Of a stretch of 30,707 bases of DNA, positions 1 through 30,707 are shown piece after piece (position 1 is the first letter of the stretch; each line of letters begins with the position of its first letter). The stretch covers positions 1 to 30,707 of IMG/VR virus record IMGVR_UViG_3300042090_001485; one strand, 5' to 3'. This DNA comes from a virus. The translations under genes and the position numbers were made by a program. The notes beneath the pieces are model-generated. The model was not told the DNA's origin, made no database searches, and worked only from the letters and a program-made list of their open reading frames with translations.

Positions 1-248
1 CGGATGCCGAACTCTTCAGTTAAGAGCCGCGTCTTCTCGACGCTCGACAGCGCGGCCACGCCCGTCTTATCCAGTGCAGCCTTGGTCTGGTTTCCCGCGG
101 CCGCGGCGCGGGTGCCCACGGCGGCGAGCTCCGCGCCCAACTGGCGCACCGAGCCCGACGTGCCCTTGATGGCGCTGTCAAAGACACGCACACCCGAGAC
201 TGCGCCCTTCTCGTCCACCAGCAGTTCGATTTGTACGGCGGTGGCCAT
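1..248 (-). CDS. Tail tape measure protein, N-terminal fragment
   Basis: This reading frame starts with ATG at 248 and runs off the left edge of the window, so only the first 82 residues are visible. The start MATAVQIELLVDEKGAVSG, followed by an Ala-rich helical stretch, resembles the N-terminus of phage tape measure proteins, which set tail length and occupy the tail lumen. Its ATG overlaps the stop codon of the upstream zinc-ribbon gene, so translation is probably coupled. Its place directly after two tail assembly genes is where a tape measure gene is expected in a long-tailed phage. The call rests on position and the helical start; the bulk of the protein lies outside the window. Confidence 0.6.
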   Translation of the reverse strand, partial: MATAVQIELLVDEKGAVSGVRVFDSAIKGTSGSVRQLGAELAAVGTRAAAAGNQTKAALDKTGVAALSSVEKTRLLTEEFGI

Positions 249-616
249 CAGCTACCTATTTCCCCCATGCACTCCCTGCAGCGGAGCGCGTGCGGCTCGT
301 TGGGCATGCCGCAGTGTGGGCACGGCGGATGTTCCGCTTGGAACCTGTTGCGCTCGCGCTTCAATACCAGCAGCCCTTCCACTTCCACGCCAGTCAAGGG
401 CAGATCGACAACCTCCAGCACACGCTCCAGCCAGAAGAAGTACTCGATCCACTCGAAGGCTCCGTCCGGAACAGTGCGCGCCGGCAGGATGCTCGCGCGC
501 GCCTCGTTCTGCAGCTCGGGCGGAGTGTTGGCCAGCATGCGCTCCGCTTCCTTGGCAAAGAACCCTTCCAGAAAGAACTCTGCCGCGGCGCGCCGTAGCA
601 TGGCCAGATCGCGCAT
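248..616 (-). CDS. Small tail-region protein with C-terminal zinc ribbon
   Basis: The product is 122 aa. The first 90 residues look helical, and the C-terminus holds a CPHC...CREC four-cysteine pattern (about residues 98-117) typical of a zinc ribbon. It sits between the tail assembly protein and the tape measure, the position of the second tail assembly chaperone in siphoviruses. Unlike the lambda G/GT pair, it is a separate gene with its own ATG, 8 bp downstream of the preceding stop, so no programmed frameshift is needed. I do not recognise the family. The chaperone role is inferred from position, and the zinc ribbon would be unusual for that role. Confidence 0.65.
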   Translation of the reverse strand: MRDLAMLRRAAAEFFLEGFFAKEAERMLANTPPELQNEARASILPARTVPDGAFEWIEYFFWLERVLEVVDLPLTGVEVEGLLVLKRERNRFQAEHPPCPHCGMPNEPHALRCRECMGEIGS

Positions 617-624
617 GACAGCCT

Positions 625-1374
625 CTATTCAATAGTGATTTCATCGTCCGCATCGAAGAGCGCCAGCGCCGCAGCAGCCTTGTGCGCTCCATCCATTTCA
701 CACTTGATTGCACCGGCGCCGCTGAGCGCTATACCGCCCACCGAATAGCCGTCCACGGATTCAATGAGATCGTCGTAGACCTTCATCGCGATGGCCTGGC
801 GCGGCGGATAGGTGGTGACGCCGTTCTGAGCGGTTCCGGTCACCCGCGTGCGCGCACTCTCAAAGTTGAAGCGCTTTAGATCCGCAATACCCGGTTGGCG
901 GAAGCGATGGATCAGGCCGGAATAGAAGACTGTCTTGCCATCCGCAGCACCGCCCCAATTTGCATCGAGGCTCACCTCGACCAGGTCACAGAGAATAGGT
1001 GGTTCGCTTTTGGACTGTGACGGCCCGACGCTGCGCAGCGCGATGCCCGCGCCCAGGCGGTGATTGAGTGGAAGAGCGCGCTTCCAGTCCTTCAGCTTGC
1101 TCATGTCGCCGTAGCCGTCGACCGAGACCAGCGTGTTCTCGACCAGTTCCAGCAGCGCCGATTCGCTCTCAAAGACACGTTCGCGCGCATCGCCAATTTG
1201 AATGACCTGGTTGACGATCGACTGGAAGAACCGCCCCCAGTCCGCGGCGGCGATGCGGCGGAAGTGATAAATGAAGGCTCCCTGCTTGGATTTGAAGGCG
1301 ACGGATCGCGGTGTGTCGAGAGGCAGCAGTGCCTGCTGCTCAGGGTCCGGTGTGGGTGCAGCGTGCTTGCTCAT
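625..1374 (-). CDS. Putative tail assembly protein
   Basis: The product is 249 aa from the ATG at 1374, which is preceded by GGAGGATCCA, a good ribosome binding site. A start 12 bp upstream is possible but has no such site. No catalytic motif is visible. The N-terminus is Pro/Ala-rich, followed by a mixed alpha/beta region, and the last residues are acidic (DADDEITIE). It lies immediately after the tail tube gene and before the small zinc-ribbon gene and tape measure, the usual slot for the first tail assembly chaperone, which coats the tape measure during tail growth. Function is inferred from gene order only. Confidence 0.65.
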   Translation of the reverse strand: MSKHAAPTPDPEQQALLPLDTPRSVAFKSKQGAFIYHFRRIAAADWGRFFQSIVNQVIQIGDARERVFESESALLELVENTLVSVDGYGDMSKLKDWKRALPLNHRLGAGIALRSVGPSQSKSEPPILCDLVEVSLDANWGGAADGKTVFYSGLIHRFRQPGIADLKRFNFESARTRVTGTAQNGVTTYPPRQAIAMKVYDDLIESVDGYSVGGIALSGAGAIKCEMDGAHKAAAALALFDADDEITIE

Positions 1375-1411
1375 TGGATCCTCCAAGTCGTGCAGCTCTG
1401 GCTAAAAATGA

Positions 1412-1435
1412 GGGGACGGCCATTCCGCCGCCCCC
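1412..1435 (-). other. Hairpin between tail tube and tail assembly genes
   Basis: GGGGACGGC and GCCGCCCCC form a stem of eight pairs with one A/C mismatch around a 6-nt loop. It lies in the 77-bp gap after the tail tube stop codon on the minus-strand transcript. There is no clear U-run, so it may stabilise or segment the mRNA rather than terminate it. Confidence 0.45.
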
Positions 1436-1451
1436 TTGGAAGAAACTCGGG

Positions 1452-2471
1452 TTAGGCGGAGATCAGGTACGCGCTGGCGCTGTTCTGCACAGTCGCCGTG
1501 CACACCTGGCCGCCCGTCGGCTTCAGGATGGATTCCTGGTCGAGCTCGATGGTGTAGATCACGTACTTGTCCTGCTCGCCCAGGTCCGCCTTGGGAATGA
1601 TCACGTTGGGATAGTCGACAACCAGCGAGGCCGCGCCGCTGTTGATGGCGATCTTGGCTTCGAGCAGCGTCTGCGCCATCATCCAGTCGCGGATATCGCT
1701 CGTGGTGTCGATCGCTACCACAACCTTCAACGCCACGATTGGATTGCCGTAGCGCGGGAAGACGGGATAGACGCCGCCGCCGCAGGAACGGAAGAGATCG
1801 TTGGCATGATCGAAGGTCGCTTCCCAGCTCAGGATCCGCGGCGACATCGAAACCGCGCCGCCGGCCACACCCAGCGAGAACACGGAGTCCGAGCCGTAGA
1901 GATATTGCGCGGTGGGCAGCGCGGGCAGCGTGACCATGGCGCCGTCGGCGTAGCGGCCCGTGCCGATGAAGTTGGCCTTCACCATCACCGAGCCCTTGTC
2001 CGAACCGCTCAGCACAACCTTGGTGCAGCTGATGTCCTGGAACTTGCGCTTCAGGCCGGGCGCATCCTCGATGTAGACGTTGGTCATGTTGGCCGCCGCG
2101 CCTGTGTCTGCCCAGGTGAGGACGTGGGTGTTCGGCGTTGCGGGCGGTCCCACCGTCCCGGCGGTAAAGTTCTCGTTGCCCATCACCATGGCCAGGAACC
2201 AGCCGGCCAGGTAATCGTCCAGGCGTGTGCTCAGTTCGCCAGAGGAACTCTGCGCGATGAGCCGCGACTCGGTAGCAAAGGAAGTGCCCTTGCCCGCATA
2301 TTTGTAGTCCGACTCTTTTTCCAGAGCAACCTGGAAGAAGCCGTTGGTCTCGGGCCGGCCACGATAGGTCAGCGCGGCGTCGGCCATGACCTCGGCAAGC
2401 GTGGCCTGGATATTTCCGCCCACTACCACGTTGCGAAGAATCGATCGTTGTGTCGTAAAAGCTGTTGGCAT
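1452..2471 (-). CDS. Major tail tube-like protein
   Basis: The product is 339 aa, beta-rich, with alternating hydrophobic residues and Gly/Asn/Thr turns and no enzymatic motif. Length and position (after the head-tail completion genes, before the tail assembly genes and tape measure) fit the tail tube protein of a long-tailed phage. No sheath gene precedes it, so the tail is probably non-contractile. The start is the ATG at 2471, preceded on the minus strand by GCGAGGAGAGAGCA, a good ribosome binding site. A hairpin follows its stop codon, as for other abundant structural genes here. The family assignment is by context and general composition, not a recognised motif. Confidence 0.65.
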   Translation of the reverse strand: MPTAFTTQRSILRNVVVGGNIQATLAEVMADAALTYRGRPETNGFFQVALEKESDYKYAGKGTSFATESRLIAQSSSGELSTRLDDYLAGWFLAMVMGNENFTAGTVGPPATPNTHVLTWADTGAAANMTNVYIEDAPGLKRKFQDISCTKVVLSGSDKGSVMVKANFIGTGRYADGAMVTLPALPTAQYLYGSDSVFSLGVAGGAVSMSPRILSWEATFDHANDLFRSCGGGVYPVFPRYGNPIVALKVVVAIDTTSDIRDWMMAQTLLEAKIAINSGAASLVVDYPNVIIPKADLGEQDKYVIYTIELDQESILKPTGGQVCTATVQNSASAYLISA

Positions 2472-2487
2472 TGCTCTCTCCTCGCGC

Positions 2488-2955
2488 TCAGCTGAGCGGA
2501 AATTCCTCGAATGTATGAATGATGCGAACCGAATGGCAAAGCACGTTACCGAAGAACACCAGCTTGTTGCCCTCCACCTGGGGCGGTCCCGACCAGTCGA
2601 ACTGCCCTGCGAAATGGCGCCCGGCGAGCGGACCGAACGCCGCGACGACGGCTTCGATGGCCGCTTCCCACACCGGCGAACTCACTCCATCCTTAAAGGC
2701 GTAATAGCCAGTCATGGCGATGGTGTGCGTCCGTCCCCAGGCCTGCATCTCTTTGTCCCTGGCAGGCGACGCGTCGCGATTCACCATCCAGGTGCGCACC
2801 GCCGGGTTGGCCGGATCTGTCATCGCATCCACAAAAAGTGCCTTGAACTCCGCATCGTCGTTCGAGTAGCGGATCTGGTCGTAGACATTCGGCCCGCACT
2901 CCGGGACGGTCTTCAGCAGGTCGTAGGCCGCGGCGATGGCAGTCTGTGCACTCAT
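2488..2955 (-). CDS. Head-tail or tail completion protein
   Basis: The product is 155 aa from the ATG at 2955, with AGGAGG six bases upstream. The start overlaps the stop of the preceding gene by four bases (ATGA), so the two are likely translationally coupled. The sequence begins with a helix (MSAQTAIAAAYDLLKTVPEC) and has an aromatic-rich middle and a short beta-rich C-terminus. Small proteins of this size in this position often terminate the tail or join it to the head. I do not recognise a specific family. Confidence 0.6.
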   Translation of the reverse strand: MSAQTAIAAAYDLLKTVPECGPNVYDQIRYSNDDAEFKALFVDAMTDPANPAVRTWMVNRDASPARDKEMQAWGRTHTIAMTGYYAFKDGVSSPVWEAAIEAVVAAFGPLAGRHFAGQFDWSGPPQVEGNKLVFFGNVLCHSVRIIHTFEEFPLS

Positions 2956-3491
2956 GCCGTGCCTCCTGCGAATCCACGCGCCGCAAAGGCCAAGGCAATC
3001 TCGCGCTCCAGTACCGGTGTGCACAGCGGCTCAATCGCTTCCAACGTCCGCGAAAACATCTGGTGCCCTTGCGTGCCTTTCTTACGGATCTTCAACGCGA
3101 TCGCGAAGGCCACACTCGTCGCCTGCTTCTCATCCTCGATGCCAAACTTCTTCTGCACCCACGGCACCAGCGCTGAGGACGGCGGCATGTGCGGCCGCGC
3201 GCCGGTCTCGACCGGGGCCGCGTATACATCCGCGCCCACAGAGGGCGAGACGCCGATGATCTCGCGGGCCATCGACGCATCGCGCACGAAATTGGAAACG
3301 ATGGAAGCGGCCAAGTTGCCGAAGGCCACGGCGGGAGGCAGCGCGCCGTAAGGGGTGGTGATAAACTCCTGCACCATCTCCGCGCCTTTGACGCCCAGAG
3401 CTTCGAGACCAGCCTGCACGCCTTCATTGAAGGCAGACAGCATGCCGGGCTCAAGATTCTCAGCTCCGCGGATTGTGGCGTTCCAGCTCAT
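2952..3491 (-). CDS. HK97 gp10-like tail completion protein
   Basis: The product is 179 aa from the ATG at 3491, which overlaps the preceding stop (ATGA). The N-terminal half is helical (GVQAGLEALGVKGAEMVQEF), with a Gly/Pro-rich basic C-terminal part (MPPSSALVPWVQKKFG, then KIRKKGTQGHQMFSRTLE). The combination of a helical start, an aromatic 'P..AL..W...K' segment and a basic 'KG....MF...' segment is common in HK97 gp10-type tail completion proteins. The similarity is judged by eye. Gene order (connector, this gene, completion protein, tail tube) supports a role at the head-tail joint. Confidence 0.55.
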   Translation of the reverse strand: MSWNATIRGAENLEPGMLSAFNEGVQAGLEALGVKGAEMVQEFITTPYGALPPAVAFGNLAASIVSNFVRDASMAREIIGVSPSVGADVYAAPVETGARPHMPPSSALVPWVQKKFGIEDEKQATSVAFAIALKIRKKGTQGHQMFSRTLEAIEPLCTPVLEREIALAFAARGFAGGTA

Positions 3492-4222
3492 CGTGAGTAC
3501 TTGTCGTGCACCAGGCGGTCGACGCCGCTGTTCTGTTCGAGGTATTGATTGCCCAGCGCGAATGCCGGCCCAACTTCCGCCTCGCCGGCCGCGCCTTCCT
3601 CGATGCCCATGTGGTTGTAGTAGCGCTTGCGCAGCACCTTCGCCACGTTGAGCATCTCCTGCGATTTGGATCGGTAGTTGACCACGTCGGCCTGGAGAGT
3701 TGCATCGCCCGTGCCCACATAAAAGCTGGCGATCCACTCCGCGCCCAGGCTGGCGATGAAGTCCGTCACTGCGTAGAAGTCCTTGTCGGGGACCGTCGAT
3801 CCGTCGCGCAGATGACGCGCGGTCCAGGTCACGCGCAGAGTGTCGCCCTCGGGCGGCGCATCGAAGTTGAGCAGGATCCGATCCGGAGATCCCGGCGTCT
3901 GGTAGACGCGCAGATCGGAATCGAGAACGAACTGCGGCGGCTGCTGGCCAATGGGATATTCGATTTGCTTGACGACGGAGAAGTTCGTTTCCCACACCGG
4001 CAGATCGCCACCCGTGCCTGGCGCGATGGGAAGGGCAACCAGGTTGGTTCCAGTTCCCTCGACATCGCTCACGATCAAGAGTGGCGCGTCGGCCGAGTAG
4101 CGTTCCAGGATGGCGCGAGCCGCCAGTGCGGCCCACTGCCCGCTCGTCACGCGCTTCGCGTCGTCAGCGAGCGCGTTGGGGATCTCCGCAACAAAGTCCG
4201 AGATGGCGTAAGGAAAGGGCAC
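3488..4222 (-). CDS. Head-tail connector-like protein
   Basis: The product is 244 aa beginning MPFPYAISDFVAEIPNALAD. The first ~45 residues form helices of the kind seen in head-tail adaptors, followed by a beta-rich part with many Pro/Gly turns and a helical C-terminal third (QEMLNVAKVLRKRYYNHMG). It lies between the decoration-like gene and the gp10-like gene and overlaps the latter by four bases. No catalytic motif is visible. Function is inferred from position in the head-to-tail gene order. Confidence 0.55.
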   Translation of the reverse strand: MPFPYAISDFVAEIPNALADDAKRVTSGQWAALAARAILERYSADAPLLIVSDVEGTGTNLVALPIAPGTGGDLPVWETNFSVVKQIEYPIGQQPPQFVLDSDLRVYQTPGSPDRILLNFDAPPEGDTLRVTWTARHLRDGSTVPDKDFYAVTDFIASLGAEWIASFYVGTGDATLQADVVNYRSKSQEMLNVAKVLRKRYYNHMGIEEGAAGEAEVGPAFALGNQYLEQNSGVDRLVHDKYSR

Positions 4223-4241
4223 GTCGCGCCTCTAAGGTTGC

Positions 4242-4265
4242 GGGGCGCCCGTACGCGAGCGCCCC
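4242..4265 (-). other. Hairpin after decoration-like gene
   Basis: GGGGCGC (4242-4248) and GCGCCCC (4259-4265) form a perfect 7-bp stem with a 10-nt loop. A second small stem, CCGGC/GCCGG (4280-4284 and 4292-4296), lies beside it. Both are in the 89-bp gap that follows the decoration-like gene on the minus strand. No U-run is present. Confidence 0.45.
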
Positions 4266-4311
4266 TCGGTTGATCTTCTCCGGCAAACTTCGCCGGCTCA
4301 GGGCTATCTGG

Positions 4312-4704
4312 TTAAATGTCGATCTGGAGCATGTCCAGCGCCACGAAGGCCGCTTTCGGGACGGTCGTCGCGGGCACCAAGGCCACGTCAACGGTCACCA
4401 CGTCTCCTTCGTCGATGCGGAAGCCGCCGGGGAAGTTCGAATTCACAGTGACATCCGCGCTCATTGTGTCCAGATATGAGTTGTTCACTGTGGCTCCGGG
4501 GATCTCCAGGAAAGCGATCTGCACGCCATTCACGTTGATGTTGACGGCCAGTCCCTGATTGCCGGTTCCGTTATCGCTCTCGCAGAGTTGCGCGCTCACA
4601 ATGCGCTGCGAGCGCGGCGATGTGTATGTCACCTGGCCTACGCCCACTGCCAGAGGCGCGGGCAACGGGAGGGTAAGAGTGCTTCGGCGGAAACTGTCCT
4701 GCAT
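4312..4704 (-). CDS. Head decoration-like small protein
   Basis: The product is 130 aa from the ATG at 4704, chosen because GAGGA lies just upstream; an ATG at 4722 has no ribosome binding site. It is strongly beta-rich with repeated Val/Asn/Gly segments and no Cys pairs or catalytic motif beyond a single Cys. It follows the major capsid gene, as decoration or cement proteins often do, and is set apart by a strong hairpin on each side. The role is inferred from size, beta content and position. A small fibre or accessory head protein is the alternative. Confidence 0.5.
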   Translation of the reverse strand: MQDSFRRSTLTLPLPAPLAVGVGQVTYTSPRSQRIVSAQLCESDNGTGNQGLAVNINVNGVQIAFLEIPGATVNNSYLDTMSADVTVNSNFPGGFRIDEGDVVTVDVALVPATTVPKAAFVALDMLQIDI

Positions 4705-4724
4705 GGGGTCCTCGCTTTTCATCC

Positions 4725-4751
4725 GCGGCCCCGGAGATCGTCCGGGGCCGC
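4725..4751 (-). other. Perfect 11-bp hairpin after capsid gene
   Basis: GCGGCCCCGGA (4725-4735) and TCCGGGGCCGC (4741-4751) are perfect inverted repeats around the loop GATCG. It lies between the capsid stop codon and the next gene on the minus strand. The stem is GC-only apart from one A-T pair and has no following U-run, so RNA stabilisation, partial termination or 3'-end definition are all possible. Confidence 0.65.
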
Positions 4752-4790
4752 GCCTGCTATGCGTCTACTGCTGCGTTGGCGGGTTAATGG

Positions 4791-7460
4791 TTAGCCGGCG
4801 ACGACGTGTTTCCCGACGCCACGGAAGTCGATGATCGCGCCCGCGAACGGGAACTTCACCTTGTACTGGAGCTCGTCGTTCGTGAACTGGGTGCCGATCG
4901 TCGGCTGGTTGGCCAGGAAGATCTGCGGGTTCTCGATGCCGTCGAGGAAGCCCATCTCCAGGAAGGGCGCGTTGTTCTGGTTGGTGCCGTAGTAGTAGTC
5001 GATCACATCGGTCAGCTTTTCGTTGACGTAGATGCGCTCGTTGTTCACGCCGAAACGCTGGAAGAACGCGTTCGAACCGGCGGTGTTGGTCTGGTTGATC
5101 TGGCGCGCGGTGGCGGCCAGGGCCGCAGGCACCATCAGCCAGTCCAGAGGCAATCCCAGCGGCTCGCCGGAATCCTTCTCGGTCTGGGTCATCAGCGCCA
5201 CTTCGTCGGCGATCAGCGAGTCCTGCGACAAAGCGACCGTCGAGAGGTTGTTGTGCCCGGCGTTAAACCAGGCCACCGCATCACCGGTGTAGTTGGGGTT
5301 GGTGACGAAGAACTGGGTGATGTAGTTCTTCAGCGTCCAGCGTCCAGCCCGCGCCAGGCGGCCGGGGAAGCGGGCGATGGCTCCCAGATCGTCGTTGCGG
5401 ATGGTCTCTTCCGAGATGGTGAGCATCCCGCCGCGCTTAACCATCTGGTAGGTAACCAGCTCGTCGGTGGGATAGGCCACCTCGACGTAGGGGCCGCCTT
5501 CTGCCACGGTCGCCAGCTCGCCGAAGTAGCCCTCACGCACGCGGTCCTGGATCTTGTAGTCGGAGATCGACGCCTTGGTGTAGAGATTCGGCAGGCCGTC
5601 GAGCGCCAGCTCTGCCCAGTCCTGCAATAGGCGCTTGGTCATCGAGTTCAGCAGGATGTTCGGAAAGTCGGCAGCCAGCACCGCTTCCGACGCCAGCACA
5701 TGACCCGTAAAGCCCGCGCCCGCGCGCAGCTTATCCAGATTCCAGTCGCCGGTGACGGTGGTGTAGGCTTCGCGCAAACTGCGGAATGCCGGCACGCCCT
5801 TGTTCATGGAGTCCTTGACGCCCACCGCCGCTTCCATGGCCAGGGCCATCTTGTCGGCGGAGTCGAGCGTGACGGTTGAGCCAGGCTGCACACGGCCCAC
5901 CGTGTTGAACGCCGCGAAGGCGGTCCGCACCGTGGTGATCTCGGCGTCGATCTTGGCTTGGGGCAGATCGGCTTCGGCAACCAGCGCCTGCTCTAGATGT
6001 CCGCGCGCCAGGTCCTGCGCCGGCTTGGGTAGCCTTGATGCCGTCAGCGACGTCTCGATGCGGTTGCGGCTCTGGATGCGCTGTGCCTCAGCCAGCTGCG
6101 TCGCGGCGGCTTCAGCGGTGACTGCGGTGGCCGCTGCGGTCGAATTCGCTTCCAGCACCGCGGTGGTCACTTCCGTCAACAGGGCCGGATATTCAGCCTC
6201 GGTCACGGTGGCGAATTTCATGGTGAGCTCGGCAGCGCGGCCGGCGTTCTTCAGCCGAAGCGCTTCGAGCAGTCTGCGAAGGGTATCCTTCATGGACGCT
6301 GCTCCTTCGGTAGCGCCTGAAGCGCCGCCGCTGCTGGGGCCACGCCGGGTTGGGGCGATGGCGATTGTGTTGGGACTCACGGCGCGCAATTGCGCCGCAG
6401 AGACATCGTTGGCCGCGAAGCTGGCCGCGGTAAGGAATTCACCGCCAGCGCCGGCCCGTGCGCAAAGATCGACAGAATAGAGCGTGCCCAGATCTTCGGC
6501 GACCAGGCACTGTTTGCCTTCGACCTGGCCGGGCTTGTAGCCCACCGCGGCCAACATAGACACGGCAAAGAGATCGAGCTTGTTGTTCTGCCGAGCATCG
6601 TCCAGGCGTGAACGGAGATCTGACTCGGCCGAGAAGAGATTCACAGTAGAGTAGGCGCCCCCGGCGTCATGCGAACCGCCCTCCAGCCAGCCCGCGATGC
6701 GATCGGGATCGGTGGCACCGGTCGGATCGTTGCCCTGCTGGTTGGGATGCCTGCGCCCAAAAGGCTTGCCGGCCACCGCCTCCGCTACCCTCGCGACGAA
6801 CGCGGGAGGATAGTAGTGCGGAACCGCTTTGCCATTGACGGCGCCCATGCCCCAGCCGGGCTTGAGAACGCGGATCTTATACTTCCCCGACTGCGGCTGC
6901 GCATCGCCTTCAGCGGCCATGAACTCACAAGCCTCGGCCACTGGCACATAGGCCGTGGTCACTTCCTGCGCGTCGCCAAAGGTCACCTCGTCGCCGGCGA
7001 TGGTGTAAGGGATACGAAAGAGCTTCGACTCCGGACCGCGCGCGATCAGGTAGTCACTGAAGGTTTCAAAGAGATAGAAGCGCTGGCAGCCCTGCTCGTC
7101 CAGGCCAAACTGCTCGCGCAGCTCGCCGTTGATGAGCTGCTGCTGCTCGTCCAGCGAAAGATCCGCCTCGGCCGACACGTACTCCTTTTTGAAGTTCGTG
7201 CAGTCGATGCCCAGCTTCGTGGCTTTCGCGGCGAGCTTACGGGCCACAGCCTTCTTCTTCGCCGCGGGGATCACCTTGTCCTGGTCGAAGCGCGCCAGCG
7301 CATCGCGCACATGGGCCTCGTCGAAGTCTGGAAGGCTCCATGTCGAGATATCTTCGGCATCGCCCACGTAGGCAAAGTCGGAGGATGGGTGTTCCTTCCC
7401 ATCCACCGACTTGGTCTTTGCGGCCTCGGCCGCGATCAGATAAACGAGTTCCTGGTTCAT
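4791..7460 (-). CDS. Prohead protease-scaffold-major capsid fusion protein
   Basis: This 889-aa protein joins functions that are usually separate genes. Residues 28-85 (FAYVGDAEDISTWSLPDFDE and on) resemble a small phage domain with a conserved histidine-containing helix, H50. Residues about 190-345 resemble a head-maturation serine protease, with candidate catalytic H238 (FGRRHP) and S301 (FAVSML). Residues 390-515 are Ala/Glu-rich and probably coiled, as in scaffold segments. Residues about 530-889 form the capsid domain. Protease-capsid fusions are known in other phages. The protease presumably cuts the scaffold away during prohead maturation. A Shine-Dalgarno site and ATG at codon 390 suggest a second, 500-aa product. 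The large size, the position between head morphogenesis and decoration genes, and the absence of any other capsid gene support the call. Confidence 0.8.
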   Translation of the reverse strand: MNQELVYLIAAEAAKTKSVDGKEHPSSDFAYVGDAEDISTWSLPDFDEAHVRDALARFDQDKVIPAAKKKAVARKLAAKATKLGIDCTNFKKEYVSAEADLSLDEQQQLINGELREQFGLDEQGCQRFYLFETFSDYLIARGPESKLFRIPYTIAGDEVTFGDAQEVTTAYVPVAEACEFMAAEGDAQPQSGKYKIRVLKPGWGMGAVNGKAVPHYYPPAFVARVAEAVAGKPFGRRHPNQQGNDPTGATDPDRIAGWLEGGSHDAGGAYSTVNLFSAESDLRSRLDDARQNNKLDLFAVSMLAAVGYKPGQVEGKQCLVAEDLGTLYSVDLCARAGAGGEFLTAASFAANDVSAAQLRAVSPNTIAIAPTRRGPSSGGASGATEGAASMKDTLRRLLEALRLKNAGRAAELTMKFATVTEAEYPALLTEVTTAVLEANSTAAATAVTAEAAATQLAEAQRIQSRNRIETSLTASRLPKPAQDLARGHLEQALVAEADLPQAKIDAEITTVRTAFAAFNTVGRVQPGSTVTLDSADKMALAMEAAVGVKDSMNKGVPAFRSLREAYTTVTGDWNLDKLRAGAGFTGHVLASEAVLAADFPNILLNSMTKRLLQDWAELALDGLPNLYTKASISDYKIQDRVREGYFGELATVAEGGPYVEVAYPTDELVTYQMVKRGGMLTISEETIRNDDLGAIARFPGRLARAGRWTLKNYITQFFVTNPNYTGDAVAWFNAGHNNLSTVALSQDSLIADEVALMTQTEKDSGEPLGLPLDWLMVPAALAATARQINQTNTAGSNAFFQRFGVNNERIYVNEKLTDVIDYYYGTNQNNAPFLEMGFLDGIENPQIFLANQPTIGTQFTNDELQYKVKFPFAGAIIDFRGVGKHVVAG
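6291..6308 (-). promoter_or_regulatory. Internal ribosome binding site and start in capsid fusion
   Basis: On the minus strand GAAGGAG (6308-6302) precedes an in-frame ATG (6293-6291) by 8 nt. Initiation here would give a 500-aa scaffold plus capsid protein starting MKDTLRRLLEALRLKN, without the protease. It falls exactly at the boundary between the Gly/Ser-rich linker and the helical scaffold segment. Phage Mu makes its scaffold from an in-frame internal start in the protease gene, so the arrangement has a precedent. Confidence 0.6.
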
Positions 7461-7473
7461 CTCGGTCCTCGGG

Positions 7474-7809
7474 TTACTTAGTGGCGATCGGGAACGCGTA
7501 TTTGCGGCCGTCCGCCGTCACGCAGACGCGCATCTTCGTTCCATCCTTCGCGGTGCGGTCCTCGCGCAGGATCACTTGCCAATCGTCCAGCTTGTCGATG
7601 TCGGCGGCGCTGGTGGGCGCGGGCACTGCCAGCAATGCGTTAGCAGCCTTCAATGCGGCGATACGCTGTGCACGCTCGTTGTCGGGCGAATCAAGCTTGG
7701 CCTGGGCGAGCGCCTTGATGTAGGTCGCGGTCCACTGCTTCTGCGCCTTGTCCGACATATGCGCGGGCGGATTCGGGGTGATCACTGTAGGTGCTGTCTG
7801 TGGTGCCAT
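7474..7809 (-). CDS. Small ChaB-like head-region protein
   Basis: The product is 111 aa. Residues 19-60 (SDKAQKQWTATYIKALAQAK and on) form a helical segment similar to the ChaB-type domain found in small phage proteins beside capsid genes. The C-terminal half (WQVILREDRTAKDGTKMRVC) is beta-like. It lies 13 bp upstream of the capsid fusion gene and 113 bp after the head morphogenesis gene. The ribosome binding site GGAGAACAGTGATATGG-like context supports the ATG at 7809. The exact role is unknown. Confidence 0.55.
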   Translation of the reverse strand: MAPQTAPTVITPNPPAHMSDKAQKQWTATYIKALAQAKLDSPDNERAQRIAALKAANALLAVPAPTSAADIDKLDDWQVILREDRTAKDGTKMRVCVTADGRKYAFPIATK

Positions 7810-7922
7810 ATCACTGTTCTCCTTCGTTCGTTGACGGCCGGGTCACATGCGGCCAGATTAGTCAGCGCGCGTGCGGTTCATTGCGGCAGGCGCGAGAGCT
7901 GCGAAACATGGAATAGTTGCCG

Positions 7923-8825
7923 TCATCCAGGGGACGCCACAACCGAAATGCCGTAGCTTTTCAGCAGGTCGCGCTCCTGATCTGTGGCCTTCAGCTGGTC
8001 GTCGCTCAAATGCGGAATGACCAGGCAATGGCAGTTGATCGTGTTCTCCGCAGACCCCGATGGATCGCGGGGATATTGCAGTTCCTCGCCTTCCACGAGG
8101 AACGGCTCGCTGGGCTTGCGCACCTGGCCATCGGCCAGCAGATGCCCGATGCGCGGCACACGGGCTACGGGGATGTGCTTCCAGAGCTTCTCCAGGCCGG
8201 GATGGTGCGGCGCGAGATCGTTGATGCGCGCGACCGACGCCAGCGACTGCACGCGCATGATTTCATTGGTGGCGATGGTCATGGCGCGCTCGCCCACCTG
8301 GCTGAAGAGCCCGCTGAACTTTCCGCCCTCCAGTGTCGATCCGATCTGCTCCACGAGCTGCTGCAGGTTGCTGCCGCCGAGAAACGCGCGCTGGATGGCC
8401 GCGTTGATCTTGGCGGACATGTCGCGCGTGAGGCCGCCAATGAGATCGGCAGTGTAGCCCTGGACAACCTGCAGCGCCGCCTGGTCCACCACCGGCTGCA
8501 CCAGCAGCGAGCCCGTTCCCGCGGCCACCGTGGCGTCCACGCTCTGCGCGGCTTCAGCGTAACTCCGGCTCTCCAGGTCGCTCACTTCAGAAGCGGCCTG
8601 CTTCGAGAACTCTTCCATCACTCGATCGACCTGGGCCTTGAGTGCCTGGAGGCGCGCCGCGTTATAGCTGCCCGGCTTGCTGCGTGCCAGATCGCCGAGG
8701 ATCTCGCGGTTGGCGTCGTCCAGCAGCTTGAGGATGCGCAGCCGCGCCTCGGGCGTCAAAGCCTCGGCCCGGCGCGTGAGCACGTCGAGCTGCTGGGCGT
8801 AGGCCTGGGCGCGGGAGTCTGCCAT
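7923..8825 (-). CDS. Head morphogenesis protein, Mu gpF / SPP1 gp7-like
   Basis: The product is 300 aa from the ATG at 8825 (AAAGGA upstream); a TTG one codon earlier is less likely. It is mostly helical, and near its end carries the motif ENTINCHCLVIPH (about residues 258-270), the conserved Cys/His signature of the phage head morphogenesis family of Mu gpF and SPP1 gp7. Proteins of this family are minor head components that enter the prohead with the portal. Its position directly after the portal gene matches Mu gp29-gp30 order. A 10-bp hairpin separates it from the portal gene. Confidence 0.8.
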   Translation of the reverse strand: MADSRAQAYAQQLDVLTRRAEALTPEARLRILKLLDDANREILGDLARSKPGSYNAARLQALKAQVDRVMEEFSKQAASEVSDLESRSYAEAAQSVDATVAAGTGSLLVQPVVDQAALQVVQGYTADLIGGLTRDMSAKINAAIQRAFLGGSNLQQLVEQIGSTLEGGKFSGLFSQVGERAMTIATNEIMRVQSLASVARINDLAPHHPGLEKLWKHIPVARVPRIGHLLADGQVRKPSEPFLVEGEELQYPRDPSGSAENTINCHCLVIPHLSDDQLKATDQERDLLKSYGISVVASPG

Positions 8826-8842
8826 CAAATCCTTTCCGGGGT

Positions 8843-8870
8843 CCCCGGCGACGGGTCTTCGTCGCTGGGG
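8843..8870 (-). other. Hairpin between portal and head morphogenesis genes
   Basis: CCCCGGCGAC (8843-8852) pairs with GTCGCTGGGG (8861-8870), giving a 10-bp stem with one G-U type pair and an 8-nt loop. It fills almost all of the 48-bp gap after the portal stop codon. No U-run follows on the minus strand. Confidence 0.5.
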
Positions 8871-8873
8871 CGG

Positions 8874-10505
8874 TTAGTTCACTAGGTTCTTTGCTTCGCC
8901 GGCATCGAGCAGATCATTGTCCGGACCTTTGCCGGCTTCGTCTGCCTTGTTGGGCGGCGGCGTCTTCAGTCCCTTCAGCGCGGCATCGAGCGCCGACTGC
9001 GGCGCGAACAAGTCCTGCTGTTTGGCCGCGCGATCGTCCTTCTCCTGCTGCGCGGCCTCGTACTCTTCCTGCGAATCCTCAATATCCACGCCGATCTCGG
9101 CCAGCACCGTGTGGAAGGCGCGCGCGGCGGTCTGCCCGGTCACCCAGCCCTCCTGCTGCCCGATCTGCATGGAGGTCGAAACTCCCGCCAACGTCTGAGC
9201 GCCTTTGGTAAGGTCCTGCGTCGCGATCTCGGGGAACTCGATCGTGTAAGAAGTGTCGACGTCCTGGGGCAGCGCGCCCGCTTCCTGCGCCGACTCAATC
9301 TGAAAATCGAGCACAGGCTTAAGACAACGCGCCAGGTGATTCTGCCGCGATTGAATCTTCCGGTGCACCGGCGCATTCATCTCCACGGCCGTGGAGCGGT
9401 TGGCGTCCACGCCATCGCCGAAGAACGTGGCCGGCAAGCCCGCGCCGCCCAGGCCGTAGAGCTTCACCATCGACGCGCCCTCGGCCATATCCTGGCCGTG
9501 GAACTCCGGAGTTTGGGCCTCGATCTTCACGCGCTCATTGGTCACCATCACGCCGCCCTGGCGCGGAGGATCCTTGGTGAGCTTGTCCTTGTATTCGTTA
9601 ACCTTCTTTTCGTCGGCGCCCTCCAGGATGTAGTGCCACACGAACGAGTTCAGGAAGCGCACCTTGTCGCCGAAGTCGAAGATCATCTGGTCAAACAGAT
9701 CGATCCAGTCCGCCAGGCTGAAGAGTTCCGAGAATCCGCGGCTGGCGCTCTTGGCCTTGTTGAGCGTGAAGTAGAAGCACTCGCCCGAGAGCCGGCCATA
9801 GTTCTCAGCTTGCGGATCCTCGACGCGTTTGACGAGCAGCATCGGCTTCTGCAGCACTTCACCGACTTCGCGGCGCAGGCGTACCGCAAACGGTACGTTG
9901 ATCGAGGCGGTGCCGTCGGCGGTGGCCATCTCCGCGAACTGGATGGTGTCGATGTTCATGGGATCGATGTAGCCCACGCGCACCTTGCCGGACACGGGGT
10001 TCTTCGCCACCGGAAGGCACATCTCACCGAAGGTGGTTAGCTCGTCGCACCACATGGAAAGGTTCTCGTCCATGTTGTTGACTTCGTCGTTCCAGAAATC
10101 GTCGATCACCTTCTGCACGCGTGGATCTTTGGCTGTCACGCGCACGCCTTTGCCGACGGTGTAATCCGTGATGATCTCGACGATCCGCTTGCCGAAGGGC
10201 GTGGTCACGCGCAGGAAGTAGCACACCTGCAGCATGCGGTCGTGCATCAACGGGTTTAGGTCGCGAAGCGTGGCCAGCGATGTAATACGCCGGAAGCCGG
10301 GATCCTCGCCGTCACCCGTGGTCAATGTGAAGAGTTGCGGCGCCACAGCCTCGGCCGCCAGCTTCTCTTTCGCTGCAGTGTCGGCGTCGGCGCGCGCCTG
10401 CTGCCAGCGCCTGGCTTCGTCCAGGTTGAGCAGCGTGAGCGAATTGCGCTCGGCAATTGAACGCCAGCGCAGCATGTTCTTGATCCGTCCCGGAATCAGG
10501 CCCAT
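8874..10505 (-). CDS. Portal protein (Mu gp29 position)
   Basis: The product is 543 aa, the usual portal size. The N-terminus is followed by a region rich in loop residues, then helices with the segment GKRIVEIITDYTVGKGVRVTA (about residues 105-125) and a long helical C-terminal part ending in an acidic, Gln-rich tail (EEYEAAQQEKDDRAAKQQ). The portal forms the dodecameric ring at the head vertex through which DNA is packaged and which docks the terminase. It overlaps the large terminase stop by 10 bp and precedes the head morphogenesis gene, the order found in Mu-like phages. I see it as a portal by size, composition and synteny. Confidence 0.8.
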   Translation of the reverse strand: MGLIPGRIKNMLRWRSIAERNSLTLLNLDEARRWQQARADADTAAKEKLAAEAVAPQLFTLTTGDGEDPGFRRITSLATLRDLNPLMHDRMLQVCYFLRVTTPFGKRIVEIITDYTVGKGVRVTAKDPRVQKVIDDFWNDEVNNMDENLSMWCDELTTFGEMCLPVAKNPVSGKVRVGYIDPMNIDTIQFAEMATADGTASINVPFAVRLRREVGEVLQKPMLLVKRVEDPQAENYGRLSGECFYFTLNKAKSASRGFSELFSLADWIDLFDQMIFDFGDKVRFLNSFVWHYILEGADEKKVNEYKDKLTKDPPRQGGVMVTNERVKIEAQTPEFHGQDMAEGASMVKLYGLGGAGLPATFFGDGVDANRSTAVEMNAPVHRKIQSRQNHLARCLKPVLDFQIESAQEAGALPQDVDTSYTIEFPEIATQDLTKGAQTLAGVSTSMQIGQQEGWVTGQTAARAFHTVLAEIGVDIEDSQEEYEAAQQEKDDRAAKQQDLFAPQSALDAALKGLKTPPPNKADEAGKGPDNDLLDAGEAKNLVN

Positions 10506-12115
10506 CTCGATCTCCTGTCACGGCGCACAAAGTCCGCGCCTCCCCGGCCTGCGCCGGCTAAAATCTCTTCCCGCCCAAACCCCTGCTCGCGTCCGCCCAC
10601 CTGCACAGGGCTCGATGCGATCGCGGCCTGGAAGTTGTAGTTGCGCGCCAACTGCACAGCGCCTTGCAGCGCGTCGGCCAGGTCATCCTTGATCTTGCCC
10701 AGGAACAGCAACTGTGAAATCAGCGTCTTTTGCGTGCCATCCAGGCAGAAGCGGATGGTTCCGTTCTCAACCAGCGGGCTCATGGTCGAGATGCGCAGAA
10801 ACTTATCTGTCAGGTTGGTGATGCCGACGACATTGAGATAGCGCCCGCTGAGCCGCGAAGCCTCGTCGAGCGCTTGTTTCAGCGCGGCCTGGTATGCCTG
10901 ATCCTCGATGCCGATCACCATCGGCTGCTCTTCGTCGGCGCGCCGCAGCATGAAATCGACCTGCTGCGTGAACGGCATGCGATCCTGCTCGGCGCGCGTC
11001 ACATAGATAAAGCCCTGCGCATCGACGTCGATGGTGACGGACGCGAAGAAGTCCGCGGTCGCCTTCTGCGAGATGGCCGGATCGTTGTAGGTCATCTTCA
11101 CCGTGGGCTTGCCGGCGAGCTCCTCGCGGCGGAAGGCGTGGCGCGTGATCCACTCCTCTTTGAAGACCTGTGTCGATTCCGAGATGGGCAGGTTGCGAAA
11201 CTCCTGATTGAACATCACCGAACCGATCACATCTTCTTTTTCGCGCAGCGACTCGATATCCCACTTCGCCGGCCACAGCACCGACTCGGGCGCCCACTCC
11301 TGATCGACCGCCATATAGCGGTGCTTCACGAACTTCTTGAATTTCTCCGGATCGAGCAGCTTGGCCAGCAGCCCGTCATAGTGGAGGATAGTGCCGATTA
11401 CAAACACCTGGCATTTCTTGCCCAGGTTGAGCACCGTGCCCGTGAACCAGCGTTCCAGCTTGTCGCGGGTTTCGGGATTGTCGACGTCCTCTTCGTTCTC
11501 CATGTCGTCGCAGATGACCAGATCCGGCCGGTAAAGCCGGAAGCGCAGCCCGCGCAGGCTCTGCCCCGCGCCGCGCGCGGCGAGGGTGATGCCCGTCGTC
11601 GTGCGGCAATCGTTGATATCCCACTTCCGGTCACCCTGCAGGCTGCCGAAGTCCGCGATCAGCGCAGAGTTTGACTCGATCTCTTCCTTCACCGCGGCGA
11701 GCTGCAGCGCCGCCTGGGGCTGGGTGTCCGAGATGAGCACGATGAACCGCCGCAGCTTGTAGCACACGCAATAGAGAACAAAGATCACCGATACGCAGGT
11801 CGATTTGGCATGCTCGCGGGGTGCGGCGATCGCGGCGTATTGCTCGGTCAGCAGCGTCTGGTAGAGTTCGCGGTGGAACTCCGCCGGCTCAATGATCGCG
11901 CCCGTCTGCTGATCGACCATGAAGTGGCGCATGTACTTGACCGCGAAGTTGGTGATGTCGGTCGCCAGCGCCCAAGCCTGGTCGAGAACCTGGCCGGCGT
12001 CTTTCTTCTCCGGGCGCAGCTCCCCCGGCACCACGCCGAAGACGGCGCGCAGCCGGGCAGCCGCATCCTCACGCTGCTGACGCTTCGATTTGTTTTGCGA
12101 AACTTTCAGCGCCAT
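10496..12115 (-). CDS. Terminase large subunit (Mu gp28 type)
   Basis: The product is 539 aa. The ATPase half has a variant Walker A, APREHAKS (residues 98-105, K104), and a Walker B strand ending in ICDDMENEED (residues 201-210). The nuclease half shows the spaced acidic residues of the RNase H-like fold: D345 (TYNDPAIS), E404 (IGIEDQAYQ) and D477/D478 (KIKDDLADA). The enzyme pumps DNA into the prohead and cuts it; in Mu-type phages packaging starts inside the phage end and takes in host DNA. The start lies inside the upstream small-terminase gene, overlapping by 47 bp, and the stop overlaps the portal start. Confidence 0.92.
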   Translation of the reverse strand: MALKVSQNKSKRQQREDAAARLRAVFGVVPGELRPEKKDAGQVLDQAWALATDITNFAVKYMRHFMVDQQTGAIIEPAEFHRELYQTLLTEQYAAIAAPREHAKSTCVSVIFVLYCVCYKLRRFIVLISDTQPQAALQLAAVKEEIESNSALIADFGSLQGDRKWDINDCRTTTGITLAARGAGQSLRGLRFRLYRPDLVICDDMENEEDVDNPETRDKLERWFTGTVLNLGKKCQVFVIGTILHYDGLLAKLLDPEKFKKFVKHRYMAVDQEWAPESVLWPAKWDIESLREKEDVIGSVMFNQEFRNLPISESTQVFKEEWITRHAFRREELAGKPTVKMTYNDPAISQKATADFFASVTIDVDAQGFIYVTRAEQDRMPFTQQVDFMLRRADEEQPMVIGIEDQAYQAALKQALDEASRLSGRYLNVVGITNLTDKFLRISTMSPLVENGTIRFCLDGTQKTLISQLLFLGKIKDDLADALQGAVQLARNYNFQAAIASSPVQVGGREQGFGREEILAGAGRGGADFVRRDRRSRWA

Positions 12116-12815
12116 GCGTGAACTCCTGGATCAGTTCTTCCTTGATGGGATCGATGACCGCGCGCACCGGCTCGCGGGTACGCAGCTTTTTCAGTAGGTC
12201 CTGCGAAGCCAGCAGGTAGATCTCGCGCGGATCGCCGGCCTCGGCCGCCAGCTTGGCCCGCTCGGCATCGATCTTTTTCAGATCCGCTTCCACCCGCTTC
12301 GCCTGCAGCTCCACGCGCTGCATGCGGCTCATGGCGAGAGTCAGATCCTTCAGGCCCTTCGCAAAGCGCTCCTTGTCTCCCATGCCGGCGCTCTGGATCA
12401 GGTTGAAGACCTGGTCGCGCAGCGCGTTAATCACGGCCGAATTCGAATTGAAGAGATCGTTGCCGGCGAAGGCTGAGGCGAACTCCCGCGCCTGGGCGCT
12501 CTCGCGCAACACCTCTTTGCGCGCCTGGGCCACGCGCAGATCGAACCAGCGCTGCAGCGTGCTCTTGGGCAGCCGCATCAGCGGGAACTCGTTCAGGATC
12601 CGCAGATCCAGCGATTCCCAGTCGACGAAGCCGCCGCCGTCCGACGCCCACTTGGCGCTGTAGGGCATCGCGGATTGATCCTCGATCTCCTTCCAGGTGC
12701 CCAAGCGGTCATAGAGCTGCTCGATCGCGTCGCGCGCAGACTGCGGCAGCAGATCGATCTTCAGCGGCTGATGCACTTTCCGCGGCTCTCCGGTTTTTGG
12801 CCTGGGCTTGGTCAT
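12069..12815 (-). CDS. Small terminase-like protein, Mu gp27 / DUF3486 type
   Basis: The product is 248 aa. The N-terminal basic part (MTKPRPKTGEPRKVHQPLKI) is followed by a predicted helix-turn-helix with the phrase LLPQSARDAIEQLYDRLGTW (residues 22-41) and LMRLPKSTLQRWFDLRVA, and then a long charged helical region. This matches DUF3486 proteins such as Mu gp27, thought to be the DNA-recognition subunit of the terminase. It lies directly before the large subunit and overlaps it by 47 bp. The ATG at 12815 lies just after the stop of the gp26-like gene (12818). Confidence 0.8.
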   Translation of the reverse strand: MTKPRPKTGEPRKVHQPLKIDLLPQSARDAIEQLYDRLGTWKEIEDQSAMPYSAKWASDGGGFVDWESLDLRILNEFPLMRLPKSTLQRWFDLRVAQARKEVLRESAQAREFASAFAGNDLFNSNSAVINALRDQVFNLIQSAGMGDKERFAKGLKDLTLAMSRMQRVELQAKRVEADLKKIDAERAKLAAEAGDPREIYLLASQDLLKKLRTREPVRAVIDPIKEELIQEFTHGAESFAKQIEASAA

Positions 12816-12817
12816 GG

Positions 12818-13141
12818 CTAGTTGAAAAGCACGTCGTCGTTGCTGCGGCCCTCGGTCATAAAGCGCAGCCCGCGCGCAGTGAGCTGGATCTCGCTTAGCT
12901 CCATCCGGCCCGAGTTTTCGTTCATCTGCGATTTGAAGTCGATGTAATCCAGGATGCGCAGATCCTGCAGCAGCGTGACCGTCTGGTCGCGGCCCACCGT
13001 CTGGCGCATCTTCAGCAGGACGCCCCAGACTTCCAGGTCATCCATCCGTGAAAGTTGATTCTCGTGCCCCTCGCGAATCAGCTTGAGAATGATGCCCCTG
13101 CGCCGCCGGGCCTGGATCAATTTGAGTTCAGCCGCTTCCAT
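12818..13141 (-). CDS. Mu gp26-like winged-helix protein
   Basis: The product is 107 aa, helical at the N-terminus (KLIQARRRRGIILKLIREG) with a winged-helix pattern over residues 30-95, ending RLTARG-like (IQLTARGLRFMTEG). Size, position between the gp25-like and gp27-like genes, and the 'L..LG.Y....' type layout match the Mu gp26-type phage family. Its function is unknown; a DNA-binding or regulatory part in packaging is possible. It is separated from both neighbours by only 2 bp. Confidence 0.7.
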   Translation of the reverse strand: MEAAELKLIQARRRRGIILKLIREGHENQLSRMDDLEVWGVLLKMRQTVGRDQTVTLLQDLRILDYIDFKSQMNENSGRMELSEIQLTARGLRFMTEGRSNDDVLFN

Positions 13142-13143
13142 CT

Positions 13144-13659
13144 CTATCCCCCATTGGTCTGTCCGACGTGGGCGCGAAGATCAACCAGCGCTTCTGTCAG
13201 CTTCTGCAACACTTCGTCCTGCCGATCGAACCGGTCATACACGCCCGGCCATTCCTGCGCCGAGTAGATAACCAGCCGTTCGATCTGTTCCGACTGGCGG
13301 CTCCCCTGATCCGCCAACCTGGTCAACGCTTCCGCCTGTTTACTTGTGGCCTGCGTCTGCTGCTCGAAGTTCGCGACGATCGATCCGAAGGCGGTGCGCA
13401 CCGTGTCGTTCATGGCCGAAAGAAACGGAGCTATGAGAGCCAGGGCAACCAGGGCGATGATCGGCCACGGTCCCCACTCCGCCAGCAACTTGAATCCATC
13501 GGCAGGCTGCTTCTGCAGCAGCTCGAAGAGGGCAAAGATCACCGCCGCCCCTCCAGCCGAGCTGAGAGCTACCCGAACGTGCTTCAGGCCGCCGGTCCTG
13601 AAATGCCCCGTAACTTCCCCAGAGGGAACGCCCGCGCTGCCCAGTCCCAGGGTGGTCAT
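13144..13659 (-). CDS. Mu gp25-like membrane/coiled-coil protein
   Basis: The product is 171 aa from the ATG at 13659, which overlaps the preceding stop (ATGA). Two hydrophobic helices lie at about residues 32-48 (VALSSAGGAAVIFALFELLQ) and 64-84 (WPIIALVALALIAPFLSAM), followed by a long heptad-like helix to the end. Mu gp25-type (DUF2730-like) proteins in this slot have a membrane helix and coiled coil; this one is longer and has two membrane segments. A role in lysis or membrane association has not been settled for the family. Confidence 0.6.
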   Translation of the reverse strand: MTTLGLGSAGVPSGEVTGHFRTGGLKHVRVALSSAGGAAVIFALFELLQKQPADGFKLLAEWGPWPIIALVALALIAPFLSAMNDTVRTAFGSIVANFEQQTQATSKQAEALTRLADQGSRQSEQIERLVIYSAQEWPGVYDRFDRQDEVLQKLTEALVDLRAHVGQTNGG

Positions 13660-14720
13660 CGGGAAGCCCTTTCCGATCCGGTTGCGGAGCCCCGAGAACC
13701 CCCAAAAAGCCCGGACCAACCCCTCCAAACCCCAAAAATCCCGTTCCGAACGGTTAAGACCAGAAAATCTGGCATGGATTCCCGGCGATTCTGGGCGCCA
13801 CGCACGCGTGACGCAAACTCGGGTGGTGGGGTAGTAGCCTCCAGGGGGTCGCGAAGGTCCCAGAATGGCCCTGCCGGAGGCGAAAAAACAGCTGGCGGAG
13901 GGAAATTCCAAGTCATGGCCGTCCCGTCGATCCGCTTGGCGCAGGCAACCCAGTCCGAGGCGATGCACTTCTGTGCCGCCGGGAGGGTCATTTTCCCCGA
14001 GCAGATCAGGCCGGGCAGCACGTCCTCCAACTGGTGATCCTTCTTCCGGGCCTCGTCCATCGGCTGCGGCCAGATATTCGTGAGGCAATCCGGGCAGCCG
14101 CCGATCTCGATCGAGATCAGGTGATCGCCCTCCACGCTGGCGTCACATTTGTCCAGGCCGTACTCGGCGCAGGCCTTCTTCTTCAACCCGGCAAAGTTCG
14201 TGATCGTCTTGCGCACCGCCGTGGCGCGAAAGTCTTTGGCGCAGAGATTCATCTCCAGGCCGTGGACCTTGTGCGGCTTCCCACTGAGATCGGCGATCGC
14301 ATCGGGATTCACCGCGCCGGGCGTGAGATCGGGATCGGGCAGCGCCAGGCCGTCTTCCAGGCGATAGCTCGCCGGCGGCTCTGGCGCTGCGGTAAGGGCC
14401 ATGGTGTTCGCGGCCAGCTCGGTGCGGTCGATCTCAGTCAGCGTCTTCTCAAGAGTCGTCATCCTATCCCGCAGTGCCGCCTTAAGTTGAGGATCGGGAG
14501 CCATCCAGTACGCGGCAGTCAGCTCGTCATAGCGGGCCTGCAGCATGGCGGGATGGACGGGCGCGCCCTGGGCGTAAGCCGCGGGCAGAGTCGCATCGTC
14601 ACAGCCCCGCATCAGGCTGCCCAGCAGCGTCATCGCGCCGAAAATCATCAATCCCCAGCCCACCAAGCGCATTAGGTGGAGCGCCCAGTCCAAAAGCGTA
14701 CTGGATTTCAGGATCTGCAT
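13656..14720 (-). CDS. Membrane-anchored HNH-like nuclease-domain protein
   Basis: The product is 354 aa from the ATG at 14720 (AGGAG upstream). A hydrophobic segment at residues 10-38 is a likely membrane anchor or signal. Residues 155-265 carry a Cys-rich HNH-like domain with the conserved phrase VEGDHLISIEIGG (D199, H200), then NIWPQP (residues 215-220), KDHQLEDVL and CSGKMTLPAAQ. This 'DHL..LE.GG...N.WPQP...K..LE..LC.G..TL..AQ' pattern is widespread in uncharacterised bacterial and phage proteins. Residues beyond 275 are low-complexity and come from a DNA stretch with periodic G-runs. Placed between the endolysin group and the packaging genes, it may act in the periplasm; the substrate is unknown. 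Confidence 0.65.
   Translation of the reverse strand: MQILKSSTLLDWALHLMRLVGWGLMIFGAMTLLGSLMRGCDDATLPAAYAQGAPVHPAMLQARYDELTAAYWMAPDPQLKAALRDRMTTLEKTLTEIDRTELAANTMALTAAPEPPASYRLEDGLALPDPDLTPGAVNPDAIADLSGKPHKVHGLEMNLCAKDFRATAVRKTITNFAGLKKKACAEYGLDKCDASVEGDHLISIEIGGCPDCLTNIWPQPMDEARKKDHQLEDVLPGLICSGKMTLPAAQKCIASDWVACAKRIDGTAMTWNFPPPAVFSPPAGPFWDLRDPLEATTPPPEFASRVRGAQNRRESMPDFLVLTVRNGIFGVWRGWSGLFGGSRGSATGSERASR
13690..13742 (-). repeat. Periodic G-runs (about 10-bp spacing)
   Basis: On the minus strand, six runs of three to five G occur, mapping to C-runs starting at 13690, 13699, 13710, 13720, 13730 and 13740. The loops between them are 5-7 nt. The arrangement fits an intramolecular G-quadruplex in the mRNA-sense strand, inside the low-complexity 3' end of the HNH-like gene. 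Confidence 0.65.
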
Positions 14721-15046
14721 TGCCGCTCCTCCACTTCCAATCCTCGCCGGCCGAAGACGCCCACGATCAGCAGCTCCGTCCGGTTGCGGACCCCAATCCG
14801 ATCGAAGATCCGCGTCATCGTGTTGCGCACCACCTGCGCGTTTGCGTACCCCATCCGCTGCGCGATCTCCGTACTGCGCGCTCCGCGGATGGCTAGGTCC
14901 GCGCAATCGGCTTCCCGCTCCGTCAGGCCAAAGCGGCCCTTGAACGTGATGCCATCCAGACCGTTCATTGCCGGGGCCTCACGACGCCGGGGCGCGCTCA
15001 GAACCAGCGCCTTGCCGCAGCACGGGCAATGGACGGTCGTACTCAT
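14708..15046 (-). CDS. LuxR-type HTH regulator with N-terminal Cys motif
   Basis: The product is 112 aa. Residues 40-98 form a clear LuxR/GerE helix-turn-helix: LTEREADCADLAIRGARSTE is the first half, and the recognition helix lies in the following segment, ending with RIFDRIGVRNRTELL. The N-terminus carries CPCCGKAL (residues 8-15), a possible half zinc site. There is no receiver domain. It sits in the late operon between an unknown small gene and the HNH-like gene, with 2 bp between it and its upstream neighbour. A role as late-gene activator, in the place of Mu Mor/C (which belong to another fold), is an inference. Confidence 0.75.
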   Translation of the reverse strand: MSTTVHCPCCGKALVLSAPRRREAPAMNGLDGITFKGRFGLTEREADCADLAIRGARSTEIAQRMGYANAQVVRNTMTRIFDRIGVRNRTELLIVGVFGRRGLEVEERQCRS

Positions 15047-15047
15047 C

Positions 15048-15311
15048 TCATCCGATGCCCATCAACTGCTTTACATGGCTCTCGATCACGCTTACCGGCG
15101 CGATGAAAGGCTTCTTCTCAACTGTGAAGGTGACCGTAGCGCTCGGCGACGCGCCTAACTGCACATCGGTCACATAACTCAGCACGACGCCCTGCGTCTC
15201 CGGCAGCGTGCCCTTTTCCAACGCATCGGCCCCGAAGCCCATCTCCTTGAGCTTCGAGGCCATGGCGTTGAACTGCTCGGCGTTCAGTGTGATTTGAAAC
15301 GTCGGCTTCAT
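15048..15311 (-). CDS. Small hypothetical protein
   Basis: The product is 87 aa from the ATG at 15311, chosen for the GGAGG six bases upstream; an earlier ATG at 15356 has none. A possible helix (NAEQFNAMASKLKEMGFGAD) is followed by beta strands with 'ATVTFTVEKKPF'. No known family is recognised. It starts the run of late genes beyond the endolysin cluster and is 2 bp from the LuxR-type gene, so the two probably share translation. Confidence 0.6.
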   Translation of the reverse strand: MKPTFQITLNAEQFNAMASKLKEMGFGADALEKGTLPETQGVVLSYVTDVQLGASPSATVTFTVEKKPFIAPVSVIESHVKQLMGIG

Positions 15312-15386
15312 GGTTCCTCCGGAATTCTTGGTGCGCGGCGTTGTAAAATCGCGCACAAATTATTCCAGTTTCTATTTCGCCTTCGG

Positions 15387-16223
15387 CTAGAAGCCGGACT
15401 GCGCTTCGTAGGCGAAGAACTGATTCACCGTGGGCGCATGGTTCAGAGCAAGATCGCTCGAAACCCGCACAGACGCGGCCTGCAGCGCGCCTTGATCCAG
15501 CAGCGGACGCACCTGGGCCAGTGTCACACGCACCTTTGCGGCCATGGCTGTCACTTGCGTCTTGGTGCTGATCGACTGCACCAGGGCGAGCAATGTATTC
15601 GCGATGGTTGCAATCAGATTCACATCCTTGACGGCGAGCGCCTGGCTGTTCGGATTGGTGATTTTAGCCGCAGCCAGCAGCGTCGAATTCACATCCTGCT
15701 GAATTTGCGTTATGACCGACTGGAGCACCTGAAGCGTGGTTTGATTCGGATTCGCCAGGTACGCCTGCGCGGCCTTCTGCACCTCCGGAGCAAGCGTGTT
15801 CAGAGCCAGAGTTGCCGGGCCGAGGATCACCACCGTCACCGGATCGAGCGCTTGCACTGCGGCGCTCACCGTGTCGGCGGTCGAGACCAGGACCGGCGTC
15901 CAGTTGACGATTTCCTGGGCTACCGAGATCTTCTGCTGCTGCGTGCAGCCCGTCTCAAAAGGCAGCATGAAAAGCAGCAGGATCAGCGCGAAGCAGCCCA
16001 GCTTTGAGCTGGTGGGCAGCGTCACTTCGGATCCAGGATCCTTCGAAAATAAGCCGAGCAGTGCGGTGCCGAGCCCGGCAACCAGCGCCACCACGGTGCC
16101 CGTGCCCGCGTTACCCAGCGTGATCCCTTGCTGGGAAAGAACCCCGCAGACGGTGACCAGGCCGAGGATGATGCCGGTAACTGACGTCTTGGGGTGATTC
16201 CAGATATTGCTCAACAGGTTCAT
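15387..16223 (-). CDS. Holin-like / lipoprotein-like fusion protein
   Basis: The product is 278 aa, start ATG at 16223 with AAGGAGA eight bases upstream. Residues 13-60 hold two hydrophobic segments (SVTGIILGLVTVCGVLSQQG and VVALVAGLGTALLGLF) like a small phage holin. Residues 75-93 form a third hydrophobic segment ending PFETGC, which resembles a lipoprotein signal with an imperfect lipobox (Glu at -3, Cys93). The remaining ~185 residues are helical with Gln/Asn/Ala-rich repeats, as in periplasmic spanin or lipoprotein parts. It lies next to the endolysin gene, so a lysis role is likely. An internal GTG in EVTLP (residue 67) could allow a separate lipoprotein; this is speculative. Confidence 0.6.
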   Translation of the reverse strand: MNLLSNIWNHPKTSVTGIILGLVTVCGVLSQQGITLGNAGTGTVVALVAGLGTALLGLFSKDPGSEVTLPTSSKLGCFALILLLFMLPFETGCTQQQKISVAQEIVNWTPVLVSTADTVSAAVQALDPVTVVILGPATLALNTLAPEVQKAAQAYLANPNQTTLQVLQSVITQIQQDVNSTLLAAAKITNPNSQALAVKDVNLIATIANTLLALVQSISTKTQVTAMAAKVRVTLAQVRPLLDQGALQAASVRVSSDLALNHAPTVNQFFAYEAQSGF

Positions 16224-16242
16224 GTGATTCTCCTTTTCCTTT

Positions 16243-16761
16243 TCAGGCCGCGACTTCCTGCGCGGCAGCGGGATCTTCGGGCGGTACGTCGTACTGTTCC
16301 AGGTCGTAAAGGCGCATCAGCTTGGTCAGCGATGCGGCGTAAGTGGGGCTGGTGGAGTAGCCGCAGCGCTGCAACTGCAGCGCGAAGCTGGCCGGATCGT
16401 GAGCCACCGCCATCGCCGGACGGTAGCGCCGCGCGACGGCCAGCAGTTTCGCATGGGCGTCGAAGCTTTCCGCAATGTCGGGATACCGGGCAAATTGGGC
16501 ATCGATCGGCTCCAGTTGATTGTTGACGTACTCATGGGTGGGCAGTTCCATGTAGCACTCAGGCGCGGCCCCATGCGCAGCCTTGATGCCGAAATAGTTG
16601 TTCGCCTCGCGCGCCAGCTCGCTCTGGCCCCAGCCCAGCACATTGCTCGATTCCAGAATCGCCTGGGCGATGGTCACCGAGGCAGGTACGCCCCATCTGC
16701 GCTGCGCGGCCTGCGCCGCCGGCACTGCCATCTTCAGGAATGCGTTTTGCTTCTCGGTCAC
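16243..16761 (-). CDS. Endolysin, glucosaminidase (FlgJ/GH73 type)
   Basis: The product is 172 aa. The segment AQAILESSNVLGWGQSELAR (residues 32-51), followed by EANNYFGIKA, is the signature of the GH73/FlgJ-type beta-N-acetylglucosaminidase; E37 is the likely catalytic acid. The next region with PTHEYV and the Tyr/Phe-rich C-terminal part (SFDAHAKLLAVARRYRP) also fits the family. It cleaves peptidoglycan glycan strands to release phage. No signal peptide is visible, so export depends on the holin, and the adjacent membrane genes supply candidates. It follows a 234-bp structured non-coding stretch. Confidence 0.85.
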   Translation of the reverse strand: MTEKQNAFLKMAVPAAQAAQRRWGVPASVTIAQAILESSNVLGWGQSELAREANNYFGIKAAHGAAPECYMELPTHEYVNNQLEPIDAQFARYPDIAESFDAHAKLLAVARRYRPAMAVAHDPASFALQLQRCGYSTSPTYAASLTKLMRLYDLEQYDVPPEDPAAAQEVAA

Positions 16762-16995
16762 GGCGCGCCTCTGGCCTCACCGGGCGTAGGGGCGCGGCGG
16801 CTAGTTTGCAATGGGCTGGCCATCGCAGAACTAGCCTTATCTCCACGCCGCTCTGGCTCTCCGCGTAGCCTTTCTCAAGATTTCGCGGTTCCAGTTCCCC
16901 GGTTTGGGTGAGGCCAGAGTAAGGCGCGGCTTCGCCGCGCTTTGAATCACGGGAAATAGCTGCGATAGCTGGAATACTTGCAGTTGCGGAGAAGG
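16762..16995 (-). other. Structured non-coding segment upstream of endolysin
   Basis: This 234-bp gap has no credible gene but contains nested inverted repeats. CTCTGGCCTCACC (16769-16781) is the exact complement of GGTGAGGCCAGAG (16907-16919). Inside lies GGCTAGTT (16799-16806) with AACTAGCC (16829-16836). Outside, AAGGCGCGGC/GCCGCGCTTT (16921-16940, ten pairs with one G-U) forms a hairpin closed by a UUCG-like loop. A structured 5' leader of the lysis genes, an antitermination signal or a small RNA are all possible. Confidence 0.5.
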
Positions 16996-17205
16996 CTAGT
17001 GGGTGATGAGATAGAGCAGCCACGCGACGGCTGAGTAGACGGCCATCCCAACAATGACCGCAAGCACGGTGCGCCAGAAGGTCATCGGCGTCACAGGTAG
17101 CTCGGATCGAGGAAGTGAGGGCTTGCCGTAGTTGGCCACTTTGTAAATCGAGATCATAATTGCCAGGGCCGCGGCCATGGCGAAGAAGACGACGCCAGAA
17201 CCCAT
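16996..17205 (-). CDS. Small two-helix membrane protein, holin candidate
   Basis: The product is 69 aa with two hydrophobic helices: residues 4-23 (GVVFFAMAAALAIMISIYKV) and 46-66 (RTVLAVIVGMAVYSAVAWLL), joined by a short basic, Pro-containing loop. Size and topology match class II holins. It lies upstream of the endolysin with the structured non-coding segment between, and after the unknown gene of the immunity segment. The ribosome binding site is weak. The holin function is inferred from topology and position. Confidence 0.5.
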   Translation of the reverse strand: MGSGVVFFAMAAALAIMISIYKVANYGKPSLPRSELPVTPMTFWRTVLAVIVGMAVYSAVAWLLYLITH

Positions 17206-17233
17206 TGGGAAATCACCGTCAGGGCGAAGCGGG

Positions 17234-17857
17234 CTATTTTTTGCCCATCACCGCACGATAAAGAGTTTCTATCTCGGAATCGGGCATGTCAACCATCGAA
17301 TCCCTCCTAAACTTTTCCTTCATATATTTCTTGCGCCATTCATCGAGGCCGCGCTCCCTGCAACGCGCCTGGATCGCCCTTATGCGTCTCTGCCGCCACT
17401 CGGGATTCTTTTTGCGGGCCGAGGGCAACGAGTTGTCTATCGCCTTGATCCTCATAAGAAATGACCTGGCCCTTGCAAAATCTTCAGAGAGAATTTCAGC
17501 ATAAGAATTTACCCTCATGTGCCGATCCAATTGACTCCAGACAGATCGGAGAGTCCGAAGCGATTTTCTAGCCTTCGAGTCCTCAACCACTTCATTCACC
17601 AGCCTCGTTATCTCCGCTTTCTGATGCGCGTCCAGCACCCCGTCGCCCGTCTTCACAATAACCGGCGCAGGCAATATCTTTTCCACGCGGGTGCTCTGGT
17701 CGATGTAGCCGCCGCCGATGACCTGATTGACGGTAGTTCCATTTGCCGAGATTGAAATGCTGCCTGCTGTATCACCGTCTCCTTCTGATTGAATTTCATC
17801 GAGCGCCTTCTTTACCTTATCTACCAGGCGCGGCCCCTTTTCATCATCCACTTTCAT
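17234..17857 (-). CDS. Hypothetical protein next to repressor
   Basis: The product is 207 aa if the ATG at 17857 is used. AGGAGG lies only about one base upstream of that ATG, while a GTG at 17851 would have a normal 7-nt spacing, so the true start may be two codons later. The N-terminal third is Gly/Ser/Asp-rich (GSISISANGTTVNQVIGGGY), followed by helical, charged sequence with RRIRAIQARCRERGLDEW and a C-terminal helix. It resembles no family I know. It is visibly more A/T-rich than the structural genes, like the repressor beside it, and probably belongs to the immunity module. Confidence 0.6.
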   Translation of the reverse strand: MKVDDEKGPRLVDKVKKALDEIQSEGDGDTAGSISISANGTTVNQVIGGGYIDQSTRVEKILPAPVIVKTGDGVLDAHQKAEITRLVNEVVEDSKARKSLRTLRSVWSQLDRHMRVNSYAEILSEDFARARSFLMRIKAIDNSLPSARKKNPEWRQRRIRAIQARCRERGLDEWRKKYMKEKFRRDSMVDMPDSEIETLYRAVMGKK

Positions 17858-17891
17858 TCCTCCTTGCGAAAAGCATGATCTATCGGAAAGT

Positions 17892-18398
17892 TCAGGCAAT
17901 TTTCAAAAGAGTTTTCGCCATCGACTCATCGCATCTTCCCTCCTCTTTGCAGTGCTCATAGAGAGCCGCAACCAGCTCCGCGAGCTTCCGAATCGGGATA
18001 TGTTGTTTTCTGCGCTTCAATTCGCGGTCGAATGTTTCCATGACATCGGCGAGCAGCTTGTGATCTAGCGCACTTAAATCTTCAGTGCGCTCTCTTCTCG
18101 CGGGCGGTTTTCCTTCAGCCTTTAGCCGCGCTGCAAACTTCGCGCCAGCTTGCTCGTACCACCATTGCCGGTCCTCGACTGAGATGTCGCCAATCTTCAT
18201 GAGGGCGAGCGGCGGCGGTCGATATTTACCCCGTTCCCATTTAGAGAGAACCGGCTGCGAGATGCCTACCAGCGACGCAAATGTTCTCTGATCGAGGCGC
18301 AGGCGATCTTCCCGGATCGCGCGAAGGCGCTCATGGATCAAGGCTGAGTCAAAGTGAATATTTCTCTTGACAGTTTGAGTCATTTTGAATATGCTCAT
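17892..18398 (-). CDS. XRE-type phage repressor
   Basis: The product is about 168 aa if it starts at the ATG at 18398 (MSIFKMTQTV); the next ATG is at 18383. Earlier in-frame codons would overlap the early gene and are less likely. Residues 20-65 form an XRE helix-turn-helix: RLRAIREDRLRLDQRTFASL and SQPVLSKWERGKYRPP. The C-terminal part is helical and charged (RELKRRKQHIPIRKLAELVA). It is transcribed away from the early operon and its start shares a 14-bp dyad with the first early gene, so it most likely represses early transcription. There is no LexA/S24-type protease domain. No ribosome binding site precedes it. Confidence 0.8.
   Translation of the reverse strand: MSIFKMTQTVKRNIHFDSALIHERLRAIREDRLRLDQRTFASLVGISQPVLSKWERGKYRPPPLALMKIGDISVEDRQWWYEQAGAKFAARLKAEGKPPARRERTEDLSALDHKLLADVMETFDRELKRRKQHIPIRKLAELVAALYEHCKEEGRCDESMAKTLLKIA
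18367..18395 (+). promoter_or_regulatory. Early promoter
   Basis: A perfect -35 box TTGACA (18367-18372) and a 17-bp spacer precede TATGCT (18390-18395), a fair -10 box. Transcription would begin near 18402, two or three bases before the ATG at 18405, so the first early mRNA may be leaderless. The promoter lies inside the 5' end of the repressor gene on the other strand. Confidence 0.65.
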
Positions 18399-18408
18399 TT
18401 CGCAATGA
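18395..18408. promoter_or_regulatory. Putative operator spanning both start codons
   Basis: TCATT-TCGC-AATGA is a dyad whose arms contain the repressor ATG (complement of CAT, 18396-18398) and the first early ATG (18405-18407). A second TCATTT lies 15 bp to the left (18380-18385). Binding here would cover the early start site and the repressor 5' end. Confidence 0.5.
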
Positions 18409-18626
18409 ACACTTTGGACTCCAACCTTATCAAACTCAGACGCCGATTTCGCGGGCGGTCGCCATATTACGGCTTTTATTCCGAGGTGGCAAGAGATCTC
18501 GGCACCTGGCCCAGCCATGTGCGCCGAGTCTTCTTTGGCCAAACCACGTCTGAACGCGTTGCAAAGGCCATCATCGCCGCGGTCGAAGGCAGGGACTCAG
18601 AAAGCAAAGGAAGACGCGCGGCATGA
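18405..18626 (+). CDS. Small Ner/Cro-like DNA-binding protein
   Basis: The product is 73 aa from the ATG at 18405. It holds one copy of a helix-turn-helix-like unit: RFRGRSPYYGFYSEVARDLG then SHVRRVFFGQTTSERVAKAI. The same unit occurs twice in the next gene. It is the first gene of the early operon, opposite the repressor, the place of ner in Mu. A negative regulator of early transcription is the likely role. No ribosome binding site is visible; see the early promoter entry for a possible leaderless start. Confidence 0.65.
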   Translation: MNTLDSNLIKLRRRFRGRSPYYGFYSEVARDLGTWPSHVRRVFFGQTTSERVAKAIIAAVEGRDSESKGRRAA

Positions 18627-19258
18627 ACGACAAATCGTTAGCTTGGGAATATGGCAATGCCGTCTATTTCGCACGGCGCTGGCAGCGCAGGGCTGAAATT
18701 CTTCTCAATAAATTAGAGGCGACGGCACTTGAGGAGGCGGAGATTGATTCCCCTGCCGCGGTTCAGACGGCGGATGCTCCTAATCAGCGGGAGGATGTTT
18801 CTCCGACTTCCGACGCACCCATAACAATTCAACACTATGTGGGGCCGTTGGCTGATCTCAGCCCGCTCGATCTCCGTAAGGGCGCCAAATACTCAGGGCT
18901 CCTCAAACGGGCGGGGCAGTCCATTGGGATCCACCGGACCAGCGTAAACAGAGTGGCCACCGGCGAACGCGTGTCCGACCGGATCATGCAGGCGATTGTG
19001 GCCGAGAGACAGCGCATCGACTCAATCCAGCATGCCGAAACGCCTCCCTTAACCGCTGGAGAACATTCTCAGTTTCGGCGCGGCGGAAGGTATTACGGAC
19101 TTACATCGGCTATCGCAAAAGAGCTAAGACTTTCGGACGGTCATGTTTCACGGGTCCGCACCGGAGAAGAGCGATCGGCCCGCGTGCTCGCAGCGATTCG
19201 CGCAGGGATGGCGCGCATTGACGGAAAACAGGCGGCTAAGAACGGCGCGCAATCATGA
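18623..19258 (+). CDS. DNA-binding protein with two HTH-like repeats
   Basis: The product is 211 aa. After a variable Gln/Pro-rich N-terminal part, two homologous units appear: residues about 85-135 (KGAKYSGLLKRAGQSIGIHR and SVNRVATGERVSDRIMQAIV) and about 150-200 (RGGRYYGLTSAIAKELRLSD and HVSRVRTGEERSARVLAAIR). Both align with the single unit of the preceding gene through 'G..Y.G...A..L......V.RV..GE...R...AI'. It overlaps the preceding gene by 4 bp and the transposase by 4 bp. It probably binds DNA, perhaps as a bivalent regulator of the operon or of transposition. Confidence 0.65.
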   Translation: MNDKSLAWEYGNAVYFARRWQRRAEILLNKLEATALEEAEIDSPAAVQTADAPNQREDVSPTSDAPITIQHYVGPLADLSPLDLRKGAKYSGLLKRAGQSIGIHRTSVNRVATGERVSDRIMQAIVAERQRIDSIQHAETPPLTAGEHSQFRRGGRYYGLTSAIAKELRLSDGHVSRVRTGEERSARVLAAIRAGMARIDGKQAAKNGAQS

Positions 19259-21318
19259 GCGCCCTTCCGCAGCTTGCCCTGGTCGCCCGCACCGAGCAGT
19301 GGCTCTCGGCTGAAGACGCGATGACCGCTTCCGGCTGGTCGCGCGCCACCTTCTTCCGCCGCCGCAGCGAGCTGGTCAGCCGCGAGAACGCCGTCAATGG
19401 CCAGCGCGAATACCTCGCCGCCAGCCTGCCGCAGAAGCCCGCGCCCACGCAGCTCGCCGTGGTGCCGCCGGCCACTCAGCTTGGGCTGCTCTTCGCCAGC
19501 CAGCCCACAGCCTTGGAGCGCATCGTGCTTCCGGATCCAGAATCGCAGCAGCAGGCAGACAAACGCGTCGCCGCCCTCGAACCACTTCTTGACTTCCCCG
19601 ACAATCCCGCCCGCTACACGGCCCTCCAGGTCAACGGCCGCGCCGTTACCAGTCTGGAACGCCTGATCGAATACGTCGCCCTGCAGCAGCAGCAGTCGCC
19701 CCGCACCATCAAAAGATGGCTGGCCGCCTATCGCAGCAACGGCTTCGCTGCCCTGGCCGACCGCATCCGCGCCGACAAGGGCCAGAGCCGCTGGTTCAAC
19801 CGCCATCGCGAGGCCGCTCTCTTCGCCGCCTATCTCTACCTGGTCGAGCGCACGTCGGTCACCTTCGTCTGCCAACAGATCGAGTACGAGCTGGAGATGC
19901 TCAAGATCGCCGCCGATGATCTGCCCAGCCGCGAAACGGTTCGTCTCTTTCTGGCGCAGAACATCTCCCCGGCGATGCGCACCCTGGCCCGCGAAGGCCA
20001 GCGCGCCTATCGCGAGCGCATGGCGCCCTACGTCAGGCGCGGCTATGTCGACGTCCTGGCCAACCAGATCTGGGTGGGCGATCACGCCATCCACGACGTG
20101 GAGATCCAGAACGATCTCTTTGAAGAGGTTCCATTCGGCACACCCGGCCGGTTACGCATTTCCGCATTTGTGGATTACCGCAGCCGCAAGGCGTGGGGCA
20201 CTTGGGCGTGGGAAGGCAGCTCCCGCTCCATCGCCGCCACCATGCTGCGCGCCATGCTTGAAGTGGGACCGCCTGAAGGGATCTACGTCGACAACGGCAA
20301 GGACTACAAGAAGGTCGCCAAAGGCGCGATCCATGGTTCTGAACTGCCCGCGATCGGCGACGACGACGCCAAGGCCCCGCAGACCTGGTACGACGACGAA
20401 TACAAGCGCATCGAGCGCACCGGCCTGCTGGCGCGCCTGGGCATCGCGGTCACGCATTGCATCCCGCGCCATCCGCAATCGAAGCACGTCGAGCGGTTCT
20501 TCCGCACCATGCACGAGCGTTTTGATGCGGTGCACTCGACCTACACTTCGGGCTCGCCGTTCACGCGCCCCGAGGCCACCGAGGCCGCCATGATGCGCCA
20601 CCGCCGTTTGCTCAAGGCCGGGCGCGTGGAAGAGTCGAACCATCCCACCGCCAGCCGCTTTATTCTCGGCTGCCTTTCGTGGATCCGCGAGTACAACGCC
20701 ACGCCGCAATCCGGCGAAGGCATGGACGGCCGCAGCCCCGATGAAGTCTTCGCCTCCGAGCTGAACCCAAATCAGAAGCCGGTGCCCAATCCTGAAACGC
20801 TGGCGCTGCTGCTCTCGGAGTACGTCAAGCGCGGAGTGCGTGAGTGCGCCGTGCAGTTGAACCACTACCGCTACACGCCGCGGCCTGAAGATCGCATGGC
20901 CTGGGCGGCGATGCACGAAGCCAACGAAGGCGAAGTCCTGGTGGGCTACAACCCCGAGGATCCCGAGTTCGTGGTTGCGCTCACCCTCGATGGCCGCTTC
21001 CTGGCCTGGCTTGAGGCGGAGCCGCTGCTCCGCTTCGCGCCCAACGATCCCGCAACGCAGCGCCAGATCGGCCAGTCGATGGAGATCCGCCGCGGCCTGG
21101 AGAAAGCGCAGAAGGGCGCGCTCAAGGCCATCGCAGCGGGCGCGCGCGGCCTGGGCGCCCGCTCGGCCGAGGAGATGCTCTACGGACGCCTGCAGCTGCC
21201 CGCGGCCACCGGCGCCGTCATCACCCAGCGCAGACCCCGGCTCCGCCCGGACAAAGAAGCCGTGGCGCCTTCGACCGCGGCCGACATCGCCAGCAACTTT
21301 TTGGAGGCGTTGAAATGA
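19255..21318 (+). CDS. MuA-type DDE transposase
   Basis: The product is 687 aa, close to Mu A (663 aa). An N-terminal HTH (residues 18-38, AEDAMTASGWSRATFFRRRS) is followed by further DNA-binding helices (residues 145-185). The catalytic RNase H-like core shows D276 (IWVGDHAIHD), D346 (IYVDNGKDYK) and E413 (SKHVERFFRTMH), matching the DDE triad. Residues about 540-625 form the Mu-type C-terminal beta domain (WAAMHEANEGEVLVGYN), and the tail is basic and likely binds the B protein. It joins phage ends to target DNA during integration and replication. It overlaps both neighbours by 4 bp. Confidence 0.93.
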   Translation: MSALPQLALVARTEQWLSAEDAMTASGWSRATFFRRRSELVSRENAVNGQREYLAASLPQKPAPTQLAVVPPATQLGLLFASQPTALERIVLPDPESQQQADKRVAALEPLLDFPDNPARYTALQVNGRAVTSLERLIEYVALQQQQSPRTIKRWLAAYRSNGFAALADRIRADKGQSRWFNRHREAALFAAYLYLVERTSVTFVCQQIEYELEMLKIAADDLPSRETVRLFLAQNISPAMRTLAREGQRAYRERMAPYVRRGYVDVLANQIWVGDHAIHDVEIQNDLFEEVPFGTPGRLRISAFVDYRSRKAWGTWAWEGSSRSIAATMLRAMLEVGPPEGIYVDNGKDYKKVAKGAIHGSELPAIGDDDAKAPQTWYDDEYKRIERTGLLARLGIAVTHCIPRHPQSKHVERFFRTMHERFDAVHSTYTSGSPFTRPEATEAAMMRHRRLLKAGRVEESNHPTASRFILGCLSWIREYNATPQSGEGMDGRSPDEVFASELNPNQKPVPNPETLALLLSEYVKRGVRECAVQLNHYRYTPRPEDRMAWAAMHEANEGEVLVGYNPEDPEFVVALTLDGRFLAWLEAEPLLRFAPNDPATQRQIGQSMEIRRGLEKAQKGALKAIAAGARGLGARSAEEMLYGRLQLPAATGAVITQRRPRLRPDKEAVAPSTAADIASNFLEALK

Positions 21319-22340
21319 TGGTTCGCGACACAGCAGGGAATCGCGCCGCATTGGCTGAAGACGCCGATCGCGATGCCGAGATGGTGAAGCGCGTAGATGA
21401 CTACATGGCCCGCACCGGCCTTTCGCATCCTGAATTTGCGCGCCGCGTCGGCTACAGCGATGTCACCCTGCGTATGTTTCTCAATGGCAGTTATCACAAC
21501 TGCTCCCGCTCGGCCGACCAGCTGGTGAAGGCGCTCACCACGTTTATGGATACACATCCGGTCGCGGTGGCCACCCGCGCCGTGGGCGACTTGTATGAGA
21601 CCGCCAACGTCCGCGCCATCCAGGAGACGTTTGAGAAGTTGCTGCCGCGCCCCGTGGCCTACATGATCTACGCGCCGCCGGGATCGCAGAAGTCTTTTGT
21701 CCTGGAACACCAGGTGGCGCAGCTCAACGCCCGCGAGGTGGCCAACGCCGAAGGCCGCCGCGCCTTCTACGTCTACGCCCGCGCCAACATCCGGCCCCGC
21801 GATCTGATGCGCCGCGTGGCCCTGGCCTGCGGCTGCCGCACTTCCAACGATCTCGATCCCATGCTGGCCAACATCCGCTTCGAGTTTCGCCATCACCGCG
21901 TGCTGCTGGTGGTGGATGAAGCCCAGCACCTAAGCCTGGACTGCTTCGAGACCCTGCGCGAGCTGCTGGACCAGCCGCCCTACTTCTCGCTGCTCTTCGC
22001 CGGCTCGCACGATCTCAAGCGCAAGTTCGATGAGTTCAGCGCCACCTTGGAGCAGTGGAACTCCCGCATCATCGCCAAGGTTCGGCTGCCGGGCCTGGAA
22101 CGCAAGGAAGCCCGCGGCATCATCGAGCGCGAGATCGGCGAGCTGCTCAACCAGCGCCGCACCCCCCGTGAAGCCCAGAAGCTCATTGACGAGCTGATTA
22201 AGGGCGCCACCGTCCGCGATGCCTTCGAAGGCAATCGCACCTACATCAACGTCCGCACGCTTACCAACGCTCTCGACCAGATCAAGGCGTCGGCTCAACT
22301 TGCGCAGGGTGCGCCTATTGACGAGGAGAAAATCGCATGA
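21315..22340 (+). CDS. MuB-type transposition ATPase
   Basis: The product is 341 aa. Residues 28-60 form an XRE-like HTH (RTGLSHPEFARRVGYSDVTL). The Walker A position reads APPGSQKS (residues 120-127): K126 is kept, but the glycines at the first and sixth positions are Ala and Gln. Walker B is VLLVVDEAQHL (residues 196-206, D201 E202), and FAGSHDL lies at the sensor position. MuB family proteins bind target DNA, choose the target and activate the transposase. It overlaps the transposase stop by 4 bp and the next start by 4 bp. Confidence 0.9.
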   Translation: MMVRDTAGNRAALAEDADRDAEMVKRVDDYMARTGLSHPEFARRVGYSDVTLRMFLNGSYHNCSRSADQLVKALTTFMDTHPVAVATRAVGDLYETANVRAIQETFEKLLPRPVAYMIYAPPGSQKSFVLEHQVAQLNAREVANAEGRRAFYVYARANIRPRDLMRRVALACGCRTSNDLDPMLANIRFEFRHHRVLLVVDEAQHLSLDCFETLRELLDQPPYFSLLFAGSHDLKRKFDEFSATLEQWNSRIIAKVRLPGLERKEARGIIEREIGELLNQRRTPREAQKLIDELIKGATVRDAFEGNRTYINVRTLTNALDQIKASAQLAQGAPIDEEKIA

Positions 22341-22624
22341 GTCCCGAATACGCATCACTTCGCCGTTTCGTCGATCAACCCGCAACCAGCTTCACCGCGC
22401 CTGAAGTCAAGCGCTGGAACCAGTCGCGCGGCCGCATCACCCAGGCGGTGCAGGGTAGCCATGTCGACATCTATGTGTGGCTCTACCACGCCGCGCGCAA
22501 CCTCACGTATGTCGCGGTGGCCGCCGGCGGCATGGGCGTGCTCTACATCGGCTACCAGATCGCGTTCGCGTTTGCCTCCGGCCGCGTGCAGGCACTCGTA
22601 GATGCGGCGAAGGGTGGCCGGTGA
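22337..22624 (+). CDS. Small membrane protein of early operon
   Basis: The product is 95 aa, ATG at 22337 with GAGGAGA upstream. Residues 1-50 are polar (with KRWNQSRGRITQAVQGSHVD). Residues 55-80 form one membrane helix (LTYVAVAAGGMGVLYIGYQI). The C-terminus is short and basic. The gene follows the transposition ATPase with a 4-bp overlap. I do not recognise it; a membrane-linked early function such as exclusion is possible but unsupported. Confidence 0.6.
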   Translation: MSPEYASLRRFVDQPATSFTAPEVKRWNQSRGRITQAVQGSHVDIYVWLYHAARNLTYVAVAAGGMGVLYIGYQIAFAFASGRVQALVDAAKGGR

Positions 22625-22812
22625 TGGAGAGCAGTGAACAGAGAACAGTGGTCAGTGATCAGCCGAAAGGCGGCCGATCGAGCCACCTCATCAACCGTGC
22701 CACTGGCGTGATCGTGCGGCGCTACCCAAAGCGCGACAAAAGCATCAGCGCCCGCCAGTGGCGCAAGCAACGCAGCGCCAATCGTCGGGCTGCGAAGAAA
22801 GTGGGCCAGTGA
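22624..22812 (+). CDS. Small basic hypothetical protein
   Basis: The product is 62 aa from the ATG at 22624, which overlaps the preceding stop by one base. It is Arg/Lys-rich (RRYPKRDKSISARQWRKQRS), so nucleic-acid binding is possible. Its first 18 codons come from a repeat whose second copy lies at 24042-24088, at the 3' end of another gene. Confidence 0.5.
   Translation: MESSEQRTVVSDQPKGGRSSHLINRATGVIVRRYPKRDKSISARQWRKQRSANRRAAKKVGQ
22630..22676 (+). repeat. Dispersed repeat, copy 1
   Basis: The unit contains CAGTGGTCAGTGATCAG (22646-22662) and CGAAAGGCGGCCG (22664-22676). Copy 2 at 24042-24088 matches 16 of 17 and 13 of 13 of these bases, with a different middle. Copy 1 forms codons near the start of the 62-aa gene. 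Confidence 0.65.
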
Positions 22813-23048
22813 TGCGGCGCACTTGGATCGCTCTCGAATGCGACGACTGCGGGGCGCAGTTCCCACGGTCAGGCGCAGGCATCACCATGCCCCAGGATGC
22901 GGCGATCTACACATGGCCAATCCTGCGCGCGGAAGCGCTGCACACCGGCTGGCAACGCTACGGCAGCAAGGACTATTGCCCCGTCTGCGAAAAGGATCAC
23001 CGCAACGAGGCCGCGCGCGACAAGGCGCGGCTGATCGAAGGGGCGTGA
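22812..23048 (+). CDS. Small zinc-ribbon protein
   Basis: The product is 78 aa from the ATG at 22812, overlapping the preceding stop by one base. Cysteine pairs CDDC (about residues 10-13) and CPVC (about 57-60) form a probable C4 zinc ribbon with 'WIALECDDCGAQFP' and 'KDYCPVCEKDH'. No enzymatic motif is visible. It belongs to a run of small early genes joined by TGATG-type overlaps. Confidence 0.65.
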   Translation: MRRTWIALECDDCGAQFPRSGAGITMPQDAAIYTWPILRAEALHTGWQRYGSKDYCPVCEKDHRNEAARDKARLIEGA

Positions 23049-23275
23049 TGGAAGTCACCACCATCATCTGCGACGTGTGCCGGACGCATAAGCAGGAGGC
23101 TAACCATTGGTACGTCGCCATCACCGATCCGCGCGTCGCGAGCAGCCGACTTTTCGACGGCATCGCTTTCGGCACCATCGGCAGCGAGGTCAACGATCCG
23201 CTACTCAAGGTCGAGCACATCTGCGGCCAGGAGTGCCTGCACAAGCGGCTCTCCCAATGGCTTGAGTCCCTCTGA
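23048..23275 (+). CDS. Small zinc-binding protein
   Basis: The product is 75 aa. CDVC (residues 8-11) and CGQEC (about residues 60-64) suggest a zinc site, with a variable middle (DPRVASSRLFDGIAFG). It overlaps the previous stop by one base (TGATG). It may be a small folded domain; its role is unknown. Confidence 0.55.
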   Translation: MEVTTIICDVCRTHKQEANHWYVAITDPRVASSRLFDGIAFGTIGSEVNDPLLKVEHICGQECLHKRLSQWLESL

Positions 23276-23334
23276 ACCGCATAACAACGTTATTGCATTT
23301 TAACGATTTCGCTTCACCCCGAAAGGCAGACCAG

Positions 23335-23529
23335 ATGAACTACGAAAAAGCAAAAGCCGAAATCCAACGCCTGGTCAAAGCCTGCAAGACCGTAGTTCGA
23401 CAGCACGAAGGAGGCCATGCCGTTGGACATGATGCAGTGATGGAACTCCACCGTGCACTAAAGGCCGCCGTCCCTGGACTCAACCGCCCCAATTTAGACA
23501 ACAGCACCCCCGAAAGGCAGAACCGATGA
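23335..23529 (+). CDS. Small hypothetical protein
   Basis: The product is 64 aa from the ATG at 23335, preceded by CGAAAGGCAG, a recurring element in this operon. An ATG at 23293 is less likely. It is helical (NYEKAKAEIQRLVKACKTVV) and has no recognised family. It overlaps the next gene by 4 bp. Confidence 0.5.
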   Translation: MNYEKAKAEIQRLVKACKTVVRQHEGGHAVGHDAVMELHRALKAAVPGLNRPNLDNSTPERQNR

Positions 23530-24095
23530 CCGACGGAAAGACTTACACCAAAGAAGAGATCGACGATCTCTGCATTGAGTTCGATAACCGATGCATCGAC
23601 CTGGAAGACGCGCAGCGCGCCCACTCCGCCGCCAAGGGCGACCTGCTGGCCGCCGTCCAGGCCCAGGGCCACATCGCGCCGCGCGCCGACAAGACCACGC
23701 GCCTTGAAGGCGTGCTCTACGTCGCCGACTCCACCGTCGGATCGACCGTCGACATCGACGAGGCCGCGGTGGGCGAGCTGCGCAGCGAGCTCTCGCGCCT
23801 GAAGAAGCCGAGCCTGTTCGCCACGCTCTTCGACCGCAAGGTCAAGCACCAGCTCCGCAAGGACGCCGGCGACACCCTGCGCCTTAAGATCGGCGGCATG
23901 GCCGACGAAGTGCAGAAGCGCCTGCTCGGCATCTTCGCCCGCTGCTTTGCCGTCAACTCCAAGGCTCCCACGCTCAGCGTGAGCCTCGCCAGCGTGCTCC
24001 AGGAGAAAGAGCGCCTGGCTGTCGAGCGCGCCGCGAAGAAAAGCAGTGGTCAGAGATCAGCAAACAGCAAACAGTCGAAAGGCGGCCGGGGATGA
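23526..24095 (+). CDS. Hypothetical early protein
   Basis: The product is 189 aa, with CGAAAGGCAG five bases upstream of its ATG. The N-terminal part is acidic and helical (KEEIDDLCIEFDNRCIDLED); the middle is mixed with 'GDTLRLKIGGMADEVQKRLL'. The C-terminal ~20 residues come from the dispersed repeat copy 2 (KKSSGQRSANSKQSKGGRG). Medium-size conserved early proteins at this point in Mu-like phages are common but no function can be assigned. Confidence 0.55.
   Translation: MTDGKTYTKEEIDDLCIEFDNRCIDLEDAQRAHSAAKGDLLAAVQAQGHIAPRADKTTRLEGVLYVADSTVGSTVDIDEAAVGELRSELSRLKKPSLFATLFDRKVKHQLRKDAGDTLRLKIGGMADEVQKRLLGIFARCFAVNSKAPTLSVSLASVLQEKERLAVERAAKKSSGQRSANSKQSKGGRG
24042..24088 (+). repeat. Dispersed repeat, copy 2
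   Basis: CAGTGGTCAGAGATCAG (24044-24060) and CGAAAGGCGGCCG (24076-24088) match copy 1 at 22630-22676. The 15-bp middle, CAAACAGCAAACAGT, is absent from copy 1. It encodes the C-terminus of the 189-aa gene and ends just before the next ATG at 24092. Confidence 0.65.
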
Positions 24096-24652
24096 GCAAG
24101 CTCACTTCTTATGAAGCCATGATCCTGGATGCGCTGGCCACCTGCGAGGCGCCTGTCCAAATAACAGCGCTGATCGAGATCGCTGATCCGCGCAATGCTC
24201 AAAATCTCGATGGCGAAAAGTTTTATGAGACGCTCCTCGCGCTGTCTAAACATGGCTACGTGGACCAGATTCACCCAACCATGGAGCATCTCTACTCTCG
24301 CTTCTTCATCACCACAAAGGGCCGCGCGTGCCTGATCGGGCGCGAAGCGCAGCAAGTCTTCGACGAGTGCGCGGCGCACGCGCCCTTCGTGCCCACCTGC
24401 CGCCGCCGTCTTGAGCCCGAGGAACCGGCAACGGCAATCCTCTGCCTCGACGAAGACGAGCTGGACGATTGGTGGGAATCGTTGGACGTGGAGATGAAGG
24501 CCGACGCCTTCACCAATTTCGCCCTGCGCATGCACACCGGCGAAGACAACCACATCTACATCGAGCCGAAACATCCAAGCATTCCGGTCACGGGCGCCAT
24601 CGGCCCCGCGTTCACGAAGAGCATGGAGGCGCGCTGTGACCGCGAAGCCTAA
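24092..24652 (+). CDS. Hypothetical protein, winged-helix-like N-terminus
   Basis: The product is 186 aa. The first 75 residues look like a winged helix (SYEAMILDALATCEAPVQIT, then LLALSKHGYVDQIHPTMEHL and a 'RFFITTKGRA' hairpin). The C-terminal part is acidic (DEDELDDWWESLDVEMK) with short beta strands. No catalytic motif is apparent. It overlaps the previous stop by 4 bp and the next start by 17 bp. A regulatory protein is possible. Confidence 0.6.
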   Translation: MSKLTSYEAMILDALATCEAPVQITALIEIADPRNAQNLDGEKFYETLLALSKHGYVDQIHPTMEHLYSRFFITTKGRACLIGREAQQVFDECAAHAPFVPTCRRRLEPEEPATAILCLDEDELDDWWESLDVEMKADAFTNFALRMHTGEDNHIYIEPKHPSIPVTGAIGPAFTKSMEARCDREA

Positions 24653-24860
24653 CGACGCCTGGGAGTTCTGGCAGAAGTCGAAGACCGCGCTCGACGAGCT
24701 GAACGAACTGCTGCAGGTCTTCGCCACCGCCATCGCGCAGGATGATCCCTCGCTGCAGCTCCCGCCGCACACCGTGAAGCAGGTCAAGCGCGCCCTGGCC
24801 CGCTTCCAGGAGAACTTCATCCTGCTGGTCCGCGAACAGAAACGAAAGGCAGGCCTCTGA
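24636..24860 (+). CDS. Small helical protein
   Basis: The product is 74 aa from a GTG at 24636 with GGAGG upstream, and it overlaps the preceding gene by 17 bp. It is helical and Gln/Glu/Lys-rich (KTALDELNELLQVFATAIA, VKQVKRALARFQENFILLVR). No known family is recognised. Confidence 0.55.
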   Translation: MTAKPNDAWEFWQKSKTALDELNELLQVFATAIAQDDPSLQLPPHTVKQVKRALARFQENFILLVREQKRKAGL

Positions 24861-25123
24861 TGCCTTGCACGGTTCTCACTTCGCCAGACGGAAAGTTTGC
24901 GGGCTGGGCGTGCGGCCGCGGCCGTGCGCAGGCCTGCAAATTCTGCCGCATCCAGACCAGCACCAAGCTCTGTGATTTCGTCGTCGGCCCGAACGGCAAG
25001 ACCTGCGACGCACCGATCTGCGACAAGTGCGCAACCTCTGTGGGCGAGAATCTCGACTATTGCCCCACCCACAAGAACGCGCCGAAGCCCGCGCAGCAGA
25101 ATCTTTTCGCGGAGGCCGAGTGA
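24860..25123 (+). CDS. Cys-rich zinc-binding protein
   Basis: The product is 87 aa with eight cysteines: at residues 3 and 18, then CKFC (26-29), CDFV, CDAPICDKC and a final YCPTH. The spacing suggests one or two zinc sites. The start, ATG at 24860, follows CGAAAGGCAGGCCT, another copy of the recurring leader element. It overlaps its neighbours by one base each. Confidence 0.65.
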   Translation: MPCTVLTSPDGKFAGWACGRGRAQACKFCRIQTSTKLCDFVVGPNGKTCDAPICDKCATSVGENLDYCPTHKNAPKPAQQNLFAEAE

Positions 25124-25425
25124 TGAGCAGCACCTCCGAACTCGATCGCCTCATTGCGTGTTCGAAGCAGATCACCGAGGATCTGCTGGCGCTCAGGCGC
25201 GAGGCTAAATCGATCTCACCTCTCCCATCAATCGAGCGCCGCTCTTACCGCGTGACCGACCGTCTTAGTTTGGTTATCGACAACACCCACCTTTTAGCCA
25301 CGGACCTCTACGCACTATGGGAAAGCGCTATAGACGCGCGAGCGGCGAAAAGGGAGAGAGCTGAATCCACAGCCCGCGCGCTTGAGAACGGGCAATTGAA
25401 GTTGATCTCCGGGAGTGACCGATGA
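25123..25425 (+). CDS. Small helical hypothetical protein
   Basis: The product is 100 aa from the ATG at 25123. It is helical throughout (SELDRLIACSKQITEDLLAL, and RAAKRERAESTARALENGQL). No motif is recognised. The start overlaps the preceding stop by one base and its end overlaps the next start by 4 bp. Confidence 0.5.
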   Translation: MSSTSELDRLIACSKQITEDLLALRREAKSISPLPSIERRSYRVTDRLSLVIDNTHLLATDLYALWESAIDARAAKRERAESTARALENGQLKLISGSDR

Positions 25426-25721
25426 AGCCCCGCACGGAGGAAGAAATCCCGCGCCGCATCACAGCGGAGGTGACCTTCGACACCGCCGACGAAGCGCGCC
25501 GGCGGCTGTTGGAGTCCACCTGGTGCAGCCTGTGCGGCAAGCTCAGCCTGAAAACCAAGGCCGACGCGCACAACTACATCGGCCTCACGCTCAGCAAGCG
25601 CTGGCGCACGCCCAAGCCCGGCGAGCATACCTGGGCGCCATATCCGTGCCCTCACGGAGATGGCTGGCATGTTGGCCGCAACCCTGAAACGGCGGAATTA
25701 TTGAGGAAGAAACAACCATGA
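25422..25721 (+). CDS. Small zinc-finger protein
   Basis: The product is 99 aa. CSLCG (about residues 35-39) with CPHG (about residues 76-79) suggests a treble-clef or ribbon-type zinc site. The first 30 residues are acidic and beta-like. It overlaps both neighbours by 4 bp. Confidence 0.5.
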   Translation: MKPRTEEEIPRRITAEVTFDTADEARRRLLESTWCSLCGKLSLKTKADAHNYIGLTLSKRWRTPKPGEHTWAPYPCPHGDGWHVGRNPETAELLRKKQP

Positions 25722-25990
25722 CCGAGGAACAGGCCAAAATCGACGCATTGCTCACCGTGGGCATCAACCGGCTGCTGGCTTCGGCCGCGGCCACCACGCG
25801 GATGCGCGACGCATTGCGCTACAACATGCCCGGCGCCGGCGTCGAAGCAGGCTACCTGCTGGCCGAGCACATGAGCGTTGTGGAGCACGCGCTCGTAGAA
25901 GCCGGCGACTTGCTTCAGATTCACTACGCCGCGCAACTGGCCCTGCAGGGCATCGCCGCCCAGCACGACAAAGGAGGGCTCGTCCATTGA
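25718..25990 (+). CDS. Small hypothetical helical protein
   Basis: The product is 90 aa, Ala-rich and helical (EEQAKIDALLTVGINRLLAS, and MSVVEHALVEAGDLLQIHYA). It has no visible motif. It overlaps the upstream stop by 4 bp; the following gene starts with TTG at its stop. Confidence 0.5.
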   Translation: MTEEQAKIDALLTVGINRLLASAAATTRMRDALRYNMPGAGVEAGYLLAEHMSVVEHALVEAGDLLQIHYAAQLALQGIAAQHDKGGLVH

Positions 25991-26472
25991 GTACACAGCC
26001 CAGTCTTTTCCCTCAAACCGAGATGGAAATGGTCCAGCGGCTCGACAGCGAGATTTGCAATCTGCTCTTCGGGCGTAGGGGCGGCCCACTGGAACTCACG
26101 CTCGACCAGGGCGAGATTGCCGTGTTGCGCGCCATCCGCTTCTGCCGAGGTCTGAACAAAGCTATCAACCTGCGCGAGATCCAGCGCCTCAGCGGCCTTG
26201 ACGTGCGATCGATCAAGGGCATCGTGCGGGTGCTGCGCATCAACTTCCGCCTGCCTATCGGGAGCTGCAAGCACTCGACCGAGGGCGGCTACTACCTGAT
26301 GATCACCGACGCCGATCGCGCCGCCTGGGCCAAGGATGTGCTCGACCAGGTGCGCGCGGAGCTAGCCGTGCTGCGCGCCGCCGCCGGTCACAAGGCTGGG
26401 CTGGAACTGCTCGGCCAGTTGCATATGGAAGCCGTCGAAGCGGCCCACGCGGAGGAAGAACATGCCGGATGA
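25987..26472 (+). CDS. Winged-helix-like early protein
   Basis: The product is 161 aa from a TTG at 25987, overlapping the preceding stop by 4 bp. The central region has a winged-helix pattern: EIAVLRAIRFCRGLNKAINL, then REIQRLSGLDVRSIKGIVRV, then GGYYLMITDAD. The C-terminal helix is Ala/Glu-rich. A DNA-binding regulator of the early or middle genes is plausible. The start codon is uncommon but no better one is available. Confidence 0.6.
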   Translation: MSTQPSLFPQTEMEMVQRLDSEICNLLFGRRGGPLELTLDQGEIAVLRAIRFCRGLNKAINLREIQRLSGLDVRSIKGIVRVLRINFRLPIGSCKHSTEGGYYLMITDADRAAWAKDVLDQVRAELAVLRAAAGHKAGLELLGQLHMEAVEAAHAEEEHAG

Positions 26473-26641
26473 ACAAGTCGCCATCGGCCACATCCTGATC
26501 TTGCGCGAAGAGTTCAGCAGAGTTGCAGCCAGTCCCGAACCGTCGCGCGGCGCGATCGCGCGGGCTGAGCTGCTGGTGCGCCTGCTCGACGAGTTGCTGC
26601 AGCGCCGCGAAGAGGAGGCCGCGCATGTCACAGGCTCCTAA
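26462..26641 (+). CDS. Small helical hypothetical protein
   Basis: The product is 59 aa, from the ATG at 26462 to the TAA at 26639-26641. It is helical and Arg/Glu/Leu-rich (MPDEQVAIGHILILREEFSR and RAELLVRLLDELLQRREEEA). It overlaps the previous gene by 11 bp and the next by 17 bp. GGAGG lies at the correct distance upstream (26451-26455). Confidence 0.55.
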   Translation: MPDEQVAIGHILILREEFSRVAASPEPSRGAIARAELLVRLLDELLQRREEEAAHVTGS

Positions 26642-26843
26642 CAAACTTTACAGCCGCGGGGAAATCCGGAACGAGTTGCGACAACTCGCCAATGATTGGG
26701 GGAAGCTCCTCATGATGCACCGCGATGCGTTTAGAAAAAACCCGTCTCACGACGAGACCGTCTGCCATTTTTGCGACCATTGGAAATCGGCGATTGAGGC
26801 TCTGGAGCGCGCAATCCGCCACTTTGGAGGGCGCCGTGGATAG
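26625..26843 (+). CDS. Small hypothetical protein with Cys pair
   Basis: The product is 72 aa from the ATG at 26625, with GAGGAGG seven bases upstream. It carries CHFCDHW (residues 47-53), a possible metal site, within a helical protein. No family is recognised. Its stop overlaps the GTG of the next gene. Confidence 0.5.
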   Translation: MSQAPNKLYSRGEIRNELRQLANDWGKLLMMHRDAFRKNPSHDETVCHFCDHWKSAIEALERAIRHFGGRRG

Positions 26844-27075
26844 CCAGCGCGAGCAAGCCATCCTCCGCCTGACCGAGCAGGCGCGCATCCAAGCCGACGC
26901 GCTGATCGTTGTCGGCATTCTCCCCGGCGGCTCCGTCTTCCACTCCTGCGATCCGCGCATCCCGATTCCCGATCTGCACGAAACGCTGGAGAACAGCGTG
27001 GACTTCATCTGCGAGCGTGTGGCCCACAACCGCGCCCGCCTGGCTAAGGAAAGGAAGGCGCACGGTGCGCGATAA
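26836..27075 (+). CDS. Small hypothetical protein
   Basis: The product is 79 aa from a GTG at 26836, with GGAGG upstream and an 8-bp overlap with the preceding stop. It is helical with a Gly/Pro-rich middle (GILPGGSVFHSCDPRIPIPD). No motif is recognised. It overlaps the next gene by 11 bp. Confidence 0.5.
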   Translation: MDSQREQAILRLTEQARIQADALIVVGILPGGSVFHSCDPRIPIPDLHETLENSVDFICERVAHNRARLAKERKAHGAR

Positions 27076-27187
27076 AAACGAAGTTCTTGACACCCTCCTC
27101 CATCTCGCTGCATTGGTGGCGGCGTTCCTCTCTGGCGCGGCCATGGCCAGCATCTTCTTCATGCTCTACATCTCGGAGGTGCGCTGA
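27065..27187 (+). CDS. Very small membrane protein
   Basis: The product is 40 aa from a GTG at 27065, with AAGGAAGG upstream. One membrane helix spans residues 8-36 (LDTLLHLAALVAAFLSGAAM and ASIFFMLYI). Size and position, overlapping both neighbours, support translation. A membrane-acting early function is possible but not shown. Confidence 0.5.
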   Translation: MRDKNEVLDTLLHLAALVAAFLSGAAMASIFFMLYISEVR

Positions 27188-27408
27188 TGCCGCTCTTCCA
27201 ACGCAAAAAGCCCTGCTACGCCGCAGGCTGCACGGTCAAGATTGCGCGCCGCCTGCTGATGTGTCCCAAACACTGGCGCATGGTTCCGCGCGACATCCAG
27301 ATCGCCGTCTACGAGACGCTGGACGCCTGGCGGCGCGGCGGCGATCCCAAGCCCTATGTCAAAGCCATCGAAGCTGCACGCGGGGCCGTGGCACAACGCA
27401 GTTCTTAA
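27187..27408 (+). CDS. Small zinc-binding phage protein
   Basis: The product is 73 aa. C10, C15, C26 and H29 (from PCYAAGCTV and LMCPKHWRM) suggest a C3H zinc site, a pattern common in small phage proteins. The C-terminal helix (IQIAVYETLDAWRRGG) follows. It overlaps the preceding stop by one base. Confidence 0.55.
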   Translation: MPLFQRKKPCYAAGCTVKIARRLLMCPKHWRMVPRDIQIAVYETLDAWRRGGDPKPYVKAIEAARGAVAQRSS

Positions 27409-27418
27409 GAAGGAAACA

Positions 27419-27868
27419 ATGAGGCCGAAGAAACGCATTCTTTTAATCGATAGCAACGAAACGCGGCAATCTGTCCGCAGGTATCTCTTCATCACCTGGG
27501 GCTTTGCCGTGCTCAGCGCGGCCACGGCCGAGGAGGCGCGCGAGATCGCAGCCAACGAGCCGCTGGACCTGGTCGTGTGCGGCTGGCCGCTGGCCGGCGC
27601 GGACCTGGGCAAGCTGCTGAACGATCTGCACGCCATCGATCCGCTGCTGCGGTCGCTGCTGCTGGCAGAGAGCAGCATCGTCGCCCCGGAAGGCGTTGCG
27701 GCGCACGCCGTACTGCTCAAAGGAGCATGCGCTCCCACCGAGATCCGCGAACGCGCCAGGCAGCTCTCCGCGCGCAAGCGCGGGCCACGCAAAGGTTGCG
27801 AGCAGCGCCTGCAGCCCCAGGCCGAGGTAGACCACCTAATGGACATGGCCGAGCGGAGGATCGCGTGA
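27419..27868 (+). CDS. Pseudo-receiver protein (CheY-like, degenerate)
   Basis: The product is 149 aa from the ATG at 27419 (AAGGAAACA upstream). Residues 5-118 follow the receiver fold of response regulators: strand RILLIDSN (D11), helix, strand DLVVCGWPL (residues 50-58), and the conserved lysine in VLLKGA (K101). The phospho-acceptor aspartate is replaced by Gly55, so phosphotransfer should not occur at that site. The C-terminus is basic (RKRGPRKGCEQRLQPQ). Such phosphorylation-independent receivers can act as protein-interaction modules. It is in the early operon with no histidine kinase nearby. It may be an acquired host fragment put to use by the phage. Confidence 0.7.
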   Translation: MRPKKRILLIDSNETRQSVRRYLFITWGFAVLSAATAEEAREIAANEPLDLVVCGWPLAGADLGKLLNDLHAIDPLLRSLLLAESSIVAPEGVAAHAVLLKGACAPTEIRERARQLSARKRGPRKGCEQRLQPQAEVDHLMDMAERRIA

Positions 27869-28413
27869 ACGACGTACCTATCGGGAAGAAGTGTTCTGAC
27901 TGCGGCTGCTGCCTTGCCACCGTCAAGGCTGGCGACGATTACGTCTGCTGGGAGTGCGACGCCGGCGAACCGTGTAAGGCGAAGACGGCGTCGAAGCCTG
28001 CGCCAGTTGTGCCAACATCACCACCTTTAAAGGAGAAAACCATGCCACACAGCCGGAAGCGCATTTCGGATCAGATCCGCGAGGCAATCATCGCCGCCGA
28101 TCCTTCCATCTCCAATTGTGAACTCGCACGGCAATACGGGATCAGCGATCCATCTGTCCGCAAAATCCGTAAGGACGCCGGCATCGTTCTGCAGCGCGCG
28201 CCGAAGATCGCTCGGCCGAAGAAGGCAAAGGTAAAACAGCCCGCGAAGCGCACGGCGCTTGTCCACGCGCCAGTCGTAGCGAAAAAGCCTTTCCTGCTGA
28301 CCATCACACTTGAGATCGAAGAGCGCCGCGCCGACGCGCTCTGGAACACATTTTCCGGCGATGACAAGGCCGTCGCGATCCGCGCCGCGCTGATGTCGCG
28401 ACTGGAGGTGTAA
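27865..28413 (+). CDS. Zinc ribbon plus HTH protein, possibly two starts
   Basis: The product is 182 aa from a GTG at 27865 that overlaps the preceding stop. Residues 8-38 hold a Cys-rich zinc ribbon (KKCSDCGCCL and CWEC). The rest has a helix-turn-helix (SDQIREAIIAADPSISNCEL and RQYGISDPSVRKIRKDAG), a basic linker, and a C-terminal beta/alpha domain. An internal ATG at 28042 is preceded by AAAGGAGA six bases away and would give a 123-aa protein without the ribbon. It may encode two products or be two fused genes. DNA binding is likely. Confidence 0.6.
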   Translation: MNDVPIGKKCSDCGCCLATVKAGDDYVCWECDAGEPCKAKTASKPAPVVPTSPPLKEKTMPHSRKRISDQIREAIIAADPSISNCELARQYGISDPSVRKIRKDAGIVLQRAPKIARPKKAKVKQPAKRTALVHAPVVAKKPFLLTITLEIEERRADALWNTFSGDDKAVAIRAALMSRLEV

Positions 28414-28961
28414 TGCTCTTCAACTTCCAAAGGCGCTTCGCTCCAAAGATCCTCAGCGGCGAGAAGAGGCACACCATCCGCGCCAAGCGCAAGCGAGAGA
28501 CGAAGCCCGGTGAACTTTGCCACCTCTATACAGGTCTCCGCCAGAAGGGCGCGCAATTACTGATGAGATCGCCGTGCACCCGTGTCCAAGATATTGAGAT
28601 CGACGTCGACAGCAGCATCAGTATTGACGGAGTTCTTCTTTCTATCGATGAGAACGAGGCGCTGGCGCGGGCGGACGGCTTTAGGGATTTTCTCGAAATG
28701 CAGGAATTTTGGGACGGCCGCCGCCCATTCCGTGGCGACATCATCCATTGGAAATTTCCACCTGAATCGCAGAGTCGTCAGGAGTTCGAACCGTGCGCCA
28801 ATGCCAGCGCCCCGGATGCAAAAAAACGTTCGCGGGCGACAATCGCTATTGCTCGAAAGAATGCCGCAAGGCCGTCCGCAACGAAGACCGCCGCGCGCTG
28901 CGCGAAGCCATCAAGACCGGCCACAAACGCTGTCCAACCTGTGGGTACTGCGCGAGGTTGA
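28413..28961 (+). CDS. ASCH-domain-like protein
   Basis: The product is 182 aa, start ATG at 28413 with GGAGGTGTA upstream. Residues 1-115 resemble the ASCH/PUA-like fold: FAPKILSGEKRHTIRAKR, a beta-strand core, and FWDGRRPFRGDIIHWKF. ASCH proteins bind RNA or modified nucleosides; in phages they are common small accessory genes. The last ~60 residues are low-complexity and overlap two other genes in other frames, so the true protein may effectively end near residue 125 or have lost an original stop. It stops 3 bp before the GemA-like ATG. Confidence 0.65.
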   Translation: MLFNFQRRFAPKILSGEKRHTIRAKRKRETKPGELCHLYTGLRQKGAQLLMRSPCTRVQDIEIDVDSSISIDGVLLSIDENEALARADGFRDFLEMQEFWDGRRPFRGDIIHWKFPPESQSRQEFEPCANASAPDAKKRSRATIAIARKNAARPSATKTAARCAKPSRPATNAVQPVGTARG

Positions 28962-29080
28962 CCGATGGATCAGAAGCTCACGAAGCACCAGTTGAAACGG
29001 CTCCAGACGCTCTACGGCCAGCTCGCCGGCCACGCACAGGAAAGCAGCGACCGCTCGTCGCGTCTCCGCTGGGCGAGTGA
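28793..29080 (+). CDS. C4 zinc-finger protein in overlapping frame
   Basis: The product is 95 aa from a GTG at 28793, with AGGAG eight bases upstream. The N-terminus reads VRQCQRPGCKKTFAG, then NRYCSKECRKAVRNED, matching the 'C..C...F....YCS..CR' finger found in many phage and bacterial proteins; CPTCGYC follows at residue 48. It lies in a different frame across the 3' end of the ASCH gene (169 bp) and the 5' end of the GemA-like gene (116 bp). The motif quality argues it is translated, while its C-terminus is probably non-specific. Confidence 0.55.
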   Translation: MRQCQRPGCKKTFAGDNRYCSKECRKAVRNEDRRALREAIKTGHKRCPTCGYCARLTDGSEAHEAPVETAPDALRPARRPRTGKQRPLVASPLGE

Positions 29081-29489
29081 GCAGACCGGCCGCGCGATTG
29101 CGAGCTTCAAGGATCTGACCGTGGACGAGGCCAAGCGCCTGATCGACGGCCTGCAGGGCCAGCTCGGCGTCAAGGCTCCCTCGCGCCCGCGCCGCCGCCT
29201 CGATCGCGATGCCGCGCGCCGCGCAGGCACTGAAGGCCGCAAGGGCAACACGGAGTTCTCTGCGCAGCCGCAGATGGCCTCGGCCGAGGACCTGGCCGCC
29301 ATCGAGCGCTATTACATGCGTTTGGGCTGGACGCGCGCACAGTTCGACGCCTGGCTGGCTTCGTCGCGTTCGCCGCTATCGAGCCGCGCCCGGCCCATCA
29401 TCGCCACATCTAAAGATGCCAACCGCGTGCGCTGGGCCTTGAAGGGCATGCTGCAGCACCGCGGCCTATGGACCAAGGAGCCGGCATGA
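28965..29489 (+). CDS. GemA-like / DUF1018-type early protein
   Basis: The product is 174 aa. The N-terminal part (KLTKHQLKRLQTLYGQLAGH, then RLRWASEQTGRAIASFKDL and TVDEAKRLIDGL) resembles the phage GemA (Mu gp16) type, whose members are thought to modulate host gene expression or nucleoid structure. The C-terminal part is helical (EDLAAIERYYMRLGWTRAQF). The ATG at 28965 lies 3 bp after the ASCH stop. The match was judged by eye and is moderate. Confidence 0.6.
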   Translation: MDQKLTKHQLKRLQTLYGQLAGHAQESSDRSSRLRWASEQTGRAIASFKDLTVDEAKRLIDGLQGQLGVKAPSRPRRRLDRDAARRAGTEGRKGNTEFSAQPQMASAEDLAAIERYYMRLGWTRAQFDAWLASSRSPLSSRARPIIATSKDANRVRWALKGMLQHRGLWTKEPA

Positions 29490-29836
29490 CAACAGAGCAA
29501 GCGAAGGCGTTGCTGCTGGGCGCTCTCGTGGACGCAATCCAGGAGAGCGACGACGTTACCGAAGCGGCGCAGGAAATCACGGCCGCGGGCATGACCTTCG
29601 GCATCGATATTTATGTTGCGCTGCAGGTCCGCGCCGACGCTGCGCAGCAGGCTGCCGACGCCGACTTCCTGCGATCCATGCACATCGCGCCGGAAGTTGC
29701 GCCCCCGCCGGTGGCCGTAGCTGCAGCCGCACCGATGGCCGCGCCTCAGCCACCGCCGACTTTGCATTCCATGTCCGCCTGGTCGCTGTTGAAGGCCTTC
29801 GCGCGGGCCTTCGTTTGTGAGGGTCGGCGTATATGA
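29486..29836 (+). CDS. Small Ala/Pro-rich hypothetical protein
   Basis: The product is 116 aa from the ATG at 29486 (AAGGAG upstream), overlapping the preceding stop. An Ala/Glu-rich helical N-terminal half is followed by a Pro/Ala-rich segment (PEVAPPPVAVAAAAPMAAPQ) and a hydrophobic C-terminal helix (WSLLKAFARAFVCEG). No family is recognised. Confidence 0.5.
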   Translation: MTTEQAKALLLGALVDAIQESDDVTEAAQEITAAGMTFGIDIYVALQVRADAAQQAADADFLRSMHIAPEVAPPPVAVAAAAPMAAPQPPPTLHSMSAWSLLKAFARAFVCEGRRI

Positions 29837-30102
29837 GCACCAGGCGCATGCGGATCGGCTTTCGGGTGCCTGAGCAGCTCTTGCTGCCCTGGAGCCCCAA
29901 GGCCACCATCAGCGCGTCGCACGCGGCGGAGTTGCTTGACGTGTCGATCCAGACCGTCTGCCGCATGATTGAAGATGGCTCACTGAAGGCCTACAAGGTC
30001 CGGCCGGATAAGCTCAATGGACCCTGGCGCGTGAACTATGATTCAGTAGTAGCTCACGTCGAGCGGATCCACAAAGAGAACGGCCTGGAAAAGAGGTTCT
30101 GA
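29833..30102 (+). CDS. Excisionase-like HTH protein
   Basis: The product is 89 aa. Residues 25-78 form a MerR/excisionase-type HTH (ATISASHAAELLDVSIQTVC then RMIEDGSLKAYKV and a wing with LNGPWRVNYDSV). Such proteins bind DNA and bend it, and are common at the ends of phage operons. It is the last gene of the overlapping early operon; its stop is followed by a short repeat region. It could control middle transcription or act near the phage end. Confidence 0.7.
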   Translation: MSTRRMRIGFRVPEQLLLPWSPKATISASHAAELLDVSIQTVCRMIEDGSLKAYKVRPDKLNGPWRVNYDSVVAHVERIHKENGLEKRF

Positions 30103-30144
30103 CTTAGCCCTTTTGGGGTAGTTTCGCCTAAGTAGTTTCTAAGT
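30102..30144 (+). repeat. Short repeats downstream of early operon
   Basis: ACTTAG (30102-30107), CTAAGT (30128-30133) and CTAAGT (30139-30144) occur within 43 bp, with AGTTTC repeated before each CTAAGT. CCCTTTTGGGG (30108-30118) forms a weak hairpin. The region could be a transcription terminator for the early operon or a protein-binding site. Confidence 0.4.
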
Positions 30145-30165
30145 TGCTGTTATTTAGGATGTTAT

Positions 30166-30420
30166 ATGGAAAACGAAGTTGCAAAACGGCTCGGGATATC
30201 GGCGGATGACTGGGACATAAACGCTCGCCGGGACGTCGAGGAATCGCCTCTCAATAGCTTTCTGAGAGCCCGTCTGAAAGAGTGGCTTTCGTCGGTGGTT
30301 TCGCCCCTCGATCCAGCCCAAATCACGCACATCGCCCGCGTCGAAACCGCTCGGTCCTACGAGGCTGGGAACACGGCGAAATCGGCCCCGAAATCCGGTC
30401 CGAACTGGCGATCTCTATGA
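30166..30420 (+). CDS. Small hypothetical protein near phage end
   Basis: The product is 84 aa from the ATG at 30166, with AGGA eight bases upstream. It is helical and polar (NEVAKRLGISADDWDINARR), then mixed, with a low-complexity end. Unlike its neighbours it is preceded by a 63-bp gap and does not overlap anything. No family is recognised; it may have its own promoter. Confidence 0.45.
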   Translation: MENEVAKRLGISADDWDINARRDVEESPLNSFLRARLKEWLSSVVSPLDPAQITHIARVETARSYEAGNTAKSAPKSGPNWRSL

Positions 30421-30428
30421 TTTTCCAT

Positions 30429-30642
30429 AGTCTCGCCCGTGAGACTGCCTGGTCGCCCGATTTGGCGTTTTTTGGATATGAGACTGAGCGCCCCGAAAAC
30501 GCTCTCGCCCGCGTCAAAATTGGCGATTCTGGGTTTTCCACTGTTCGGGTTTTGTGGGGTTTTCTCCGGCAGTCTCATGAGACTCAGATGTTCGGCGACG
30601 CTGGACGAAGAATCAATAACTTACGCCTCGAAAACCAGTCTC
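30429..30642. repeat. AGTCTC motif cluster, putative transposase-binding sites
   Basis: Six exact copies of the hexamer lie here: AGTCTC at 30429, 30571 and 30637 and its complement GAGACT at 30441, 30480 and 30579. CAGTCTCACGGG is shared by the site at 30637 and the complement of the site at 30441. A seventh, weaker site, GCTCTCGCCC, is near 30501. The copies at 30571 and 30579 form the perfect palindrome AGTCTCATGAGACT. No credible gene covers 30421-30707. In Mu-type phages the transposase binds several such repeats at each phage end, so the right end is probably close to or just beyond the last copy. Confidence 0.6.
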
Positions 30643-30707
30643 ACGGGGTCAATCCATGACACGTAATTCCTGCACTCTGTATCGCCGGATTTGTTGTGGA
30701 AAACCGC

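Follow-up and report, generated by a model that had tools for sequence, protein, structure and literature searches.

The cluster of AGTCTC hexamers at positions 30429-30642 of the window (the whole 30,707-nt stretch of viral DNA analysed here, IMG/VR record IMGVR_UViG_3300042090_001485) is in our view likely to be a transpositional enhancer of the Mu type situated beside the left phage end, and the N-terminal domain of the phage transposase probably binds it. Judged from the sequences, the best reading is that this enhancer stands apart from the repressor region and that its specificity evolves fast. In phage Mu the transposase domain Iα binds an internal enhancer, building the L-E-R synapse (PMC3362531, PMC3562280). 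Since the N-terminal domain of the transposase encoded in the window weakly resembles Iα, the array was read as an enhancer.

AGTCTC occurs seven times in the 30.7-kb window, which is below the 11.65 copies expected by chance. Six of the seven copies fall within 30429-30642, at 30429(+), 30441(-), 30480(-), 30571(+), 30579(-) and 30637(+), and the remaining one is located at 196. Thus, with the hexamer being rarer than expected window-wide, the signal lies in its clustering and not in its abundance. Other hexamers, all of them G+C-rich, clustered in 27 of 100 dinucleotide shuffles, which could suggest a chance grouping of a hexamer. However, a cluster of six AGTCTC copies in 220 bp appeared in none of these 100 shuffles, and the array is conserved position by position in related phages. 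This conserved spacing refutes chance, to which we assign practically no weight. The six-hexamer cluster on both strands described in the original prediction is therefore real; its longer shared core, CAGTCTCACGGG, was counted exactly twice in the window, on opposite strands, and the motif is not equally frequent throughout the window.

Comparison with relatives refined the regular sites to RTGAGACTS, found at 30439(+), 30478(+), 30577(+) and 30636(-); a further copy, in mirror orientation, starts the pair at 30570(-). The sequence reveals four fixed-position sites, of which S1, S2 and S3 are direct and S4 is inverted, with an IHF-type site between S3 and S4. The core of S1 (GTGAGACTG, 30439..30447, +) lies about 347 bp from the extrapolated phage end, as in the relatives. 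S2 (ATGAGACTG, 30478..30486, +) follows 39 bp after S1, and S3 (ATGAGACTC, 30577..30585, +) 99 bp after S2. The mirror copy of S3 (ATGAGACTG, 30570..30578, -) makes with it the palindrome AGTCTCATGAGACT, and a palindromic S3 is also present in L132 and L134. The putative IHF site AATCAATAACTTA (WATCAANNNNTTR; 30611..30623, +) matches the consensus and is placed alike in most relatives, which also support the inverted S4 (GTGAGACTG, 30636..30644, -). With the end extrapolated, the array falls 150-350 bp from the left (early-gene) end, on the inner side of the end-type sites L2 and L1. The AGTCTC copy at 30429..30434 (+), which comes directly after CATAG, may not be a site, since AGTCTC occurs at this place in L010/L058 as well, a phage with a different hexamer in its array. 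In addition, an element TTTTCCATAG precedes S1 (30421..30430, +) and is present in several relatives, and TTTTTCATAG occurs at the opposite end too in some phages. An 84-aa ORF (30166-30420) between the HTH_17 gene and the array had no match among the relatives examined or the protein families.

The array recurs in twelve relatives with almost invariant distances and, as a rule, an IHF-type site, but with another site sequence in most lineages. The repeated site is GTTGCACTTGGAT in L058, AGTGGACTTGGATT in L061, AGTTGCGTTGGATT in L062, TTCCGTTGGATT in L065, L089, L134 and L139, GGCACTTGGATT in L126, GTCCGTTGGATT in L132, GTCGCTAGGATT in L133, AGTTGGGTTGGATT in L128 and TGAGACT in L064. The cores are positioned at about 344-357 (S1), 303-312 (S2), 204-209 (S3) and 147-157 bp (inverted S4) from the end, and the IHF consensus mostly at 173-176 bp; the IHF-type site is inverted in L065, and a search for the IHF pattern in L064 gave no match. 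Across six loci no convincing array sites were detected elsewhere in the phages. The sites were restricted to L in G003 and G014, and all four exact site matches in the 4.1-Mb chromosome G448 fell within the array. The claim of a new recognition sequence was borne out in that the sequence is peculiar to this lineage of phages. The relatives are phages of soil bacteria, and some are prophages from the genome family of an Acidobacteriaceae MAG. A scan with the single HTH_17 protein returned no relatives, whereas an HTH_17 alignment did find them, and a DNA search of phage records gave no matches.

In relatives the true phage ends carry a second motif, TGACACGTAATTCC, which was recognised at their L ends. 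G003, G006, G011 and G014 have two copies of it (L1 and L2) at a spacing of 106 bp at the early end, and the other end, where available, carries tandem copies 23 bp apart and an inverted copy. In five prophages matching 5-bp duplications (CTTTT, CTCAC, AGAGA, TTGGA and TCCAT) were found outside ..CACA and TGTGG.., that is, TG..CA ends with a 5-bp target duplication, as in Mu-like phages. The original prediction had proposed looking for such duplications, and they were found at ends that carry the second motif. G014 gave no 5-bp target duplication in its flanks (L046 1-120 and L033 6880-6985), and G750 gave one chance-like match; the G014 contig may join different insertions or originate from packaged phage DNA. 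The other end of the window's phage is off the contig, and the evidence on ends comes from the related prophages. Only the inner end-type transposase site, L2 (TGACACGTAATTCC, 30658..30671, +), lies inside the window. Extrapolation from the relatives places the outer copy L1 at about 30764 and the phage end at about 30787, both beyond the window, which would lack about 80 bp at this end.

These observations bear on the idea that the AGTCTC sites are end-binding sites of the transposase and mark the phage end. The sites are indeed near the contig end, outside genes and on both strands. However, the relatives' ends, fixed by the 5-bp duplications, lie elsewhere and carry a different motif at both termini, whereas the array motif, which had been expected at the opposite end as well, is absent there. 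Transposase end sites should share one motif at both termini, and this is true of the TGACACGTAATTCC-type sites and not of the array. In the relatives these two observations refute the idea. Since the ends carry another motif and the phage end falls, by extrapolation, about 80 bp past the contig, the cluster does not mark it, and an end-binding role of these sites is very improbable. Moreover, the side predicted to be the right phage end would correspond, by comparison with Mu, to the left (early-gene) end, although it is at the contig's right. The prediction that the transposase should bind here stood in part: the transposase is the foremost candidate for binding the array, but the sites are not end-binding and were not confirmed to sit exactly where it should bind. 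The end motif itself varies by lineage (TGACACGTAATTCC, TGCAATACAATTCC, TGTAATTTAATTT and CTCTCATTTAATTCC at the L ends of L070, L079, L083, L128 and L132), and the variants keep AATTCC-like halves and a spacing of 104-106 bp.

The window encodes a MuA-like transposase of 687 aa (19255..21318, +; PHROG transposase, E 5e-73) and a MuB-like AAA+ transposition protein (21315..22340, +; PHROG transposition protein, E 3e-25). It thus has the DDE (rve) transposase with a MuB-type AAA+ partner that characterises Mu-like phages; the Pfam rve and Mu-transpos_C matches of the transposase were under their cut-offs. An XRE-like repressor is encoded at 17892-18542 (-), the early genes are oriented to the right, in the direction of the cluster, and the head genes (portal, terminase, head protease) are on the minus strand. 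Upstream of the transposase (18354-19258) we noted genes encoding repeated HTH units, YYGL..VAxxLGLxxxxVSxVxxG, which occur in relatives too.

The transposases of this group split in two, with and without an HTH domain some 65 residues long at the N terminus. In the window it is a winged-HTH-like domain at residues 1-62 (19255..19440, +), which we propose to be enhancer-binding. Its resemblance to MuA Iα is weak (hhalign E 7e-4, 24% over 54 columns), and a comparison with PDB structures listed 1TNS (Z 3.3, 26% over 49 residues) among other winged-HTH folds (MerR- and Xis-like). No Pfam match was obtained, PDB sequence profiles likewise gave no meaningful match, and Foldseek returned weak MerR/BldC-like matches at best.

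A stronger link between this domain and the array than their joint occurrence was found in its putative recognition helix, SRATFFRRRSEL (residues 29-40, 19339..19374, +; predicted helix 30-39), which covaries with the site sequence. Among 11 phages the distance between helices predicted the distance between site sequences (Mantel r = 0.765, P = 5e-5), and removal of the overall transposase distance left a partial correlation of 0.796. At the same time, neither the remainder of the N-domain (0.09) nor the remainder of the transposase (0.01) covaried with the sites. The other proteins compared, without L064, gave no significant correlation (TnpB 0.17, GemA-like -0.01, the repressor 0.18 with n = 8, HTH_17 0.10-0.19). 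Thus, the site sequence tracks the helix and no other protein among those tested. Outside the domain, the window and L058 share about 90% identity, but their sites differ at about three of the seven variable positions. Helices of the DRWLR type are paired with CCG, RRTFF/RRKFF with CAC and RATF(F/Y)RR with GAGAC. Before the L064 end was known, we predicted that a RATFFRRR-type helix, the type of the window, would pair with GAGACT, and named L064 among the phages concerned; this was confirmed by L064 (SRATFYRRSAEL), which has TGAGACT at five of five positions. The end motif of L064 differs.

The domain and the array also tended to occur together. The array was present in all domain-bearing phages whose L end could be mapped (the window, L058, L061, L062, L064, L065, L089, L126, L132, L133 and L134), of which L065, L126 and L133 had been found via the array and so are not independent tests of the pairing; this comparison leaves out the divergent domain-bearing L131, L135-L138, L129, L124 and L086, with L ends that were not mappable. 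Among the domain-less phages, the array was absent from L070, L072, L080, L084, L085 and L127 and eroded in L079 and L083. An exception was L128, whose transposase is domain-less, yet whose array is intact; a search of all parts examined, elsewhere in the phage too, revealed no N-domain. Either a second binding protein or a very recent loss of the domain could account for this exception. The L128 array (11523-11729) consists of four identical 14-bp sites. On the phage tree the domain/array trait needs about three changes, which means few independent events. In L139 the array is present, and no transposase was found on the parts examined.

The array might instead be an operator at which the phage repressor or another regulator controls a promoter. 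In Mu, operator and enhancer are reported to coincide; the repressor is very divergent here, and L128, keeping its sites without an N-domain, indicates that a second binder may exist. Against this, about 12 kb separate the repressor gene from the array, which is found at the 3' end of the early gene region, no array site is near the repressor or the early promoter, and the repressor distance showed no significant covariation with the sites, so we regard an operator as unlikely. Still less probable is binding by the neighbouring HTH_17 (excisionase-like) protein or by the tandem-HTH protein upstream of the transposase. The HTH_17 gene (29833-30102) adjoins the array in many relatives, but its helix region is nearly constant in L061, L089 and L128 while their sites differ completely, and its covariation was not significant; the tandem-HTH protein is also encoded by the array-less L070, L072, L085 and L127.

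As a cis element the array accords with a Mu-type enhancer: it lies within the phage close to the left end, is separate from the end sites and contains an IHF-consensus match. In such an enhancer, transposase subunits would hold L1/L2 and the right-end sites through their end-binding domains, and the N-terminal winged-HTH domain would clasp the S sites in a loop bent by IHF. The correct left-enhancer-right complex would in this way form on one phage genome, and the array would stimulate transposition. Given the joint change of helix and sites, the enhancer might additionally mark phage identity and in this way limit cross-pairing with related phages. That the clade as a whole has a dedicated, repressor-independent enhancer, in which the helix and four to five dispersed sites drift in a coupled manner as a self/non-self tag against cross-pairing of ends between related phages resident in the same host, is a tentative proposal that we hold somewhat short of even.

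Enhancer-dependent transposition is known from Mu, whose enhancer contains an IHF site. The nearest known system is the Mu enhancer (IAS; O1-O2), with which the array shares an internal location nearer the left end, an IHF-type site inside and, as we infer here, recognition by an N-terminal domain of the transposase distinct from the domains that bind the ends. The differences concern position (150-350 bp from the end, beside L2), separation from the repressor gene, a fixed layout of four to five strong sites and a sequence that changes from lineage to lineage. The counterpart of Mu attL/attR (L1-L3, R1-R3) is not the AGTCTC cluster but the TGACACGTAATTCC-type motif, which is likewise spaced at L and in close tandem at R, although its sequence differs and two L sites were recognised. 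Repeated transposase end sites are also described for the Pseudomonas D3112 group and Burkholderia KS10, and in the accessible parts of those reports we found no enhancer array with an N-domain partner (PMC4378225, PMC2628397); their transposase match to the window begins past the N-domain. Transposable prophages of Leptospira have MuA-type transposases in non-enteric hosts as well, but those examined were without an enhancer-binding domain, which according to the 2021 survey "so far appears specific to Mu" (PMC8705779), whereas many phages here carry such a domain and its putative sites. No description of such arrays was found in the literature, the coverage of which was incomplete and so gives no proof of novelty.

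Because many phages combine the domain with clearly defined sites, a natural helix-to-site code becomes readable: a site and the helix that most likely reads it change together, giving a natural code for DNA recognition by a transposition machinery. This code makes self-recognition by the enhancer, the concerted change of one helix and several dispersed sites, and domain loss testable, and the helix-site pairs could supply orthogonal transposition parts.

Several further features of the L ends were observed. The window has lost the TTGGATT half kept by most relatives, a point that weighs against the enhancer reading. Matches to the IHF pattern in L141, L143, L145 and L146 were rejected as not being convincing arrays. 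Finally, TTTTCCACA-like elements resembling DnaA boxes are located at 30534-30542 and 30695-30703 of the window and at the L ends of most relatives, in opposite orientations at a fixed distance of about 252 and 91 bp from the end, and occur in array-less phages too.
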